Origin: Leptotrichia buccalis C-1013-b
Lineage (GTDB): Bacteria; Fusobacteriota; Fusobacteriia; Fusobacteriales; Leptotrichiaceae
NCBI RefSeq assembly: GCF_000023905.1
Contig: NC_013192.1
Location: 1,302,001 to 1,366,000, forward strand
DNA: 64,000 bases
Direction of reading: 5' to 3'
Shown here: positions 1-64,000 of the stretch, in pieces
Position numbering within the stretch: the stretch's first letter is position 1
How the letters are laid out: each line of letters opens with the position of its first letter
Made by a program: the position numbers and the translations under genes
The notes under the pieces: generated by a model
Told to the model about the DNA's origin: nothing
The model's input: the letters and a program-made list of their open reading frames with translations, nothing else
The model's database searches: none

Positions 1-1145
1 AATGATGAAATTACTGGTAAAGTTCTGTCCTTGAATACATAATGGCTTCTTGTAAGAAGATGTATTGTTGAGAAAAATAGCAGTCCGATTGCATAAAATT
101 GTAATGTTTCAGCCGTAAGAATGACACTTTTGTCGGTAAAGTGTCCACGTTTGTAAATTAATGTTACAATTTCCTGTGCATAGCCAAATAAAATTACTGA
201 AGACGGAATTATTAAAAATGCTAACATGTATAGTCCTTGATGAATTACTTTTCTTACAGTTTTCATTCTATTTTTTACTACTGCTTTTGACAATGTTGGA
301 AAAATTACAACTGCCAGTGAAATGGCAAAAACTCCAATTGGCAATAAATATAGTCGGCTAGCATAATTTAAGGCGCTGGCTGTTCCTGCTGGAAGCATTG
401 TCGCAAAACGGTTATCTATAATTTCATTTATTTGATAGCCAAAAATTCCAATTAATGTTGGAATCATTAATTTGAACATTTCTTGTACGTATTCATCTTT
501 TAAATTAAAGTTAAATTTATAAGTTTTCATTATTTGAAAAAATTGTGGAAGCATCATTCCTAATTGAAAAACACCTGACAAAAGATAAGCTATCCCAAGT
601 CCATAAATTCCCATTTTATTTTTCAAAAGCAATGTTCCAATTATAATTGTCAAATTAAATACAATTCCCATTGATGCTGCTATTGCAAATTTTTTATAAT
701 TATTTAATAATGATGACACGACTCCAGAAAGTGCAATGAATAAAAAATAAAAAGCAACTATCTTTAAAAGAATATTGGCAGTTTCAAATCTTTCAGGATC
801 TGCAAATCCTGTTGTTACTTTTAAAATTTGTCTTGAAAACAGAATCATAAGAATTGACATTGTTGACGTAAAAGCCACTATTAAATTTAGCACTGAAAAT
901 ACAAATTCATCTGTCCTTTCTTTTCCAGATTCTTCAATTCCACGATTATAAATCGGGATAAAAACCGTACCGAGTGAACCTTCTCCAAATAACGTTGTAA
1001 AAAAATTAGGAATTTTTGTAGCACTGAAATATGCATCTGTCATTCCTGTCGCTCCAAAAACGCTTCCAATAATCATTTCCCTCACAAGTCCTAAAATACG
1101 GCTCAACATATTTATTACCATTACTATAAAACTAGATTTAAACAT
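1..1145 (-). CDS. murJ: Lipid II flippase MurJ (C-terminus cut by the window edge)
   Basis: MurJ (MviN family, MOP superfamily) is the inner-membrane flippase that moves lipid II outward for peptidoglycan synthesis. The frame opens at an ATG at 1145 and runs without a stop to the window edge, giving about 381 residues of a protein usually near 500. The N-terminus (MFKSSFIVMVINMLSRILG, then a LVREM stretch) and the following FGATGMTDAYF segment are typical of MurJ, and many alternating hydrophobic segments follow. It lies 33 bp downstream of scpA on the same strand, so it is probably cotranscribed with scpA and ribF. The family call is firm; only the end is unseen. Confidence 0.93.
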   Translation of the reverse strand, partial: MFKSSFIVMVINMLSRILGLVREMIIGSVFGATGMTDAYFSATKIPNFFTTLFGEGSLGTVFIPIYNRGIEESGKERTDEFVFSVLNLIVAFTSTMSILMILFSRQILKVTTGFADPERFETANILLKIVAFYFLFIALSGVVSSLLNNYKKFAIAASMGIVFNLTIIIGTLLLKNKMGIYGLGIAYLLSGVFQLGMMLPQFFQIMKTYKFNFNLKDEYVQEMFKLMIPTLIGIFGYQINEIIDNRFATMLPAGTASALNYASRLYLLPIGVFAISLAVVIFPTLSKAVVKNRMKTVRKVIHQGLYMLAFLIIPSSVILFGYAQEIVTLIYKRGHFTDKSVILTAETLQFYAIGLLFFSTIHLLTRSHYVFKDRTLPVISS

Positions 1146-1178
1146 TAATTAATTTCCTTTCTAACTACTTTTTTTAGT

Positions 1179-1898
1179 TTAGTTTGTTTTATTATTATTA
1201 GTGTATTTTTTTATAAAAAAAGTATCATTTTCAACAATTATATCAATTTCTCCGTTTTTAAACATATCGAGAATGCAGAGAAATAATGTTACTATTCTGA
1301 CTTTTGAAAATTTATTTTTTAACAGGCGATTAAATTCTATTTCATTATTAGCTGTTATAATTTCAGAAATTTCTTTATAAGCATCTTCTGTCGAATAAGT
1401 ATCTTTTTCTAAATTTAAGAGCATTTGCTCTTCAGGTTTATTTTTTTTATTTGAATTGATTAAATTTTTTAGACTTTTAAATAAATTATCTAGAGTTAAG
1501 CTCGAAATATCGTATTCAATTTCATTTTCTATACTTTTTGTTCCTGTTCTTGTATAGGAAATATTGTACGGATTTTCATATTTTGAAAATAATTCAGAAA
1601 TTTCTTTAAATAACCGATATTCAATTATTTTTTTTTCAAGATTTTCTATTTTTTCAATTTTTTTATCTCTATTTAATACTGAATATGCTTTAATCTCAAT
1701 TAAATCAGTCGCCATTATCAAAAATTCAACTTTTATTTTTAAATTTAATTCTTTTTGTGAATGAATATAGTTTAAATAATCATCTATTATTTGTGAAATA
1801 TTTATCGCATTAATATCCATTTTCTTTTTTTCAATTAGATGAATGAGTAAATCTAAAGGCCCTTCAAAATTTTCTGTTTTTATTTTTATTGTGTTCAT
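1179..1898 (-). CDS. scpA: Segregation and condensation protein A
   Basis: ScpA is the kleisin subunit of the bacterial SMC-ScpA-ScpB condensin, which compacts and separates sister chromosomes. The 239-residue protein starts with the diagnostic kleisin segment (FEGPLDLLIHLIEKKKMDI at about residues 11-29), continues with the helical region including EFLIMATDLIEIKA, and ends with a winged-helix-like C-terminus near residues 195-232. The length is normal for the family. The ATG at 1898 overlaps the last codons of ribF by 4 bp, with an AAAGGGA ribosome site inside ribF, which implies translational coupling. No scpB is visible in the window, so its partner must be encoded elsewhere. Confidence 0.93.
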   Translation of the reverse strand: MNTIKIKTENFEGPLDLLIHLIEKKKMDINAINISQIIDDYLNYIHSQKELNLKIKVEFLIMATDLIEIKAYSVLNRDKKIEKIENLEKKIIEYRLFKEISELFSKYENPYNISYTRTGTKSIENEIEYDISSLTLDNLFKSLKNLINSNKKNKPEEQMLLNLEKDTYSTEDAYKEISEIITANNEIEFNRLLKNKFSKVRIVTLFLCILDMFKNGEIDIIVENDTFFIKKYTNNNKTN

Positions 1899-2905
1899 AT
1901 TGCGTCTGTTTCCCTTTGATATTTTTTACGCCAATATGAAATTTTTTGTTTCCAGTAATTTACATCATTTCCTATTTGTGTTTTTAATTCTTCGACAGAA
2001 TTAAATTTTTTTTCGGGACGAATATTTTCCAAAACTTCAATTAAAATAACTTTTCCGTAAATATCTTCATTAAAATTAAAAATGTTTGTCTCAACACTTA
2101 ACACACCAATATCAACTGTAGGATTTCTACCAATATTCATTACTCCATTATAAACTTTTTCGTCATTTTCGATATAAATCTTTACTCCATAAACTCCAAA
2201 TTCAGGATAAACTTTACTTTCAAAACGTAAATTTGCTGTAGGAAATCCGATAACTCGTCCTAGCTGTTTTCCATAAATAACTTTTCCCAAAATAATAAGA
2301 TTATGTCCTAAAAGTTCTTTCACTTTTGTAAAATTTGTATTTTCTATATATTTTCTGATTCTTGTGCTGCTTATAATTTCATTGTTTTCATCCAAAACAG
2401 GTTCCTGAATATTTAATTTTATGTTTTTTTCCTTCAAAAGTTTTTCAAGCATAATAACATTTCCAGACTTTTTTTTTCCAAAAGTAAAATTGAAGCCGCA
2501 ATAAACTTCGCTTGCATTCAAAATATTCACAATAACTTTTTCTACAAATTCTTCAGGCGAGTAATTCCTAACTTTTTCAAACTCTTCCAAATAAAGATAG
2601 TCAATTTTATTTTCATTTAATAAATAAGCCTTTTCAGAACAGGTAGTTATTTTATTTTGACGATTTTTAGGATATTCACTAAAAGTATAAACTATCGTTT
2701 TCAAATTTTTTTCTTTAGCTTTTTTAACAGCCTTTTCTAAAATAATTTTATGTCCTTTATGAATTCCGTCAAAATTTCCCAAAATTACAATATTTTTCGA
2801 CCGTCCTATTTCTTCGATATTTTTATCATAATCAGTAAATTTCAAACTCTTATTATATTCAATAATATCCTTTATTTCCGATAAATTTTTTGTAATAAAT
2901 TTCAT
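1895..2905 (-). CDS. ribF: Bifunctional riboflavin kinase / FAD synthetase
   Basis: RibF phosphorylates riboflavin to FMN and adenylylates FMN to FAD. The N-terminal FAD synthetase domain shows the nucleotidyltransferase signature (ILGNFDGIHKGH) and a later SSTRIRKYI motif; the C-terminal kinase domain shows GRVIGFPTANL followed by YGVY and GVMNIGRNPT. A GTG at 2944 would give 349 residues, but the ATG at 2905 has an AAGGAAC ribosome site and begins right at MKFITKN, so I choose it (336 residues). It lies between bactofilin and scpA and overlaps scpA by 4 bp. I saw no FMN riboswitch upstream. Confidence 0.92.
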   Translation of the reverse strand: MKFITKNLSEIKDIIEYNKSLKFTDYDKNIEEIGRSKNIVILGNFDGIHKGHKIILEKAVKKAKEKNLKTIVYTFSEYPKNRQNKITTCSEKAYLLNENKIDYLYLEEFEKVRNYSPEEFVEKVIVNILNASEVYCGFNFTFGKKKSGNVIMLEKLLKEKNIKLNIQEPVLDENNEIISSTRIRKYIENTNFTKVKELLGHNLIILGKVIYGKQLGRVIGFPTANLRFESKVYPEFGVYGVKIYIENDEKVYNGVMNIGRNPTVDIGVLSVETNIFNFNEDIYGKVILIEVLENIRPEKKFNSVEELKTQIGNDVNYWKQKISYWRKKYQRETDAI

Positions 2906-2993
2906 TAAATTTCGTTCCTTTTTATCTAATTTATTTACTTTCACTTACACTTACTTTAGATTTTATCATAATTTCAATTTAATGTATAGTAAA

Positions 2994-3034
2994 ATAGTCA
3001 TAAACTCATACATTAATTTAGAGCCTATGACTAT
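2994..3034 (-). terminator. Hairpin downstream of the bactofilin gene
   Basis: ATAGTCATA at 2994-3002 pairs perfectly with TATGACTAT at 3026-3034, extended by a short CTC/GAG pairing inside the loop. On the minus strand the stem is followed by TTTTAC. It lies between the bactofilin stop and ribF and probably attenuates or ends the bactofilin transcript. The T-run is weak, so efficiency is uncertain. Confidence 0.5.
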
Positions 3035-3060
3035 AAAACTATTTTTAATATTTGAAATTT

Positions 3061-3537
3061 TTATAATTCCTTATTTTCTTTTTTTTCTAACTTTTCTTTA
3101 TCAAAAGCCTTTGGTTTTGTTTCTTTTTCTTTTATAAGAGCCACTTTTATTTTTTTAGTCCCTTCAAATAGACCGCCTTCTTGGATTACAAATACAGCTG
3201 AAGTTATTGTAGCATATACTTTTCCTGTATTCCCTATTTCAACTTTGTCTGCCGCAACTTCTCCTGAAACTTCTCCATCAATAACTACTGTTTCAGCAGT
3301 AATATTTCCATTTACTTTCCCTGTTTTTCCAACGTGCACAAGTTTATTCCCATTAATATCTCCATTTAGGACACCTTCCATTTTGAATACAGAATTTGAT
3401 TCAATAGTTCCTGTTATTGTTGTTTCCATTGAAATTGTACTAATTCCATTTACATTTTCTTCATTATTTACAGAAAATTGTTTGCTTAATTTATCCTCAT
3501 TTTCTCTTTTTTCTTTATTACTAGAAAATAATGCCAT
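3061..3537 (-). CDS. Bactofilin family cytoskeletal protein
   Basis: Bactofilins polymerise through a short right-handed beta-helix and act as scaffolds for cell-shape and envelope enzymes. The 158-residue protein has a polar N-terminal tail (about 1-35), a central region of roughly 100 residues with the repeating glycine- and valine-rich strands of the family (TTITGTIESN, VFKMEGVLNGDING, VNGNITAETVVIDGEVSG) and a lysine-rich C-terminal tail. Charged tails flanking one beta-helix domain match the usual architecture. The ATG at 3537 follows an AAAGGA site. It precedes ribF on the same strand, with a hairpin between them. Confidence 0.9.
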   Translation of the reverse strand: MALFSSNKEKRENEDKLSKQFSVNNEENVNGISTISMETTITGTIESNSVFKMEGVLNGDINGNKLVHVGKTGKVNGNITAETVVIDGEVSGEVAADKVEIGNTGKVYATITSAVFVIQEGGLFEGTKKIKVALIKEKETKPKAFDKEKLEKKENKEL

Positions 3538-3675
3538 TTGTTTTATTCCTTTCTTAATTAATATAATAAATAATTTATTTTTTTATAATATTATTGTACT
3601 ACATTTTTCTGATTTTTTCAAATTTTTTATTAAAAAAATCTTATCAAACTTCAAATTTTTTTATTTTTTATTATT

Positions 3676-5193
3676 CTAATTTAAAAAAATTTTAAGAATA
3701 TATTTAGAAATATTTTCAATAATGTGTGAAGCATTGATTACATACTGTTTCTTTAATAACTCATCAGCAATTTTACCATGCAAATATGCTCCAATAACAG
3801 CTGATTCCAACAAATTATATTTTTGTCCCACAAGCGAACATATAATTCCAGTCAGGCAGTCTCCCATTCCTCCATTTGCCATATGAGAATTTCCTGTACT
3901 GTTTACAAAGATTTTTTCGCCATTTGTGATAATTGTATTTTTCCCTTTTAAAAGCAAAGTTATTCCGTATCTTTGAGAAAATTCTTTTGCTATTTCAAAT
4001 TTATTTTTATTAATTTCTTCTGGAGAAACTCCTGTCAATCTTGAAAATTCTACTAAATGTGGAGTTAAAACACTCCTATTTTTTATTTTATCAAAAAGTT
4101 CTCTATTTTCTGATAATAAATTTAACGCATCTGCATCCAGTACAAGTTTTATATTATTTCCTTTATAGTTTTTTTCAAAACTGATTAATTTTTCAAAAAT
4201 TTTCAATGCCTTATAACTTTTTCCAATTCCAGGCCCAATGGCAATAACATCACTGTTTAAAATTTCATTTTCCAGTTTTTCAAAATTTTCTTCTATATTT
4301 TCAAAATTTACAGGAAAGCTCATAGCTTCGGGAACAAATACATTAAGTGAAAAATTATTTTTATCTGTAATTACAGTTGTAAGTCCAGCTCCGCTTCTCA
4401 CACAAGATTTTGCCACAATATTTCCAGCTCCATAAAATCCACTGCTTCCAGCAAAAATTAATACTTTTCCAAAATCTCCCTTGTGAGAATTATCATTTCT
4501 TTCAATATAAAATTTTTTTATCATTTCTGGTGTTAAATAATAGTCATTGACAATATGACTAATTTTATTTTCATTTAATCCAATATTTTCAATAACTACT
4601 TTTCCCAAATAATTTTTTATATCTGATTTTAAAAATCCTTTTTTGTATGTAACAAATGAAATTGTAATATCAGCTTTAACTGAAATTCCCATAATTTCTC
4701 CAGTATCGCCATTAATTCCAGATGGAATGTCAATGGAATAAGTAATTTTATTTTTATTCAAAAAATTAATTTTTTCAATAATTTCACAATACTCTCCTTT
4801 TATTTCAGAATTTAACCCTGTTCCAAAAATACCTTCTATTACAACATCACATTCTAAAAGCAGTTTATCCAATTCCTCTATTTTATAAAATATCTCAATT
4901 CCCATATTTTTACAAATTTCATAATTTACAAAGCAGTCATGACTCATATTTTCATTGCTTATACAAAAAATTTTAACATTCTTATTTTTTGAAAATAATT
5001 GCCGTGCAATCGCATAGCCATCACCACCGTTATTCCCTTTACCACAAATGATAAGAAAATTATTTTCATTTTCATCAATATGTTTTACAAAAGAAATAGC
5101 AGCATTTTCCATAAGTACAATACTTGGAATTTTTAGTTCATTTATCGCAAAACTGTCAATTTTTCTTGTAGTTTCATTTCCACCTAACAACAT
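3676..5193 (-). CDS. nnr: Bifunctional NAD(P)H-hydrate epimerase / ADP-dependent dehydratase
   Basis: This enzyme repairs NADHX and NADPHX, damaged hydrated cofactors: the N-terminal YjeF domain epimerises R to S forms and the C-terminal ribokinase-like domain dehydrates S-NAD(P)HX using ADP. The 505 residues cover both domains. The N-domain (about 1-215) shows CGKGNNGGDGYAIARQL and the later SIDIPSGINGDTG. The C-domain (about 235-500) shows FAGSSGFYGAG, GPGIG, a VLDADALNLL segment and the ATP-site loop NGGMGDCLTG. The length fits the E. coli type fusion. An AAGAGGCG site precedes the ATG. The gene lies between bactofilin and hisJ and is housekeeping. Confidence 0.93.
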   Translation of the reverse strand: MLLGGNETTRKIDSFAINELKIPSIVLMENAAISFVKHIDENENNFLIICGKGNNGGDGYAIARQLFSKNKNVKIFCISNENMSHDCFVNYEICKNMGIEIFYKIEELDKLLLECDVVIEGIFGTGLNSEIKGEYCEIIEKINFLNKNKITYSIDIPSGINGDTGEIMGISVKADITISFVTYKKGFLKSDIKNYLGKVVIENIGLNENKISHIVNDYYLTPEMIKKFYIERNDNSHKGDFGKVLIFAGSSGFYGAGNIVAKSCVRSGAGLTTVITDKNNFSLNVFVPEAMSFPVNFENIEENFEKLENEILNSDVIAIGPGIGKSYKALKIFEKLISFEKNYKGNNIKLVLDADALNLLSENRELFDKIKNRSVLTPHLVEFSRLTGVSPEEINKNKFEIAKEFSQRYGITLLLKGKNTIITNGEKIFVNSTGNSHMANGGMGDCLTGIICSLVGQKYNLLESAVIGAYLHGKIADELLKKQYVINASHIIENISKYILKIFLN

Positions 5194-5279
5194 TTTTATC
5201 GCCTCTTTTTTATTTTAATTTTGTAAAAAACGCTGTACAATTCAATCTTTTTCAATCTTTCAATAAAAATTTTTTAAAA

Positions 5280-6131
5280 TCAAATTTCAAAATCTCTAAA
5301 CTCTCCACCATCCAAAATTTTCACACTCTTAAATCCAGCTTTTCTAGCAATTTCGAGACTTTCTTCAAAATAAAAATCAATATTTTTAGTTTCATGTGCA
5401 TCAGAAGAAATTGTAATCGGAATATTTTTAGCTAAAATTCTTTCCAGTATTGGAACACTCGGATAAGGAGTTTGTGTCCATCCTCTTGACATTCCACCAG
5501 TATTAATTTCAATAATCGCATCAGTTTTTGCTATTTCATCCAGTACATATTCTACTTTCTTTTTGTACCAGTCAGTATTTTCATCAAAATATTTCAAATC
5601 TTTGTTAAATTTTCTAACTAAATCCAAATGCCCAATAATATCAGGCTTTTGAGTATGTACCATTTCCACAATATTATCAAAATATGCTTCAATAAATGCC
5701 CTTTCGTCTTCATCTGCATAATTTTTTATCCCATATTTCAAAATCTCAGGCGTGTTATCAACACAGTAATACTCGTCTTTTTCCCTATCTTTCACATAAT
5801 GAACAGATCCAATCCTAAAATCAAGTCCCATTTCCTTATCAGTTTCCCTGTTATATCCAGTATAAAAATCAGCTTCGATTCCAATATAAACCTGCATTTT
5901 ATTTTTGTATTTTTCTTTTAGTTCTTTTAATTCCTTCAAATATTCCTGTGTACCTTGTTCCGTCATGCACGGTTCTGTATCAAATGCTGTAAAAGAATGC
6001 CCCGAAAGTCCGACACTTGTAAATCCTTTCTCTATTGCAGTTAAAATATAATCTTCAGCATTGTTTTTACCGTCGCAGTAAAATGTATGGGCGTGAAGAT
6101 TTGATGGGAAAATTGTTTTTTTAGTTTTCAT
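5280..6131 (-). CDS. hisJ: Histidinol-phosphatase, PHP family
   Basis: HisJ removes phosphate from L-histidinol phosphate, the ninth step of histidine synthesis. The 283-residue protein has the PHP metal-binding motifs: NLHAHTFYCDGKN at the N-terminus, GLSGHSF, GIEADF, a GSVHYV segment, IIGHLDLVRKF and ISSDAHE near the C-terminus. This is the PHP-type phosphatase, not the HAD-type domain found fused to HisB in enterobacteria, which agrees with the monofunctional HisB in this window. GAGGAG precedes the ATG. It is the last his gene in transcription order, separated from hisIE by a short unrelated gene. Confidence 0.9.
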   Translation of the reverse strand: MKTKKTIFPSNLHAHTFYCDGKNNAEDYILTAIEKGFTSVGLSGHSFTAFDTEPCMTEQGTQEYLKELKELKEKYKNKMQVYIGIEADFYTGYNRETDKEMGLDFRIGSVHYVKDREKDEYYCVDNTPEILKYGIKNYADEDERAFIEAYFDNIVEMVHTQKPDIIGHLDLVRKFNKDLKYFDENTDWYKKKVEYVLDEIAKTDAIIEINTGGMSRGWTQTPYPSVPILERILAKNIPITISSDAHETKNIDFYFEESLEIARKAGFKSVKILDGGEFRDFEI

Positions 6132-6173
6132 TTTTATCAGCTCCTCATATTGTGATATCCTGTATTAAGTGAC

Positions 6174-6596
6174 TTAATTATCACTTAAATAAAGTCCATC
6201 TATTAATTCATCAAAACTATACGTAATTGTAATATCTTGAAACTCTGCTCTTGTATGAGTATCAAATACTAAACGAATTTTTTTGTCATATTTTGAAAGT
6301 GTTAGCATATTTTCATATCCGTCTATATCATTTAATACAAATTTGAAAGCTGAATGCCACTGATACTGATATTTATCGGAAAAATTTAATTTTTCAATAA
6401 AGAAAATATCACATCTCCAATTTTTACAACATGTTCCAAATTTAAAATATAAAATATCATATTCTTCAAAAAGAAAACGATATTTCACTATTTGACATTC
6501 TTTAAAAAATTCATCATTAAAAATTAAACTTTTTTCAGTTTTTTTTACACTTTTGTCAAAATCTATGATTTCTTTTAAATGATTTTTATTTTCCAT
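6174..6596 (-). CDS. Hypothetical protein between hisIE and hisJ
   Basis: A 140-residue soluble protein that I do not recognise. It has no signal peptide or membrane segment. It is rich in aromatic and acidic residues, with a central stretch of alternating hydrophobic residues (IVKYRFLFEEYDILYFKFG) and a Cys-Cys pair in GTCCKNWRCD at about residues 54-63. A good AAAGGA ribosome site sits before the ATG at 6596, and the gene is packed 30 bp after hisIE and 42 bp before hisJ, so it is probably transcribed with them. Nothing ties it to histidine synthesis; single small genes of this kind recur at other his junctions here. Confidence 0.6.
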   Translation of the reverse strand: MENKNHLKEIIDFDKSVKKTEKSLIFNDEFFKECQIVKYRFLFEEYDILYFKFGTCCKNWRCDIFFIEKLNFSDKYQYQWHSAFKFVLNDIDGYENMLTLSKYDKKIRLVFDTHTRAEFQDITITYSFDELIDGLYLSDN

Positions 6597-6626
6597 ATTA
6601 AATATCCTTTTTAAACAAATATTTTT

Positions 6627-7280
6627 TTACTTTTCTCCACCCATTTTTTCCTGTTTAACTTTATGGTCAATAATATGCCTTTTAGCTAACTCTTCTTTTA
6701 TATCCTGTATTGTAAGCCCCTGTTCAATCATTAAAACCAAAGTATGATAATATAAATCTGCAATTTCATATCTCAATTCATCATTATCATTATTTTTAGC
6801 CCCAATAATAACTTCTGTACATTCCTCGCCAACTTTTTTCAGAATTTTGTCAAGCCCTTTTTCAAAAAGATAACTTGTATATGATTTTTCTTCAGGATTA
6901 ATCTTTCTATCTTTTATCAAATTATAAAGTTTCTCAGGACTAAAATTACTATAATCCTCTGCTTCAAATAAAGAATTGAAAAAACAGCTTTCAGAGCCAG
7001 TATGACAAGCAGGGCCTTCCTTTTTTACTTCCACAAGCAAAGAATCGGAATCACAATCATATTTTACCGAAACAACATTCTGATAATTTCCCGAAGTTTC
7101 TCCTTTTAACCATAATTCCTGTCTACTTCTGCTATAAAAACAAGTTTTTTTATCTCTCAAAGTTATTTCTAGACTTTCTTTATTCATATACGCAAGAGTC
7201 AGCACTTCTTTTGTATAATAATCTTGTATTATTGCGGGAACAAGCCCTTTTTCGTCAAATTTTATTTGTTCTATATTCAT
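6627..7280 (-). CDS. hisIE: Bifunctional phosphoribosyl-AMP cyclohydrolase / phosphoribosyl-ATP pyrophosphatase
   Basis: Catalyses steps two and three of histidine synthesis. The N-terminal HisI domain (about 1-110) contains the zinc and substrate motifs [19 protein letters not shown] and the cysteine sites DCDSDSLL and [13 protein letters not shown]. The C-terminal HisE domain (about 115-205) has the MazG-like helical motif with [13 protein letters not shown] and [17 protein letters not shown]. At 217 residues it is a normal fusion. The ATG at 7280 follows AGAGG and lies 4 bp after the point where the undisrupted hepT reading frame would have stopped. Confidence 0.95.
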
Positions 7281-7283
7281 TTT

Positions 7284-7658
7284 TTACCTCTTTTCTAATT
7301 TTTCTCTTAATATGTAAATATACTTTAACAAATCTTCCATTTCAAAAACAGAAACTTCATAAAGCATTTCTAAACTTGTTCCCTAATATTCATGAATAAG
7401 TCTGTTTCTCATTCCTTTTATATTTTCCCAATAAGAATAATTTGAAAAAGTCTCTATTAAAATATTTTTATCTAATTTTTGAATCTGTGAAATAGCTTCA
7501 CCTATTTTTTCTAACTGTCTTTCTATATAACCAATTGTCTTCCTATCATTAATAAACTCTTCAAATGAAATTTCCGAAGTTTCTTCTTGTATTACATCAA
7601 TACATTCTTCAATATCATAAGTAAATTGTAATATATTTCTTCTTCCTTTTTTACACAT
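7284..7658 (-). pseudogene. hepT: HepT-type HEPN RNase toxin with an internal TAG
   Basis: HepT is the HEPN-domain RNase of MNT/HepT toxin-antitoxin modules. The frame from 7658 encodes a family-typical helical domain and reaches the catalytic RX4HXY motif (RNRLIHEY at about residues 84-91), then meets TAG at 7383-7385. Beyond the TAG the same frame stays open for about 33 codons (GTSLEMLYEVSVFEMED and so on) to a TAA at 7284-7286, matching the position and character of the normal HepT C-terminal helix. The stop replaces a residue that is usually aromatic, so TGG to TAG is a simple explanation. The product is either truncated and inactive or shortened just after the active site. It overlaps mntA by 8 bp. 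Confidence 0.78.
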
Positions 7659-7977
7659 AAATTACACTCCGCAAAATTTCTTCCTTTATATCATCTTTGT
7701 ATTTCTGAACTTTCGGATTTTTAAATTTATATTCAAACATACTTTCATCAACTAAATCTACTTTTTTTTGAAAAATTTCTTCTAGTTTTTTATGTAAACT
7801 ACAAAAATTCTGATACATCCCTTTCTTAAATTCCATTTTTACAAGAATATCAATATCACTATCATTTGTATTAATATTTTTTGAAAAACTTCCAAAAAGA
7901 CCTAATTTTAAAATCGAATATTTCTCTTTATTAATCTCTTTTAGTTTTTTTAAAATCTCTTCTTTTCTTATATTCAT
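7651..7977 (-). CDS. mntA: MNT-type nucleotidyltransferase antitoxin
   Basis: A minimal nucleotidyltransferase of 108 residues. In characterised modules such proteins AMPylate the tyrosine of the RX4HXY motif of HepT and so neutralise it. The polymerase-beta-fold motif is clear: GLFGSFSKN at about residues 26-34 followed by DSDIDILV at about 39-46, supplying the G-S and D-x-D metal-binding residues; a third acidic strand follows near KVDLVDE. An AAAGGA site precedes the ATG at 7977, and the 3' end overlaps hepT by 8 bp, the usual antitoxin-first order. The function is inferred from family and context. Confidence 0.85.
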   Translation of the reverse strand: MNIRKEEILKKLKEINKEKYSILKLGLFGSFSKNINTNDSDIDILVKMEFKKGMYQNFCSLHKKLEEIFQKKVDLVDESMFEYKFKNPKVQKYKDDIKEEILRSVIYV

Positions 7978-8029
7978 CTTTTTGTCCTTTCTAAAAATTC
8001 AAAATTTAGTTTTATTGTGACATAATTTA

Positions 8030-8038
8030 TGGTATAAT
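8030..8038 (+). promoter_or_regulatory. Extended -10 promoter for the Phd/RelE module
   Basis: TGG followed by TATAAT (8033-8038) forms an extended -10 element 36 bp before the antitoxin ATG, with AAAGGAG at 8058-8064 as ribosome site. No good -35 is visible at 17 bp spacing, as expected for extended -10 promoters. Phd-family antitoxins usually autoregulate here, but I see no strong palindrome. Confidence 0.6.
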
Positions 8039-8073
8039 ATAGGTATAAATAATATGTAAAGGAGTGTATTACT

Positions 8074-8331
8074 ATGAAAATTATTCCTATTCGTGATTTA
8101 AAAAATACTGTTGAAATTGAAAAATACTGTTCCGAAGAACAAGGACCTGTATTTATAACTAAAAATGGTTATGGACGCCTAGTTGTAATGGATATTGAAT
8201 ATTATGAACGAACTATGCGTGAAATTGAAGAAGCAAAACTTCTGCTTGATGGAATAAAAGATGTTCAAAATAACAATATTTTAGACGGCAAAAATACTAT
8301 TAATGAATTAAGAGGTAAATATGGAATCTAA
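8074..8331 (+). CDS. Phd/YefM-family antitoxin
   Basis: An 85-residue type II antitoxin. The N-terminal DNA-binding fold carries the family signature: MKIIPIRDLKNTVEIEKYC, then GPVFITKNGYGRLVVMDIEYYE, where the KNGYGRLVVMD segment matches the Phd/YefM motif. The C-terminal tail (EEAKLLLDGIKD onwards) is the disordered region that wraps the toxin. It runs on the plus strand, against the surrounding his genes, and its 3' end overlaps the toxin gene by 11 bp. It is expected to bind the RelE-like partner and repress its own promoter. Confidence 0.88.
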   Translation: MKIIPIRDLKNTVEIEKYCSEEQGPVFITKNGYGRLVVMDIEYYERTMREIEEAKLLLDGIKDVQNNNILDGKNTINELRGKYGI

Positions 8332-8653
8332 ATATTCTTATCAATTTACTAAAAGTGCTAAAAATGATTTAGAACAAATTCTTCATTACATCAAAATAGA
8401 TTTAGGCAATCCAACAGCTGCATTTTCTTTTATTAATAAATTTCAAGAAGCTATTAGTAATATTCAATTATTTCCAAACAGTTGTCCAAAAGTTATAAAT
8501 AAATTTTTATCTGAATCTATTATTATTAGAAAAAAATTGATTAGCAACTACGTTTTATATTATTCTGTAAATGATAATTTAAAAAGTATAATTATTTTGC
8601 GTATCATTTTTAGCCATAGAGATACTGATAATATTTTAAAAAATGAAAACTAA
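8321..8653 (+). CDS. RelE/ParE-family toxin
   Basis: A 110-residue toxin of the RelE/ParE superfamily. The family pattern is visible: YQFTKSAKNDLEQILHYI at the N-terminus, then a helix pair, FPNSCPKV near residue 46, and the C-terminal strands LISNYVLYYSVND and IIILRIIFSHRD. RelE members cleave ribosome-bound mRNA whereas ParE members poison gyrase; the sequence alone does not settle which. The start lies 11 bp inside the antitoxin gene, and a strong terminator follows directly, making the pair a self-contained cassette between mntA and hisF. Confidence 0.87.
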   Translation: MESKYSYQFTKSAKNDLEQILHYIKIDLGNPTAAFSFINKFQEAISNIQLFPNSCPKVINKFLSESIIIRKKLISNYVLYYSVNDNLKSIIILRIIFSHRDTDNILKNEN

Positions 8654-8654
8654 C

Positions 8655-8679
8655 GAGAGATTTTTTAGTCTCTCTTTTT
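8655..8679 (+). terminator. Rho-independent terminator of the Phd/RelE module
   Basis: GAGAGA at 8655-8660 pairs with TCTCTC at 8669-8674 and is followed by TTTTTA. It begins two bases after the relE stop codon and closes the plus-strand cassette before convergent hisF. Confidence 0.85.
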
Positions 8680-8698
8680 ATTATTTCAACTACAATTA

Positions 8699-9454
8699 TC
8701 AAATCCTCATTTCCACTCCATTATCCCTCAAATACCTTTTCAGCTCCATAATTTCCACTTCCTTAAAATGAAAAATCGAAGCTGCTAGTCCTGCATCAAT
8801 TCCTGGGATTTTAAATAATTCCTTAAAATGTTCCATATTTCCAGCTCCACCTGATGCAATTATCGGAATTGATAATTTTTTAGATAAGATTGACAATAAT
8901 TCTAAATCAAAGCCAGTTTTAACGCCATCTGTATCAATACTGTTCACAACAACTTCTCCAGCACCATTTTCCTGCCCTTGCACAAACCATTCAATCGCGT
9001 CAATTCCAGTATTTTCTCTGCCACCTTTTGCAAAAACTTTAAATTTACCGTCTACTCTTTTTACATCAACGGACAAAACTACACACTGATCTCCATATTT
9101 TTTTGCAGCTTCCTCAATTAATTTCGGATTTCTTATTGCACCTGAATTGACACTCACTTTATCTGCCCCCGCTTTTAGCACTCTGTCAAAATCATCTAGT
9201 GTATTTATCCCACCGCCAACAGTAAGCGGAATAAATATCTGACTTGCCACTTCCTTTAAAATATCAGTAAAAAGCCCTCTTTCCTCAACAGTTGCTGTAA
9301 TATCATAAAAAACAAGCTCATCTGCTCCTGACTTATTATAAAATTTTGCCAGCTCTACAGGACTGTCAACTTCTCTTATCCCAGTAAAATTAATACCTTT
9401 CACAACTTTTCCATTTCTCACATCCAAACAGGGAACAATTCTCTTTGCAAGCAT
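8699..9454 (-). CDS. hisF: Imidazole glycerol phosphate synthase, cyclase subunit
   Basis: HisF is the (beta-alpha)8 barrel that uses ammonia from HisH to convert PRFAR into imidazole glycerol phosphate and AICAR. The 251-residue length is typical. Signature motifs are RIVPCLDVRNGKVVKG at the start with the catalytic Asp, LTVGGGI, ADKVSVNS, VVLSVDVKRVDG, the second catalytic Asp in SIDTDGVKTGFD, and IASGGAGNMEHF. It follows hisA by 70 bp on the same strand. Its partner hisH lies 2.9 kb upstream, separated by hisA, an IS element and an exported-protein gene. Confidence 0.96.
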   Translation of the reverse strand: MLAKRIVPCLDVRNGKVVKGINFTGIREVDSPVELAKFYNKSGADELVFYDITATVEERGLFTDILKEVASQIFIPLTVGGGINTLDDFDRVLKAGADKVSVNSGAIRNPKLIEEAAKKYGDQCVVLSVDVKRVDGKFKVFAKGGRENTGIDAIEWFVQGQENGAGEVVVNSIDTDGVKTGFDLELLSILSKKLSIPIIASGGAGNMEHFKELFKIPGIDAGLAASIFHFKEVEIMELKRYLRDNGVEMRI

Positions 9455-9524
9455 TTTTATACCTACTTTCTTTTAATATACAATATCTAACATTTGCAAT
9501 TTCATTTAAACGATTTTTAAAATA

Positions 9525-10241
9525 TTATTTACTAACTTCCAACACTTCTTTCAAATCAAGATTTCCTGAATAGATTGCTTTTCCAACAATCGCTCCATAA
9601 ACTCCATTTTCATTAAGTTCTTTTATTTCATCTAAAAATGTAATTCCGCCAGAAGCTATAATATCCGATTTTACTATTTTTGATAATTTTTTATAAATTT
9701 CAAGATTTGTTCCATTTAGCATTCCATCTTTTGAAATGTCAGTATAAATTATTGTTTTTACATTTATATCCGATAATTTTTTGCAAAATTCAACTGAATT
9801 TAATTCAACTGTTTGTGTCCACCCTTTTACAGCAACTTTTTCATCTTTTGCATCTACAGAAACTGCAATTTTATCGCCATATTTTTTTACCATTTCTTTT
9901 AAAAATTCTTCATTTTCAACTGCAATCGTTCCCAAAATAACACGGTTTACTCCCAACTCAATATATTTTTTTATTCTTTCTTCGTCACGAATTCCACCGC
10001 CAACTTGAACAAAGAAATCACTTTTTTCAACCAGTTCTTTTATAACTTCATAATTTTTTGTATTTCCATCTTTTGCTCCATCCAAATCCACAATATGAAG
10101 ATTTTTTGAATTATTTTTATTAAAGAAATCCAAAACTTCAACAGGATTTTTAAAAAACACTTCCACTTGATTATAATCTCCCTGTTTCAGTCGCACTGCC
10201 TGACCGTTATGTAAGTCTATCGCTGGAAAAATCTCTATCAT
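9525..10241 (-). CDS. hisA: ProFAR isomerase (HisA)
   Basis: HisA is the (beta-alpha)8 barrel isomerase that converts ProFAR to PRFAR. The 238-residue protein has the expected motifs: IFPAIDLHNGQAVRLKQGDY at the start, IVDLDGAKDG, VQVGGGIRDEE, RVILGTIA, a YTDISKDGMLNG segment with the second catalytic Asp, and IIASGGI. An AAGGAG site precedes the ATG at 10241. The IS5-like element sits about 180 bp upstream, so any promoter for hisA and hisF must lie in that gap or in the IS end. Confidence 0.96.
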   Translation of the reverse strand: MIEIFPAIDLHNGQAVRLKQGDYNQVEVFFKNPVEVLDFFNKNNSKNLHIVDLDGAKDGNTKNYEVIKELVEKSDFFVQVGGGIRDEERIKKYIELGVNRVILGTIAVENEEFLKEMVKKYGDKIAVSVDAKDEKVAVKGWTQTVELNSVEFCKKLSDINVKTIIYTDISKDGMLNGTNLEIYKKLSKIVKSDIIASGGITFLDEIKELNENGVYGAIVGKAIYSGNLDLKEVLEVSK

Positions 10242-10424
10242 AATTTAATCTCCTTCAAATATTATATACTTTTTTATTTTATAACTCTATTTTTTTATGT
10301 ACTCCAAAATTTTTCAAAAAAGTTAGGTCATTACAAAATACAAAGGAAAAATCCACATGTTTGGAATATCTGCTCCAATAACCATACTCGAATTCTAACT
10401 TTGATAAAAAATCTCAAAATATTA

Positions 10425-10468
10425 GGGCGTGTCTGAAAACTCAAAATCAATGATATTTTTAATGATTA
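10425..10468. repeat. Terminal inverted repeat of the IS (hisA side)
   Basis: The 44 bp here are the exact reverse complement of 11326-11369; the match extends 3 bp further outward on each side only because both flanks read TTA when oriented outward to inward. The unusual length of the repeat suggests recent activity or a conserved transposase-binding region. Confidence 0.9.
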
Positions 10469-10475
10469 CTTAAAT

Positions 10476-10901
10476 TTATTTTATTAAAATTATTATGCAT
10501 CCTATATAAATAAAATTTATGAATGTGCTTGCCAGCTTATCATAGCGTGTCCCTATTCTGCGGAACTGTTTAAACTTATTGAAAAAACATTCCACAAGAT
10601 GTCTTTCCTTGTAGATATGGTAATCGCATTCCCATTTGTTTACTGCATTTGACTTCGGAGGTATTACACATTCTCCCCCGTGTTTTCTTATGTACTCCCG
10701 AACTTCCTTTGTTCCGTATGCCTTGTCTGCCAGTATGTTGCTGTCTTTTATGCTTAGCTGCGACAATATTTTAATTGCTTGCGTACTATCGTGAATCTGT
10801 CCTGCACTAAGTTTTATATACAGCGGATTTCCAAGTCCATCAACAACTGCATGGATCTTAGTTGTCCTTCCACCTGAGCTTCTCCTGATGTGCTGATTCA
10901 C
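10476..10901 (-). CDS. IS5-family transposase, ORF B (catalytic part)
   Basis: This frame encodes about 141 residues with the DDE transposase core: GGRTTKIHAVVDGLG (first Asp region), ILADKAYGTKEVREY (second Asp) and the terminal block ERHLVECFFNKFKQFRRIGTRYDK carrying the catalytic Glu. It opens at a GTG at 10901, 4 bp inside ORF A, but no independent ribosome site is evident. In related elements the two parts are joined by -1 frameshifting; here an A6G3 run at 10916-10924 is the probable slip site, and upstream codons in this frame (KDSEVNQH) join smoothly with ORF A. Confidence 0.88.
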   Translation of the reverse strand: MNQHIRRSSGGRTTKIHAVVDGLGNPLYIKLSAGQIHDSTQAIKILSQLSIKDSNILADKAYGTKEVREYIRKHGGECVIPPKSNAVNKWECDYHIYKERHLVECFFNKFKQFRRIGTRYDKLASTFINFIYIGCIIILIK

Positions 10902-11242
10902 TTCTGAATCTTTTGCCCTTTTTTAGCTCCTGCACTGCTCTGGTGGGCTTTAACTACTGTAGAGTCAATGCTCAAGTTCTCATAGTCGGCATCTTCCCTT
11001 AAATGCTCAAATATTTTAAGCAGAGTCCCCTCGTCACGCCATTTGCAGAAACGAGAATAGACCGTCTTCCATGAACCGAAACGTTCAGGAAGGTCTCTCC
11101 AAGGTGCACCGCTGCAGGCAATCCATAGCACGGCATTAAACATCAGGCGTAAATCCTTGCCTGGACGTCCTGTTTTAGCTTTGGGAAACATATGCTTTAT
11201 TTTATTCCATTGTTCATCTGATATTTCATATCTTCTTTGCAT
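10898..11242 (-). CDS. IS5-family transposase, ORF A (N-terminal part)
   Basis: About 114 residues with the DUF4096-like N-terminal domain of IS5/IS427 transposases: RRYEISDEQWNKI, GRPGKDLRLMFNAVLWI, GAPWRDLPERFGSWKTVYSR, and the start of the catalytic domain at LSIDSTVVKAH, which holds the first Asp. An AGGAGG site precedes the ATG at 11242. The frame ends just after the A6G3 run at 10916-10924, so a full transposase requires a -1 shift into ORF B. Confidence 0.88.
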   Translation of the reverse strand: MQRRYEISDEQWNKIKHMFPKAKTGRPGKDLRLMFNAVLWIACSGAPWRDLPERFGSWKTVYSRFCKWRDEGTLLKIFEHLREDADYENLSIDSTVVKAHQSSAGAKKGQKIQK

Positions 11243-11325
11243 GATAGAAGCCTCCTGTGCTTTTCTTTTATTGTATCAGACTGAGAGCAATGTTTCAACT
11301 CATTGATTTTGAGTATATTATTTGA

Positions 11326-11369
11326 TAATCATTAAAAATATCATTGATTTTGAGTTTTCAGACACGCCC
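11326..11369. repeat. Terminal inverted repeat of the IS (upstream side)
   Basis: This is the 44-bp partner of 10425-10468. Its last base (G on the minus strand) together with the flanking TA forms the TAG stop codon of the upstream gene. Confidence 0.9.
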
Positions 11370-12223
11370 TAATCAAACATTCTTATTTTATCCAGATTTT
11401 TTTGAAATATTTTCTTATTATTATAAAAATCAGTTTTATTCGCCTTTGCCAGCTCCGATTTTATATACCAGTTTTGATACCTGTTGTAGTACAATATTTC
11501 TTCACTTGGCTTATTTTTTCCTTCAAAATTTTCATAATAAAAATCAATTGCATCCTGCGTACGATTCTCATTTAAATAAAAACTTATCGCAAACCATCCC
11601 ATCGTCAATTTGTATGCCCACGCCTGCTCATCAGAAATACGTGATTCTTCCGTTTTTGTTTTATCATCGCACATCTTCATAATAGAATTTAAACTTGCAA
11701 GTGCCGCTTTTTCATCGTTTTTCATAACATTCCAGATTGCATCTCTTCCTATCGTATATGTTACAGCAATTCTAGTGATTAGATAATCAGGGTATTCCCT
11801 TTTAAGTTTTTCATAATTTTTATCAAACGCTGCTGTATCTCCTTTGTTAGAATAATACATATTTGAAAAAAATAATTTTGACACTTCATAAGGATTGTAT
11901 TTTTCATACCGTTTCAAATTATTTAATTTTTCAGCCTCACTTTTTCCAAGTGCATTATAAATATTTATCAAATTTTCTGATAATACAAAATTCTTCTCAT
12001 TCTTTTTCAGCAATTCTTCAATTTTTAATGCCAATTTTTTTACTTTTTCCCTATCAGGTTCACTTACTACATTAGGTATTTCTTTATCCAGTTCTATTGT
12101 TTTTACTATTATTTCCTGAGAAACTCCTAATTTTGACAAATCCTGCCTTATCATTTCGCTTCGACTTTTAGCATTCATATTAACTGCTGCAAAAATACTC
12201 ATCAATAATATTATCTTCTTCAT
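11369..12223 (-). CDS. Exported hypothetical protein, helical repeat type
   Basis: A 284-residue protein that I do not recognise. The ATG at 12223 has an AGAAAGAGG site and starts a classic signal peptide (MKKIILLMSIFAAVNMNAKS), so I prefer it to an upstream start at 12265 without one. The mature part is almost entirely helical and aromatic-rich, with TPR-like helix pairs (for example YNPYEVSKLFFSNMYYSNKG and AWAYKLTMGWFAISFYLNE), suggesting a periplasmic binding scaffold. The stop codon is TA from the target site plus G from the IS end; without the IS the flanking bases read TAA, so the protein is unchanged by the insertion. It lies between hisH and hisA. Confidence 0.7.
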   Translation of the reverse strand: MKKIILLMSIFAAVNMNAKSRSEMIRQDLSKLGVSQEIIVKTIELDKEIPNVVSEPDREKVKKLALKIEELLKKNEKNFVLSENLINIYNALGKSEAEKLNNLKRYEKYNPYEVSKLFFSNMYYSNKGDTAAFDKNYEKLKREYPDYLITRIAVTYTIGRDAIWNVMKNDEKAALASLNSIMKMCDDKTKTEESRISDEQAWAYKLTMGWFAISFYLNENRTQDAIDFYYENFEGKNKPSEEILYYNRYQNWYIKSELAKANKTDFYNNKKIFQKNLDKIRMFD

Positions 12224-12308
12224 AAATACCTCTTTCTCAATTAAAAAATAAATTATCAAAACCAACCTAAAAATGAATAAATTAAGTAAAATAATTACAA
12301 TTTTACTT

Positions 12309-12938
12309 TTATTTTACTAATTCACCCCAGTTTTTCAATAGCTTTAATCCAGTATCTCCACTTTTTTCAGGATGAAACTGCATTCCATAGACATTTTCAT
12401 TTTTTACAATTCCAGGTATTTTTGTTCCGTACTCTGAATATGTAACAATGTTTTTCATATCAGTTTTTGCAAAATATGAATGAACATAATAAACATATTC
12501 ATTATTATCTACATCTTTTAAAATTTTATCATCCTTAAATCTCTCATTTATAATTAAACTATTCCATCCCATATGAGGTATTTTCAAATCAAAGTTTTCA
12601 GGAATATATTTTTTTATCTCCTCAACAGTTCCATTTATAAGCCCAAGTCCTTCATATTCACCATATTCATAACTTTTCTCAAAAAGCATCTGCATACCAA
12701 GACAAATTCCCAAAAAAGGCTTCCCTTTTTTCGCTTCACTTATCAAAGTCTCTTTTAGCCCATATTTTTCCAAATTCCCAATAGCATCTCTAAAAGCCCC
12801 GACTCCTGGCAATATTATCCCCTTAGCATTTTTTATCTCTTCAATATCATTAGTCAGTTTCGTATTCAGTCCGACATAGTTTAAAGAAGAAAGTAAGGAA
12901 AAAAGATTTCCTACTCCATAATCAATCACTGCTATCAT
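12309..12938 (-). CDS. hisH: Imidazole glycerol phosphate synthase, glutamine amidotransferase subunit
   Basis: HisH hydrolyses glutamine and passes ammonia to HisF. The 209-residue class I glutamine amidotransferase shows the triad clearly: the nucleophile Cys in FLGICLGMQMLF (about residue 79), and His and Glu in YGMQFHPEKSG near the C-terminus. The start IAVIDYGVGNLFSL and the oxyanion segment GIILPGVGAF are also diagnostic. AAAGGA precedes the ATG at 12938. A terminator lies about 140 bp upstream, so hisH probably has its own promoter instead of being read through from hisB. Confidence 0.95.
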   Translation of the reverse strand: MIAVIDYGVGNLFSLLSSLNYVGLNTKLTNDIEEIKNAKGIILPGVGAFRDAIGNLEKYGLKETLISEAKKGKPFLGICLGMQMLFEKSYEYGEYEGLGLINGTVEEIKKYIPENFDLKIPHMGWNSLIINERFKDDKILKDVDNNEYVYYVHSYFAKTDMKNIVTYSEYGTKIPGIVKNENVYGMQFHPEKSGDTGLKLLKNWGELVK

Positions 12939-13074
12939 AAGTAAAAAAATCCTTTCTATTTTATTGTTTGTTCATTTGTTATTTTTAATAATTTATTTAA
13001 ATACATTATACAATGTTATTTGAGAAAAAACAATAAATTTTCATCTTATGAACATATTGCAATTTATGAAACAA

Positions 13075-13098
13075 AAAAAATGCCTTATTATAGACATT
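13075..13098 (-). terminator. Rho-independent terminator upstream of hisH
   Basis: On the minus strand AATGTCT (13092-13098) pairs with AGGCATT (13079-13085), with one G-T pair, and is followed by a run of eight T. It would end transcripts coming from the Cas10 relic and the accessory island, separating hisB from hisH transcriptionally. Confidence 0.75.
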
Positions 13099-13115
13099 TT
13101 AATTTTAAAATATTA

Positions 13116-13144
13116 GTTTCCGTCTCCCCTCGGAGTATATAAAC
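13116..13144. repeat. Single CRISPR-repeat-like sequence
   Basis: A 29-bp segment begins GTTTCCGTCTCC, holds a short palindrome CTCC-CCTC-GGAG and ends ATATAAAC. A 5' GTTT, central GC-rich palindrome and 3' AAAC are the usual form of type I-B and type III CRISPR repeats, and its G+C content stands out from the surroundings. There is only one copy in the window, so this is not an array; it is at most a remnant. It lies about 60 bp downstream of the Cas10 relic. Confidence 0.4.
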
Positions 13145-13204
13145 CTACCTGCAATTAACCCCTTATTTTATGCTATGTTATTTGACTATTTGCGTAAGAC
13201 TTGC

Positions 13205-13544
13205 TTAAATTTTCAGTTTTCTTTTCCAAAAAGGTAAAAAATATGTTCTAAGTCCTATTTTACAGTATCGTGGCAATTTTATATGTTTATATGAAATAAT
13301 AATCTTCTCTCCTTCTTCTTTTATTCTTTCTACCCCTGATGCTATATTATCAGCTTCATAAACAATATATACTAAAGAATTATCATCTAATTTATTTAAT
13401 TTATTATTTTCTTCCATTTCTTCATTATAATGATACTTTATCATATCATAAATTTCTTTATATTTTTCTACATCTAGCAATTCTTATTTTTCCAATATCA
13501 TACAGCAAAGCTCCTATTTGAAGATTAATTAATTTCTCATCCAT
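13205..13544 (-). pseudogene. Relic of cas10/csm1 (type III-A CRISPR)
   Basis: Two overlapping frames on the minus strand match successive parts of the Cas10/Csm1 N-terminal HD region. From ATG 13544 the first reads MDEKLINLQIGALLYDIGKI, where functional proteins have LLHDIGK. The second, from 13480, reads IYDMIKYHYNEEM (normally YHH) followed by DDNSLVYIVYEADNIASGVER, a conserved Csm1 element. The frames are joined by a frameshift with loss of intervening sequence; both catalytic-type His positions are Tyr; the Palm/GGDD and C-terminal domains are missing. The last 30 or so residues are unrecognised. The family call rests on motif recall and should be confirmed. Confidence 0.6.
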
Positions 13545-13642
13545 ACTTTATTTTCTCCAACTTTCAAATTTATTTTTTTATTTATATCTATAAAATACAT
13601 TCTTTTTTCTGCTTCATAAAATCAATTATTTTTCACCATTTT

Positions 13643-15155
13643 TCACTCCACTTTAACTTTTTTCCCATAAAATGCCATTCCCATATACACAATTTCTTTT
13701 ACTCCTCTTTCTTTTAAAAGCACAGGATATTTCTTAATTTCAATTTGATTCAATGCTTCTTTTGATCTCTCTTCAAGTTCTTCTTCTGTTTTAGCCAGTT
13801 TAAACTCAAAAATATATCCTAAATTTCTTTTATTTATCGGCTCCAAAGCCAAATCGTTTCTTCCATACCCTGTTTCATTATTTGATAAAACTGTATATTC
13901 GCTGTCAAGATACAACATCATTCCTAAAATTAACGTATGATATGGTTTTTCTGTTTTAGAAGTATCATAATAGCTCATTGACACTAAAAATATTTCATTC
14001 AAAATTTCTTCAAATTTTTCAATTTCAAAATTTTTAAATGCTCTTATCATTTCTTTAAATCTGCTTGAACCTCCCAAATTATGGACAAACATATCTTTAA
14101 AAAACGTTTTTACTTCATAATTTGGCAATTTTAGGGCATATTCATTCATAGCCACTTTTTCCTCAACTGTCAAATATCCTCCAAACAAAAGTAATTGCCA
14201 TACTTCTTGCGGATCTTTCAACTTATCCATATTTGAGGAAGCTATAACAGTCTGTTCTGTCGTTCCGTTATTAAATAAATCTTTCAGCTCGTTAAACAGC
14301 TCTTTGTCTGAATTTTCTATTGCAGAATGTATAAGACTGTTATCCGACGTGTTTATCCAATATACATTAATCTCTTTTCGCTTCAAATAATTAAGAATGT
14401 TCCACGGATTGTATACTTGAACATTACCAAATTTATAGTCGTTATACTATTTTCTAACTTCTTCAATATTTTGACTTAATTCATAATATTCCAACGCCCT
14501 GTTTCACTTCATTATCCACTAATCCAAAATAGTCAGAAAAATCACTGTCTAAAACAGTGTAAACAGATAAATTATTAAGTCCAGAAAAAATCCCTTCTTT
14601 TACTACTCTAAGTATTCCAGTTACAACAGCGAACTGCAAATATTCATTATCCTTTAACGCATTTGAGTAAAAACTTTTAAAAAATCTTCATGCCTTTTCA
14701 TAATATCCCTCATTCCACGCACTTGTCATGGGAGTATCGTATTCATTTATTAGAATAATTACTTTTTTATCATACAAATCTGAAACAAGATTTTTAATAT
14801 TTGAAAAGCTATCTTCCCAACTTTCTGCTTCAGCATTTTTCATACTTATAAAAATCACTGGATTTTGTCCCTGATGTTCTATATACTCACTTTTAGAAAT
14901 ACACAGGTTCTCAAATAACTTTTTATTTTCTTCAGCATTTTCCAAATCAAAAAAGTATTTCAGCATTGACAAATTTAGGGTTTTTCCAAATCTTCTGGGC
15001 CTTGTAAATAATTTAAATTCTGATAAATCCTCTATTATTTCTTCTATAAATTTCATTTTGTCAATATAATAAGCATTTCATGTTATTATTTCCTTAAAAT
15101 CGGATTTTCCTATTGCTAGTCCTTTTTTCTTTTTTTTCATATTTTTTTCTTTCAT
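13643..15155 (-). pseudogene. Broken AAA-ATPase/PD-(D/E)XK nuclease gene (DUF1703 type)
   Basis: The intact family couples an N-terminal AAA-ATPase-like domain with a C-terminal PD-(D/E)XK nuclease-like domain. From ATG 15155 the pieces read: LAIGKSDFKEIIT, TGA at 15078-15080, then YYIDKMKFIEEI and the Walker-A-like RPRRFGKTLNLSM, IILINEYDTP, TGA at 14688-14690, FFKSFYSNALKDNEYLQFAV, an extra G at about 14496-14500 (GGG for GG) causing a frameshift, TAG at 14447-14449 in place of the Trp before YNDYKFG, then NPWNILNYL and the nuclease-like end (NDLALEPINKRNLGYIFEFKL). At least four lesions show the gene is dead. A fairly intact C-terminal 247 codons remain open. Confidence 0.85.
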
Positions 15156-15241
15156 AATTAATCCCTTTCTTTCCTTTTTTATTAATTGAACCATATCAAA
15201 AAATTAAACTGTTGCAATTCAGAAAATTATTATAAAATATA

Positions 15242-17527
15242 TTATTTTTCATTTTTATTCTTCTTGAAAAAGTCAAAGAATGTCTTTTTGTGTTCTAATT
15301 CTTTTGGAACAGGCACTCCTATCCAATCGTGAAATTCTTTTATCTTTATTTCAATAATATCGGAAGAATTATTATCATTTTTACACTTCTGCGACAATGC
15401 ATTCAAATATTTTATTGAAGGAAGAACTTTTGTGCCGTATCTATTGCTTTGAGCATCTTCACTATCCAGACTTTTCAATTTAAACAAATAAACAGATTTG
15501 TCTTCTTTTGGCTTAAAATCCCTGTAATTATATTCATACAGTTTTCTCCATAAAGATTGATTATTTTCTACAGTATCATCGTATCTCGTTTCAGGAAACC
15601 AAGCGGGAACTTCCATTTGAGCAATTTCAAAATATTCTTTAAAAATCTCACGGCTCCAGTAAAGAAAATCTATTAATCCTGTCGAAGAATGAAGCGAATA
15701 ATTTTTCCAGTTCAAGTTATCATCTGTCAATTTTTCTGCAAATCTAATTACAAAATCTTGAAAAAGAGTATCATTAACCATTTCAAGCACTTCTGTATAT
15801 GCTTTTACAGATTTTTTCTTGAGTTCTGTGTCAAAAACTTTGTCATTTTTTACATAATAGGATCTTCTTTGCGAACGTTGAGGCAACGAATATTCCAACG
15901 CATTTGTAGTTCCAATAAAGCATGGGGTAAAATCATAATTGGAAGTAGAAAGATTAGAAACATTGACAATCAGATTGTTTCCTCTGTCCTTATTTGAAAA
16001 AAATTCCTCGTCTATTTCATCAATTAAAATTGGAGCGACATTATTTTCACTCATCCATAATTGAATTTGAGTTATTGTATCAGCTTTTTTCGTTCTTCCT
16101 GTTGGAATAATGTTGTTATATAAAATAGGTTTTGATTTGGAAAGCCCCAGCATTTTTTGTAATATTTGCAGTAAATTACTTTTACCTGAACCCGCTGTCC
16201 CTCCTATAAAAAGAAACTGAGGAACATCCAATTTTTCAGAATCAGATTCAAGCTTAAATCTTATATCCTGAATAAAAGGCGAAGTAAAGGCATACAAAAT
16301 AATCTCAAGTATTCTTGAGCCGTAATTATCATTGTAATCAATAACATATTTTTTGTAATTATCAATTAATTTTATAATGCTTTCAACAGAGTTTTTTATT
16401 TCTTCCTTCCCAGCCTTCTGTCCAAAAGGTTTAGTGCCGCCATTTTCTTCAATATATAAGCCCGAACGGCCAAAACCACGATCCGTGTCTTTTGAAAACA
16501 GCAGTTCTCTTTCTGGAGTTGCTTGATTTAATCTCGCAGCAATTTTGACTTCCAATTTAGGCTTTATCTTTTTGGCAAATGTTTCAGGAGTTACAATCAA
16601 ACTTTCCTTCTTTTTAGCTTGTTTTGAAATAGTATTGACTGACAATTCGTAAGCAAATTTTTCAATTTCCACAGCTTCCTTTTGCTCATTTTCAATTATT
16701 CTATGTTTTTCATCAATTGTCTTTATCTCTTCAATTATAGGCAACGCAACCTCATCTTCTTGCTTGACGATAACTTCATTCAAATTTTTAATGACATCTT
16801 TTGAAATATCTATTTGTAATTTCGCACTTTCGTCATTGGTAAATTTTACAGAAAACATTTCTTCTTGATTTTTATCAATATTTTCATTCATAATTTTAAT
16901 CTTACTTTCTGCTTTTTTCTTTATTGCAGAAGTAATAAAATCTGTACAAGTCAAACTTATTTCGTCAAAATATTTTTCAAATTGATAGAATAACTGTGAA
17001 TTGTCAAAAATTATAATATTTTCAAACTGATTTCTTTTATTTGAAAAAGCCTGAAAAGATAAATTGGCTGACCCCAAAATCAGCCTTGTTTCAGAATCAT
17101 TTCTCAAAAGATAAAATTTACTATGAATTGTTGAATTTATCGGCACTCGTAATTTCCATTTCTCTTTAACAAAATTTTCCTGATTTTCCCTCGAAAGATT
17201 CTCAAAAAACTTAATCTGCTCCTTTTTTATAATCCGTTTCTGACTTTCAATCAGATTTCGCGTTTCATTTTTTAAAGCCATTATCCCTCTTGCCTGAACA
17301 TCAGTATCCTGTATCCCAATAATCAAGTCAACACTTCTAAATGGAGTTAAATATTTATTTAAAAAACTTTCCTCAGCAGAAAATGTAACTGCCTTTATCT
17401 CATAAAACCTATTGCTGTCAAAAATTTCTTCAATCGTCAAATTTACTCTTTCATGATTTAAAATAGTAAACAATGTATTTTTTTCTTTACTATTTTCATT
17501 AATATTTGTCGTTTCTTTTTCTTCCAT
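15242..17527 (-). CDS. Phospholipase D-like / AAA+ ATPase fusion protein
   Basis: A 761-residue cytosolic protein with two recognisable parts. Residues about 40-195 form a phospholipase D-like domain with a single HxK motif (IHSKFYLL, H135 and K137) followed by ILGSANLSFQAF (G152-N155), as in PLD nucleases that dimerise. A linker of about 230 charged residues follows. Residues about 435-600 form a P-loop domain: Walker A IGGTAGSGKSNLL (442-450), Walker B PILIDEIDEEFF (about 499-510), sensor-1 FIGTTNALE (N542) and arginines in SQRRSYY as candidate fingers. A further 160 residues follow. AAGGGAGA precedes the ATG. It is intact beside dead genes. I infer a role in DNA or nucleoprotein processing, perhaps defence; no precise family name is claimed. 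Confidence 0.8.
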   Translation of the reverse strand: MEEKETTNINENSKEKNTLFTILNHERVNLTIEEIFDSNRFYEIKAVTFSAEESFLNKYLTPFRSVDLIIGIQDTDVQARGIMALKNETRNLIESQKRIIKKEQIKFFENLSRENQENFVKEKWKLRVPINSTIHSKFYLLRNDSETRLILGSANLSFQAFSNKRNQFENIIIFDNSQLFYQFEKYFDEISLTCTDFITSAIKKKAESKIKIMNENIDKNQEEMFSVKFTNDESAKLQIDISKDVIKNLNEVIVKQEDEVALPIIEEIKTIDEKHRIIENEQKEAVEIEKFAYELSVNTISKQAKKKESLIVTPETFAKKIKPKLEVKIAARLNQATPERELLFSKDTDRGFGRSGLYIEENGGTKPFGQKAGKEEIKNSVESIIKLIDNYKKYVIDYNDNYGSRILEIILYAFTSPFIQDIRFKLESDSEKLDVPQFLFIGGTAGSGKSNLLQILQKMLGLSKSKPILYNNIIPTGRTKKADTITQIQLWMSENNVAPILIDEIDEEFFSNKDRGNNLIVNVSNLSTSNYDFTPCFIGTTNALEYSLPQRSQRRSYYVKNDKVFDTELKKKSVKAYTEVLEMVNDTLFQDFVIRFAEKLTDDNLNWKNYSLHSSTGLIDFLYWSREIFKEYFEIAQMEVPAWFPETRYDDTVENNQSLWRKLYEYNYRDFKPKEDKSVYLFKLKSLDSEDAQSNRYGTKVLPSIKYLNALSQKCKNDNNSSDIIEIKIKEFHDWIGVPVPKELEHKKTFFDFFKKNKNEK

Positions 17528-17617
17528 ATTTATAGTTTCTCCCTTTTGATTTAACCATTTTCCATTTTCAATAAGAATTTCGATTGTTTCTTGTATAAAT
17601 TAAAAACTTCTTTCCTA

Positions 17618-18208
17618 TTAAACCAAAACCCCTTTAGTCGAAGGAATCTCATCCTTATACTTTTCATCAATACTTACAGCCTCTGCCAAAGCTCTAGCAA
17701 CTCCTTTAAAAATCGACTCAATTATATGATGCGAATTTGTCCCAGCCATATTCTTTATATGCAATGTCGCATTCAAATGCCGTGTAAAGCCAATGAAAAA
17801 CTCTTCCACCAATTCTGTGTCAAAAGTCCCAACTTTTTCAGTCGGAATATTCACATCAAAATTCAAAAAATATCTCCCGCTTAAATCAACAGCAACTAAC
17901 GTCAGAGCCTCATCCATCGGCAAAAGAAAGTTCCCATACCTTCTCACACCCTTCAAGTCCTCTAACGCCTCATAAAAACATTTTCCCAATGCAATTCCAA
18001 TATCCTCCGTACTATGGTGATCATCCACCTGCGTATCCCCATCACAATAAACCTTCAAATCAAATCTCCCATGCTTCGCAAACAAGTCAAGCATATGGTC
18101 CAAAAATCCAACCCCTGTATTATTTTCATATTTCCCAGTTCCATCAATATTTAATTCAACTTTTATTTTTGTTTCAAATGTATTTCTTTCAATTTTAGAT
18201 TTTCTCAT
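17618..18208 (-). CDS. hisB: Imidazoleglycerol-phosphate dehydratase
   Basis: HisB dehydrates imidazole glycerol phosphate to imidazole acetol phosphate. The 196-residue monofunctional enzyme shows the paired metal-binding His motifs: GVGFLDHMLDLFAKHG, DDHHSTEDIGIALG, GFTRHLNATLHI and NSHHIIESIFKGVARAL. No phosphatase domain is attached, consistent with the separate PHP-type hisJ. AAAGGA precedes the ATG at 18208. The PLD-ATPase gene follows 90 bp downstream, and the Lon-like gene and an opposing small gene separate it from hisC. Confidence 0.97.
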   Translation of the reverse strand: MRKSKIERNTFETKIKVELNIDGTGKYENNTGVGFLDHMLDLFAKHGRFDLKVYCDGDTQVDDHHSTEDIGIALGKCFYEALEDLKGVRRYGNFLLPMDEALTLVAVDLSGRYFLNFDVNIPTEKVGTFDTELVEEFFIGFTRHLNATLHIKNMAGTNSHHIIESIFKGVARALAEAVSIDEKYKDEIPSTKGVLV

Positions 18209-18296
18209 AACTTCATCCTTTCGTATACCTTTAATTATAAATAGTATAATCTATTTTTTTCTCTTTTTCAAGATTGACTAAAAAACAAGAAATTTG

Positions 18297-18325
18297 TTTT
18301 GAAATATTAAAAATCGTGTTATAAT
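18297..18325 (+). promoter_or_regulatory. Promoter for the orphan gene at 18369
   Basis: TTTTGA (18297-18302) and TATAAT (18320-18325) are spaced by 17 bp; TG at 18317-18318 makes an extended -10. The promoter fires on the plus strand away from hisB, and an AGGAGGTG ribosome site follows. Confidence 0.65.
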
Positions 18326-18341
18326 TTAGTAGATAATTTAA

Positions 18342-18746
<405 letters not shown>

Positions 18747-18763
18747 TCTAATCAGTATTCTGA

Positions 18764-18783
18764 CAAGGGGAATTACCCCCTTG
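18764..18783. terminator. Hairpin between converging genes
   Basis: CAAGGGG (18764-18770) pairs with CCCCTTG (18777-18783) around a 6-base loop. It sits 17 bp after the plus-strand orphan gene and just beyond the 3' end of the Lon-like gene. There is no T-run on either side, so termination strength is uncertain. Confidence 0.55.
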
Positions 18784-18799
18784 CTTCATAATATTTGTT

Positions 18800-20425
18800 T
18801 TATATATTTTTTAATATTTCAAAAACTTCTTTATAATCGCTGACCAAGTGCACTTTGATGTCTTCTAATATTTTCTTATCAATTCTTAATAGCTGTGCTT
18901 CATTTTCCTTAGGAATTATAAAGTTTCTTATTCCTGCTTTGTAGCCACCTTCAATTTTTGAAGTAACTCCGCCTATTGCTAAAATTTCACCACTAAGAGT
19001 AATTTCACCTGTAAAACCTGTATCTTGCCTAATTTCCAATTTTGTCAATGCAGAAAGAATCGCTGTTGTTATAGCTATTCCAGCAGAAGGCCCATCTTTT
19101 GGAATACTGTTGTCATCAAAATGAATATGAATGTCTTGATTATAATAAAAATCTTTATTTTTTATGCCAAAAGTATCACAATTTGCTCTAATGTATGTTA
19201 TTGCAACTTCTATGCCCTCTTTTATTACAGAAGATAAATTTCCAGTAACTTTTTTCTCGCCTTTTCCTTCTATTACAACAGCTTCGATTGGAAGTATACG
19301 ACCACCAAGAGAATTTACTCCCAATCCCATAACTTTTCCAATTCGGCTTTTATTTCTATCAGGAATCATAATGTTATTAGTTGGTATTTTATTTGCTGTT
19401 ATATATTCTTCAATATTTTCAAGGGTAATCTTTTTAAATTTCTTTTTTTCTAATTTATTTTTTATTATTTTCCCATAAATTTTTTTTAAAATTAATTTTA
19501 GTTTTCTAACCCCGTCTTCTAATGTGTAATTTTCAATAATATATTTTAACACATCTTCGGTCAAATTAAAATTTTTAGCACCAACTTGTAAATTTAATTC
19601 AGGAATTATATAATTTTGAGCTATAATTATTTTTTCTTCAACACTATAGCTGTCAAGGGTAATAACTTCCATTCTACTAAGCAGGGGTTTAGAAATTTTT
19701 TCTAAATAATTTGCTGTAGCGATGAACATTATATTTGATAAATCATATTCTATTTCCAAATATTCATCTCTAAATCTTTTATTATCATCAGGATCTAATA
19801 TTTCCAATAAAATTCCTTGAATATCTCCATTTGTTTTATTTTCTGAAACTTTGTCAATTTCGTCTAACAAAATTACAGGATTATCGCATCTTAATTTTGC
19901 TAAAGCCTTTATAATTCTTCCTGGCATAGCAGAAGTATAAGATTTTGAGAGTCCATTCAATTCAAATCCTGAATTAATTCCACTTATTGAAATTTTTTCA
20001 AATTTTCTTCCCAATGCTTCTGCAATTGATAAAACAAGAGAGGTTTTACCAATACCAGCACCGCCTGTCAGACACAGAATAGTAGGATTTTTTTTACCTT
20101 TGCTATATTTTTTTATATGCTCTAATAATACTAGATTTTCTATAATTGTTTCTTTTACTCTGTCCATTCCATAATGATTTTTATTTAAAAGCTCTCTCAA
20201 TTTAGTAATATTTAATTTTGCTTCTTCTGTATTTTTTCCCCATTGCAATTCGTCCAAAATTAATCTTAGATATTTTTCACATTTCACTTTTCGCGAGGGA
20301 TCTAAATTTTTCTCTTCTAATTCATTGATATACTGTTCTACATTTAATTTTGCCTCAAGACTAATATTCAAATTTTTTAACTGTTCTCTTTTTTTCTCAA
20401 TTTCTTTTTTTATATCCGACATCAT
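18800..20425 (-). CDS. Lon-type AAA+ protease lacking the N-terminal substrate domain
   Basis: About 541 residues against roughly 770-800 for classical Lon. The LAN substrate-binding domain is missing, while the helical bundle before the ATPase remains (DELQWGKN, NKNHYGMDRVKE). The AAA+ module has Walker A LTGGAGIGKTSL, Walker B ILLDEIDKV and FIATANYLEKI. The protease domain has catalytic Ser in PKDGPSAGIAI and Lys in GGVTSKIEGGY, spaced 43 residues apart as in E. coli Lon (S679/K722), so it should be active. ATG 20425 follows AAAGG; a GTG at 20434 is the alternative. It separates hisC from hisB. A dedicated role distinct from housekeeping Lon is inferred. Confidence 0.85.
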   Translation of the reverse strand: MMSDIKKEIEKKREQLKNLNISLEAKLNVEQYINELEEKNLDPSRKVKCEKYLRLILDELQWGKNTEEAKLNITKLRELLNKNHYGMDRVKETIIENLVLLEHIKKYSKGKKNPTILCLTGGAGIGKTSLVLSIAEALGRKFEKISISGINSGFELNGLSKSYTSAMPGRIIKALAKLRCDNPVILLDEIDKVSENKTNGDIQGILLEILDPDDNKRFRDEYLEIEYDLSNIMFIATANYLEKISKPLLSRMEVITLDSYSVEEKIIIAQNYIIPELNLQVGAKNFNLTEDVLKYIIENYTLEDGVRKLKLILKKIYGKIIKNKLEKKKFKKITLENIEEYITANKIPTNNIMIPDRNKSRIGKVMGLGVNSLGGRILPIEAVVIEGKGEKKVTGNLSSVIKEGIEVAITYIRANCDTFGIKNKDFYYNQDIHIHFDDNSIPKDGPSAGIAITTAILSALTKLEIRQDTGFTGEITLSGEILAIGGVTSKIEGGYKAGIRNFIIPKENEAQLLRIDKKILEDIKVHLVSDYKEVFEILKNI

Positions 20426-20503
20426 CCTTAACACCTTTCATACGATTAGAATAGCAAAACTTCTATCAAAATAAAAAACAAAATTTAATCTTTATTCTAA
20501 ATT

Positions 20504-21577
20504 CTAAATTATTTCTTCCAATTTCTCAATAAAAATCCCCATTTCCTCATCCGTACCAATCGTAATCCTCAAATAATTATCAATTCTATCTTTTGCAAAA
20601 TATCTTACTAAAACTCCATTTTCTTTTAGCTGTTTATACAAATCGCCTGCGAAAACTTTGTTGTGAGAAATAAAAATAAAATTAGCACTTGAATTTAATA
20701 CATTAAATCTTAATTTTTTCAATTTTTCAACCGTTTTTTCTCTAGTCTGAATAATTTTAGCATTAGTTTTTTCAAAATACTCATCATCCTTAAACGACTC
20801 GATTCCAGCTTCAATTGAAATTCTGTCGATTGTGTATGAGTTAAATGAAAATTTCAGTCTATTCAGCCCTTCAATTATATTTTCAGAGCCAAGTGCATAT
20901 CCAAGCCGTATTCCCGCCATAAAACGTGACTTGGAAAATGTCTGAACTACAAGAACATTATCGTATTTATTTATTAATTTTACAGCACTTTCTGCTCCAA
21001 AGTCAACATACGCCTCGTCAATAATAACTAGCTGGTTTGGATTGTTTTTTACTATTTCTTCAATTTCATCCAATTTTAAAGCAATCGAAGTTGGTGCATT
21101 CGGATTTGCGATAATTATATGCCCATCCAAGCCAAAATATTTTTGAATTTCAATTTCAAAACTATCATTTAAAGGAATTTTGACTTCCTTTACATTAAAT
21201 AAATCGGCATAAACTGGATAAAAACTGTATGTAATATCTGGATAATAAACTTTATCTCCCGCATTAAAAAATGTCATAAAAATAAATGCCAGAACTTCAT
21301 CCGATCCATTTCCAATAAACACTTGTTTATGTGTAACTTTATCGTTTATTTTATTAGAAAAATATTCAGCAATAACTTTTCCAAGCTCCATTACATCAGG
21401 ATCTGGATACAATTTCAAATCTTCCAAATTCATAGATTTTATTTTTTCTATAACTTTTGATGATGGCGGATAAGGATTTTCATTTGTATTAAGTTTAATA
21501 TATTTTTTGTCTTTCGGCTGTTCTCCCGGCGTATAAGGCTCTATTTCTTTTATTTTATCATTCCAAAATTTACTCAT
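20504..21577 (-). CDS. hisC: Histidinol-phosphate aminotransferase
   Basis: HisC is the PLP-dependent fold-type I enzyme that transaminates imidazole acetol phosphate. The 357-residue protein has the family motifs LNTNENPYPPS, NGSDEVLAFIF, IIANPNAPTS, VIIDEAYVDFG, the PLP-lysine block QTFSKSRFMAGIRLGY and the C-terminal LRITIGTDEE. AAGGAGG precedes the ATG at 21577. It is separated from hisD by two accessory genes and from hisB by the Lon-like gene, but strand and order within the pathway are kept. Confidence 0.94.
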   Translation of the reverse strand: MSKFWNDKIKEIEPYTPGEQPKDKKYIKLNTNENPYPPSSKVIEKIKSMNLEDLKLYPDPDVMELGKVIAEYFSNKINDKVTHKQVFIGNGSDEVLAFIFMTFFNAGDKVYYPDITYSFYPVYADLFNVKEVKIPLNDSFEIEIQKYFGLDGHIIIANPNAPTSIALKLDEIEEIVKNNPNQLVIIDEAYVDFGAESAVKLINKYDNVLVVQTFSKSRFMAGIRLGYALGSENIIEGLNRLKFSFNSYTIDRISIEAGIESFKDDEYFEKTNAKIIQTREKTVEKLKKLRFNVLNSSANFIFISHNKVFAGDLYKQLKENGVLVRYFAKDRIDNYLRITIGTDEEMGIFIEKLEEII

Positions 21578-21605
21578 TTTATAATTTCCTCCTTAAGCAC
21601 AATTT

Positions 21606-22271
21606 TTACTTGAATTCTGACAAATCATATAATTTATCCTTTGTTTCCCATTTTCCATTTACTTTTCTAAACTCAAGCACATTACTTTCTTCAGTAGTTT
21701 CACTTATTTGTTTTCTAAGCTCTTCACCTAAATACTTTAAGATTTTTTCTCTTTTTTGATTATTTAGATCGCTAATGTGTTCCAAATTATTTATTTCTTC
21801 ATCTGTCACTCCTGCTTTTTTTGCTGCTTTTTCCACATCTTCATCGCCGCCAGAAAGATTATTAAAATCAGGTAATATTTCAATTATTTCCACTTTAGCA
21901 ATATTTTTACCTGTAAAAGAAATAGATTTTGGAACATATTTACTTTTAGATAAGCCAGTTATCATTTCATTTGCCATAACTTCAGACATTTTATCAAAAA
22001 ATTCTATATCTTTAATATAGTAATTATTGTTATTATGATATCGATTTTTCATATTTCTTAAAAACATAATTCTTGATTTTTCCAACATAATTTTTTTATC
22101 ACGAGTTTCATAATCATTAATCATCTTATTAACAGTATTTTCAATTTCTTTACTATCCCTATCAACTTCACTTTGTGAAATTTTAACACCACTTTTCACA
22201 AAAACTTCATAATTCTGTTGTGCCATTCCCAATGTTCCCAAAATGAACAATCCTAGTAGTATTTTTTTCAT
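21606..22271 (-). CDS. Exported hypothetical protein
   Basis: About 221 residues, not recognised. A strong GGAGG site sits 6 bp before the ATG at 22271, which begins a signal peptide (MKKILLGLFILGTLGMAQQ); an in-frame TTG further upstream at 22283 is unlikely. The mature part is charged and helical (SEVDRDSKEIENTVNKMIND, FFDKMSEVMANEMITGL), followed by a lipocalin- or DUF-like strand region ISFTGKNIAKVEI and a C-terminal EFRKVNGKWETKDKLY that resembles the end of DUF4878-type lumazine-fold proteins. It probably acts in the periplasm. It sits between the DUF4143 ATPase and hisC. Confidence 0.65.
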   Translation of the reverse strand: MKKILLGLFILGTLGMAQQNYEVFVKSGVKISQSEVDRDSKEIENTVNKMINDYETRDKKIMLEKSRIMFLRNMKNRYHNNNNYYIKDIEFFDKMSEVMANEMITGLSKSKYVPKSISFTGKNIAKVEIIEILPDFNNLSGGDEDVEKAAKKAGVTDEEINNLEHISDLNNQKREKILKYLGEELRKQISETTEESNVLEFRKVNGKWETKDKLYDLSEFK

Positions 22272-22307
22272 TAATTCCTCCAATTACTCTGTTGTTAATT
22301 TTTTGTT

Positions 22308-23501
22308 CTAATTATTTCTATTTTGTAAAAAATCTAAAATATTTAGATGATTTATTCCATCTTCGCTCAGATTTATTTCATCCATCGAAATTATAAACTT
22401 CTGAAAATTATCCTTAACTTTTTTTAATGGTGTTATCTCTTTCTTGAATGTATTTTCATCAAGTATCGTTGCTGACACTTGATAGTATTCTCTTCCATTA
22501 TTTCGTTCTGCTATAAAATCTATTTCCAGATCTCCAATTTTACCTATATGCACAGTATATCCACGCCTAATTAATTCCAAATAAACTATATTTTCCAAAA
22601 TATGCCCAATATCGCTATGCTTTTTATTTATAAGCAATTTTCTTAGTCCTATGTCAACTATATAATATTTCTCCAGCGACTTTAAATGTTGTTTTCCTTT
22701 TATATCATAACGTCCAGCTTTGTACAATATAAACGACGATTTCAAGGCTTCTATATAATTTTCAACGGTAGAAGATGTCGTTTTTCTGCCATAGGAAACA
22801 AGTGTATCTGCTATTTTTTTAGGCGAAACAATATTTCCAATGTTTTCAAATAGAAATTTTACTACAGATTCAAGCAAAGTACTATCCTGTACTTTATTTC
22901 TTGCAACTATATCTTTTAGCAAAACTGTGTTGTATATTCCCATTAAATAGTCTTTTCTTATATCATCATCATTTATTTGTGTCGCATAAGGAAATCCGCC
23001 ATTTTCAAAATATTTATTCCAAGCCTGTCTCACATCCTGTATTTCATCCAATTTAAGATATTCAGAAAAAGATAAGGGCAATATGGATATTTCGATATAT
23101 CTGCCTGAAAGCAGTGTTGCCAATTCGCCAGATAACATCATCGCATTGGAGCCTGTTATATAAATATCTGTGTTATCCTTTATAAACAGAGAATCCACTG
23201 CCCTTTGAAAATTCTCAACTTCCTGAATTTCATCAATAAATATATAATTTTTTTTATTAGGCACAAGCCTTTCTTCTATATATTGATACAATGCTCTATA
23301 ATTTTTTAAATCTTCAAACTTCAAATCCTCAAAGTTTATAGAAATTATTTGTTCTTCCAAAACATCCGATTCCATTAAAAAATTTCTAAATTGAGATAGC
23401 AATGTAGATTTTCCGCACCGCCTAACGCCTGTAATAACCTTTATTATCTGCATATCTTTCACTTTTTTCAATTTTTCCAAGTATTCAGTTCTTTTAACCA
23501 T
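22308..23501 (-). CDS. ATPase with AAA_14 and DUF4143 domains
   Basis: A 397-residue protein of the widespread AAA_14 plus DUF4143 family. The ATPase part (about 1-200) has Walker A ITGVRRCGKSTLLSQF, Walker B NYIFIDEIQEVENFQ and sensor-like ITGSNAMMLSGELATLLSGRY. The C-terminal part is the DUF4143 winged-helix and nuclease-like fold with GDLEIDFIAERN and YYQVSATI. Its biological role is unknown; these genes move frequently and are usually solitary. TGAGGTG precedes the ATG. It lies between hisD and hisC on the his strand and looks intact. Confidence 0.88.
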   Translation of the reverse strand: MVKRTEYLEKLKKVKDMQIIKVITGVRRCGKSTLLSQFRNFLMESDVLEEQIISINFEDLKFEDLKNYRALYQYIEERLVPNKKNYIFIDEIQEVENFQRAVDSLFIKDNTDIYITGSNAMMLSGELATLLSGRYIEISILPLSFSEYLKLDEIQDVRQAWNKYFENGGFPYATQINDDDIRKDYLMGIYNTVLLKDIVARNKVQDSTLLESVVKFLFENIGNIVSPKKIADTLVSYGRKTTSSTVENYIEALKSSFILYKAGRYDIKGKQHLKSLEKYYIVDIGLRKLLINKKHSDIGHILENIVYLELIRRGYTVHIGKIGDLEIDFIAERNNGREYYQVSATILDENTFKKEITPLKKVKDNFQKFIISMDEINLSEDGINHLNILDFLQNRNN

Positions 23502-23670
23502 AAAATCACCTCATACAAAGTATATCAAAAAAAAGAAAAATAATCAATTTTTTTATTCTCAAATCAAAAAACTTTCTAATTTCACAAACTTTTTCTTTTC
23601 TAAAATAAAAACTTTCAAAAATTAAATACTTTTTATTTTAAAAACGAAAAATCTTAGTATTATAGAAAAA

Positions 23671-23734
23671 GCCTGAAAACTCAAACTTTATAATTTTCAA
23701 ACTTTTCAAAAAATTATTAAAAATTAGTTTTCAG
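23671..23734 (-). terminator. Inverted repeat downstream of hisD, resembling the IS ends
   Basis: CTGAAAACT (23673-23681) pairs with AGTTTTCAG (23726-23734); on the minus strand the stem is followed by GGCTTTTTC. It may end the hisZGD transcript. The arms GTCTGAAAACT and GCCTGAAAACTC also match the inner part of the IS5-like terminal repeat, so this could be a decayed non-autonomous element instead. Confidence 0.45.
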
Positions 23735-23749
23735 ACAAATTATATTTTT

Positions 23750-25030
23750 TTATTTCTCAAATCTTTTAGAAACCGAACGAGCATGAGCCGTAAGCCCTTC
23801 ATTTTCAGCAAATTTAATTACTTTATCCTTAACTTCTTCAAGTCCTTGTTTTGAATAGTAAATAAACGAAGATTTTTTAACGAAATCGTCTACTGAGAGC
23901 GGAGAAGAGAATTTGGCAGTACCGCTTGTCGGCAATGTGTGATTTGGGCCTGCTAGATAATCTCCAATTGGTTCAGGCGTGTTGTGTCCCATAAATATTG
24001 ATCCTGCGTTTTTTATTCTTGGCAATAATTCAAATGGATTGTCTACTGCCAGTTCCAAATGTTCTGGTGCTACAAAATTGCTTACAAAAACAGCATCATC
24101 CATATTGTCAACGATAACTATTCTTCCTTGAGTTTCAATCGATGCCCTTGCAATTTCTTCTCTCGGCAATTCTTTTAACTGCTTTTCCAATTCCTTACTA
24201 ACTTCATTTGCTAATTTTTCAGAAGTCGTAACTAATATGCAGGCTGCCAGTTTATCGTGTTCCGCCTGTGACAATAAATCTGCGGCTGTATGAACTGGAT
24301 CTGCACTTTCATCAGCAATTATAAGCACTTCACTTGGTCCTGCTATCATGTCAATCGAAACTTCCCCATAAACCATTTTTTTAGCCATTGCAACGTAAAT
24401 ATTTCCTGGTCCGCCAATTTTATACACTTTTGGAACAGTTTCTGTACCGTAACTAAGGGCAGCTATTGATTGAGCTCCACCTACTTTAAAAATTCTGTCA
24501 ACTCCAGAAATTTTTGCCGCAACAAGAATAGAAGATAAGATTGTTCCATCTGCAGTTGGCGGTGTTACCATTATAATTTCGTCACATCCTGCAATTTTAG
24601 CTGGAACTGCATTCATAAGCACAGTCGAAGGATAAGCCGCTGTTCCCCCAGGCACATAAAGTCCAACTTTTTCAATCGGATTAACTATTTGCCCCAAAAT
24701 TACGCCATTTTCCTGTCTTATTAAAAAATCATTCCTAACTTGCTTTTCGTGAAATTTCTTGATGTTGTCATGCGAATACTGAATAACTTCCATTAATTCC
24801 TTGTCAATTGTGTCAAATGCTTCTTGAATTTCTTCTTCAGTAACTTCCAAATTTTCCAGTTTTACACCATCAAATTTTTCAGTATACTCTATCAAAGCCT
24901 TATCTCCTCTAGCTTTAACATCTTTCAGAATGCTTTCCACAGTTTCATTTACATCATCGTACGAAAACTGGCTTCTAGCAAGCTCCTTTTCCAAATCAAC
25001 ATCTTTTGAATACTTGATCGTTTTAATCAT
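23750..25030 (-). CDS. hisD: Histidinol dehydrogenase
   Basis: HisD oxidises L-histidinol to L-histidine in two NAD-dependent steps, the end of the pathway. The 426-residue length is standard. Motifs include GLYVPGGTAAYPSTVLMN, KVGGAQSIAALSYGTE, IAGPSEVLIIAD, the zinc and catalytic region LLSQAEHDKLA, FVAPEHLELAV, and GDYLAGPNHTLPTSGTAKF. GGAGTGATG precedes the ATG at 25030. It is 130 bp downstream of hisG on the same strand. Confidence 0.97.
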   Translation of the reverse strand: MIKTIKYSKDVDLEKELARSQFSYDDVNETVESILKDVKARGDKALIEYTEKFDGVKLENLEVTEEEIQEAFDTIDKELMEVIQYSHDNIKKFHEKQVRNDFLIRQENGVILGQIVNPIEKVGLYVPGGTAAYPSTVLMNAVPAKIAGCDEIIMVTPPTADGTILSSILVAAKISGVDRIFKVGGAQSIAALSYGTETVPKVYKIGGPGNIYVAMAKKMVYGEVSIDMIAGPSEVLIIADESADPVHTAADLLSQAEHDKLAACILVTTSEKLANEVSKELEKQLKELPREEIARASIETQGRIVIVDNMDDAVFVSNFVAPEHLELAVDNPFELLPRIKNAGSIFMGHNTPEPIGDYLAGPNHTLPTSGTAKFSSPLSVDDFVKKSSFIYYSKQGLEEVKDKVIKFAENEGLTAHARSVSKRFEK

Positions 25031-25159
25031 AACGCATCACTCCACTTCTTTTTTTATTATATTTATTTAAATATTTTCATAGTAATTTTATTTAAAATAA
25101 GCCTTAAAAATTATGAATGTTTTGTGTAGCTACTATATTTTGTTTAATTTTTAAACTAT

Positions 25160-25777
25160 TTACAAAATTTCTTTTATTTTATTAACAATTTCTTCAATTT
25201 TTTTATTTTTAAATCTGTAACTCGATTTATTAGCAACAAATCTAGCACTTATATCTTCAATATTTGTAAGAACCTTCAAATTATTTTCCTTCAAAGTTGT
25301 CCCAGTTTCAACTATATCCATTATCACATCCGAAAGTCCCAAAATCGGTGCAATCTCAATGGAACCATTTAATTTTATAAGCTCCACATCTCTGTTAATC
25401 GAATCAAAATAATTTTTTGCCACATTAAGATATTTCGTTGCAACCACAAGAGGTCTATCAAAATTTTCCTTAAAATCCACTGGACCCGCAATCGAAAACT
25501 TACATTTCCCAAATCCTAAGTCCATCAATTCATACACATCAGGATTTTCTTCAAGCAGTATATCCCTTCCTACAACCCCAATATCCGCACTTCCCTTTTC
25601 GACATAAACCCCTACATCCGACGGCTTCACTAAAAGAAATCTAATATTTTTTTCCTCATTCTCAAAAATCAGTTTCCTATTATCTTCCTTCATTTCCGCA
25701 CTTTCATAGCCTATTTTCTCAAATAAATTATACACTTTATTTCCTAATCTCCCTTTAGGAAGAGCTATATTTATCAT
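25160..25777 (-). CDS. hisG: ATP phosphoribosyltransferase, short form
   Basis: HisG joins ATP and PRPP in the first step of histidine synthesis. At 205 residues it is the short form, which lacks the regulatory C-terminal domain and needs HisZ for activity and feedback control. Motifs include IALPKGRLGNKVYNL, SDVGVYVEKGSADIGVVGRD and the PRPP-binding IMDIVETGTTLKENNL. Its AAGGAGG site lies within the last codons of hisZ, only 1 bp separates the genes, and translation is surely coupled. Confidence 0.96.
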   Translation of the reverse strand: MINIALPKGRLGNKVYNLFEKIGYESAEMKEDNRKLIFENEEKNIRFLLVKPSDVGVYVEKGSADIGVVGRDILLEENPDVYELMDLGFGKCKFSIAGPVDFKENFDRPLVVATKYLNVAKNYFDSINRDVELIKLNGSIEIAPILGLSDVIMDIVETGTTLKENNLKVLTNIEDISARFVANKSSYRFKNKKIEEIVNKIKEIL

Positions 25778-25778
25778 A

Positions 25779-26912
25779 CTATTCCTCCTTTTTCAATTCC
25801 CCATTTTGAAAAATATATTTCTCATCAAAATTAAAAATTTCAAAATCACTTTCACCTAAATTCTCAATATTTTCCGTCCTTACTCTAAGCCCCTTTTTCT
25901 GAAAATCATTTATAATTTCAACCAATTTCTCAAAATCACTGTTATCATAAACAATCAAAACTTCAAAATCATTTTTGTTCTCATCTTTATAATACCCCTT
26001 CAGCCCATCAGTCAAAATCGCAAATCCAACCGCTCCAGTATCAACCCCAAATTTTTCAAACAATTTGTCGTATCTGCCACCAGTTAAAATCACATTTGGA
26101 AAATCTTCAATGTATCCTTGCAAAATAATTCCGTTGTAATAATTCAAGTTTTTTACAATAGAAAAATCAAATATAATTTTCGATTTTTTATGAAATTTCA
26201 ATAATAAATTATTTAATTGTTTGAGTTCAAATAATATTTTTTTCGTATTCTCATTTATTTCATATTTCAAAAGTTCCTTTTCAATATTTTCCAAATTCCC
26301 TGACAACTCAGGAATTTTATAAATTAATTTTTTCACATTTTCTGAAACATTTTTATTATTTTCCAATATTTTTTCTATATCGTGGCTATTTTTCCGATTA
26401 ATGCAGTCAAATATTTGCTCCTTTACTTCATATTCCAAATCAAAATTTTCAAAAATCGAAGAAATAAATCCCGCATGCGACAAAACAATCATACTTTTTT
26501 TATTTATAATATCCAAACTTTTTACTGCAAGATTAATAATCTCAAAATCCAAAAACGTCGATTCTTTCCCAATTAATTCAATCCCCAGCTGTTCATCCTC
26601 TTCGTAACCAACATATTTTGTCAGATTGTAAGTATTTTCCTGATAATAAATTTTACTGTATTTCAAAGATTGATCTTTAGACACCTTTTTTGCAACCGAC
26701 AACGTAATATCGGGCCTCAACGCTAACAATTTTCCATTCGGACTCATAACAGTCAATACATTTCTATCAATAAAATCCTTATTTTCATTATACAAATCAT
26801 ATTCCTCGAAACTCGGAAGAGAAATCTTTTTATATCCATACGAATCATACATTTTCCGTATATTTAGTAACACTAAATCTTTTTTACTCATATTTTTTAT
26901 ATAATTTTTCAT
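25779..26912 (-). CDS. hisZ: ATP phosphoribosyltransferase regulatory subunit
   Basis: HisZ is a catalytically inactive histidyl-tRNA synthetase paralogue that forms the octameric regulatory complex with short HisG. The 377-residue protein shows class II synthetase-like motifs: LNIRKMYDSYGYKKISLPSFEEYD, LALRPDITLSVAKK (motif 2 region) and GIILQGYIEDFPNVILTGGRYD (motif 3-like). No anticodon-binding domain is present. Adjacency to short hisG confirms the assignment. It is the first gene of the his block; I see neither a T-box nor a leader peptide upstream. Confidence 0.92.
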   Translation of the reverse strand: MKNYIKNMSKKDLVLLNIRKMYDSYGYKKISLPSFEEYDLYNENKDFIDRNVLTVMSPNGKLLALRPDITLSVAKKVSKDQSLKYSKIYYQENTYNLTKYVGYEEDEQLGIELIGKESTFLDFEIINLAVKSLDIINKKSMIVLSHAGFISSIFENFDLEYEVKEQIFDCINRKNSHDIEKILENNKNVSENVKKLIYKIPELSGNLENIEKELLKYEINENTKKILFELKQLNNLLLKFHKKSKIIFDFSIVKNLNYYNGIILQGYIEDFPNVILTGGRYDKLFEKFGVDTGAVGFAILTDGLKGYYKDENKNDFEVLIVYDNSDFEKLVEIINDFQKKGLRVRTENIENLGESDFEIFNFDEKYIFQNGELKKEE

Positions 26913-26973
26913 AATTTACTTCACTTTCCACACCTGTTTTACTTTTATCTTATCATATAATCAAAATAATTGC

Positions 26974-26997
26974 AAAAAAAGGAAGTTTTTAACTCCC
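26974..26997 (-). terminator. Terminator downstream of the methyltransferase gene
   Basis: On the minus strand GGGAGTT pairs with AACTTCC (one G-T pair) over a 3-base loop, followed by TTTTTTT. It lies between the methyltransferase stop and hisZ, isolating the his block from upstream transcription. Confidence 0.75.
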
Positions 26998-27024
26998 CTT
27001 CATTCAAATATTTTCTATAAATCT

Positions 27025-27660
27025 TTATTTTCTCACAGCCCACATACTCACTGAAAGAACCTCACAAACCTTCTCAATTTTAGAAAATCCAATTTCTTTT
27101 AACAAATTTTCAACATAATCAGCAGGTAAAACATTCATTACCTCAGATTGATTACGAAACGTTTTCTTAACTTGCTCTTTCCTTGCTCCTCTTGCTAATG
27201 CAAATTCCTTCCAATAATTCAGTTGTTTATTTGAAAAAACGCTTATTATAAATACTCCATTTTTATCAAGACTCTTATAAATTTTTTCCAAAAATTTTTT
27301 TGAATTGTCAACAAATTGCAAAACTAAAAGACATAAACATAGCTGAAAATTTTTATTATTTGTATAATTTTCAAACTTATCACAAATATACTCTAAATTT
27401 TTCAAATTATTACATTCATTTTTTACAATATTTATCATAATCTCGCTGGGCTCTATTAATGTTATTTCAGAATTTTTACATATTTTTGATAATTTTTTAA
27501 CTTCAAAACTCTGGCCGCCTATTGATAAAACATTTTTTATTTTCAAAGTTTTCATTTCAACCTGCAAAACAGCATTAAATATTATTTCAAGCATCAAATC
27601 ATAAGCAGGAATTTTTTTTCTTATATCTTCTAAATAATTATCCTCTATAAATTTTTTCAT
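27025..27660 (-). CDS. Class I SAM-dependent methyltransferase
   Basis: A 211-residue Rossmann-fold methyltransferase. The SAM-binding motif I is degenerate but placed correctly (VLSIGGQSFEVKKLSK, about residues 44-59), followed by the acidic motif II ITLIEPSEIMI, motif IV FQLCLCLLVLQFVDN and KNGVFIISVF. The C-terminus LLKEIGFSKIEKVCEVLSV is typical of BioC/UbiE-like enzymes. The methyl acceptor cannot be told from sequence. AAAGGTG precedes the ATG at 27660, 36 bp after the NUDIX gene, with which it is likely cotranscribed. Confidence 0.8.
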   Translation of the reverse strand: MKKFIEDNYLEDIRKKIPAYDLMLEIIFNAVLQVEMKTLKIKNVLSIGGQSFEVKKLSKICKNSEITLIEPSEIMINIVKNECNNLKNLEYICDKFENYTNNKNFQLCLCLLVLQFVDNSKKFLEKIYKSLDKNGVFIISVFSNKQLNYWKEFALARGARKEQVKKTFRNQSEVMNVLPADYVENLLKEIGFSKIEKVCEVLSVSMWAVRK

Positions 27661-27696
27661 AATACACCTTTATATTTAATAATTTTTCAAAACAAT

Positions 27697-28233
27697 TTAA
27701 TAAATTAAATACTTATAATACTTCTTAAACTCATCATCAGCCTCATTTTCCATCAACAAAAACCATTCCAACTCAGCCTCCCGCCTTTTCTTTTTTTCGT
27801 CCAAAACAAGTTTATACCGAAAATCAATATGAATATGCTCCCCTTCACTTTTCACAGGATTTTCAGGAATCTCAATCACATTCACATCAATCAGCCCAAA
27901 ATTTTGCATATTTTCATCAATTTTTGCAAACAAACCAGTTTCTTCATAAAATTCACGAATAGCGGTATCTAAAGGTATTTCATCTTTTTCTACATGTCCT
28001 GCTGGCAATAAAATAGTTTTTAAATATGGATGTTTTATAAAATAACATTTTTCTTTTTTAAAAACTACAGCACTTGCCGATAAATGAACTTTAGATTTTC
28101 TGTTTGTTAAATTCTCTAATTTTTCTTGTAATAATATTTTTAGAATTTTTTCAATTTTTGTTTTAAATTCAGGCTTGTATTTTGCTAAATTTTGTAAATG
28201 CTTTTTTAAGAAATTAAAATTTTCTATTTTCAA
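27697..28233 (-). CDS. NUDIX hydrolase
   Basis: A 178-residue NUDIX protein with the complete box: GHVEKDE, then seven residues, then REFYEETGL. NUDIX enzymes hydrolyse nucleoside diphosphates linked to another group. Positioned directly after folP, it could supply the dihydroneopterin-triphosphate pyrophosphohydrolase activity absent from the other folate genes here, but general clean-up of nucleotides is equally possible. The start is a TTG at 28233, supported by AAAAGGAG 7 bp upstream; there is no suitable ATG. Confidence 0.85.
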   Translation of the reverse strand: MKIENFNFLKKHLQNLAKYKPEFKTKIEKILKILLQEKLENLTNRKSKVHLSASAVVFKKEKCYFIKHPYLKTILLPAGHVEKDEIPLDTAIREFYEETGLFAKIDENMQNFGLIDVNVIEIPENPVKSEGEHIHIDFRYKLVLDEKKKRREAELEWFLLMENEADDEFKKYYKYLIY

Positions 28234-28270
28234 AATTTTCTCCTTTTGAATATTTTCTTTAATTTTAAAA

Positions 28271-29353
28271 TTAAATTTTATTGTAAACTTCCAGCATATT
28301 CAAAATATCCCTTGTTTCCTTCACATCATGAACCCTCAAAATTCTTCCTCCATCTTGCACCATCAGACTCTCAAACATTAATGTTCCCAGAAGTCTTTCT
28401 TCTAGCGACAGCCCAAATATTTTCTCATTAAAACTTTTTCTTGAAATAGCAATCATTATTGGTAATCTCATATTACGTAAATATTTTATCGACTTAATTC
28501 TTTCAATATCCTCAGGCGTATTCATGCTATTATTTGAAGAATACCCAACTCCTGGATCTATCGAAATTTTTTCTCTTTCAATTCCAATTTCTAAAATTGC
28601 TTTTACTCGCTCATCAAAATAATTTTCCAAATAATTTTTCAAGTTCGGAATTTCATCAAATCGTCCATTATTCATAACAACCAACGCAGGTTTATATTTT
28701 TCAACTAATTTCAATTTCTTTTCCGAAGTAAATCCATTAAAATCATTAATAATATCAATACCCGCATCCAGTCCTTTTTCAATAACTTCCTCAGTATCAC
28801 TGTCCAAAGCCAGCACAATATCTGGAAACTCCTTTTTCACAGCCTGAATATATTTTTCAATCCGATTCCATTCTTCTTCTGCCGAAATATCATCAAAATT
28901 AGGCTTAGACGATTTCCCCCCAAATTCAAATATCTTAGCCCCATTTCTAATATCTTCTTCAATTCGCTTCAAAACCTTATCTAGACTCGAATTTCTCCCA
29001 CCATCATAAAATGAATCTGGCGTAATATTCAAAATAGAATAAATTACAGAATCCGTCGTCAAATCAAACTCGAAATTATTTCCTTTCCAAATCAGCCTAT
29101 TCTCTTGCAAAATCTCTTCCAATTTATTAATTCCATTTTCAAATTCAAAATTATTTTTTCTTTTCAAAATCTCAACCAGTTGTTTTAATTCTGAATATTT
29201 AAAAATAGCTGTAATTTCTTCATTTTTATTAAATGAAAAAATATTCTTCTCTTCCAAAAAATTCTCAAATTTACACAGTTCTTCTTTATTTCCATTAAAT
29301 TCAATAATAATATTTTTTGAATCCTTATTCTTAATTTCATTAATTTTAATCAT
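28271..29353 (-). CDS. folP: Dihydropteroate synthase with N-terminal extension
   Basis: FolP condenses p-aminobenzoate with dihydropterin pyrophosphate and is the sulfonamide target. The TIM-barrel motifs are present: YSILNITPDSFYDGG, KIFEFGGKSSKP, LALDSDTEEVIEKG, IDIINDFNGF, ISIDPGVGYSSNN and IAISRKSFNEKIFG. At 360 residues it is about 80 longer than E. coli FolP owing to an N-terminal region (about 1-95) with short strands and helices of unknown role. The pterin loop GGKSS replaces the more usual GGxST. It sits 68 bp after folC. Confidence 0.92.
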   Translation of the reverse strand: MIKINEIKNKDSKNIIIEFNGNKEELCKFENFLEEKNIFSFNKNEEITAIFKYSELKQLVEILKRKNNFEFENGINKLEEILQENRLIWKGNNFEFDLTTDSVIYSILNITPDSFYDGGRNSSLDKVLKRIEEDIRNGAKIFEFGGKSSKPNFDDISAEEEWNRIEKYIQAVKKEFPDIVLALDSDTEEVIEKGLDAGIDIINDFNGFTSEKKLKLVEKYKPALVVMNNGRFDEIPNLKNYLENYFDERVKAILEIGIEREKISIDPGVGYSSNNSMNTPEDIERIKSIKYLRNMRLPIMIAISRKSFNEKIFGLSLEERLLGTLMFESLMVQDGGRILRVHDVKETRDILNMLEVYNKI

Positions 29354-29421
29354 TTTTTTATTTCTTTCCCTTCTTAAATGATATATCTGTTTTTTCTGTT
29401 TAAATCTTTATTCTGATTAAA

Positions 29422-30807
29422 TTAAAAATATTTTTCAATAACCTTTTTAACTTCCCCTAACAAATAAAATGATCCTACCACAAAAATACACTCATCTTCA
29501 TTCTCCCTCAATTCCAACGCTTTCAAAAAAGCCTTCTCAATATTCTTTTCAGAAATTATAATATTTTTAGGATTTTCAATTTTTTTATCTTCAAAATATT
29601 TTTCCAAAATCTCTGAATCCAATTTTCTTTCTTCATTATTCGGCTCTGTCAATATAAAATTATCCCCAACTATTTTTAAAAGATTTACACATTTCTTCAC
29701 TTCTTTATCCTTTAAAAATCCAACTACAAAAATTTTTTTCCTATTATAAAAATTTTTTTTAACATAATCTACAAATGCCTCAACACTATCCTCATTATGT
29801 GCCACATCCAAATATACATTTTTAATTTCCTCAACTTTTTCCATCCGTCCTGCAATTTGCAATGTTCCCAAGGTTCTATCAAATATTTTCTCTGTATTTT
29901 CTACACTATTTTTAGAATCATCACAAAATCTAAAATACCACATCAAAACTGTTGCCAAATTCTCTAGCTGTTGCTCTCCTTTTAGTCCAAATTTAAAAAA
30001 ATACTTATTATTTTTAAAATTTTTCCCAAAATCATAATTTCCAATTATTTCAGCTCTAACTTTATTTTGAAATTCTAAATTGTTTTCAGATTTAAAATCT
30101 TCTTTTTCGTAAATATTTTGTCTATTCTTTTCTTTATTTTCTACTTTTTCAATTTTTATATTTTTTTCAGCTGAAAAAACATCACAATTTTTATATTTTG
30201 CTTCTTTTTCCAAAATTTCATAAACTACATCTCTCTGATTTGGAGCAATTATAACATTGCTCTGTTTTCTTATAATTTTTGATTTTGTTTGACAAATTTC
30301 CTCAATCGTATTTCCCAAAATATTTTTATGATCAATCCCAATCTTTGTAAAAATAGTATAATCAATTTTTGAAACTGCATTCGTTGCATCCAGTTCTCCT
30401 CCAAGTCCACATTCCAAAATCAGAACATTCACATCCTTATTTTTAAAATGTATCATCGCAATCAAAAACACCATTTCAAAATACGACAAATCATTCTCCA
30501 AGTTCAAATTCAACTCATTTAAAACCTGCCTTAATTTATTTTTACAACCTTCAAATTCCAGTTCAGTAATTTCAACCCCGTTAACCTTAATCAATTCATA
30601 AATTGTCGTTATTTGAGGACTCGTAAATAATCCAACTTTATATCCCATTTCACACAAAATGCTATTAATCATATAACAAGTTGAACCTTTCCCATTCGTT
30701 CCGCTAACATGAATGACCCGAACATCACTCGCTGGATTATTCATTTTGTCTAAAATTTTTGCAAGCAATTTTACTCTTTTCTTTTCTCCATATAATGATT
30801 CTTTCAT
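29422..30807 (-). CDS. folC: Folylpolyglutamate synthase / dihydrofolate synthase
   Basis: FolC adds glutamate to dihydropteroate or folates using ATP. The 461-residue Mur-ligase-like protein has the P-loop VIHVSGTNGKGSTCYMI, the LFTSPQI segment, LILECGLGGELDATNAV with the metal-binding Glu and a second domain starting around AGRMEKVEE with LDVAHNEDSVEAF. ATG 30807 follows AGGAG with 8 bp spacing and is preferred over the GTG one codon earlier. A charged insertion of about 40 residues (around residues 215-250) is unusual. It heads the folC-folP-NUDIX stretch and is split from folE by decayed genes. Confidence 0.92.
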   Translation of the reverse strand: MKESLYGEKKRVKLLAKILDKMNNPASDVRVIHVSGTNGKGSTCYMINSILCEMGYKVGLFTSPQITTIYELIKVNGVEITELEFEGCKNKLRQVLNELNLNLENDLSYFEMVFLIAMIHFKNKDVNVLILECGLGGELDATNAVSKIDYTIFTKIGIDHKNILGNTIEEICQTKSKIIRKQSNVIIAPNQRDVVYEILEKEAKYKNCDVFSAEKNIKIEKVENKEKNRQNIYEKEDFKSENNLEFQNKVRAEIIGNYDFGKNFKNNKYFFKFGLKGEQQLENLATVLMWYFRFCDDSKNSVENTEKIFDRTLGTLQIAGRMEKVEEIKNVYLDVAHNEDSVEAFVDYVKKNFYNRKKIFVVGFLKDKEVKKCVNLLKIVGDNFILTEPNNEERKLDSEILEKYFEDKKIENPKNIIISEKNIEKAFLKALELRENEDECIFVVGSFYLLGEVKKVIEKYF

Positions 30808-30872
30808 CACTTTTTCTCCTATTTTTGTAAAATTATCATTTGTTAAGTTTATTTTGATATTCCAGTTTAATT

Positions 30873-31451
30873 CTAATCATCTATTCCCACTTTCCCCACA
30901 AGCTCTGTAATCAAGTAAATATGTGTCAAAGTATCTCCTTTATCTACCCTTTATCTAAATTATCAACACTTTTCTTCCCACCTAATCCTAACAATGGAGC
31001 AAAACAAAAACTTTGATTATACTCTAATTCTCCATATTTTTTTACAGCTTTTTCATATAAATTTAAATCAAAGTATTTGTCTGTAAAATTTTTTTCAGTA
31101 TAGATATCTGAAAAAAAGAAATCCATACCAGAAGCCATTATTTCAAAGTCTTCCAACTTTATACAACACTATTCCAATATACTCATTTTCTTGCCATGTT
31201 ATTACATCTGCAAAAGCCGTTACAAATAAAGGTATCGACTCTTTTCCTCTAAAATAAGTCTCTTCTACTAATTCTTTATAATCATCTGGATTTATCACTC
31301 TTAAATACCCATTCAAAAAACTTCCCAATCCATAATTTTTCCAAATTTCTATAATCTCATCTGGCACTTGCCCTTTATATTTTTCAATAATTTCTGTTGG
31401 CATATCTTTTTCTTTTTTAAAATCATTTAATATTTCTTCACCTTTTATCAT
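30873..31451 (-). pseudogene. Frameshifted GAD-like/DUF1851 immunity-type protein
   Basis: The intact family (GAD-like plus DUF1851, including Tdi1-type immunity proteins) is about 190 residues. From ATG 31451 the frame gives IWKNYGLGSFLNGYLRVINPDDY and VTAFADVITWQENEYIGIVLYKV, then an added G (GTTGG for GTTG, near 31150) shifts the frame. The next frame resumes with EDFEIMASGMDFFFSDI and APLLGLGGKKSVDNLDKG, then stops at 30944; a second shift restores DTLTHIYLITELVGKVGIDD to the TAG at 30873-30875. Three collinear parts match one protein, so the gene is broken or the sequence carries errors. Confidence 0.78.
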
Positions 31452-31475
31452 GACTACTCTCCTATTCTATTAATT

Positions 31476-31951
31476 TTATCCTCTATACTTATCCATCAAT
31501 GATTTATTTTTTATATAATTTTCCTTTATTTTTTCAGTATTTCCTTTATCAAAAAAATCTTTTATAACTTCACAAACAAATTCTTTATCTTCCGTAAACA
31601 TACTTAAAGGAACTTTATGCAGATTATTATCTATTAAATCTGGATAATTTGGATAATATGTCAATGCTGTCGGTGTATTTGGATTTATATAATAATAATA
31701 TTCATAATCTTCTTCCTCATCTTCATCACTAACTTCCAGTAAAAATTTCCCATCTAACATTGATATACTCAAACTTTTAGATATATACGGGATCTGTTTT
31801 TCTATCTCAACTAAATCTAATCTTAATCCTAACGCCTGTTTTTTATTTTCTAATGACTTTTATATTTAGATTCTAAAATAGCTTCAGCTTCTTCAAAAGT
31901 TGTTTTTTTGTTATTTACAAATTTTATATAATAATTATTTTCTTCAAACAT
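31476..31951 (-). pseudogene. Frameshifted small acidic protein, immunity-like
   Basis: From ATG 31951 (AGTGAG ribosome site) the frame reads MFEENNYYIKFVNNKKTTFE to YKSH and stops at a TAG; one base later another frame continues with LENKKQALGLRLDLVEIEK and runs into MSISMLDGKFLLEVSDEDEEE and on to KSLMDKYRG at 31476. The joined product would be about 158 residues. I do not recognise the family. The acidic run DEDEEEDYEYYYY and position beside a DUF1851 relic suggest an immunity protein for a polymorphic toxin. Only the part from 31772 down is an uninterrupted frame. Confidence 0.6.
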
Positions 31952-31959
31952 TTTATTGC

Positions 31960-33426
31960 TCACTTCGTTGTTTTCTTATAAATTCTATCTATTTTCGCTT
32001 CAGGGATTAATCCTTTTTTTCCAAACTTTACATAATTATAAGGGAATTTATTTTTACATTTCCAGTCGAATATTTCTTCTATTTCTGGTTCTATTAACAA
32101 TTTCATTTCATTTATTTTTTCATTCATATCCGTTTCTTCGGTATAATAATCCCATATGTGAAAAGTACTCAATCCTTCTTTTTTATTAAATGTTATAAAA
32201 ACAACAACATCACTTTCACCATTTAGTTTTCCTCTATCTAAAATCGAAAAAATTTGTATTTCTTCAACTTCATTTTTTTCTATCATTTCTTTTATTCTTT
32301 TATCTGTTGATGTATCTAAATATTTTAATGAATTATCTTGATTTAACCAACCATCATCTGTTCTTAATTTTACATAATTATTTTCAAATGAATGAAAATC
32401 TAAATACCATTTCATCTGTTCATACCATTTTAACTCCTTTTCTTTGTTACCTATATATTTACCTTTTATATATGCCACCCTTATTTCCACCATATACAAA
32501 TCTTCCTCTTCCATAGAAATACTAGTTGTTCCTTTTCCATCCAATTTTTCTAGTACTTCAAAATACGGGGTAAAATCAAAATCTGTCTTGTGCATTGTCA
32601 AAACATATTCACAATATCTATCTATCGCTTCAGCTGGGTTGCTAAGTATCTTCATATTTTCTATATCGCCATTTTGTATTGCATATACAATTCCATCTTT
32701 TAAATGTGTCTTCACAAATAGCGTTGTTTCAATTTCATTTTCATTTCCTTCATATCTTGTATCCAGAAAACTCATAAAATCCGTACATGTTCCGCCCAAT
32801 GATTTCAAATCAAATTTCGGCATAAATTGTTCCATCCATTTATACCATCTCTTCTGTTTCCCTTTAGGAATTTTGTACGAATCCATATATCCATCAAAAC
32901 TATCCCAGCTGTTACAAGGTAATACAGATCCGATTCCGCTAGTTCCAAATCCACTAAATCTATAAAAATAAGCCATCTTTATTTTTTCTGGAAGAAAATG
33001 ATACCTATTTATTTCCTTAGATATAGTTTTATTTTCCTCTTTATCACATAAGTTATTTCCATAAAATTCTCTTTCAATCTCAATTATCGTATCATTGCAT
33101 TCTAATCCTAAGAAAGTATTTCCCAATTCTCCTTTTTCTGTATACTCTAATTTAGTATCTAAATCTACTCCACCAAAAAGTTTAGAGTTTTCCTTTAAAA
33201 TTTTTCCAGTTCTAGGCTGATATTTGTATACATATTTCAATAACCAATCTTTTCCCCCTTCTTTAAAAGGTGTCAGTATGTCGTATGAATTTTCATTCTT
33301 ATAAATATCCTCTTTTAATATTTGTAATAAATTTTCAGATATATCCTCGTATTTTCGCCAAAAAATATATTCAGAATATTCTTCCATTAATTTATAAAAT
33401 TTTTCCTTAGTTATTAACTCCATCAT
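31960..33426 (-). CDS. Large hypothetical protein in the immunity-like patch
   Basis: A 488-residue soluble protein without signal or membrane segments, not recognised. It is aromatic-rich and mixed alpha/beta. Notable stretches are FYRFSGFGTSGIGSVLPCNS at about 155-175, SLGGTCTDFMSFLDTRYE at about 215-232 and a C-terminal block EEIFDWKCKNKFPYNYVKFG. No nuclease, ATPase or transferase motif is evident to me. GGAG lies 7 bp before the ATG at 33426. It is 8 bp from the next broken gene and 35 bp from folE, so it belongs to the inserted patch. A role in contact-dependent conflict is a guess from context. Confidence 0.6.
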   Translation of the reverse strand: MMELITKEKFYKLMEEYSEYIFWRKYEDISENLLQILKEDIYKNENSYDILTPFKEGGKDWLLKYVYKYQPRTGKILKENSKLFGGVDLDTKLEYTEKGELGNTFLGLECNDTIIEIEREFYGNNLCDKEENKTISKEINRYHFLPEKIKMAYFYRFSGFGTSGIGSVLPCNSWDSFDGYMDSYKIPKGKQKRWYKWMEQFMPKFDLKSLGGTCTDFMSFLDTRYEGNENEIETTLFVKTHLKDGIVYAIQNGDIENMKILSNPAEAIDRYCEYVLTMHKTDFDFTPYFEVLEKLDGKGTTSISMEEEDLYMVEIRVAYIKGKYIGNKEKELKWYEQMKWYLDFHSFENNYVKLRTDDGWLNQDNSLKYLDTSTDKRIKEMIEKNEVEEIQIFSILDRGKLNGESDVVVFITFNKKEGLSTFHIWDYYTEETDMNEKINEMKLLIEPEIEEIFDWKCKNKFPYNYVKFGKKGLIPEAKIDRIYKKTTK

Positions 33427-33461
33427 ATTTTTTCTCCAAACTAAAAAATATCCTTAAAATT

Positions 33462-34058
33462 TTATTTTATCCCATCCAAAAACTCCTTCTTCCTATCCAC
33501 ATTCACCTTAAATTCTCCACTATAAAACGACGTTTTAGTAACTGAACCAATCTTATTAATCCCTCTCATTTCAATACACATATGCCGTGCCTCAACCACA
33601 ACAGCAACTCCCAATGGATTTAATATTTCTATCAATTTTTTTGCAACATTTACAGTAATTTCTTCCTGGACACTCAGTTTTCGTGAAACAAATTCCACAA
33701 GTCTTGGTATCTTGCTAAGTCCAATAACTTTATTTTCTCTTGGAATATATGCAACGTGAACTTTTCCAAAAAAAGGCAACATATGATGCTCACACATTGA
33801 AAAAAATGGTATATCCTTTATAAGTATCATTTCCTGTGAATTATCTAAATCAACTTCAAATAATTTATAATTATCAAAATCATTTATACTTTTTGTACTC
33901 AAAATTTCTTCATACATTTTCGCAACTCTTTTTGGTGTTTCAATAAGACCTTCTCTATTAATATCTTCACCAATATTTATCAATATTTTTCGCACTGCAT
34001 TTTCTATATTTTCTAATCTGGTTTTTTTGTCTATGTCTAAATTTTTATTTTCTGTCAT
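33462..34058 (-). CDS. folE: GTP cyclohydrolase I
   Basis: FolE converts GTP to dihydroneopterin triphosphate, the entry step of folate synthesis. The 198-residue type IA enzyme has the zinc and catalytic motifs: FFSMCEHHMLPFFGKVHVAYIP, GLSKIPRLVEFVSRKLSVQE, VVVEARHMCIEMRGI and SVTKTSFYSGEF. An AAGGAAAA site precedes the ATG at 34058, at somewhat long spacing. A gap of about 200 bp separates it from folK upstream. Confidence 0.96.
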   Translation of the reverse strand: MTENKNLDIDKKTRLENIENAVRKILINIGEDINREGLIETPKRVAKMYEEILSTKSINDFDNYKLFEVDLDNSQEMILIKDIPFFSMCEHHMLPFFGKVHVAYIPRENKVIGLSKIPRLVEFVSRKLSVQEEITVNVAKKLIEILNPLGVAVVVEARHMCIEMRGINKIGSVTKTSFYSGEFKVNVDRKKEFLDGIK

Positions 34059-34263
34059 TATCTTATAATTTTCCTTTTCTTTTTATATTTTTATTTTGTT
34101 GTTAATTTTTTTAAATTTAAAAATATTTAAAATTTACTTACGTCCGATAATGTAGTTGTTAAATTAATAATTCGATAAATTTCCTTTTTAACCCTTCTTA
34201 ACTACAACACACAAACATAAAATAATGAATTAGTGAATTAAAATAAATCAAAATAAATCAAAA

Positions 34264-34749
34264 TTACAATTTTTCTATTTTCTGATTTCCAACTGCCACT
34301 AATTCCTCTATTCTTTCAATAATTTTTTCTTTTTCAAAATATTCCCCATCGTAAATTTCAATTAATGGAACCAATACAAACAACCGATTCAACATTTCTT
34401 TATGCGGAATTATCAAGTCTGTTTCGTTTATTTTTTTATCTGAAAAAATTAAAATATCAATATCAATTGTTCTAGGTCCCCATCTGATTTCTCTTTTTCT
34501 ATCTAATTCGTTTTCTATTTTGTTAATAATTTTTAAAATTTCTCTTGCTGAAAAATCAGTTTCAATTTTAATTACTGCATTCAAAAATAAATCCTGTTCC
34601 ACATATCCAACTGGACTTGTTTCATATAATCCAGATTTTTTCAATATTTTAATTCCTTCAGTTTTCCCAACTAATTCAATAGCACTTTCTATATATTCCT
34701 GTCTATTTCCAATATTACTTCCCAAACTCAAATAAACCTTATTTTTCAT
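34264..34749 (-). CDS. folK: HPPK (2-amino-4-hydroxy-6-hydroxymethyldihydropteridine pyrophosphokinase)
   Basis: FolK pyrophosphorylates hydroxymethyl-dihydropterin before FolP acts. The 161-residue protein has YLSLGSNIGNRQEYIESA, SGLYETSPVGYVEQDLFLNAV and the ATP/Mg signature RWGPRTIDIDIL, followed by IPHKEMLNRLFVLVPL. Length is typical. AGGAG precedes the ATG at 34749. It follows folB by 23 bp, so the two are cotranscribed. Confidence 0.95.
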   Translation of the reverse strand: MKNKVYLSLGSNIGNRQEYIESAIELVGKTEGIKILKKSGLYETSPVGYVEQDLFLNAVIKIETDFSAREILKIINKIENELDRKREIRWGPRTIDIDILIFSDKKINETDLIIPHKEMLNRLFVLVPLIEIYDGEYFEKEKIIERIEELVAVGNQKIEKL

Positions 34750-34772
34750 TTATTCACTCCTAAATTCTAAAT

Positions 34773-35123
34773 TTAATCCTTTATCTGAATCTCAACGCTG
34801 TCAAAAATTCCGTTAATCGGAACAGCCAATTTTCGTATATTTACTTGAACGCTTTCAATTTTATCATTCAATTTTTTTATTTCCTCTATAATTTCCAAAG
34901 CAAGTGTTTCCAGCAAATCCACATTGCTTGCCTTCACAATTTCTTTAATTTTTCTATAACAATCGCCGTAACTTAATGTACTGGTAATATCATCATCTTT
35001 AATAATTTTTTTTGAAAGCGAAATAATCAAATCAATCTCAATATTCTGTCCAATTTTCTTTTCTTCCTGATAAACACCAATATATGAATGAAATTTCATA
35101 TTGTTAATTTTAATTTTATACAC
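34773..35123 (-). CDS. folB: Dihydroneopterin aldolase
   Basis: FolB cleaves dihydroneopterin to hydroxymethyl-dihydropterin and glycolaldehyde. The 116-residue protein shows the T-fold pattern: MKFHSYIGVYQEEKKIGQNI, DDITSTLSYGDCYRKI, LLETLALEIIEEI and VQVNIRKLAVPI with the expected catalytic Lys region. The start is GTG at 35123, supported by AGGAG with 9 bp spacing. It heads the folB-folK pair. Confidence 0.93.
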   Translation of the reverse strand: MYKIKINNMKFHSYIGVYQEEKKIGQNIEIDLIISLSKKIIKDDDITSTLSYGDCYRKIKEIVKASNVDLLETLALEIIEEIKKLNDKIESVQVNIRKLAVPINGIFDSVEIQIKD

Positions 35124-35243
35124 GTGAACTTTCTCCTAAATTATTTTTTTAGTTTTATATGATTACGTATTATTTTAACATATAAAGTCTTAAAAATACA
35201 GGTCTTATTTTGAAATCATTGGTTTTCATAATTTTTTATAAAA

Positions 35244-35277
35244 AAATCTCTAAATAATAAATATTACCTAGAGATTT
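35244..35277 (-). terminator. Rho-independent terminator before folB
   Basis: AAATCTCTA (35244-35252) pairs perfectly with TAGAGATTT (35269-35277); on the minus strand the stem runs into TTTTTTTAT. It closes the transcript of the two membrane-protein genes upstream. Confidence 0.8.
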
Positions 35278-35285
35278 AAATTTCT

Positions 35286-35465
35286 TTAGCTTTTATTTCT
35301 GTTAATTATATAGAAAATAATGACCGCAACTATTGTTCCGTAAAAGCCTCCTAAAAAGTAAATGCACCCTCCCAATAAAATTAAAAACAAGGCTATCTTA
35401 AATAATTTCATAAATAATATAAATAAAATTATGCAAATCATTATTAACATAAAATTTTCTAACAT
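35286..35465 (-). CDS. Small membrane protein
   Basis: About 59 residues, almost wholly hydrophobic, with two predicted transmembrane segments (MLENFMLIMICIILFILFM and a second around FLILLGGCIYFLGGFYG) and a short basic end (NRNKS). The ATG at 35465 follows GAGG with 9 bp spacing; an upstream TTG lacks support. It starts 18 bp after the 322-residue membrane-protein gene and is followed by a terminator. Function unknown. Confidence 0.65.
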   Translation of the reverse strand: MLENFMLIMICIILFILFMKLFKIALFLILLGGCIYFLGGFYGTIVAVIIFYIINRNKS

Positions 35466-35483
35466 AACAATCAACCTCAATCT

Positions 35484-36452
35484 TTACTTTTTTTCACTTT
35501 TTTTCCCGTTTATTTTTTCGAAAATAATTGATTTTGTAACCATGTAAAGTAAAACTGCTATTAATACAGGCAATACAATTGATGATAATAAAATTATTCC
35601 AATAATAACAGGTGTATTTTCCACTAAATCTCTTGAAATAGTATTTATTTCTTTTGAAAAATTGTCAATTTTAGCTTTTGCACTATCAATTTGCCCAGGA
35701 ATGTTGAAAATGCTTTTAGACTGGTCTAAAACGAGCATTTCATCTTTTACTTTATTAAGCCTGTTTAAATCCTGATTGAGTTCTACAATTGCAGGTTCCT
35801 TGTATTCTTTTTCAAAATAGCTTGAAATTGTGGAATTTACAAATATTGCACTTGGAAGAACTATGTAAATGTAAAGCAATGTAAAAAAAGAATATTTAGA
35901 AATCTTTTTTAAAATTTCTGTAATTTTATTTTTATAAATTGTGTATGGAAATATTGTAATTAGTGAAATAAAAGTCAAAATTGTAGCCAGCTTTACTTTA
36001 AAAATTTCATAATAAATTGTTTCTAATTTCAATATTACTACACTTGCAAGCGAAACTTTCCACAAAATATTTATCATATCGTAAATTGGCTGAATAATAT
36101 CTCCAATTTCAATTTCCATTCCTACAATCATACTGACATTTACCGTACTTCCCTCAATAATATCAGTTGTTCCTTTTAAAAGGGACAATGTTAAAAACAT
36201 CTTTTTAGATTCTTCGTACGTTTTTTCCAAATAAGGCATTGTTAAGTTCTTGAAAAAATTAAAAATCGTATGTTCAAAAATTTTGTCCATTATTCCAAAA
36301 ATACATAACACCAAACCAATTGAAATTAATATTTTTATTATTAAATTTTTCCTATCTGGATCCCAATTTGAAAAGCTATTTTTATTATTTCTATTTTTTT
36401 CTAACATTTCAATATTTTCATTTGTCTTCAAAACTTCATTTTTTTCTGCCAA
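35484..36452 (-). CDS. Multi-spanning membrane protein of unknown function
   Basis: A 322-residue protein with a polar N-terminus of about 30 residues, a membrane segment near 35-58, two more near 140-185, another around 193-212, a soluble helical stretch with coiled-coil character (about 215-275, LNQDLNRLNKVKDEML and AKAKIDNFSKEINTI) and a final hydrophobic pair (IIGIILLSSIVLPVLIAVLL). The start is TTG at 36452 with GAGAGGTG upstream. I do not recognise the family. It lies between tcdA and the small membrane protein and is probably cotranscribed with both. Confidence 0.7.
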   Translation of the reverse strand: MAEKNEVLKTNENIEMLEKNRNNKNSFSNWDPDRKNLIIKILISIGLVLCIFGIMDKIFEHTIFNFFKNLTMPYLEKTYEESKKMFLTLSLLKGTTDIIEGSTVNVSMIVGMEIEIGDIIQPIYDMINILWKVSLASVVILKLETIYYEIFKVKLATILTFISLITIFPYTIYKNKITEILKKISKYSFFTLLYIYIVLPSAIFVNSTISSYFEKEYKEPAIVELNQDLNRLNKVKDEMLVLDQSKSIFNIPGQIDSAKAKIDNFSKEINTISRDLVENTPVIIGIILLSSIVLPVLIAVLLYMVTKSIIFEKINGKKSEKK

Positions 36453-36475
36453 TTAACTTCACCTCTCTTTTTTAT

Positions 36476-37225
36476 TTAATCCCATTCCAAAATTTTTCTT
36501 ATAACATAAGATGCCAATACAAGCCCTGCTGTTCCTGGCACAAAAGCATTACTTCCAGGAGTAGTCTTTCTTGGAATTTCATTGTTTTCCCTAAATTCAG
36601 TTGGGGCTTCTTCTTTAAACAACTCTGATTTATTCGGCTTGACAGGCTGTTCTTTTGAATATACAACAGGAATATCAAAAATATTTTTCTTTTTCAAAAT
36701 ACTTCTAATTGTTCTAGCCATTGGACAGACAGATGTATTTTTTATTTTTGAAATTTCCACCATTTCAGGATGCATCTTGTTTCCAAATCCCATTGAAGAA
36801 ATAATGTTTATTTTATTTTTTACGCAATATTCAATCAAATTAATTTTGCTCCCAATAACATCAATTGCATCTACAACAAAATCATACCTATTATTCTCAA
36901 AAATTTCATCAAAATCTTCATAAACCAATTTTTTTATCAACTCCACCTCACAATCTGGATTAATATCAAAAACTCTATCTTTCATAACATCTGTCTTAGA
37001 TTTTCCAATTGTACTTCTCAAAGAATGTAATTGTCTATTAATATTAGATTCTGAAATCTCATCAAAATCGACCATTGTAATATGTCCCACTCCAGAACGT
37101 GCCAAAGCCTCAACCGTATACGAACCAACTCCTCCAACTCCAAAAACTATTACTTTAGAATTACGTAATTTTTCAATTCCTTCTTCTCCAACCAGCATCG
37201 AAAATCTTGCAAATGTCTGATTCAT
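36476..37225 (-). CDS. tcdA: tRNA threonylcarbamoyladenosine dehydratase (E1-like)
   Basis: TcdA (CsdL) uses ATP to cyclise N6-threonylcarbamoyladenosine at position 37 of tRNAs. The 249-residue ThiF/E1-like protein has the ATP motif FGVGGVGSYTVEALARSGVG, the DFDEISESNINRQ motif, VVDAIDVIGSKI and a C-terminal PGTAGLVLASYVI hydrophobic end. The start NQTFARFSMLVGEEG is typical. GGGAG precedes the ATG. It heads a short minus-strand group after a terminator. Confidence 0.93.
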   Translation of the reverse strand: MNQTFARFSMLVGEEGIEKLRNSKVIVFGVGGVGSYTVEALARSGVGHITMVDFDEISESNINRQLHSLRSTIGKSKTDVMKDRVFDINPDCEVELIKKLVYEDFDEIFENNRYDFVVDAIDVIGSKINLIEYCVKNKINIISSMGFGNKMHPEMVEISKIKNTSVCPMARTIRSILKKKNIFDIPVVYSKEQPVKPNKSELFKEEAPTEFRENNEIPRKTTPGSNAFVPGTAGLVLASYVIRKILEWD

Positions 37226-37339
37226 TTTTTCAATATCTCCCTTCTGAAATTTCGACCATATTATATCATAAAATAGGAAAATGTAAATAGCTTAAATACA
37301 ATAAAAAAAGATAAATTTACTTTCCTTATAAATAAAAAA

Positions 37340-37364
37340 CTACCTAATAATTTTTATTAGATAG
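37340..37364 (-). terminator. Rho-independent terminator of the dus gene
   Basis: On the minus strand CTATCTAATAA pairs with TTATTAGGTAG (one G-T pair) and is followed by TTTTTTATTT. It lies 37 bp beyond the dihydrouridine synthase stop and separates that gene from tcdA. Confidence 0.75.
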
Positions 37365-37400
37365 TAAGTACAATACAATAATATATAACTGAATTGCTAA

Positions 37401-38396
37401 TTAATAATTTTTTATTTCACTCAACAATTTTCTTAATGTTTCAGAATTTGCTTTTGGATTATTAATTGCTCTTTTCCAAAATTTACTGCCACGAACATTA
37501 TGAAATAGTCCGTGAGTATGCATTAAGAACAAATGTGGACGAATATTCTGTCTTTCCATATTTTCCACATAATAAATCATTTTTTCGATAATTTCTTCAC
37601 GTGTAATATTTATATCTTTTCCATAATATTTACCAAATTCAGTTAAAATCATAGGATTATCATAAATTTCCCTTCCCATCATTACAGAATCCGTATATTT
37701 CAAATGTTCATCAATCTCATCAACACTTTTTATTTCCCCATTAATTTCTATATGTAAATCTGGATTTTCCTTTTTTACACGATAAACCTCATCATATCTC
37801 AATGGCGGAATACTACGGTTTTGTTTTGGATCAAGTCCTGCTAGTACAGCTATCCTTGCATGAATTATATATTTATTTACACCTGTTTTCTTAGTTATAT
37901 TAATAAAATTCATCATATCTTCATACTTGTCCAGCAACGTTCTTTCAAAATAGTCAGGCAATATATTTTTTCCATCAATTCCAATTCGATGCTTTATCGA
38001 AATAGGTTTATTGGTCGCATCTTTCATAGCTTTTATAATGTCTGCCACCACTTCTGGAAATGCCATAAGATAAGCTCCCATCATATTACCTGACACTCTG
38101 TCAGAAGGACATCCAATATTAAGATTAATCTCATCATAATCATATTTTTCAGCAATTTTTACCGCTTCGTATGCTTCCTTCGGATTAGTAGCCGCAATCT
38201 GTAAGACAATGGGATTTTCTATTTTATCAAAACCTAATAGATAATTTAAATCTTTTGTATTAATAATAGCCTGTGCTGTTATCATTTCAGTATATAAAAG
38301 AACATCTTTATTTATCATTCTCACAAAATTTCTAAAATTTCTGTCTGTTCTATCTACCATTGGAGCTATGCTTATCTTATTTTTCACAAACAACAT
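37401..38396 (-). CDS. dus: tRNA-dihydrouridine synthase
   Basis: A 331-residue flavin-dependent Dus enzyme that reduces uridines in tRNA. Motifs are ISIAPMVDRTDRNFRNF at the N-terminus, the catalytic Cys in INLNIGCPSDRV, ISIKHRIGID and the later VMMGREIYDNP. The N-terminal PMVDRTD and overall length resemble DusA; the target position is not proved. The first ATG (38396) has a ribosome site only about one base away, so the in-frame GTG at 38387, at better spacing, may be the real start. It is followed by a terminator. Confidence 0.9.
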   Translation of the reverse strand: MLFVKNKISIAPMVDRTDRNFRNFVRMINKDVLLYTEMITAQAIINTKDLNYLLGFDKIENPIVLQIAATNPKEAYEAVKIAEKYDYDEINLNIGCPSDRVSGNMMGAYLMAFPEVVADIIKAMKDATNKPISIKHRIGIDGKNILPDYFERTLLDKYEDMMNFINITKKTGVNKYIIHARIAVLAGLDPKQNRSIPPLRYDEVYRVKKENPDLHIEINGEIKSVDEIDEHLKYTDSVMMGREIYDNPMILTEFGKYYGKDINITREEIIEKMIYYVENMERQNIRPHLFLMHTHGLFHNVRGSKFWKRAINNPKANSETLRKLLSEIKNY

Positions 38397-38443
38397 TTCC
38401 TTTCTTTTTCCTACTTACATTTTTTCAATTGCAAAAGTATAAA

Positions 38444-39241
38444 TTATCTAGCACTATAATATTTCATTGCTTCAGGTAAAAATTTTTTCATTGCTTCGAT
38501 TCTATTTTTTCCAGATGGATGTGTAGATAAAATTTCTACTCTTTTATTTGATGAAAGAAGTGATTCCATTCTTTCTTCGGCTCTTATTGCTTCAGCTGGA
38601 TCATATCCTGCCATTGCCATAAAAATCATTCCATATTTGTCTGCTTCATATTCTTGAGTTCTATTAAACTTCAAAAGAGTAATTGAAAGTCCACCAGAAA
38701 CAAGAGAAGATACAGCATTTCCTCCTGTTACCACATCTGTTACTGTCGCAGCAATTCCTGCTAAAGCTCTACCACTTGAACTTTCAGCATGATGTCCACC
38801 AATAACGTGTCCAATTTCATGTCCCATTACAAATGCAATTCCAGCATCATTACCTAAAACTGGCATAATTCCAGTATAAAAAGCGATTTTACCACCTGGC
38901 ATAGCAAAAGCATTTATTTGATCACTTCTTATTAAATTAAATTCCCAGTTTAAATTAGATAATTTTTTCGACATTCCGTTTGAAGTTAAATATTGTTCTA
39001 CAGCCGATTTTACTCTTCCACCAATTCTTCTTAATCGTTCCCCGTCTGGTGTATTATTTGCCAATAAATTTTTAGCTCTTGCGTCTGATATAAGTTTAGC
39101 ATATGCAGAAGAAGAACTGGAAATAACGCTTTCATCACTTATAAGTTTTAATTGCTTTCTCCCAGTAAGTGGCGCAACTGTACAGCTAGAAATCATTGTT
39201 AATGCTGTAATTAGAAATAAAATTTTTGAAAATTTTTTCAT
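38444..39241 (-). CDS. M48-family metalloprotease lipoprotein
   Basis: A 265-residue zinc protease anchored as a lipoprotein: the signal peptide ends in MISSC, with Cys about residue 20, followed by TVAPLTGRKQLKLIS as in LoiP/YcaL and BepA relatives. The catalytic motif is VMGHEIGHVIGGHHAE, with the third ligand region EYEADKYGMIFMAMAGYDP and a C-terminal LSTHPSGKNRIEAM. Such proteins act in outer-membrane protein quality control. AAAGGAAA precedes the ATG at 39241. It diverges from htpX across about 530 bp of gene-free DNA. Confidence 0.9.
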   Translation of the reverse strand: MKKFSKILFLITALTMISSCTVAPLTGRKQLKLISDESVISSSSSAYAKLISDARAKNLLANNTPDGERLRRIGGRVKSAVEQYLTSNGMSKKLSNLNWEFNLIRSDQINAFAMPGGKIAFYTGIMPVLGNDAGIAFVMGHEIGHVIGGHHAESSSGRALAGIAATVTDVVTGGNAVSSLVSGGLSITLLKFNRTQEYEADKYGMIFMAMAGYDPAEAIRAEERMESLLSSNKRVEILSTHPSGKNRIEAMKKFLPEAMKYYSAR

Positions 39242-39770
39242 ATATTATTTTCCTTTCTTGATATATCTTAAATTTTTTTTTATAAACATCATATATATTT
39301 TACAATCTTTTTTTATAATTTTCAAGTTATAAAGCAATATTTTATCATATTTTTATTATTTTTCCTAATACGACACTTAATTTATAAATGATTTCCTTAT
39401 TTTATAGATTAGATTATACAATTAATTGATTTTTGAATTTACTAAGTTATGTTTATTTATTGGTTTTTATTGATTTAAAAATTTTATTGTTTATTAGCTT
39501 TTATTTTTATTCTATTTATTTTATATTTTATTTAACTTTACTCTTTTTTTCTTTCTTTTATATTTATTTAATTATTTTATTTAATTTTTAATTATATATA
39601 TTATATATAAATATAATATGTTATGTCCGATAATAAATAGTAAATGTTATAAACAAAAAATTTATTTATAAAAATGAAAAAACGTTGATATAGTAAATAA
39701 TAATATTGAAAAATAAGCTAATTTATAATATAATGTCTTTAAAAAAGAAGAAAGGAAGGTATTTTTATTT
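39242..39770. other. Gene-free AT-rich spacer between two M48 protease genes
   Basis: About 530 bp with no plausible reading frame, extremely AT-rich, especially 39480-39620. It must hold divergent promoters. Near its end TTGAAA (39706-39711) and TATAAT (39729-39734) with exact 17-bp spacing form an excellent housekeeping promoter for htpX. A 14-mer TTATGTCCGATAAT (39621-39634) recurs almost identically upstream of folE. I see no RNA gene. Confidence 0.75.
39706..39734 (+). promoter_or_regulatory. Sigma-70 promoter of htpX
   Basis: TTGAAA at 39706-39711 and TATAAT at 39729-39734 are separated by 17 bp, close to consensus. The htpX ATG follows 36 bp downstream with AAGGAAGG as ribosome site. 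No heat-shock type element was recognised. Confidence 0.75.
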
Positions 39771-40628
39771 ATGTTCATAAATACTATGAAAACAGGTTTT
39801 TTGATGTTTGTATTAATTGTTCTTTTTGTAATCGTTGGTCAAGTAATAGGAGGTTCTAAAGGAGCTTTGCTTGGTCTTTTAATTGCAGGCGGAATGAGTT
39901 TTTACAGTTACTGGTTTAGTGATAAAATAGTTATTAAAGCCTATCATGGACGTGAAGTCAATTTATATAATAATCCTGAGCTTTACAAACTAGTACAACG
40001 TCTGGCAAACAATGCCCAATTACCAATGCCAAAAATTTACATAATCCCTGAACGTCAGCCAAATGCCTTTGCAACTGGGAGAAATCCTGAAAATGCAGCT
40101 GTTGCCTGTACCGCCGGATTACTTGAATTAATGGATAATAATGAATTAGCTGGGGTTTTAGCTCACGAACTAGGACACATAAAACATCGGGATATCCTGA
40201 TAAGTACCATTGCTGCCACTTTTGCTGGAGCTATCTCATATATTATAACTCTTTTACCGTATTTTCAGAATAATAATCGCTCAAGAAGAAACAACAATCT
40301 TGCTGGAACAGTGCTAATTTCTCTTTTAGCTCCAATCGCAGCCTCTATTATTCAAATGTCTATTTCAAGAAAAAGGGAATACATGGCTGATAGAGCTGGT
40401 GCTGAATTCTCAGGTAATCCTTTATACTTAAGAAATGCTTTAAAGAAATTGGAATATTATAGCCACAATCTTTCAATGAGTAAAGAAAATCCTGCAACAG
40501 CACATATGTTTATCATAAATCCTCTTTCAAGCCTTGACAAACTTAAAAATTTATTCAGTACCCACCCTTCAACTGAAGATAGAATAAGAGAACTGGAAAA
40601 AATGGCAAGAGAAAAGCATTTATTGTAA
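39771..40628 (+). CDS. htpX: Membrane zinc metalloprotease HtpX
   Basis: HtpX degrades damaged inner-membrane proteins. The 285-residue protein has two N-terminal membrane segments (LMFVLIVLFVIVGQVIGG and ALLGLLIAGGMSFYSYW), the HExxH motif in LAHELGHIKHRD, two further segments flanking FAGAISYIITLLPYF and the third zinc ligand region SRKREYMADRAGAEF. The end STHPSTEDRIRELEKM is characteristic. A near-consensus promoter precedes it. It is the only gene besides its downstream neighbour on the plus strand in this part. Confidence 0.95.
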   Translation: MFINTMKTGFLMFVLIVLFVIVGQVIGGSKGALLGLLIAGGMSFYSYWFSDKIVIKAYHGREVNLYNNPELYKLVQRLANNAQLPMPKIYIIPERQPNAFATGRNPENAAVACTAGLLELMDNNELAGVLAHELGHIKHRDILISTIAATFAGAISYIITLLPYFQNNNRSRRNNNLAGTVLISLLAPIAASIIQMSISRKREYMADRAGAEFSGNPLYLRNALKKLEYYSHNLSMSKENPATAHMFIINPLSSLDKLKNLFSTHPSTEDRIRELEKMAREKHLL

Positions 40629-40735
40629 TATTCATATTTAAAATTCTTTTTTCTTTTCTTGAGAATTTATTTAAAATATGATAAGATGTAAACGGTAAAA
40701 AATAAAATATAACAAAATATGGAGAAGAGTCAAAT

Positions 40736-41122
40736 ATGATTAATGCATTTACTTTTTTAACATTATTATTACTTTTTGTAAGAATATACTCTATGGTATC
40801 GCTTTTGTTTCTAAATGATAAAAGGGTTCAATTTGCTGAAAGAATAACTATACTTATACTGTTATTTGAAGTTTTAACTATATTTTTGTACAGCTTTTTT
40901 ACTTCATTCAGATATTTGTTACCCCCAGCATTGATATTGCTAAAAACCCCTAAATACTTAATTTTTAAAAATTTTTCACTAGTACTCTTAATATATTCTT
41001 TCTTAAATCTAATATTAAGTTTTACTTTTAACAGTCAGGATATTTTTAAATTTATAAATAGATTCCTAGTTGGCATAATTTTATTAACAAATATTATTTA
41101 CGGATTTTTATTAATATTATAA
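40736..41122 (+). CDS. Small polytopic membrane protein
   Basis: A 128-residue protein made almost wholly of hydrophobic helices, about four membrane segments (FTFLTLLLLFVRIYSMVSLLF, ITILILLFEVLTIFLYSFF, FSLVLLIYSFLNLILSF, LVGIILLTNIIYGFLLIL). Not recognised. GGAGAAGAG precedes the ATG. It is 107 bp downstream of htpX and ends at a strong bidirectional terminator, so it may be read from the htpX promoter. Confidence 0.7.
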   Translation: MINAFTFLTLLLLFVRIYSMVSLLFLNDKRVQFAERITILILLFEVLTIFLYSFFTSFRYLLPPALILLKTPKYLIFKNFSLVLLIYSFLNLILSFTFNSQDIFKFINRFLVGIILLTNIIYGFLLIL

Positions 41123-41131
41123 AAATAAAAG

Positions 41132-41175
41132 AAAGTGTACTAAAATATTTAATTATCAGTAGTACACTTTTTTAT
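41132..41175. terminator. Bidirectional terminator
   Basis: AAAGTGTACT (41132-41141) pairs perfectly with AGTACACTTT (41161-41170), followed by TTTTTATT on the plus strand and preceded by A-rich sequence giving T on the minus strand. It serves the plus-strand membrane-protein gene and the convergent DUF1858 gene. Confidence 0.85.
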
Positions 41176-41208
41176 TATAAAATCTTATTAAAATAGAAAC
41201 TTATTTTA

Positions 41209-41421
41209 CTACCCTTCTTGTTTTTCAAGAATCATATTCACTTCATCAATTATTATATCAGGATTTAATCCGTGAACAGCAATTCCTTCACCTAAAGTTT
41301 CAGCACTTGAAATAATACATCCCACACATCCAAGCCCATATCTCATAAGTACTTGAGCAATAATCGGATATTTTTCCACCGCTTCCATTATATTCATATC
41401 TTTAGTTATTTTTTCTGCCAT
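41209..41421 (-). CDS. DUF1858 redox-disulfide domain protein
   Basis: A 70-residue protein consisting of one DUF1858 domain: ITKDMNIMEAVEKYPIIAQVL, then YGLGCVGC with the CxxC pair at about residues 32-35, then ETLGEGIAVHGLNPDIIIDEV. The domain is linked to hybrid-cluster proteins and presumed to carry a redox-active disulfide. GGAGG precedes the ATG at 41421. It stands alone, with a terminator behind and a dispersed repeat in front. Confidence 0.9.
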   Translation of the reverse strand: MAEKITKDMNIMEAVEKYPIIAQVLMRYGLGCVGCIISSAETLGEGIAVHGLNPDIIIDEVNMILEKQEG

Positions 41422-42069
41422 AATTTTCCTCCATTAATTATTGTTTTACAATGTAAGTATATCAGATTAAAGTATACTAGTCAACTTTAAATATCAAATA
41501 TTTTCTAACTCAAAATTAAATAAATATATTTTTAACGTAAATAGAAAAATTATAAACAATTTTCATACAAAATTTAGTTCTTTATATCTTTTAGTTATTT
41601 TATACTAAGCCCCATTTAAATAACGAATTTATTACAAACTTTTCTAGCAAAGGATAAAAACCTAATATTTTCAAATAATTAAAATATAATTTTTACTTTT
41701 TAAACAGAGTCTAGTATAAACTAATTCGTCGGAGCATTTTTCTGTGCTGGCAAAACTGTTTGAGCATAGCGAGTTTTTTGTCAGTGCAGAAAAATGTCGT
41801 AGACTAGCCATAGGTTGTAGGATTTGCGGCAATGAGCAATCCTACAAAAACAAAAAAGAAAAAACATAGTAATTAGTTGAATGATTATGAAATAGCTATC
41901 AAATAACCCTTATAAAAATTTATTCCTATTTTCAAAAGGAGGTTAGTATTAGTTATTTCACAAAAAAAACATAATCTTCAAACTATTTTAATTATACAGT
42001 TTTTAGACTATGTTTTAAATATTTTAATTTTCGAATAACTCTAATTAGATTATCAAGAAAATTTATATT
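41422..42069. other. Gene-free region holding a dispersed repeat
   Basis: About 650 bp without a credible gene. 41601-41950 is a dispersed repeat described separately. 41422-41600 should contain the promoter of the DUF1858 gene; 41951-42069 is AT-rich with no feature I can name beyond a weak inverted repeat around 41970-42010 (AACATAATC and GACTATGTT) that may terminate the gene at 42070. Confidence 0.7.
41601..41950. repeat. Dispersed repeat with long hairpin, copy 1
   Basis: About 350 bp of non-coding DNA matching 61377-61772 along most of its length. The ends are imperfect inverted repeats (TATACTAAGCCCCATTT; other end reads ATACTAACCTCC in reverse). The core 41730-41810 forms a strong hairpin: CATTTTTCTGTGCTGGC against GTCAGTGCAGAAAAATG, around GTTTGAGCATAGCG, enclosed by CTAGT/ACTAG. 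There is no coding potential, so it is a miniature element or a structured RNA-bearing repeat. Confidence 0.75.
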
Positions 42070-42903
42070 CTAGTATGAAATATTTTGTAGTTTTTTATAA
42101 ATCACACTTTGAATATCTTTATTTTGATAATTTTTTTGTAAATATTTTATAATTTCTGTTGTTGGACTATTTGGATATTTTTTTATAAATCTGTTAAATT
42201 CTATGTTATTTTCATTTAATATTTTTCCGTTGTCTGACATTGTAGGAGTATTGTCTAATCCAAGAATATAAGCATTTCTGTACTCTAATAACTCTTTATT
42301 AATTAAGTTTTTTAATTTTTTATCTAAATTTGGATATTTTTTCATAAAATTTTCCCAAATTATAATTCTATCTCCTAATTCACCAACAGGGATTATTACA
42401 CCACCGTCGCTCGCAAATGGTTCTTCGCTTTCCTTAACAATTATTTTCAAATATTCTTTATAGTCATCGCTTAAATAATCTTTAAATATATCATAATAAA
42501 AATTTGAATATGTTCTGACAGCAAATGTTCCTTCTCCTGCATGATAAAGTTTCAATCCATATTTATTTAAAAAGTTCTCATTAATTTGCTTCATTTCATT
42601 TTCACTAAATGATTTTTCTCGAACACTTTTATCCAGCATAGTGTCGCCATTCTCATATAAATATTCAGAAGTATTTTTATAGTATGTATTAAAAATTTCA
42701 ATTGCTTGTTCCTTACTTGAATTTTTTAGTTTTTCCGTAATATTTTTCTTATCTTTTTCAAATTTATTCAGCTTCTCCATATCAAATAATTTTGTTACTT
42801 TATTCTCATTTTGTAAAGTTTTTTTAGAAGTATTATTTCCAGCATATATTCCTTGCAAAAAAATTAATCCCATAATTCCAATAATAATTAAAAATTTTTT
42901 CAT
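42070..42903 (-). CDS. Exported hypothetical protein
   Basis: A 277-residue secreted or periplasmic protein with a clear signal peptide (MKKFLIIIGIMGLIFLQGIYAG). The mature part is helical and lysine-rich, with IEIFNTYYKNTSEYLYENGD, HAGEGTFAVRTYSNFYYDIF and a C-terminal RFIKKYPNSPTTEIIKYLQ that resembles a TPR-type unit. Not recognised. GGAGTG precedes the ATG at 42903. It stands alone between two repeat elements. Confidence 0.7.
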   Translation of the reverse strand: MKKFLIIIGIMGLIFLQGIYAGNNTSKKTLQNENKVTKLFDMEKLNKFEKDKKNITEKLKNSSKEQAIEIFNTYYKNTSEYLYENGDTMLDKSVREKSFSENEMKQINENFLNKYGLKLYHAGEGTFAVRTYSNFYYDIFKDYLSDDYKEYLKIIVKESEEPFASDGGVIIPVGELGDRIIIWENFMKKYPNLDKKLKNLINKELLEYRNAYILGLDNTPTMSDNGKILNENNIEFNRFIKKYPNSPTTEIIKYLQKNYQNKDIQSVIYKKLQNISY

Positions 42904-42997
42904 AAAAAATCACTCCTTGTATTTTTTTAAATTTCAAATTTTTATAAAAAAAGTGAATATTTTAATTAAAAATAACCGATTATTCATTACTTGCATA

Positions 42998-43148
42998 GAG
43001 CGTGTCTGAAAATTTTAAAAATGAGGTATTTTTAATAAATTTTTCCAAAATCAAAAATTATAAACACTGATTTTATCGTGATTTGTATAATTTATACAAT
43101 AAAAAAAATATTAAAAATAACATAGATTTTGGGATTTCAGACATAGCC
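42998..43148. mobile_element. Miniature inverted-repeat element related to the IS5-type element
   Basis: 151 bp flanked by TA on both sides. The left end GAGCGTGTCTGAAAATTTT and the right end, read in reverse, GGCTATGTCTGAAATCCC, both match the IS terminal repeat GGGCGTGTCTGAAAACTC, and similarity continues about 40 bp inward (TATTTTTAAT). No transposase is encoded, so it would depend on the full-length IS for movement. Confidence 0.75.
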
Positions 43149-43246
43149 TAATTCTAATTTATTTTCAATAATATTATAACAAAAAATATTATTTTATACA
43201 ACTAAAATCATGAAGAATTGAAAGTTTGTCCTATAAAAATAAAAAA

Positions 43247-43299
43247 GATTGAACTAGAAACAAAATTAAATAATTATTAATTTTATCCAATTCAATCTA
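43247..43299 (-). terminator. Rho-independent terminator of sodA
   Basis: On the minus strand AGATTGAA pairs with TTCAATCT, with additional AT pairing inside, and is followed by TTTTTTATTTTT. It lies about 65 bp after the sodA stop. Confidence 0.75.
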
Positions 43300-43361
43300 T
43301 AGCAATATTTTATATTTCTTAATTATTTGATTTTTTTAATTTTAACTTATTTTGTTATTTA

Positions 43362-43997
43362 CTATTTCGCATCTGCATATTTTTTAGCTACTGCATCCCA
43401 GTTTATAACATTGAAAAATGCTGAAATATAATCTGGTCTTCTATTTTGATAATTTAGATAATATGCATGTTCCCAAACATCTATTCCTAAAATCGGAGTT
43501 CCTTCTGAACATCCACAAGTTGTTGCTCCTGGAATTAATGGGTTATCTTGATTTGCAGTTGAAGTTACTTTTAATTTTCCATTTTTATTTACAACAAGCC
43601 AAGCCCATCCAGAACCAAATCTTGTTGCTGCGGCTTTTGAAAATTCTTCTTTAAATGTTTCAAAACTTCCAAATGCTTCATTAATTTTTTCTGCTAGTTC
43701 GCCTGTAGGTTCTCCACCAGCGTTAGGCCCCATTATTTCAAAATATAAATTATGATTATAGAAACCTCCTCCATTATTTCTAACAGCTCCACGTATACTT
43801 TCTGGTAATATTTCTAAATTTTCCAAAATTTCCTCAATCGGTTTTTCTAAAAATTCTGGTGCATTATTTTTTAACGTATCATTCAAGTTATTAGTGTAAG
43901 TTGCATGGTGTTTCCCATAATGGATTTCCATTGTTTTTGTGTCAATATTTGGTTCTAAAGCGTCAAATTTATAAGATAATTCTATTTGTTTAAACAT
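43362..43997 (-). CDS. sodA: Superoxide dismutase, Fe/Mn type
   Basis: Converts superoxide to oxygen and peroxide in the cytosol. The protein has all metal ligands: His in [13 protein letters not shown], His in [13 protein letters not shown], and Asp and His in [13 protein letters not shown]. The length is about 211 residues from the ATG at 43997, which has AGGAGTG upstream; an upstream in-frame start at 44030 would add 11 unusual residues. Gly-Gly in NNGGGFYNH and the general pattern suggest Mn or cambialistic use, but metal choice is not certain. It is monocistronic, with its own terminator. Confidence 0.95.
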
Positions 43998-44106
43998 TTT
44001 TATCACTCCTAATCTATTGTTATGATACATTTTAGCATATTATTTTTATAAAATCAATAAAAATTTATATTTTTTATGAATTTGTTATTATTACAATTGT
44101 GAATAA

Positions 44107-44805
44107 TTACTCTTTTATAATATATCCAACACTTCTTACAGTTTTTATAATTTTTTGATCAAATCCTTTATCTATTTTTGATCTCAAGAAATTAACATAT
44201 ACATCTACAATATTACTTTCTGAAACAAAATCTATATCCCAGATTTTTTCTGAAATCATAGTTCTTGTAAGAACTCTATTTTTATTTCTTAAGAAATATT
44301 CAAGCAGTAAAAATTCCTTGTTTGTTAATTCTATTTCTTTTCCATCACGTTTAACTTCTCTATTCGCAGGATTTAATGTCAAATCATAAGCTGTCAAAAT
44401 TCCCATTTCATCTTCAGTCAACCGCTTGTTCAAAATTCTAACTATAGCTCTGAATTTAGCTGAAAGTTCTTCCAGTCTAAAATCATTATAAACATAATCG
44501 TCTATCCCTTTTAATAAGGCTTCCGTTTTAGCATATCTATCATCTTGCTCAATTGCCATCAAAATATAGCTTTGCTTCTTGTATCTCAATATTCTTTCTA
44601 TTGCCAATGGAAAATCTTCTATAGAACTAATATCTAAAAAAGAAATATCAAGTGATTCTGTTTTTAGTGCATCTAATAACTGTTCTTCATTTTCTGCCAA
44701 TATAACATTGAAACTTAATTCTTTTAATAATTGACCTACAACCATTCTTGTTTTTTCATTTTTATTGAATACTAATACTTTCATTTTTCTATTGTATAAT
44801 AACAT
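44107..44805 (-). CDS. OmpR-type response regulator with atypical receiver
   Basis: A 232-residue regulator: receiver domain (about 8-120) and winged-helix DNA-binding domain (about 135-230, with LTNKEFLLLEYFLRNKNRVLTR and VDVYVNFLRSKIDKGF). The phospho-acceptor Asp is present (SFLDIS, D58), but the acidic pair is replaced (VFNKNE instead of VDDE), the conserved Thr is Met (ILMAIE) and the Lys is Asn (DDYVYNDF instead of KPF). It may act without phosphorylation. No histidine kinase gene is nearby. The start is uncertain: 44805 has its AAAGGAG too far upstream, and 44784 (MKVLVFN) begins where receivers usually begin. Confidence 0.85.
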   Translation of the reverse strand: MLLYNRKMKVLVFNKNEKTRMVVGQLLKELSFNVILAENEEQLLDALKTESLDISFLDISSIEDFPLAIERILRYKKQSYILMAIEQDDRYAKTEALLKGIDDYVYNDFRLEELSAKFRAIVRILNKRLTEDEMGILTAYDLTLNPANREVKRDGKEIELTNKEFLLLEYFLRNKNRVLTRTMISEKIWDIDFVSESNIVDVYVNFLRSKIDKGFDQKIIKTVRSVGYIIKE

Positions 44806-44847
44806 TGTCTAATAACTATGTTACTATGCTTCTCCTTTCTTTCTTAT

Positions 44848-45654
44848 TTACCTTTCCAATTCTAATTTTTCGATTATTCTAGCAATCACATCATTCATTT
44901 TTCTCGATGCTACGGAATCATTTGAAATAAATGGTAATCCGTTATCACTAGACTCTACTATATTTTCATCTAATGGTATTGAACCTAGAAAGTCTGTTTT
45001 TGTTTCCATGGACATTTTTTCTGCACCATTTTTTTTAAAAATATTTATTTCCTTTTGACAATCAGGGCAAATAAAACCACTCATATTTTCGATTATTCCA
45101 AGCACATTTAAGTTAATTAATTTAGCAAAATTTATTGCTCTTGTAGAATCCAGTAAAGAAACCTTTTGCGGAGTTGTAACAATTACCGCTTTTGAATCTG
45201 TTCCGATATTCTGTGCAATGCCTAATGTTTCATCGCCTGTTCCCGGTGGAAGATCAACTATGAGAAAATCAATTTCGCCCCATTTAATTCCTTCCAGCAT
45301 TTCCATTATTGCTGTAATTTTTTGTGGTCCTTTCCATACTACTGGTGAATTATCTGGAACAAAAAAGCTAAGAGATGATATATGTAAATTTTCTGTTATT
45401 TCTAATGGTTCAGAAATCTTTGAAAGCTTCACTCCTTCTTTTCCAAACATAATTGGAACATTAGGTCCATGTAAATCAGCATCAAGAACACCAACTTTAT
45501 ATCCTCGTAATGATAATCCATAGGCTAAATTAATAGCCGTCGTTGTCTTCCCGACTCCACCTTTACCGCTCATTACCACAATTTTATGCTTAATTTGGGA
45601 CATATTGGAATCAATTCTCTTTTTTCGTTCTATCAAAGCTGTATTAGTTTGCAT
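44848..45654 (-). CDS. mrp: Mrp/NBP35-type iron-sulfur carrier ATPase
   Basis: A 268-residue P-loop protein (Mrp/ApbC family) that binds and delivers Fe-S clusters. The deviant Walker A is VMSGKGGVGKTTTAINLA, followed by GVLDADLHGPNVPIMFG, IVDLPPGTGDETLG and the cluster-binding CxxC in GFICPDCQ. The N-terminal FeS-assembly (DUF59) domain of longer homologues is missing, which is common in this group. GGAGG precedes the ATG at 45654. It lies 42 bp upstream of the response-regulator gene, possibly cotranscribed. Confidence 0.93.
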   Translation of the reverse strand: MQTNTALIERKKRIDSNMSQIKHKIVVMSGKGGVGKTTTAINLAYGLSLRGYKVGVLDADLHGPNVPIMFGKEGVKLSKISEPLEITENLHISSLSFFVPDNSPVVWKGPQKITAIMEMLEGIKWGEIDFLIVDLPPGTGDETLGIAQNIGTDSKAVIVTTPQKVSLLDSTRAINFAKLINLNVLGIIENMSGFICPDCQKEINIFKKNGAEKMSMETKTDFLGSIPLDENIVESSDNGLPFISNDSVASRKMNDVIARIIEKLELER

Positions 45655-45944
45655 TCATTCCTCCTTACTCTAAAAATATTTTAATTTTATTTAATTTCCC
45701 TATTTTAATTAAAACATAAACTTAGAAAAAATACAAGCTATTTTTTAAAATTTTTTCAAAAAAAATTAATATTTTTGTTATTATAAATAAATTATATCTT
45801 TATATAAAAATAAAACTGGACTAATTTCAATCTTTTTTATATAATATACTAAAACTGTCTTGAAAAAAATCCAAAAAAGTTTAAGATTTTAAAATTATAG
45901 TTCAGTTTTTTTATTATTAATCAATTATAAGAAAGGAATAAATT

Positions 45945-46541
45945 ATGAACATTCACTTAAAGTTAAACATTAGAAGAATATTATTATTTTTTATGCTAAC
46001 TTTTGCACTCGTATGTAAAACGAATAAAGACAAATATTTCTGGTACTCACCAAGAGAAGTTATTTCCAACGTAGATAAACTGCAGCCTGGTGATATCCTT
46101 ATTTTATCAAAGAAACCAACTTTACGTTCAATGTGGGGGCATGCAGCCGTCCTAAACGAACATAAAAAAGTGGTTGAATTTCCGTCTTATTCTGCTGGAT
46201 ATAGCGAAAGCCCTCTTTATGTCTGGCAAACTCTAAACCGAAAAATCGCAATTTTTAGACTAAAAGGAATTGATGATAAATTTAAAGCCGCACTATTTAA
46301 AGAAATTGACGAAACTACTACTAAACCTTATGGAATAACTTTTCATAAAAATTTTGATAAAAGATTATATTGTTCACAATTTATATATATTGTATTCAAA
46401 AAAGCTGGAGAAAAGATAGGACGTGAAGTAAATCTTGATTCTAACGGAGGTGGATGGGTTATGCCTTTTGATATTATGGATTCTCCATTATTAGAAAATA
46501 TTTCACTTTACAGCACTGAATCTCCAAAATCAGCAAATTAA
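45945..46541 (+). CDS. YiiX/YebB-like NlpC/P60 hydrolase
   Basis: A 198-residue protein with an N-terminal membrane or signal segment (RRILLFFMLTFALV) and a permuted NlpC/P60 (YiiX type) domain: KLQPGDILILSKK, His in SMWGHAAVLNE, and the nucleophile Cys in KRLYCSQFIYIVFKKAG. Such papain-like proteins act on peptidoglycan peptides or lipids; the substrate here is unknown. AAAGGAA precedes the ATG. It is a single plus-strand gene between mrp and metA, closed by a long-loop terminator. Confidence 0.85.
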   Translation: MNIHLKLNIRRILLFFMLTFALVCKTNKDKYFWYSPREVISNVDKLQPGDILILSKKPTLRSMWGHAAVLNEHKKVVEFPSYSAGYSESPLYVWQTLNRKIAIFRLKGIDDKFKAALFKEIDETTTKPYGITFHKNFDKRLYCSQFIYIVFKKAGEKIGREVNLDSNGGGWVMPFDIMDSPLLENISLYSTESPKSAN

Positions 46542-46606
46542 TTGGCAAAATCGAATAAATTAAGAAATTATAGTTTAAATTAACATTTATAAAGAAAAAT
46601 ATAAAG

Positions 46607-46692
46607 AAAAAACTGTTAAATAGAATTTATTTTCTTTAATCAATAAATAATATTATTGTTTAGATAAAAAATTTTCTATAAAACAGTTTTTT
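46607..46692. terminator. Long-loop bidirectional terminator-like repeat
   Basis: AAAAAACTGTT (46607-46617) pairs with AACAGTTTTTT (46682-46692), followed by further T. The 64-base loop can fold further through AATTTATT and AATAAATAAT. It lies between the convergent hydrolase and metA genes. Confidence 0.55.
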
Positions 46693-46724
46693 TTGTTATT
46701 TTAAAAATTTTAAATTTATTTTTA

Positions 46725-47663
46725 TTAAATATGAAAATTAGAAATTTCTTCCAGTTCTGTCAAATCATATGGTGTTCCTTGGTAAACATGATGATTTACC
46801 CAGTTTGAAAATAATAGATTTGCATGAGCTCTCCATACAAAAAGCGGCTCTTTGCTTGTATCATCATCTGGATAGTAATTAAATGGGACTTTTATATTTT
46901 TTCCTAATTTTAAATCTCTTTCGTATTCTTTGGCAAGCGTCATTCTGTCATATTCCAAATGTCCCATAATAAATATGTTACGTTTATCTCTGGTTCTTAC
47001 AATGCTCACTCCCGCCTTTTGAGAATTTGCTATAATTTCCAATTCAGGCACTTTTTCAATATCTTGGGCATGTACTTCAGTATGTCGTGACTGCGGCATA
47101 TTAAACACTTCGTCAAATCCACGTAACAGCATTGTATGATAAATATCAATTTTTAAAGGATAAATTCCAAAAAGTTTTTCCTTCAAAGGATATTTCTGTA
47201 TTCCATAGTGATAATAAAGTGCTGCTTGTGCTCCCCAGCAAATACACATTGTTGAATAAACATGAGTTTTACTCCATTCCATTATTTTGGAAAGTTCTTT
47301 CCAGTAAATGACTTCTTCAAAAGGAAGGTTTTCTACCGGTGCTCCAGTTATAATAAGACCATCAAAATATTCATTTTTTATATCTTCAAAAGTTTTATAA
47401 AAATTAGACATATGTTCCTTTGAAATATTTTTTGATACATACGATGTCATTTTTAAAAAAGTTACTTCCATTTGAAGTGGAGTATTACTAAGTAATCTTA
47501 ACAATTGGGTTTCCGTTTCAATTTTTGTAGGCATTAGATTTATTATTATAAATTTTAAAGGACGAATATCTTGCGACAATGCCCTATTTTCATCCATTAC
47601 AAAGATGTTCTCCTTTGCTAAAATATCTACAGCCGGTAAGTTATTTGGTATTTTTATAGGCAC
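46725..47663 (-). CDS. metA: MetA-type homoserine O-acyltransferase, predicted acetyl-specific
   Basis: Acylates homoserine for methionine synthesis. The 312-residue glutamine-amidotransferase-like protein has the catalytic Cys at residue 142 ([13 protein letters not shown]), Glu and His in the later MGHLEYDR region and the conserved [16 protein letters not shown]. Residue 111 is Glu ([12 protein letters not shown]); in this family Glu at 111 marks acetyl-CoA use whereas Gly marks succinyl-CoA use, so I predict homoserine O-acetyltransferase despite the traditional name. The start is a GTG at 47663, supported by AAAGGAG. It stands alone; I saw no SAM riboswitch upstream. Confidence 0.93.
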
Positions 47664-47716
47664 TGCATATTCTCCTTTCTGTTATTTTATCTAAAAATTG
47701 AGTTATAAAATGCTTA

Positions 47717-48067
47717 TTAATGCATAGAAATATGCATAGGAATTATAATCAGAAGTAATAATACCAAATTCATCATTACCATTACTAATGTAAAAATATT
47801 TCTCTTAGATTGTCTTTTATTATCATCTGTTTCATTATTGTTTATTTTAACTAATATGAAATATGAACAAACCATTAATCCTGCTTTTAAATAAGTGTAT
47901 ATTGTTATGAAAACTGAAAAAAATAATGCAGTAATAAGGAAATAGTTTAAGAAATAAGGATTGATTATACTTCTAACAATAACATATAATAGAGTCATAA
48001 ATTCTGGTAAGAATGAAAATACTAACCATCTAATTGTCTCCGATTGGTTTAAGCTTTTTTTCTTCAT
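47717..48067 (-). CDS. Small membrane protein downstream of dnaN
   Basis: A 116-residue protein with about three membrane segments (LVFSFLPEFMTLLYVIV, FLITALFFSVFITIYTYL and the C-terminal IFTLVMVMMNLVLLLLIIIP) separated by a polar loop NNNETDDNKRQSKRN. Not recognised. GGGAG precedes the ATG at 48067, 28 bp after dnaN, so it likely shares that transcript. Confidence 0.65.
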   Translation of the reverse strand: MKKKSLNQSETIRWLVFSFLPEFMTLLYVIVRSIINPYFLNYFLITALFFSVFITIYTYLKAGLMVCSYFILVKINNNETDDNKRQSKRNIFTLVMVMMNLVLLLLIIIPMHISMH

Positions 48068-48095
48068 TAATTAAAGTCTCCCTTCATAAAATTAA

Positions 48096-49223
48096 TTAAC
48101 TTTCCCTAAGTGCCAATGGCATTGTGAAATACAGTGATTTATCATTATCTTCATCTCTTACAATTACTGAACTCTTGTTATTTAACAATTCTAGAACTGT
48201 AACTTTCCCTTCAATTGTAGAAATGTAGTCAAGCAAAAATTTGACATTTAATGAAATTTTTAAATCCTCACCCTCCTGAATTGTTACAATTTCCTCTTTT
48301 ATCTGTGCATTTTCACTTGTTCCAGTAAGCAACAGCTTGTTATTGGCAAAATTGAATATTCCACCATTTTTAGATTCCTTATTTTCTCTTACAAATATAG
48401 AAGTTCTTTTTAATACTGATAAAAAGTCCTTTGTATTTAATAATATTTTTTTATTATGCTGAGAATTATTTAAAATTGACTTGTAATCTGGAAATTGCAG
48501 ATCAATTGTACGAGTCAAAATTTCCACATTTGAAAATTGGAAAAATACTTTTGAACCATCTGATTTTAAAGTTATATTTTCTTCATCTATCAGTTTCATA
48601 ATTTTGACTAATCCATCAATTGTTTTTAACGGAACACTTAAACTAAGGTTTTCTTTCCCTTTTTGACTTTCTTCCAAATCCTCTTCAATGTAGGTTAATC
48701 TATATGTATCTGATGAAATAAGTTTTAACTTATCCTCTTCAATTTCGACTCTGATACAGTTTACAGCAAGATTTTCTGGATTTGTGGAAGCCGAAATTTT
48801 TACGTTTTCAATATTATTTAATAATTTTTGTTTAGAAAAAATATACTCAACTCCAGTATTTAATGGTGATTGAGTAGGAAAATTTTCAGCATTATATAAT
48901 GAAAATTCGGTATTTGTTGAACTTGATTGAATTATCAATTTTCCATTTTCTTCAATTAAAGTAATTTTTTCATCAGAAATTTGCTTCAAAAATTCTTCAA
49001 TTAATTTGTGTTTTATAACTATTTTCCCATCTTCTTCCACCTGTGCCTCTATTTCTGTATTTATGGTCAATTCCAAGTCAGTTCCTCTTAAAATTGCCTT
49101 TTCATCCTTTGTTTCAATATAAATTCCAGAAAGAACTTCTCTTATTTTATTTTCACTTACTGCATTTTCTACTATAGTTATAGCTTTTAATAATGATTTT
49201 CTGTTTACAATTATGTGTAACAT
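48096..49223 (-). CDS. dnaN: DNA polymerase III sliding clamp (beta subunit)
   Basis: The 375-residue protein matches DnaN: MLHIIVNRKSLLKAITIVENAV at the start, three clamp domains of about 125 residues each, with LRGTDLELTINTEIEAQVEEDG in domain 1, KLISSDTYRLTYIEED in domain 2 and the end VIVRDEDNDKSLYFTMPLALRES resembling the MPMR end of other clamps. GGAGAGGTG precedes the ATG at 49223. It is not near dnaA here; it follows a sigma-factor gene by 16 bp, which is unusual. Confidence 0.93.
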   Translation of the reverse strand: MLHIIVNRKSLLKAITIVENAVSENKIREVLSGIYIETKDEKAILRGTDLELTINTEIEAQVEEDGKIVIKHKLIEEFLKQISDEKITLIEENGKLIIQSSSTNTEFSLYNAENFPTQSPLNTGVEYIFSKQKLLNNIENVKISASTNPENLAVNCIRVEIEEDKLKLISSDTYRLTYIEEDLEESQKGKENLSLSVPLKTIDGLVKIMKLIDEENITLKSDGSKVFFQFSNVEILTRTIDLQFPDYKSILNNSQHNKKILLNTKDFLSVLKRTSIFVRENKESKNGGIFNFANNKLLLTGTSENAQIKEEIVTIQEGEDLKISLNVKFLLDYISTIEGKVTVLELLNNKSSVIVRDEDNDKSLYFTMPLALRES

Positions 49224-49239
49224 ATTTCACCTCTCCTTT

Positions 49240-50061
49240 TTATAGTATATCCTTGTACTCTTCCAAATGTTCCTTTAATTTTGTGATAGCTTTTTTCTCA
49301 ATCTGTCTGACTCTTTCACGTGTAATCCCCATCTGCTCACCGATTTCCTTTAATGTGTGAATCTTATTATCATATAATCCGTAACGATATTCAAGAATCT
49401 TTCTTTCACGCTCATTTAGAATCCTTTCCAGTAATTCTCTCATTTCTAGCAATTGATCTTCTTTTATAATTTTATCCTCTACGTCATCATTTTTTCCAAT
49501 AACGTCTTCCAGATAAATATTATCTCCTATCGTTTCATTTAATGACATTATATCCTGAAATTCCCCCAAAAGCAAAATAATTTTACTTTCCTTCAAATCA
49601 ACCTTTTTTGCAATGTATTCTGTTGATGGAGCTTCACCGTGAATAGCAGTATAATCCTTTATAGCTTTGTTTACTTTTGATAACTGTTCATATTTGTAAG
49701 ACGGTATACGTATATCGCGTCCTATATTAATAATAGCTTTTTTTATTGCCTGCTTTATCCACCATACTGCGTATGTACTAAACCTATGCCCTTTTTCATA
49801 ATCAAACTTATTTATAGCTTTTATCAAGCCAATATTACCCTCACTAATTAAGTCAATTAAAGGAAGCCCATTTCCAAGAGATTTTTTTGCTGTGCTTATC
49901 ACTAATCTTAAATTTGACAAAATTAGTAACTGCCTTGCCTGTTCATCATTGTCTTCCCTAATTCGTCTTAACAGCTCATACTCCTCTTCCTTTGAGAGCA
50001 AATCAAATTTTTGAATATCACTTAGATATAACGACATTAAGTTTAAGTTGTTATCTTCCAT
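49240..50061 (-). CDS. Sigma-70 family RNA polymerase sigma factor (short, group 2-like)
   Basis: A 273-residue sigma factor with regions 1.2 to 4: SLYLSDIQKFDLLSKEEEYE (1.2), LSNLRLVISTAKK and IDLISEGNIGLIKAINKFDY (2.1-2.2), FSTYAVWWIKQAIKKAI (2.3-2.4), a region 3 segment, and ERERKILEYRYGL with TLKEIGEQMGITRERVRQIEKKAI (4.2). There is no long region 1.1 or non-conserved insert, so it resembles an alternative or stationary-phase sigma rather than classical RpoD, though in a small genome it could be the main factor. It is the gene directly before dnaN. Confidence 0.92.
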   Translation of the reverse strand: MEDNNLNLMSLYLSDIQKFDLLSKEEEYELLRRIREDNDEQARQLLILSNLRLVISTAKKSLGNGLPLIDLISEGNIGLIKAINKFDYEKGHRFSTYAVWWIKQAIKKAIINIGRDIRIPSYKYEQLSKVNKAIKDYTAIHGEAPSTEYIAKKVDLKESKIILLLGEFQDIMSLNETIGDNIYLEDVIGKNDDVEDKIIKEDQLLEMRELLERILNERERKILEYRYGLYDNKIHTLKEIGEQMGITRERVRQIEKKAITKLKEHLEEYKDIL

Positions 50062-50091
50062 TACCTCACTCCAATTTTATTTTTTAATATA

Positions 50092-51123
50092 TTAATTTAG
50101 AAATTCTGATTTTAAATCCCTGCTCATAAATGTAGATTCCAGTTCCGAAACTGGTTTTCCTTCATAAATTACTTCGTAAAGTGCTGTAAAAATAGGTGCT
50201 TTTAAATTATTTTCCTTAATAATTTTATAAAGTGCCTTTATTGTTTCTGCACCTTCTGAAACCATGTTCATATGTGAAATTATATCTTCTATTTTTTCAC
50301 CTTGCCCCAGCTTTTCTCCAACATATCTATTTCTACTATGCTTACTTGTACAAGTTACAATAATATCTCCAAGCCCTGATAATCCCATAAATGTTTTAGG
50401 ATTAGCATTGTAATATTTTGCAATTTCAAACATTTCATTGATTCCACGAGTTATAAGAGCTGCCTTTGTATTATCTCCATAACCCATTCCATCAGCAATT
50501 CCTGCTGCGATTGCAAGACAGTTTTTTAATGCTCCCGCAAGTTCGGCTCCCATTAAATCTGTTCCTGTATATACTCTAAAATACAGATTACTGAATGTTG
50601 TCTGTACAGTTTTTGCAGCTTCTTCATTTTCAGATACGGATAATATGGCTGACGGTAATTTTTGCGCTACTTCTTCAGCGTGTGTAGGCCCTGCTAGTAA
50701 AACATAGCTGTATTCCTTATGTTCAAGCTCTTCAGCCACCATTTCAGAAATTCTTTTTTTTGAAGCAATTTCCAGCCCTTTTGCAACATTTACCAGTATT
50801 ATATTATAATTTAAGAATTTTTTCAATCTTTTTAAAATTGTTCTTAAAAATTGAGTTGGAGTTGCTAATAATAGAATATCTATTTTACCATATTTTTCAG
50901 GATTTTCAAGTACTTCTCCATAATCATCTACAACATTTAAATTGTCAGGCAGTTTTATATTTGTCAAAAATTGTGGATTTTCCTTTGTATTACGGATAAC
51001 TTCCCTAACTTTTTCATTATGTTCCCATAAATACACATTGTGCCCATTTTCTAGCAATAATTTTGAAAGACAGGTTCCCCAGCTTCCACCACCAATAACC
51101 AGTACATTTTTATTCTTCATCAT
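50092..51123 (-). CDS. gpsA: Glycerol-3-phosphate dehydrogenase [NAD(P)+]
   Basis: GpsA makes sn-glycerol 3-phosphate for phospholipid synthesis. The 343-residue protein has the Rossmann motif VIGGGSWGTCLSKLL, the NVAKGLEIASKKRI segment, LAGPTHAEEVAQKLPSAI, the catalytic Lys in ELAGALKNCLAIAAGIADG and GLSGLGDIIVTC. GGGAG precedes the ATG at 51123. It lies between plsY and the sigma factor, with plsY 70 bp upstream, giving a glycerolipid pair. Confidence 0.96.
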   Translation of the reverse strand: MMKNKNVLVIGGGSWGTCLSKLLLENGHNVYLWEHNEKVREVIRNTKENPQFLTNIKLPDNLNVVDDYGEVLENPEKYGKIDILLLATPTQFLRTILKRLKKFLNYNIILVNVAKGLEIASKKRISEMVAEELEHKEYSYVLLAGPTHAEEVAQKLPSAILSVSENEEAAKTVQTTFSNLYFRVYTGTDLMGAELAGALKNCLAIAAGIADGMGYGDNTKAALITRGINEMFEIAKYYNANPKTFMGLSGLGDIIVTCTSKHSRNRYVGEKLGQGEKIEDIISHMNMVSEGAETIKALYKIIKENNLKAPIFTALYEVIYEGKPVSELESTFMSRDLKSEFLN

Positions 51124-51193
51124 TATCTCCCTTCCTTTCTTTTATAAATTTAATTACTGTCTCAGAATTTTAAATATTATATATAATAATTTT

Positions 51194-51817
51194 TTATTTT
51201 TTATTTTTTAAAGTAAATTTTGATTCAGTTCCATTTTTTAATCTTTCAATATTGCTTCTATGCTTTACTGTAATCAAAATTGCTATTAAAATGCCCAAAA
51301 TGGTATATATTCCCTGATGATACAGAAAATATATAAAAATTGGAAGTGATATTGCCGCAAAGATTGAAGAAAGTGAAACATATCGTAAAATTCCAAAAAT
51401 TACAAAAAATACAATTGCAGCAAATAATATTGCTTTCGGTACAAGTACAAGAAATACTCCAAGTGTCGTTGCAACAGCTTTTCCACCTTTAAAATTTATA
51501 AAAATAGAAAATACGTGTCCTAAAATTGCACAAATTCCTACTAATACATAATCTAAATGTGAAATTTTTGTGAGTTCTTCAAAAAAATTTACTTTCAGCA
51601 AAATTGCCACTAATGTTGGAACTAATCCTTTTGAAACATCTAATACTAATGTTAAAATACCTAATTTTGCCCCCAGAACACGAGCCGCATTTGTAGAACC
51701 TGTATTTCTGCTTCCATGTTCACGTATATCTATTCCTTTAAACACTTTTCCTATCCAAAGTGCATTTGGTACGCTCCCTAAAATATAGGAAATTACCATT
51801 AATAAAATTGTAACCAT
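51194..51817 (-). CDS. plsY: Acyl-phosphate:glycerol-3-phosphate acyltransferase
   Basis: PlsY is the inner-membrane enzyme that acylates glycerol 3-phosphate, using acyl phosphate made by PlsX. The 207-residue polytopic protein has the conserved loop motifs DIREHGSRNTGSTNAARVLG and FINFKGGKAVATTLGV. It works directly on the product of the adjacent gpsA. AGAGG precedes the ATG at 51817, 12 bp after the MATE gene, suggesting cotranscription. Confidence 0.95.
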   Translation of the reverse strand: MVTILLMVISYILGSVPNALWIGKVFKGIDIREHGSRNTGSTNAARVLGAKLGILTLVLDVSKGLVPTLVAILLKVNFFEELTKISHLDYVLVGICAILGHVFSIFINFKGGKAVATTLGVFLVLVPKAILFAAIVFFVIFGILRYVSLSSIFAAISLPIFIYFLYHQGIYTILGILIAILITVKHRSNIERLKNGTESKFTLKNKK

Positions 51818-51829
51818 CTTTATTCCTCT

Positions 51830-53296
51830 TTATTTAATATTTTCATTTTTTTTATCTTTTTTATTCTCAATCATTTCTTTATATTCCAATATATTATTTT
51901 CACTTTGAATCATTTTGTCAAAAAATTTTTTCTCTTTATACAAAAATCCTAAAAGTATTACAAAAAACAGTAAATCAGTAAACGGCTGTGCATACCACAC
52001 ACCATCAAGCTTCCATATATTTGAAAAAATTATAACGATTAACAGGAATATGACCACTTGCCTTAATAAATTCAATGTAACTGAATATTTTGAACGTCCA
52101 GTTGCCTGAAAATAATTTGGCACAGTTATTCCAAAAGATGAAATGATTACCAGTGAAAAATAGATTCTAATTGCTTTTACCCCTTCTCTTAAGCCTTCAG
52201 GTGTACTTTTTTCATTGAAAAATAAGATTAGCTCTTTTGGAATGAGCATTACTATTACCCAAAAGACAAAAGACAGCATAACTCCAGCATTTATAGCTGT
52301 CATTAAGGATTTTTTCACTCTTCTGAAATTTTTTGCTCCATAATTAAATCCAATTATTGGCTGTACAGCTTGTGAAACTGAATAGACGCTCATTGTCATA
52401 ATTGGCAGATATGAATTTATTATTGTCATAACAGCTACACCATAAGTTCCTCCATAAGTATCTACAATTTTATTTGTTACAAGTCCCACAGCGGAACTTG
52501 CAGCTTGTAATAAAAATGGCGACATTCCTATTGAAAAAATATCCTTTACTATTTTAGGTTCCAGTTTTAATTTAGAAAATCTTATAGTAATTACACTTTC
52601 CTTTTCCAGCTTAAATCCAAACATATCAATTCTAAATGGAGATTTACCTGCAATCAAGAACCATAAAACAAACACCGCCGACAATACATTTCCGATTAAA
52701 GTTGCATAGGCAGTCCCTTCAATTCCAGTATGCATAATCATTACTGCCACATAATCCAAAACAATGTTTACAACTGCACCAATTAACATTGAAAACATTG
52801 CAACTCGTGGCGCTCCTGCGGCATTTAGCACATTTGTCAATCCGAATGAATAAAACAAGGGCAATATTGCCAATAGAATTATTTGCAAATACGCTCTTGC
52901 ATATGGCAATGTTTCATTGTTTGCACCTGAATATCGAAGAACTGTGTCAATATTTAACATTAGAAGAACATACAATGCTATTCCTAAAATTGCAAATAAA
53001 GTTACTGCATTTCCCAATATTTTTTTTGCATCACCTTTTTTCCCCTGCCCAAGCCTAATTGAAATGATGGTTCCAGCTCCAACTCCAATAAACATTGAAA
53101 AGGCAATAATTAACATAACAATATAAAACGCTATTCCAGCACCAGCGAGCGCTTTTTCGCTAATCTTTCCTACAAAAAACCTGTCTACAATATTATACAG
53201 TACAACAGCTGCCGAACCTATAAGTGTCGGTATGAAATACTTTATAAATAATCCTATTATAGAACCATTTAGCAGTTCCTCACGTTTCTTTTCCAT
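51830..53296 (-). CDS. MATE-family efflux transporter
   Basis: A 488-residue polytopic protein with about 12 membrane helices in two homologous halves, typical of MATE antiporters that export cationic drugs or metabolites with Na+ or H+. The start GSIIGLFIKYFIPTLIGSAA and YNIVDRFFVGKISEKALAG is diagnostic, as is the second-half AVQPIIGFNYGAKNFRRVKK. The substrate is unknown. AAAAGGAAA precedes the ATG at 53296. It lies between lpxB and plsY. Confidence 0.92.
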   Translation of the reverse strand: MEKKREELLNGSIIGLFIKYFIPTLIGSAAVVLYNIVDRFFVGKISEKALAGAGIAFYIVMLIIAFSMFIGVGAGTIISIRLGQGKKGDAKKILGNAVTLFAILGIALYVLLMLNIDTVLRYSGANNETLPYARAYLQIILLAILPLFYSFGLTNVLNAAGAPRVAMFSMLIGAVVNIVLDYVAVMIMHTGIEGTAYATLIGNVLSAVFVLWFLIAGKSPFRIDMFGFKLEKESVITIRFSKLKLEPKIVKDIFSIGMSPFLLQAASSAVGLVTNKIVDTYGGTYGVAVMTIINSYLPIMTMSVYSVSQAVQPIIGFNYGAKNFRRVKKSLMTAINAGVMLSFVFWVIVMLIPKELILFFNEKSTPEGLREGVKAIRIYFSLVIISSFGITVPNYFQATGRSKYSVTLNLLRQVVIFLLIVIIFSNIWKLDGVWYAQPFTDLLFFVILLGFLYKEKKFFDKMIQSENNILEYKEMIENKKDKKNENIK

Positions 53297-53331
53297 ATTT
53301 TTTCCTTTTTTAATAAATTAATCTATTTAGA

Positions 53332-54498
53332 TTATTTATCCTTTAATAAATAATTAGCAATTTTTTCTAAAACCCCAGAATTACCCAATTTTTTTCTTTC
53401 ATTTTTTAATTCCAAAACAATTTTTTCCTTATTTTTTTCCATAATTTCAATTTCTTCAAGTAATTTTTCCACTGAAAAATCTTCCTGCAGAAGTTCCTTA
53501 AAAATTTCTTTATTCGCATTTAAATTAGTAAGAGTTATATATTTTATCTTTACTATGTTTCGTGCTATAAAGGCATTAATTCTGGATGTTTTGTAAACTA
53601 CAATTACTGGAAGTCCCATTAGGGAAATTTCAAATGTAACTGTTCCAGAAGTTGCGATTGCAAATTTACAGTCTTTTCGAATTTTTTTTATTTCATCGAA
53701 AGTTATTTCCAGATTAGGAATTTTAGAAATATTAATTTTATGTTCCTTTTCAAAACTTTCTATATATTTTAAATGTTCTTTGCTTGCCAGTTTCATCAAA
53801 AATTTCTCATTTTTAACTTTTTCATTTTTAATTAATTCTATAATTACTGGCAAAAATTTTTCCATTTCCTGTCGTCTGCTTCCTGGAAGCAGTAATATTT
53901 TTTCTCCAAGTTTATCCGAAAATTCATATTTATCAACAAACGGATTTCCAAAATATTCTACTTTTAATCCTTTTGACTCATCTTTTTTTAATCCATTATC
54001 ATAATATTCTTTTTCAAATGGAAAAATCACGATAACATCATCAAATTTTTTCAATTTTTCAATCCGCTTTTTTCCCCAAGCCCAGACTTTAGGCGGGATA
54101 TAATAAATCATTTTTAAATCTTGCAATTTCTTTTCCTGAATTTTTTTCTTCAATAATTTAAAAAATTTTAGATTAAAACCTCCAAAATCAACAAAAATGA
54201 CAGTTTCTATCCCATTTTTTCTAATAAATTCTAAATATTCCCCAGCCTTTTTTGTGAAATATCGATATTTTTTCAATGCTTCCACAAATCCCATAATATC
54301 ATTATTTTTTATATGATTTATTGCCTTTACTCCTGCCTTTATGGACTTGTCTCCCACCACACCAAAAAATTCTGTATTTTTGTTCTTTTTTCTCATTTCT
54401 TCAACTATATATGATGCATGCAGGTCGCCTGACATTTCCCCACAGGAAATAAAGATTTTTTTAGTTTTCATTTTTGATAAACCTTTATTATTTTTCAT
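53332..54498 (-). CDS. lpxB: Lipid-A-disaccharide synthase
   Basis: LpxB is the glycosyltransferase that joins UDP-diacylglucosamine and lipid X into the disaccharide precursor of lipid A. The 388-residue protein shows IFISCGEMSGDLHASYIV, GVVGDKSIKAG, YYIPPKVWAWGKKRIEKL, LLPGSRRQEMEKFLPVI and AIATSGTVTFEISLMGLPVIVVYKT. AAAAGGT precedes the first ATG at 54498; a second ATG 9 codons on is an alternative. It follows lpxI by 27 bp. Confidence 0.95.
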   Translation of the reverse strand: MKNNKGLSKMKTKKIFISCGEMSGDLHASYIVEEMRKKNKNTEFFGVVGDKSIKAGVKAINHIKNNDIMGFVEALKKYRYFTKKAGEYLEFIRKNGIETVIFVDFGGFNLKFFKLLKKKIQEKKLQDLKMIYYIPPKVWAWGKKRIEKLKKFDDVIVIFPFEKEYYDNGLKKDESKGLKVEYFGNPFVDKYEFSDKLGEKILLLPGSRRQEMEKFLPVIIELIKNEKVKNEKFLMKLASKEHLKYIESFEKEHKINISKIPNLEITFDEIKKIRKDCKFAIATSGTVTFEISLMGLPVIVVYKTSRINAFIARNIVKIKYITLTNLNANKEIFKELLQEDFSVEKLLEEIEIMEKNKEKIVLELKNERKKLGNSGVLEKIANYLLKDK

Positions 54499-54525
54499 AT
54501 TTTACCTTTTATTATTCCTAGTAAA

Positions 54526-55335
54526 CTAAAATTTTATTCCTTTTATAAAAATTTTATTTTTATTTGCAAATTTTATAACTTCCTCTTTATCAATAAATAG
54601 CATTTTATCGGCTTCTATAACGATTCCACGTCCATTAATCTCTGCTATTTTTTTTATTGTTTCAAGTCCAATTGTCGGCATATCTATCCGATAATCCTGA
54701 TTACGCCTTGCCATTTTTACCACAATACAGTTTTTCCCTGCAAGCTCTCCACCACGTAAAATTGCCTTGTCTGTTCCTTCCACACCTTCCAGCGCGATAA
54801 CCGATTCATCTTTTACAACAACAGTCTGTCCTGCGTCAATATCCGTTAGCATTCTTGCAGCTTCGATTCCAATTTTGATTGTTTTTTCTTCATCCTTGCT
54901 TGGCGAAACTTTTGTATAAATTTCATTTCCTGCGATATATTCGTCCATCAGATAATTTTGCGGTAAAACTTGGATATTTTCTGATTCGATAAAATCAATT
55001 ATCGCCTTTAAGATATTTTTGTCTTTTTTATTTTTTGTGGAAAGTAATATTTTGGTTGCTGTCAAATCAAATTTTAAATTGGAAAAAATAAGATTCTTTT
55101 CAACTTTTCCAAGCATTACTAAATGAGACACTCCACTTTTCTTAAAATATGAAATTATTTTCCCAACTTGGGCTACACTGTATTTTACAGAATTTTTATG
55201 ATTTTTTACACTTTCTTCCACACTATCAAATAAATAAACTGAAAATATCTCAACTCCTTGTAAAAGGCATTGATTTAGAAATAATTCAGGAAGTTTTCCA
55301 TTTCCGGCAATTAAACCCACTTTTTCTATTTTCAT
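54526..55335 (-). CDS. lpxI: UDP-2,3-diacylglucosamine pyrophosphatase LpxI
   Basis: LpxI (DUF1009) hydrolyses UDP-2,3-diacylglucosamine to lipid X, the substrate of LpxB. The 269-residue protein starts with VGLIAGNGKLPELFLNQC, has VSHLVMLGKVEKN and the C-terminal TVVVKDESVIALEGVEGTDKAIL followed by VKMARRNQDYRIDMPTIGLETI, all hallmarks of LpxI. It replaces the metal-dependent LpxH of enterobacteria. AGAGGAAAA precedes the ATG at 55335. Position between lpxA and lpxB supports the assignment. Confidence 0.94.
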   Translation of the reverse strand: MKIEKVGLIAGNGKLPELFLNQCLLQGVEIFSVYLFDSVEESVKNHKNSVKYSVAQVGKIISYFKKSGVSHLVMLGKVEKNLIFSNLKFDLTATKILLSTKNKKDKNILKAIIDFIESENIQVLPQNYLMDEYIAGNEIYTKVSPSKDEEKTIKIGIEAARMLTDIDAGQTVVVKDESVIALEGVEGTDKAILRGGELAGKNCIVVKMARRNQDYRIDMPTIGLETIKKIAEINGRGIVIEADKMLFIDKEEVIKFANKNKIFIKGIKF

Positions 55336-55471
55336 TATTTTCCTCTTAAAATATCTATATAAAAAATTAACTCAAAATAAAATATAGATTATTTTGAGAA
55401 ATTTTTACTTTGTTATGTTTCTTGTGTTACTTTCTTCAAATATTCAAATAATTTTTCTTATCTGTATTTTT

Positions 55472-56248
55472 TTATCTTGTAATACCTCTTTTACTTTTTC
55501 GTATAAAATTTACAAGATTTTGTGCTTCTTCATATTGTCCATAATCCCGTTCAACAGTCTGAAGCGCTTCTTCCAGTTTTAATTTTTTCTTGAATATGAT
55601 TTTATACAGTTCTCTTAGCCGTTTTATCTGTTCCTGTGAGAATCCTCTTCGCTGAAGTCCTACAATATTGATGTAAACAGCTCTTGCCTTATTCCCTTCT
55701 GAAAGCATATATGGGACAACATCCTGATTTACAGCAGAACATCCACCAATCATAGAGTGTCTTCCAACCCTTGTAAACTGATGCACAGCAGTAAGCCCAC
55801 CTACCACAGCATAATCTTCCACTTCCACGTGACCTGCAAAAGTCGCAGCATTGGCAAGTACACAGTTATCTCCAATTATACAGTCGTGGGCAATATGGAC
55901 ATATGCCATTACAAGCGTATTATTCCCAATTCTTGTTTCATATTTATCAGTAGTTCCACGATGAATTGTAACAAATTCACGAATTTTATTATTATTTCCA
56001 ATAACAACTCTTGTTTTTTCCCCTGCAAATTTTAAATCCTGCGGATCTTTTCCAATTGACGCAAAAGAAAAAATATAGTTATTTTCTCCAATAATCGTTT
56101 CTCCTTCAATTACAACGTGCGATTCTACAACAGTTCCATTTCCAATTGTCACTTCTGAACCTATAATTGAGTAAGGTCCTATTTTCACATTCTCTCCAAG
56201 TTTAGCATTTGGGTCAACAATTGCCGTTGGATGTATATCTAAAGCCAT
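55472..56248 (-). CDS. lpxA: UDP-N-acetylglucosamine acyltransferase
   Basis: LpxA puts the first acyl chain on UDP-GlcNAc, starting lipid A synthesis. About 258 residues form the left-handed beta-helix of hexapeptide repeats (IHPTAIVDPNAKLGENVKIG, then GNNTLVMAYVHIAHDCIIGD with the catalytic His) and the C-terminal helical bundle (YKIIFKKKLKLEEAL). Three upstream ATG codons exist (56257, 56254, 56248); only that at 56248 has proper spacing from GAGG and gives the normal MALDIHP start. It follows fabZ by about 80 bp. Confidence 0.95.
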   Translation of the reverse strand: MALDIHPTAIVDPNAKLGENVKIGPYSIIGSEVTIGNGTVVESHVVIEGETIIGENNYIFSFASIGKDPQDLKFAGEKTRVVIGNNNKIREFVTIHRGTTDKYETRIGNNTLVMAYVHIAHDCIIGDNCVLANAATFAGHVEVEDYAVVGGLTAVHQFTRVGRHSMIGGCSAVNQDVVPYMLSEGNKARAVYINIVGLQRRGFSQEQIKRLRELYKIIFKKKLKLEEALQTVERDYGQYEEAQNLVNFIRKSKRGITR

Positions 56249-56326
56249 AAACATCATACCTCTTATCGTTTTTATCTTTTATTTTGTAACTTAATTTTAA
56301 AGCAGTTTGAGTGTATTAACTAATTA

Positions 56327-56752
56327 TTATAAATCCTGTACTGAAAATTTCAAATCAGCTTCACTTACAACTGTACCGTCCACTATACATTTCCCACGGG
56401 CAACGATTACATTGCTTTTAACTTTTATTTTTTCTACTTCCAATCTCAATTGATCACCTGGAACTACGGCTCTTCTAAATTTACATTTGTCAATTGACAT
56501 AAATAAAGGTATTTTTCCTGGTTCTAACATTAATAGCCCTACAGCTTGCGCCAATGCTTCTATTTGTAAAACTCCTGGCATTACTGGTTTTCCTGGAAAA
56601 TGTCCTTGAAAAAATTCCTCGTTCATTGTAATATTTTTTATTGCAACCAAAGAATCAGTCCCATTTTTTTCAATAACTTTGTCCACTAATAAAAATGGAT
56701 ATCTGTGTGGCAATATTTTCATAATATCTTCTATGTTCATAACTGTTTCCAT
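56327..56752 (-). CDS. fabZ: 3-hydroxyacyl-ACP dehydratase FabZ
   Basis: FabZ dehydrates 3-hydroxyacyl-ACP in fatty acid elongation and competes with LpxA for 3-hydroxyacyl substrates. The 141-residue hot-dog-fold protein shows ILPHRYPFLLVDKV with the active His, and EEFFQGHFPGKPVMPGVLQIEALAQ with the catalytic Glu. GGAGG lies 11 bp before the ATG at 56752. The lpxC-fabZ-lpxA order is a common arrangement that balances lipid A against phospholipid. Confidence 0.96.
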   Translation of the reverse strand: METVMNIEDIMKILPHRYPFLLVDKVIEKNGTDSLVAIKNITMNEEFFQGHFPGKPVMPGVLQIEALAQAVGLLMLEPGKIPLFMSIDKCKFRRAVVPGDQLRLEVEKIKVKSNVIVARGKCIVDGTVVSEADLKFSVQDL

Positions 56753-56826
56753 ATTTTCTGTTTCCTCCTGAATTAATATTTTTTATTTAATTATAGTATA
56801 GCCAATTTTTCAAAAATTAAATTTAA

Positions 56827-56846
56827 ATATATATATATATATATAT
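56827..56846. repeat. (AT)10 dinucleotide tract between lpxC and fabZ
   Basis: Ten uninterrupted AT units lie 75 bp upstream of the fabZ start, within a 218-bp gap. TTTAAAT flanks make the whole segment palindromic. Such tracts can change length by slippage and alter promoter spacing, but no promoter was firmly identified around it. Confidence 0.8.
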
Positions 56847-56970
56847 TTAATAATAATTGTTAACTTTACTAATTTAATTTTAAAACTAACTAGCTATATT
56901 TTACAAACTTTTAATTGGTAACTACATTATATTTGATTTTCTTATAAATTACAAGTATTTTTCACCTTTT

Positions 56971-57822
56971 TTAAAAATATTTTTTTGCAATCATTTCTGT
57001 TAATCTTGAATTTACATAATGCCCTGCTTTTATTGCGATAATATGAGCTTGTAACGGTCTTCCCAGAACATACAAATCTCCCACTATATCCAAGATTTTA
57101 TGCCGCACAAATTCATCAGGATATCTTAGACCCTCAGGATTCAAAGGTCCATTTGCTCCAACTACAACAGCATTTTCCAAACTTCCTCCCAGAGCAAGAT
57201 TATTTTTTTTCAAAAACTCAATTTCATAATCAAAAGCAAATGTTCTGCATCTTGCAATATTTTCCATGTAATTTTCCAGATTTACTTCAATTTCAAAATA
57301 TTGTGACTTTAAGAAACTGTGGTTAAAATCAATCGTATAAGATATTTTAAAATTGTCGTAAGGCAATGCCATCACATATTTCCCAGCCTTCTCATCAGAA
57401 AATATGACAGGTTCTTTAATTACAACAGGCTCTATTTCACTTTCCAGCTCCACAATTTCAGCTTCTAATAATTTTTCAACAAATCCAGCTGAACTTCCGT
57501 CCAGAATAGGCAACTCATTTCCTGAAATTTCAACTAGAATATCAGTTATCCCAGTAACTGAAAGTGCCGATAGAAAATGCTCAATTGTATGAACTTTTAC
57601 ATCATCTTCATTCCTGATGTTAGTTCCTCTTTCCAAGTCAAACAAATTTCTGTAATCAACTTTCACAATGTTATTTTTACCAGCCACATCAACTCTTTTA
57701 AAAATAATCCCCTGCTCACCGCTCTCCTGACCATTTGATTTCAAAGCCAATTTTATCTCTTCACCTTTGTGAAGTCCAATTCCTGATATTTCTACCGTAT
57801 TTTTAATAGTTTTTCTCTTCAT
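56971..57822 (-). CDS. lpxC: UDP-3-O-acyl-N-acetylglucosamine deacetylase
   Basis: LpxC is the zinc deacetylase that commits the cell to lipid A synthesis. The 283-residue protein has TVEISGIGLHKGEEIKL, the zinc-ligand block VHTIEHFLSAL, ELPILDGSSAGFVEKL, the CRTFAFDYEIEFLKK segment and a C-terminal DEFVRHKILDIVGDLYVLG with the remaining ligands and KAGHYVNSRL. GGAGAATTG precedes the ATG at 57822. It is the first gene of the lpxC-fabZ-lpxA-lpxI-lpxB series; lpxD is not in the window. Confidence 0.97.
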   Translation of the reverse strand: MKRKTIKNTVEISGIGLHKGEEIKLALKSNGQESGEQGIIFKRVDVAGKNNIVKVDYRNLFDLERGTNIRNEDDVKVHTIEHFLSALSVTGITDILVEISGNELPILDGSSAGFVEKLLEAEIVELESEIEPVVIKEPVIFSDEKAGKYVMALPYDNFKISYTIDFNHSFLKSQYFEIEVNLENYMENIARCRTFAFDYEIEFLKKNNLALGGSLENAVVVGANGPLNPEGLRYPDEFVRHKILDIVGDLYVLGRPLQAHIIAIKAGHYVNSRLTEMIAKKYF

Positions 57823-58130
57823 ATCAATTCTCCGTTTACTAAAAATATTCTTACTTTTTCTAAAAATATTATATCATAAAATCATATATTTTTCTTTTTA
57901 TTATTTATTTAAAATCTATGAAAAATAATTATTTTGTTAAAAAAATATTTTAAGATTGTATATTTATTATGGTAATGATTATAAAAATCTGAAAATTTAA
58001 ATTTATATTGAAATAAAATAAATTCTACAAAAAATAATAAAAAATAATATGGTATAATATAAGTAAATGATAAAAATATTCAGATTTGCAAAATAAGAAC
58101 TAAAAATATATAAAATAAGGAGGAATTAGT
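57823..58130. other. Divergent promoter region between lpxC and the zinc-ribbon gene
   Basis: 308 bp, AT-rich, no gene. For the plus-strand gene an extended -10 TGG-TATAAT lies at 58050-58058, and the segment from about 58030 onward is repeated at about 61790 in front of the truncated gene copy. The lpxC promoter should lie near 57850-57900 but I cannot name a clear match. Confidence 0.65.
58050..58058 (+). promoter_or_regulatory. Extended -10 promoter of the zinc-ribbon membrane protein
   Basis: TGG followed by TATAAT (58053-58058), 72 bp before the ATG. The same element with its downstream leader recurs at 61798-61806 in the duplicated copy, which supports its function. Confidence 0.65.
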
Positions 58131-59750
58131 ATGTTTCAAAAATCTGAAAAAAAATTTATGAAAAGGAAAAGGTACAATAAAAAAATGTTCATTTTTCCTT
58201 TAATTGTTTGTGGTATCGGACTTATTATCTGTTTTATTGTTATTAGATTATTCCCAGATCCTTTGAATCCATTTGGAATTACAGGAATTATAGTGCTTAA
58301 CTTAGGAACAATGTTGTTTTTTAACGCTTTAGTCAAGGAAAGGTATCGTTTAAAATTAAAACTATATTTTCCGCTGAACATGATTTTTCCAGCATATCGA
58401 ATTGTGAAAGACTATGATCAGTTAACAAGTGACTTGAGTTCCTTTAAAGAAGTTTATAGTGACTTTATGAATAATGTAGACAGTAATAAAAGCAATAGCA
58501 GAATACAGGATTATGCCACACAAATGTTATGGCACTGCATTTATCTTCAAAAAAAACGTATGGAAAAACTAGGGGTACAGATAGATCTGGAATCCAGCAG
58601 ACTTTCCTACTCATTATGTCCAGTTCGTTCTACTGTTTATTTTGATGGCAGATATAATGTCAATAATGTGTATGAAGAAATCTATGCTGTAAAAACTTTC
58701 CGTCATAAAAACCATAATATAAAAAAAGTTTATAATAAAGAAGTTGCCCATTACACATTTCTATCTGCAAAAAATGTGGGAAAAGGTGAAGTAGTATGTC
58801 CAAATTGTGGTAGCATTTCATCTAGAAGTAATTTGATTGATGGTTGTGATTTCTGTGGAACAAAATTTACCATTGAGGATTTAGATAATAGAGTAGCCAG
58901 CTTTGGATTCCGTCGTGATTTTCTAGTAATTGAAAAAAAACGTGAAGCAATAAAAAAAGTAATTTATCCATGGATTTTTTTTATTGCAATACTATCACAT
59001 GCTTATTCAGGATTTCTTATTTTTTTTCTCCGTAATAGCAATCCTAATCTTTTTTTACGATTTTTATTATCATTGTTGGTTGCAGCTATGTTTGCATCTG
59101 TTGCATTTGTCCCTTTAATCTTTTCAATATGGTTTATTATACCTGTTGTTATTTTTTTCAATCTTTGCTTTAAATTCTTAAATAATGCCTTATATTCCAA
59201 ACTTGTTTACCGTTCAAAAGAAGAGCAGGATCAAGAAAATAGAATGGCTCAGAAAGTGAGAAAAAGCGATCCGCTATTTTCTATCCAAAGTTTCTTTGGA
59301 GGAGTTCAAAATAAACTTTATGCAATTCATTTTGCAGTTAAAAAGAATCAGATTAATGCCTTTTCCGATTTAGAGCTTTCAATCAATTTATTAGAAAAAT
59401 ATGAAAAAGTCGTTGATATTGAAACAGTGTCCTTGTCTATGACTTCATATAGAATAGAAGAAGGTATTCAAATTGCAACCGTAATTGCATATTTATTACT
59501 TAGAAAATTTGAAAACAATAAGATAAAAACCAAAAAAGAATTTTTGAAAATACAACTTGAAAAAAGTGAACACTGCAAAACACAAGCGGTTTGTGGTCCA
59601 TCTATTTTAAAATGTAAAAAATGTGGAGGCAATTTATCTCTCTTAGAAGGTAAAATTTGTAAATTTTGTGGAAATGAACTGGATATGAGAGAACACGACT
59701 GGGTAATTACAAAATACGATAGCATGGATAAATGGAAAAATCATCAGTAA
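58131..59750 (+). CDS. Membrane protein with two zinc ribbons, possibly TIM44-like
   Basis: A 539-residue protein. Two membrane segments lie near 18-40 and 48-66; a soluble region of about 150 residues follows; a first zinc ribbon has C223, C226, C239 and C242 (CPNCG and CDFCG); a second membrane block covers about 275-350; after it comes DPLFSIQSFFGGVQNKLYAIHF and a helical-sheet region reminiscent of TIM44-like domains; a second zinc ribbon near the end has CKKCGG and CKFCGN. The architecture resembles bacterial TIM44-like/zinc-ribbon membrane proteins, but the exact role is unknown. AAGGAGG precedes the ATG. Its 5' part is duplicated at 61880. Confidence 0.75.
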   Translation: MFQKSEKKFMKRKRYNKKMFIFPLIVCGIGLIICFIVIRLFPDPLNPFGITGIIVLNLGTMLFFNALVKERYRLKLKLYFPLNMIFPAYRIVKDYDQLTSDLSSFKEVYSDFMNNVDSNKSNSRIQDYATQMLWHCIYLQKKRMEKLGVQIDLESSRLSYSLCPVRSTVYFDGRYNVNNVYEEIYAVKTFRHKNHNIKKVYNKEVAHYTFLSAKNVGKGEVVCPNCGSISSRSNLIDGCDFCGTKFTIEDLDNRVASFGFRRDFLVIEKKREAIKKVIYPWIFFIAILSHAYSGFLIFFLRNSNPNLFLRFLLSLLVAAMFASVAFVPLIFSIWFIIPVVIFFNLCFKFLNNALYSKLVYRSKEEQDQENRMAQKVRKSDPLFSIQSFFGGVQNKLYAIHFAVKKNQINAFSDLELSINLLEKYEKVVDIETVSLSMTSYRIEEGIQIATVIAYLLLRKFENNKIKTKKEFLKIQLEKSEHCKTQAVCGPSILKCKKCGGNLSLLEGKICKFCGNELDMREHDWVITKYDSMDKWKNHQ

Positions 59751-59850
59751 TTTTTATTATTAAATTACAGTTAAAACAATAGAAATATCGTTTTTTGTAC
59801 AATAATAATTTTTCTAACTAAAAACTAAAAAATTTATAAAGGAGTATCAA

Positions 59851-60750
59851 ATGCAGATAGACAGGTTATTCCAAATAGTTCTCATATTGCTAAATAAAAA
59901 AACTATAACTGCAAAAAAATTATCCGAACATTTTAATGTATCAATCCGAACAATATACAGAGATATAGAAGCTTTGAGCTTTGCCGGTATTCCAATTTAT
60001 TCATTAAGAGGAAAAAATGGCGGAATTAGATTATTAGAAAGTTATATTCTAGATAAATCCCTACTTTCTTCAAAAGAACAAAATGAGATTCTTTATGCTT
60101 TAGAAAGTTTAAAGGCTTCTAATTATCCAGATGTTGATGAAGTACTAAAAAAATTAAACCTTATTTTTAACAAGTCTTCAGATGACTGGATAGAGGTTGA
60201 TTTTTCCAGATACGGCTCTAACGATAACACTTTATTTAACAATATAAAAAAGGCTATATTAAACAGTCAGGCAGTAAAATTTACTTATTTCAATACTAAT
60301 GGTGAAACTTCCCAAAGAACTGTCAATCCATTAAAAATCTGGTTCAAGGAAAAAGCCTGGTACTTATTCGCTTACTGTCAAAAAAAGAATGAGATCAGGC
60401 AATTCAAAATAAACAGAATAAAAAATTTAACTTTAACAAATGAATATTTTGAAAGAAGATCGATAAATTATAATATAAATAGCAACGACAATGATATTCC
60501 TAAAAAAATTGTAAAAATAATTGTAGAAGTAGATAAATCACAAGCATATCGTGTTTATGATGAATTTTCAGAAAAAAATATAAGCAAGACAGAAAATGGA
60601 AATTTTAAAGTAATAATGGAAAATTATGAAAATGAATGGCTTTATGGATATTTGCTTTCTTTTGGGGAATATTTAAAAATTATAACTCCTGAAAGAATAA
60701 AAAATATTTTATCACATAAAATTGAACAAATGAGAAAAAATTATCTATAA
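59851..60750 (+). CDS. HTH and WYL domain transcriptional regulator (YafY type)
   Basis: A 299-residue regulator. The N-terminal helix-turn-helix (about 1-60) reads RLFQIVLILLNKKTITAKKL and HFNVSIRTIYRDIEAL, followed by a wing GIPIYSLRGKNGGIRLL. The WYL domain (about 140-215) has AVKFTYFNTNGE and KEKAWYLFAYCQKKNEIRQF, and a C-terminal WCX region ends the protein. WYL domains sense small ligands or nucleic acids. AAAGGAG precedes the ATG. The downstream GyrI-like gene, with a palindrome in its promoter, is a plausible target; this is inferred from position. Confidence 0.9.
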   Translation: MQIDRLFQIVLILLNKKTITAKKLSEHFNVSIRTIYRDIEALSFAGIPIYSLRGKNGGIRLLESYILDKSLLSSKEQNEILYALESLKASNYPDVDEVLKKLNLIFNKSSDDWIEVDFSRYGSNDNTLFNNIKKAILNSQAVKFTYFNTNGETSQRTVNPLKIWFKEKAWYLFAYCQKKNEIRQFKINRIKNLTLTNEYFERRSINYNINSNDNDIPKKIVKIIVEVDKSQAYRVYDEFSEKNISKTENGNFKVIMENYENEWLYGYLLSFGEYLKIITPERIKNILSHKIEQMRKNYL

Positions 60751-60771
60751 ATAACAAATATATAAATTTTG

Positions 60772-60809
60772 AATATGACATACTGTAGTCATATTTCTTC
60801 TGCTATAAT
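60772..60809 (+). promoter_or_regulatory. Promoter with palindromic operator for the GyrI-like gene
   Basis: AATATGAC (60772-60779) and GTCATATT (60788-60795) form a perfect 8-bp inverted repeat with 8-bp spacing. It overlaps where the -35 element should be for TATAAT at 60804-60809. The dyad lies directly between the WYL regulator gene and the gene it may control, so it is a good candidate operator for that regulator. Confidence 0.7.
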
Positions 60810-60843
60810 TAATTCAAATAAATTTAATAAGAGGTGATATATT

Positions 60844-61317
60844 ATGAATTATGAAATTATACAAATGAACAAAAAAACTTTCATTGGATTTAAAACTCGA
60901 ATAAAAGATGACGGAACAATACCTGAAAAAATTAGAAACTTATGGAAAAAATTATATTCTGAAAATGGAATAAACAGTATTAATAATCGAATTAACAATA
61001 ATTCCATTGGAATGTATTATAATTACAATAATAAAAATGGATTTGAATATGATTTTTTTGCTGGGTGTGAAACAAATAATATTATTGAAAAAATTCCTGA
61101 AAATATGGTAAAAATAGACATACCTGAAGGAAAATATGCAAAATTTATTATTTTTGGAAACCCTGAAAGAGCAGTTAGTGAATTTTGGATTAATTTCTGG
61201 GAGAAATTTGAAAAAGAAAGTTCTGAGATAAGAAATTATACTTATGATTTTGAAGAATATATTGATGGTGATGATTATGAGAATATGGAAATTCATATTT
61301 ATATTGGAATAAAATAA
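60844..61317 (+). CDS. GyrI-like small-molecule-binding protein
   Basis: A 157-residue protein consisting of one GyrI-like (AraC effector-binding/SOUL-type) domain: YEIIQMNKKTFIGFKTRIKD at the start, IGMYYNYNNKNGFEYDFFAG in the middle, DIPEGKYAKFIIFGN and the end EIHIYIGIK with typical strands. Stand-alone members bind or modify small xenobiotics. AGAGGTG precedes the ATG. It forms a two-gene unit with the WYL regulator, separated by a palindromic operator. Confidence 0.87.
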   Translation: MNYEIIQMNKKTFIGFKTRIKDDGTIPEKIRNLWKKLYSENGINSINNRINNNSIGMYYNYNNKNGFEYDFFAGCETNNIIEKIPENMVKIDIPEGKYAKFIIFGNPERAVSEFWINFWEKFEKESSEIRNYTYDFEEYIDGDDYENMEIHIYIGIK

Positions 61318-61376
61318 ATTTGAATTTTATTTTTGTTATTTAGAAACAAATCTATATAAATACAGTTGCTCTACTT

Positions 61377-61772
61377 AATACTAAACCTCATTTAAATAAC
61401 GAATTTATTACAAACTTTTTAATAAAGAATATAAACTTAATATTTTCAAGTAATTTAAGATATAATTTTAATCTTTTCAACAGAGTCTAGTATAAACTAA
61501 TCCGTCGGAGCATTTTTCTGTGCTGGCAAAACTGTCTGAGCATAGTGAGTTTTTTGTCAGTACAGAAAATGTCGTAGCCTAGCCATAGGTTATTGCGTAG
61601 CAATCTTGCCACAATTTTAATTATTAGGACAAACCTTTACTGCAAGATAAGGTTTTGCGGCAATGAGCAATCCTACGAAAATAAAAAAGAAAAAAGTTAA
61701 ATGATTATGAATTAACTATTGAACAATTCTATTATAAAAATTTATTCTCATTTTTAAATGGGGTTTAGTATC
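61377..61772. repeat. Dispersed repeat with long hairpin, copy 2
   Basis: About 396 bp matching 41601-41950 in the same orientation. Its ends are good inverted repeats: ATACTAAACCTCATTTAAA on the left and, in reverse, GATACTAAACCCCATTTAAA on the right. The conserved core CGTCGGAGCATTTTTCTGTG and its hairpin partner are present. It carries an extra stretch of about 60 bp (around 61595-61650) absent from copy 1, next to TTTGCGGCAATGAGCAATCC shared by both. Confidence 0.78.
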
Positions 61773-61797
61773 AGATACGCCCTAATAAAAAATAATG

Positions 61798-61806
61798 TGG
61801 TATAAT
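61798..61806 (+). promoter_or_regulatory. Duplicated extended -10 promoter
   Basis: TGG and TATAAT (61801-61806), copied with the leader from the gene at 58131. The truncated gene downstream may therefore still be transcribed. Confidence 0.6.
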
Positions 61807-61879
61807 ACAAGTAAGTAATAAAAATATTCAGATTTGCAAAATAAGAACTAAAAATTATAGAAAATAAGGAGGGATTAGA

Positions 61880-62170
61880 ATGTTTCAAAAATCTGAAAAA
61901 AATATTACGAAAAAGAAAAGTTACAATAAAAAAATGTTCATTTTTCCTTTAATTGTCTGTAGTATCGGACTTATTATCTGTTTTATTGGTGGTACTATTG
62001 GTGCTAAATTATTCCTACATGATCCTTCTAATCCATTTGTGCTTACAGGAAGTATCGTGCTTAGTTTAGGAACAGCGTTGTTTTTTGATGCTTTAGTCAA
62101 GGAAAAGTATCGTTTAAAATTAAAAATACGTTTTCCACTGAAGATGATTTTTTCAGCATACCCAATTTAA
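61880..62170 (+). pseudogene. Truncated second copy of the zinc-ribbon membrane protein
   Basis: 96 codons aligned with the first 90 or so residues of the protein encoded at 58131 (MFQKSEK, YNKKMFIFPLIVC, IGLIICFI, ALVKEKYRLKLK), differing by substitutions and a small insertion (GGTIGAKLF). It ends at a stop soon after FSAYPI, where the full gene continues AYRIVKDY. The AAGGAGG ribosome site and promoter are duplicated too. A product with two membrane helices is possible, but loss of all zinc-ribbon and C-terminal domains suggests a decaying partial duplicate. Confidence 0.8.
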
Positions 62171-62238
62171 ATAATTTTTATTATATTTCTTTATTGAACC
62201 ATACTAATTAATCCAATAATAATTTTTCTAAAAAAAAC

Positions 62239-62262
62239 AAGGGAGCAGTTTATTCACTCCCT
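62239..62262 (-). terminator. Rho-independent terminator of gltX
   Basis: GGGAG (62241-62245) pairs with CTCCC (62257-62261) around an 11-base loop; on the minus strand the stem is followed by TTGTTTTTTT. It lies 29 bp after the gltX stop. Confidence 0.8.
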
Positions 62263-62289
62263 ATTTTCATATTTTATTTTCAAAATTTC

Positions 62290-63795
62290 TTATTTATTCA
62301 AAATATTATTTATTCTAGCCAACGTTCTTTCTTTACCAATAACCGCAATTACTGTGTACAAATCCGCTCCTCTGGCTTTTCCTGTAATAACCGCTCTAAG
62401 TGGCATTAATACTGCCGCTGGCCCTTCTCCAATTTCATCTTGCAATTCGTGCAGAATTTGTTTTGCTTCATCTTCTGAAATTTCTTCATTTAATTTATTG
62501 ATTTTTTCGATAAACATTTGAATGGATTTTTTACCAGTTTCTGTTTCAAGTGAAGAAGTTAATCTTTCAATTGATTTTCTTTCCTTTTTGTTCATTCCTT
62601 CCTCAATTACTGGCAATTCAAATTTATCTTCAAAGTAAATTGCTGCATTTACTGGCAACTCTTTTAAGGTTTGCGATCCTTCTCTTGTAATTTCTACAAT
62701 TCTTTTTAATTTTGCAAATTCTTCATCTGACAAGTTTTCATTTTCATAATAACCAGCTTGCACAAAATATGGAATTGCTAATTTTGTCAATTCATCCAGA
62801 TCCTTTAATCTCATGTGATGATTATTTACCCATCCTAATTTAACTAGATCAAATACAGGTCCTCCAAGAGAAATTTTATCAAAAGAGAAATTTTGAATCA
62901 TTTCATCAATAGTAAAAATTTCCTTATTTTCTCCAAAGCTCCATCCCATAAGTGCAAGGAAGTTTAACAATCCTTCTTTTAAATAACCTTCTTCTTTATA
63001 ATAGTTTAGTGAAACTGGATTTTTTCTTTTTGAAATTTTAGTTTTGTCAGCATTTCTCAAAAGTGGCATGTGATACCATTTTGGCTCATCCCATCCAAAT
63101 GCTTTGTATAATTGAATATGCTTAGGCGTAGAAGAAATCCACTCTTCTGCTCTTATAACGTGAGTTATTCCCATCAAATGATCATCAACAATATTTGCCA
63201 AATGATAAGTTGGGAATCCATCAGATTTTAATAAAACTTGATCGTCAATTTTACTGTTTTCAAATCTAATTTCTCCTCTTAATCCATCATTTACAACAGT
63301 TTCACCTTCATAAGGCATTTTAAGTCTAATAACATAAGGCTCTCCAGCCGCTAATTTTGCTTCCACTTCTTCTTTTGATAAGTTTCTGCAATGACCGTCG
63401 TATCCTGGTGCCTGTTTCATAGCCGCTTGTCTTTCTCTTAATTTTTGCAATCTTTCAGCAGTACAAAAACAGTAGTACGCTTCCCCTTTTTCCACCAATT
63501 GTTCAGCATAATCCTTATAAATCGAAAATCTTTCTGATTGTCTATAAGGCCCTGCTTCTCCCCCAACATCTGGACCTTCATCATAATTTAGCCCAAGCCA
63601 TTTCATCGCATCAAAAATTTGCTGTTCTGAATCTCCTGAAAATCTCGTTCTATCTGTATCTTCTATTCTTAAAATAAAATCTCCGCTATTATGTTTTGCA
63701 AACGCATAATTAAATAGTCCAATGTAGGCAGTTCCTACGTGCGGATCTCCAGTTGGAGACGGTGCTATTCTAACTCTTACTTTTTTTTCTGACAT
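62290..63795 (-). CDS. gltX: Glutamyl-tRNA synthetase
   Basis: Charges tRNA-Glu (and possibly tRNA-Gln) with glutamate. The 501-residue class I synthetase has the HIGH-type motif in [20 protein letters not shown], the KMSKS-type motif in [18 protein letters not shown], and the zinc-less DIDTDR-like [14 protein letters not shown] segment. The anticodon-binding helical domain occupies about residues 330-500. GGAGAACGA precedes the ATG at 63795. It is monocistronic with its own terminator. Confidence 0.97.
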
Positions 63796-63908
63796 TTTTT
63801 CTTTCGTTCTCCTATTCTATTTATTTTATTTTTTTACAATGATATATTTATTATAATTCTAAACACATATAGTTTCCAAATAAATCTAATATATTTCACA
63901 TTTAAAAT

Positions 63909-64000
63909 TTAGTCTTGTAAATTATTTTCTATGTATTCTACATATTTTTTAGCACTTTCAACAATTTTTTCCTCACTTAAATCAGGCATTACTCCAAATA
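63909..64000 (-). CDS. 3' end of an unidentified gene (continues beyond the window)
   Basis: An open frame enters from the window edge and ends with TAA at 63909-63911, encoding about 30 residues: FGVMPDLSEEKIVESAKKYV, then EYIENN and LQD. The codon use and helical pattern look like a genuine C-terminus, but it is too short for a family call. It lies about 110 bp upstream of gltX on the same strand. Confidence 0.5.
   Translation of the reverse strand, partial: FGVMPDLSEEKIVESAKKYVEYIENNLQD

What the first reader, a model, noticed from the sequence alone, without database searches (positions are those of the whole stretch)
13205..13544. Decayed Cas10/Csm1 N-terminus between hisH and hisB
Two consecutive frames carry pieces of the Cas10 HD region: LLYDIGKI in place of LLHDIGK, KYHYNEE in place of a YHH motif, and YIVYEADNIASGVER, a conserved Csm1 stretch. 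A frameshift and an internal loss join them, both His positions are Tyr, and the polymerase-like Palm domains are gone. No other cas gene remains. It suggests that a type III-A CRISPR locus once occupied this site.
Basis: partly seen in the sequence, partly recalled or inferred. Interest (0 to 1): 0.6.

Follow-up and report, generated by a model that had tools for sequence, protein, structure and literature searches.

The report
Relic of a lost CRISPR locus
Between two histidine-synthesis genes of the mouth bacterium Leptotrichia buccalis lie the broken ends of a type III-A CRISPR immune locus whose middle has been deleted; a close relative still has the whole locus at the same spot, so this is an ordinary but unusually clear gene relic.

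Summary
The minus strand carries the first about 20 codons of csm1 (cas10), a 55-bp deletion that shifts the frame, and about 58 further csm1 codons; both HD-region histidines are now tyrosine (CAT to TAT). Family searches name only Csm1/Cas10. L. buccalis (G000, 2,465,610 bp) shares both outer borders; one deletion of about 9.3 kb joins early csm1 to the last codons of cas2. The ORF 13205-13480 is thus a csm1 piece plus read-through of cas2 tail and leader. A second relic of the same cas2-leader-array module sits near dapA (G000 about 1.432 Mb). The genome keeps I-B and III-D-like loci (VI-A per the literature). Decayed cas loci are a known kind; low interest.

The parts
12309..12938 (-). hisH, neighbour of the lost locus on its array side
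   Evidence: ORF; 92.8% protein identity to G001 HisH that follows the intact array
12939..13118 (-). downstream border of the array up to hisH, shared with G001
   Evidence: 85.9% DNA identity over 199 bp running to hisH; 93.8% over 11370-13136
13119..13136 (-). core of the single surviving CRISPR repeat (ACTCCGAGGGGAGACGGA)
   Evidence: pattern scan of the own genome: 3 sites in all, 0 with the reversed control; G001 and G012 arrays carry ACTCCGAAAGGAGACGGA repeats
13137..13287 (-). leader-like DNA between cas2 and the array
   Evidence: part of the 84.2% match to L014 19657-19805 of G001; 93% to the second relic at 1431980-1432147
13288..13307 (-). last codons of cas2 (approximate limits)
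   Evidence: alignment to G001 cas2 end
13308..13483 (-). csm1 piece 2: KYHY and YEADNIASGVER region of the HD domain; its far end is joined to cas2
   Evidence: 84.4% DNA identity to G001 csm1; TIGR02578, PADLOC and PDB matches
13484..13544 (-). csm1 piece 1: start codon to LLYDIGKI, then a 55-bp loss that shifts the frame
   Evidence: 90% identity over 20 aa to G001 Csm1; alignment
13664..15173 (-). broken AAA-ATPase/PD-(D/E)XK nuclease gene (562 aa and intact in G001)
   Evidence: tblastn segments in two pieces; PF08011 7.2e-21 on the C-terminal piece; about 127-bp loss near 14770
15242..17527 (-). intact 761-aa PLD-domain/P-loop protein gene, accessory gene shared with G001
   Evidence: PF13091 3.2e-10; 98.4% identity to G001
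17618..18208 (-). hisB, neighbour on the csm1 side
   Evidence: ORF; 99.5% identity to G001

Best explanation
The feature is the two ends of a type III-A (Csm) CRISPR-Cas locus that stood between the AAA-nuclease gene and hisH in the ancestor shared with L. hofstadii. In L. buccalis a deletion of about 9.3 kb fused early csm1 to the last codons of cas2, removing the Cas10 Palm domains, csm2-csm5, cas6, csm6, cas1 and nearly all of cas2; the array shrank to one repeat. A 55-bp deletion and two His-to-Tyr changes further broke the HD domain, and the neighbouring AAA-nuclease gene broke too. It does nothing now as an immune system. Shown: homology, shared borders, breakpoints, intact copy in a relative. 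Inferred: that the locus was once active, and the order of the events.
For: Csm1/Cas10 matches; intact III-A operon at the same place in G001 with all nine cas genes named by NCBIfam and a 4-repeat array; window blocks 13485-14774, 13320-13495, 13152-13307 and 11370-13136 match G001 in the same order and orientation with only internal stretches missing; both Tyr codons are changes on the L. buccalis branch, since G001 and G012 both have His there; only one repeat at the site and no long array using it elsewhere.
Against: The TIGR02578 score (23.9 bits) is far below the curated cut-off of 170 for a whole Csm1, as expected of a fragment. Substitution counts do not prove loss of constraint: over 67 codons the L. 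buccalis branch has 5 synonymous and 6 amino-acid changes, the G001 branch 4 and 4, too few to decide. Seven of nine inspected hisB-hisH sites have no csm trace, so the locus may have been a short-lived arrival in one lineage.
Confidence: 0.97

Rival explanations
1. A csm1/cas2 fragment from another place was carried in by a mobile element or recombination, and no complete locus ever stood here.
For: A second cas2-leader-array relic, 93% alike, exists near dapA; csm loci occupy other sites in G012 and G006, so the module moves.
Against: Left border (AAA-nuclease end to csm1 start, 91% over 111 bp) and right border (array end to hisH, 86% over 199 bp) are both shared with the intact locus of G001 at this site.
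Confidence: 0.02
2. The ORF 13205-13480 is a living small protein made of a Cas10 HD remnant and a new tail, with some new role.
For: The ORF is open over 91-92 codons, and constraint is not excluded by the substitution counts.
Against: The native csm1 start is cut off by the frameshift; both HD histidines are gone; the tail is cas2 end and leader read through; in the other 12 congeners searched the match is either absent or covers only the Csm1 part within a full Csm1, apart from one weak 26% match.
Confidence: 0.01

Closest known systems
   Same: Same repeat family, same site between the hisB side and hisH, same flanking PLD and AAA-nuclease genes, same orientation of csm1 and cas2 ends
   Different: There complete; here only csm1 start, cas2 tail, leader and one repeat
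   Same: Homologous csm operon and repeats
   Different: Lies at another place, between ORFs that I read as gltX and ligA (no family search); its cas1 is itself broken
Degraded type III-A loci (CRISPR2) of Streptococcus thermophilus (PMC6951406, passages seen)
   Different: Other phylum, and more of the locus remains

Membership tests
Csm1/Cas10 (TIGR02578) | Sequence homology to Csm1 | tested here: met
   E 1.5e-5 to TIGR02578, only family listed, over profile positions 44-88 of 753; PADLOC Cas10a 3e-10
Csm1/Cas10 (TIGR02578) | Curated cut-off for a complete Csm1 (170 bits) | tested here: not met
   23.9 bits
Csm1/Cas10 (TIGR02578) | HD-domain histidines (LLHD and YHH motifs; motif names recalled) | tested here: not met
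   CAT to TAT at both; His in G001 and G012
Csm1/Cas10 (TIGR02578) | Palm/polymerase-like domains | tested here: not met
   Sequence jumps from csm1 to cas2 end; no further csm1 match
Type III-A CRISPR-Cas locus | csm2-csm5, cas6, csm6, cas1, cas2 at the locus | tested here: not met
   tblastn with G001 proteins finds only Csm1 pieces in the window region 9001-21700; cas2 tail by DNA only
Type III-A CRISPR-Cas locus | CRISPR array with at least two repeats | tested here: not met
   One repeat at the site; two more at 1.432 Mb
Relic of a type III-A locus | Both borders shared with an intact locus at the same site in a relative | tested here: met

The most novel reading that the evidence does not exclude
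The surviving leader and repeat still serve as a landing site for spacers through the Cas1/Cas2 of the remaining CRISPR systems of this genome, or the fused ORF has been put to a new use.
Probability: 0.02. Interest if true: 0.5.

Novelty: new member of a known kind. Interest (0 to 1): 0.2.

Why it matters
It adds L. buccalis, source of the widely used Cas13a, to the Leptotrichia species that once held a III-A-Lep1 system, and shows its loss by one large internal deletion while I-B and III-D-like loci (and VI-A, per the literature) remain. It is a clean before/after pair for CRISPR locus turnover at the hisB-hisH site. The published survey lists only I-B, III-D and VI-A for this strain (PMC6914741, passages of Table 1 seen).

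Tried and rejected
Searching for a better non-Cas10 family: none (the Pfam RepA_N match has E 0.077 and 13.4 bits against a cut-off of 30). A second intact Csm1 in the own genome: TIGR02578 rings only at the relic and at a 528-codon ORF that also appears in the congeners and which I read as ribonuclease Y, an HD protein (recalled identity). A DNA match at G000 2412706-2412766 (L004) and a weak protein match at 1278101-1278226 (E 0.216) were not followed. HisH scan of genome contigs to get named relatives: 80 loci, none of them Leptotrichia by title, so useless here. G007 short Csm1 match: lies in a 196-aa ORF behind a pyrG-like ORF, read as an unrelated HD protein (ORF list, no family search). 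Selection test on the csm1 pieces: inconclusive. Spacer of the second relic: no exact match to its 28-base core in viral contigs.

A paper search for Leptotrichia + CRISPR + III-A + csm1 gave one review (listing only); one for CRISPR + cas10 + pseudogene + remnant + deletion + type III-A gave one paper, passages read. I found no mention of this relic in the passages seen of PMC6914741 (the words degenerat and pseudogen occur 0 times) or of PMC3035221; neither paper was read whole.

Full report
Observation. On the minus strand, 13544-13485 encodes MDEKLINLQIGALLYDIGKI with its own ATG, and the ORF 13480-13205 continues in another frame with ELLDVEKYKEIYDMIKYHYNEE and SLVYIVYEADNIASGVER. The ORF matches Csm1/Cas10: TIGR02578 at 1.5e-5 (the only NCBIfam family up to E 10), PADLOC Cas10a at 3e-10, and 10 of 11 listed PDB chains are Cas10/Csm1, best 1.4e-5. 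Only residues up to about 59 of the ORF take part in these Cas10 matches.

Which genome. The window lies in a single 2,465,610-bp contig, the length published for L. buccalis C-1013-b (PMC3035221 passages; PMC6914741 Table 1 passages). By the same means G001 (contig 2,548,198) is L. hofstadii JCM16775 and G012 (2,335,974) Leptotrichia sp. JMUB3936. These names rest on exact length, not on a label.

The intact counterpart. Of 13 genomes of the genus searched with the ORF, 3 match at E <= 0.01: own, G001 and G012, the latter two inside full Csm1 ORFs of about 895 aa (G012 has a further weak match, E 0.0028). With the family TIGR02578, 4 of 13 exceed the cut-off (G001, G006, G009, G012). In G001 the order is hisB, PLD-type 761-aa gene, AAA-ATPase/PD-(D/E)XK 562-aa gene, csm1, csm2, csm3, csm4, csm5, cas6, csm6, cas1, cas2, an array of four repeats, hisH. 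NCBIfam names all nine cas genes; Cas6 scored below its cut-off, 44.7 against 58.65 bits, the other eight above theirs.

Anatomy of the loss. Aligned to G001, the window keeps, in the same order and orientation: 17538-14766 (96.5%), 14774-13485 (86.0%, after a loss of about 127 bp in the AAA-nuclease gene), 13495-13320 (84.4%, csm1 after a 55-bp loss), 13307-13152 (84.2%, cas2 end and leader), and 13136-11370 (93.8%, array end, hisH and the next gene). Between csm1 and cas2 about 9.3 kb of the G001 locus is absent. The junction reads GAAGGAGAGAAGATTATTATTT; csm1 in G001 has GAAGGAGATAAGA and cas2 GAAGATTATTATTT, so a short AGAAGA-like stretch is shared at the join; the exact base cannot be fixed because the csm1 side has diverged. 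The tail of the ORF, IIISYKHIKLPRYCK..., is cas2 end and leader read through.

HD residues. G001 reads LLHDVGK and KYHHNEE, G012 LLHDIGK and KYHHNEE; the window has Tyr at both places, each by CAT to TAT on its own branch. On 67 comparable codons the L. buccalis branch has 5 synonymous and 6 replacement changes against 4 and 4 on the G001 branch, too few to show relaxed constraint; the case for a dead gene rests on the frameshift and the deletions.

Site survey. HisB was found in 12 of 13 congeners, own genome included (G002 has none). hisB and hisH were seen on the same stretch in 9 of 12: the window and G001 plus G003, G005, G006, G008, G009, G011 and G012; in G004, G007 and G010 hisH was not on the stretch fetched. 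Of the 9, one has the intact locus (G001), one the relic (window), and 7 no csm; G005, G009, G011 and G012 have the PLD and AAA-nuclease genes followed directly by hisH, and G003 keeps only a 44-bp trace of the nuclease gene end. So csm was probably inserted between nuclease gene and hisH in the L. buccalis/L. hofstadii line (inference), though clean loss elsewhere is not excluded.

Second relic and other systems. A stretch at G000 1431980-1432147 is 93% identical to the window's cas2-end/leader/repeat; before it lies a broken cas2 (89% DNA identity to G001 over about 255 bp) and after it two repeats with one spacer, beside an ORF that I read as dapA. The repeat core occurs three times in the genome in all, so no long array uses it. 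The genome retains a I-B locus with a long array (Cas8b 2.1e-118) and a type III locus that PADLOC matches to III-A/III-D Csm3 and III-D Cas7 and whose 641-aa ORF carries the Cas10 second Palm domain; the literature lists I-B, III-D and VI-A and no III-A for this strain. VI-A was not looked for here.

Verdict. It is a dead relic, a known kind of thing, documented here unusually completely.

Noticed in passing
window 10425-11370: IS4/5-family element (two transposase ORFs, PF13340 1.7e-27 and PF01609 2.8e-19) with clean ends between hisA and the next gene; G001 has the empty site.
   Followed up: partly
window 43016-43150 and L015 8379-8509: A dispersed repeat of about 131 bp: over 20 of the listed matches lie in this genome. 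It ends in TTTCAGACA(C/T)AGCCTA, like the end of the IS element above, so it may be a non-autonomous relative (MITE).
   Followed up: no
G000:C1 about 1431730-1432260 (L015 about 7730-8260): Second relic of the cas2-leader-array module: broken cas2, leader, two repeats, one spacer.
   Followed up: partly
window 15242-17527: 761-aa PLD-domain/P-loop protein kept at hisB-hisH in several congeners; only a weak defence match (ZacB 5.3e-6).
   Followed up: partly
G005:C1:1851033-1851620 and 1854378-1854965: hisB occurs twice within 4 kb in this relative.
   Followed up: no

Follow-up and report, generated by a model that had tools for sequence, protein, structure and literature searches.

Restriction systems commonly rely on phospholipase D (PLD, HKD) nucleases that are either fused to SF2 helicases or paired with them. 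HKD–ATPase fusions are common in defence, and those described use SF2 helicases or BrxL (PMC12839542). The type IV ATP-dependent restriction endonuclease SauUSI combines an N-terminal single-HxK PLD nuclease, a linker and a helicase-like ATPase in one chain, and its PLD domains dimerise (PMC7913695); the ATPase belongs to SF2 and is accompanied by a coupler and an SRA-type target recognition domain. In the BrxL-HKD of type 1 BREX, an AAA+ ATPase is fused to an HKD DNase located at its C-terminus, and a variant with a K-to-R change (HRD) was described and argued to be possibly still active (PMC12839542). PLD nuclease domains are also found in the R proteins of NgoAVII and CglI and in DISARM DrmC; these systems include a methyltransferase, and their ATPase is a protein of its own. 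The Cch and Cch2 helicases are distant homologues of the self-loading SaPI replication helicases (PMC7581432), and the D5/SF3 fusions described so far are those with primases and polymerases (PMC10853773). A literature search found no paper describing a PLD domain fused to a Cch/Rep-type AAA+ ATPase.

A PLD–AAA+ fusion with an ATPase apparently of this kind is encoded in the window, that is, the whole stretch of 64,000 nucleotides of Leptotrichia buccalis DNA analysed here. The first-pass annotation, made from the sequence alone, had described the gene as an intact fusion of 761 residues and as a candidate undescribed defence protein. The integrity of the gene was confirmed: a single uninterrupted ORF of 761 codons starting with ATG is located on the minus strand, and the plus strand of the same interval (15242–17527) contains 32 stops. 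The features of the gene and its product are as follows:

15242..17527, minus strand: PLD–AAA+ fusion gene, an intact ATG ORF of 761 aa with full-length homologues in 5 other intact Leptotrichia genomes
16883..17476, minus strand: PLD/HKD nuclease-type domain, residues about 18–215, as predicted by PLDc_2, RE_NgoFVII and the Foldseek match to R.NgoAVII
17117..17125, minus strand: HxK motif H135-S136-K137, with H and K kept in 19/19 proteins outside the Limosilactobacillus core lineage
17063..17074, minus strand: GSAN motif, residues 152–155 (G152-S153-A154-N155), with N155 kept in the same 19/19
16433..16882, minus strand: charged, helical, weakly conserved linker, residues 216–365, with low pLDDT at 218–276, 300–314 and 327–339 and poor alignment across the family
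15608..16432, minus strand: predicted AAA+ ATPase module, residues 366–640, Cch/SF3-helicase-like according to the predicted model and its matches to PDB folds
16178..16201, minus strand: Walker A, residues 443–450, with G448 and K449 invariant in 67/67 proteins
16016..16033, minus strand: Walker B, residues 499–504 (PILIDE), with D503 in 67/67; residue 504 is E in 64 and D in 3
15902..15904, minus strand: sensor-1 (motif C) N542, 67/67
15863..15868, minus strand: R554 and R555, candidate arginine finger (RRxYY), with R555 in 67/67 and R554 in 63/67
15308..15607, minus strand: conserved C-terminal domain, residues 641–740, with invariant P641, W660 and L711, modelled together with the AAA+ module
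15245..15283, minus strand: C-terminal basic-aromatic tail, residues 749–761 (TFFDFFKKNKNEK); a similar tail ends most members

The PLD and AAA+ motifs named at first reading were all located, and nearly all were conserved across the nine family members aligned first, among which L. fermentum has R in place of K137. The dN/dS values for the Leptotrichia copies were 0.055 for the PLD domain, 0.078 for the linker, 0.029 for the AAA+ module and 0.044 for the C-terminal domain. Since the ratio is 0.03–0.08 in every domain, the Leptotrichia gene is under purifying selection, which rules out a dead gene. A promoter and terminator scan revealed no promoters above chance. Homologues were found in Fusobacteria, Bacillota, Campylobacterota, Thermotogota and other groups; none of them is characterised, and annotated records name the family generically (‘phospholipase D family protein’, ‘ATP-binding protein’).

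In the PLD part of the window protein, the Pfam families PLDc_2 (E 3.2e-10, residues 60–190) and RE_NgoFVII (E 3.8e-6) were above the cut-off, and RE_NgoFVII also matched 9/14 diverse family members. Foldseek with the whole model gave R.NgoAVII (4rct, E 5.7e-5) as the top PDB match, and SauUSI was among the matches too. The DrmC and REase_II models also recognised the PLD part, the DrmC similarity being weak and limited to this part. The PADLOC model ZacB matched with E 5e-6 and covered the PLD domain alone; a literature search found no paper describing ZacB. A PDB sequence search with the single sequence gave no match, and the profile gave weak matches only. Taken together, the family and fold matches group the PLD part with restriction nucleases (NgoFVII/NgoAVII/SauUSI) rather than with lipid enzymes.

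The linker, previously put at 230 residues, comes to about 150, as conservation of the AAA+ module already sets in near residue 366. The AAA+ module and the C-terminal domain were modelled with a pLDDT of 86 and a pTM of 0.87. The best PDB match of the AAA+ model was the SCCmec Cch helicase (5dgk, E 4.9e-5, TM 0.47, 11% identity), followed, among other AAA+ proteins, by PriRep1, SV40 LTag and AsfvPrimPol; generic AAA+ proteins scored only slightly below Cch in this search. D5-type primase-helicases dominated the whole-protein matches in the viral library. Phage DNA primase families matched two of the 14 members, both distant ones (best E 5.7e-6), and DUF5906 and VapE-like families appeared in single members only at E about 0.01. 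No Pfam AAA family was above the cut-off for the ATPase part of the window protein. These matches allow us to assume, with moderate confidence, that the ATPase module is Cch/SF3-helicase-like.

A comparison with the described systems shows both likeness and difference in each case. The fusion shares with SauUSI the single chain, the N-terminal single-HxK PLD nuclease, the linker and the helicase-like ATPase; however, its ATPase is an AAA+ one with one P-loop and without a Pfam match to an SF2 helicase, and no SRA-type domain, nor any other target-recognition or DNA-binding domain, was found among the Pfam matches listed for 14 members. With BrxL-HKD, it has in common the fusion of an AAA+ ATPase to an HKD DNase domain, but the PLD domain is N-terminal here; in addition, the PADLOC BrxL models gave no match at E<=0.1 in 14 members, and no BREX genes were recognised at the loci read. 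The likeness to NgoAVII, CglI and DISARM concerns the type of PLD domain, and no drmA, drmB or methylase gene of DISARM lies beside the window gene. SCCmec Cch, SaPI Rep and D5/SF3 proteins provide the best ATPase fold match, though a moderate one, and the Walker A, Walker B, motif-C Asn and Arg are present; the known fusions of these helicases do not involve a PLD nuclease (PMC10853773). The earlier statement that the fusion cannot be placed in any described system holds for Pfam, NCBIfam and PADLOC, where described systems match its PLD part only.

We tentatively propose, giving the idea slightly less than an even chance, that this is a single-component enzyme of the mobile/defence type that uses ATP to process DNA, associates with the membrane and was domesticated in Limosilactobacillus. 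Its architecture is the one shown above: an N-terminal PLD-type nuclease domain, a flexible helical linker, an AAA+ ATPase probably of the Cch/SaPI-Rep/SF3 kind, a small C-terminal domain and a short, putatively amphipathic tail. The ATPase would form a ring that binds DNA and moves or opens it, the PLD domains would pair as in SauUSI and BfiI to create active sites for cutting the DNA delivered by the ring, and the tail would probably hold the protein at the membrane. Nuclease competence, and hence cutting, is expected of the Leptotrichia copy because its active site is complete; this copy is an optional cargo, probably acquired horizontally, and most likely acts on foreign or mobile DNA, in a role either against mobile DNA or within it. 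The moderate Cch/SF3 match, the missing Pfam AAA hit, the ordinary hydrophobic moment of the tail in most members, the lack of a recognised DNA-binding domain and the loss of PLD residues from a core gene speak against this proposal.

To evaluate the distribution of the family, genome contigs were scanned; the single sequence found nothing, and the alignment-based scan revealed 22 loci. The gene is carried by seven of the 13 Leptotrichia species genomes. One of these copies is split by stops and frame changes (G001:C1:1119275-1121540), which indicates that the gene can be lost there. A homologue is present in one Fusobacteriaceae-like genome of the same order (G070), in 7/31 Anaerococcus, in 1/104 Arcobacteraceae (plus one fragment) and in about 5/239 other Lactobacillaceae (two broken, one weak); further homologues were found on contigs of Neobacillus, Athalassotoga, Gracilibacteria, Desulfobacterota and Dehalococcoidia. 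A tree built from the ATPase part places the Leptotrichia copies among singletons from Lactobacillales, with long branches and an uncertain exact sister, and this grouping points to horizontal transfer. In Limosilactobacillus, 50 of the 51 species have the gene, compared with 21/51 for the type I restriction subunit HsdR_N (Fisher p 9e-11).

The fate of the active site differs between this core lineage and the rest of the family. H135, K137 and N155 are intact together in all 19 members outside the lineage, and only one of the 48 Limosilactobacillus proteins keeps the three. K137 is changed in 43/48 (R in 37, H in 5, Q in 1), H135 is Y in 8/48 and N155 is D in 23/48; according to the tree, H135Y arose at least 2 times and the N155 site changed at least 8 times. 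By analogy with the HRD variant of BrxL-HKD, the K-to-R change alone may leave activity, and 22/48 copies pass when H, K/R and N are scored as competent. Residues G448, K449, D503, E504, N542 and R555 never vary in those Limosilactobacillus proteins. Since PLD residues have been lost from the core gene, cutting would not be what keeps it in Limosilactobacillus; with the ATPase motifs invariant, it is more likely that the gene is retained there through the ATPase and tail rather than the nuclease. Under the proposed DNA-processing function, the same gene would have become fixed in this genus and, its nuclease site having decayed repeatedly, would now work mainly via the ATPase and tail. The first-pass annotation had held that a housekeeping setting, the loss of HxK residues or a confident match to a characterised non-defence family would argue against defence. 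The first two were observed in one genus, as an ordinary chromosomal setting in 50/51 Limosilactobacillus species and as HxK loss with the ATPase kept, and no confident match to such a family was found.

The tails of most members are short, basic and aromatic: FFDFFKKNKNEK in the window protein and GFFKKIFY, GWWKRLW and RWWGRLFKR elsewhere. The Limosilactobacillus tail, KKGFWARLFG, hardly varies at the protein level, although its codons do. Across 46 Limosilactobacillus proteins, FWARLFG is invariant save for W-to-F in two, 2–6 different codons are used at most of its positions, and the stretch preceding position -14 is close to random (entropy of about 3 bits per site). The short C-terminal motif is under selection in Limosilactobacillus, because the protein is invariant despite varied codons and near-random preceding residues. 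Compared by eye only, it closely resembles the membrane-targeting sequence of E. coli MinD, KGFLKRLFGG (PMC5471200), although MinD belongs to another ATPase family. MinD was also sought as a yardstick, and none was above the cut-off in either of the two genomes checked. The description of the tail as a strong amphipathic helix was not supported for most members, in which its helical hydrophobic moment is not outstanding. We infer from the motif that the tail probably holds the protein at the membrane.

The family offers a natural experiment, in which catalytically complete accessory copies can be compared with a core-gene lineage with a decayed nuclease and a fixed ATPase and tail, and the separate role of each part is directly testable in genetically tractable probiotic species. 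A broader idea, which we regard as speculative and rather doubtful, is that these proteins represent a new class of membrane-tethered PLD–AAA+ machines. A mobile, nuclease-active form would spread across phyla, and the core form of Limosilactobacillus (including L. reuteri and L. fermentum) would keep the helicase-type ATPase and the MinD-like anchor and give up the nuclease, thereby becoming a cellular membrane-based DNA-handling ATPase.

Besides the proposed DNA-processing enzyme, a dedicated stand-alone anti-phage defence was considered, in which the ATPase would detect phage DNA or load onto it and leave the cutting to the PLD domain; we judge this unlikely on balance. The gene was initially assigned to a typical defence-type neighbourhood with two dead genes, and its neighbours are as follows:

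17618..18208, minus strand: hisB, co-oriented, 90 bp upstream of the fusion gene
13643..15056, minus strand: broken AAA-ATPase_like/PDDEXK_9 gene, not in the system; intact in five other Leptotrichia loci (L014, L016–L019)
13205..13480, minus strand: Cas10/Csm1 fragment of 91 aa, not in the system; it clusters with the 894-aa Cas10 of L014

Both genes are indeed dead: the former consists of an AAA-ATPase_like fragment (14688–15056) and a PDDEXK_9 fragment (13643–14386), and the latter groups with a Cas10/Csm1 that is still intact at this site in the closest relative. The assignment of the neighbourhood was not borne out, as the Leptotrichia gene sits among his genes and an intact CRISPR occurs only in that relative; in all seven Leptotrichia carriers, the gene is situated in the interval from hisB to hisH or at another place in the same his-gene run. 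An association of homologues with defence genes stands for some sporadic copies and fails for the core copies of Limosilactobacillus, where the gene is solitary and genes for a secreted non-specific endonuclease, a permease and an alpha/beta hydrolase are commonly found next to it. Copies lie near a type III R-M methyltransferase and a UvrD-type helicase (Athalassotoga plasmid, L012), type II methyltransferases (Anaerococcus, L021), Cas9 (L091), Csx1-CARF and SF1 helicase genes (L063, in G070) and the intact type III CRISPR (L014), a raw tally without a matched control set. These settings, the patchy distribution outside Limosilactobacillus, the nuclease type of the PLD domain and the frequency of HKD–ATPase fusions in defence (PMC12839542) are consistent with such a role. 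However, the gene has no fixed partner, has a his-operon setting in Leptotrichia, is absent from the phage records and IMG/VR contigs searched, and has become more of a core gene than HsdR in Limosilactobacillus while its nuclease site eroded. The copy beside Cas9 (L091:2612-5056, genome G126) is a second, divergent full-length copy with intact HxK...N, in a Limosilactobacillus that has a core copy too.

It is improbable that the protein is a replication or maintenance protein of mobile elements left in chromosomes, i.e., a Rep-like helicase in which a PLD nickase replaces the primase or HUH domain. Its ATPase comes nearest to Cch of SCCmec and Rep of SaPI, both of them replication helicases (PMC7581432), and the Arcobacter and Athalassotoga copies are plasmid-borne, the former adjoining parAB and rep/dnaB-like genes. 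In addition, a sliding-clamp-type N-terminal motif (QLSLF, QMDLF, QTSLF twice and QTSLL) was found in five of the 19 listed proteins outside the Limosilactobacillus core, against about 0.1 expected from shuffles. On the other hand, these plasmids have rep genes besides the fusion gene, the majority of copies are single chromosomal genes for which the neighbour tables showed neither an integrase nor an origin (gene tables rather than origin or iteron scans), and fixation in 50/51 species with purifying selection does not suit such a protein. The clamp-type motif lies ahead of the PLD domain in the L039, L120, L031, L037 and L091 homologues and is missing from the window copy and the Limosilactobacillus core copies seen.

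A membrane-lipid enzyme, whose tail-anchored PLD domain would act on phospholipids such as cardiolipin with the AAA+ ring driving or gating it, is very improbable: the membrane-anchor-like tail, the best PDB sequence match of the profile (mitochondrial cardiolipin hydrolase, only E 0.02) and the fixation in one genus, which suits a housekeeping role, are outweighed by the recognition of the PLD part by nuclease models, the helicase type of the ATPase and the loss of the catalytic histidine in 8/48 core copies.

The hisB–hisH interval is a variable site in Leptotrichia, because species without the gene carry an unrelated ATPase gene or none there, and a role in the his operon was rejected for the same reason. 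Depending on the species, the interval (12938–17618 in the window) contains the PLD–AAA+ gene, AAA-ATPase_like/PDDEXK_9, a DNA-alkylation-repair gene, a DUF4143-type ATPase or an intact type III CRISPR. In the closest relative, the intact Cas10/Csm1 gene (L014:16013-18697) adjoins the fusion gene. A two-gene system with AAA-ATPase_like/PDDEXK_9 was also rejected; this gene adjoins six of the seven Leptotrichia copies (broken in the window) and is absent beside L015, and no counterpart of it was seen in the neighbour tables of loci outside Leptotrichia. A Lon_C protease with an AAA domain (544 aa, 18800–20434) is located between hisB and hisC in the window, and none of the other Leptotrichia his regions compared contains a homologue. 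A transposase apparently split in two ORFs (10476–11242) lies between hisA and the gene at 11369–12265.
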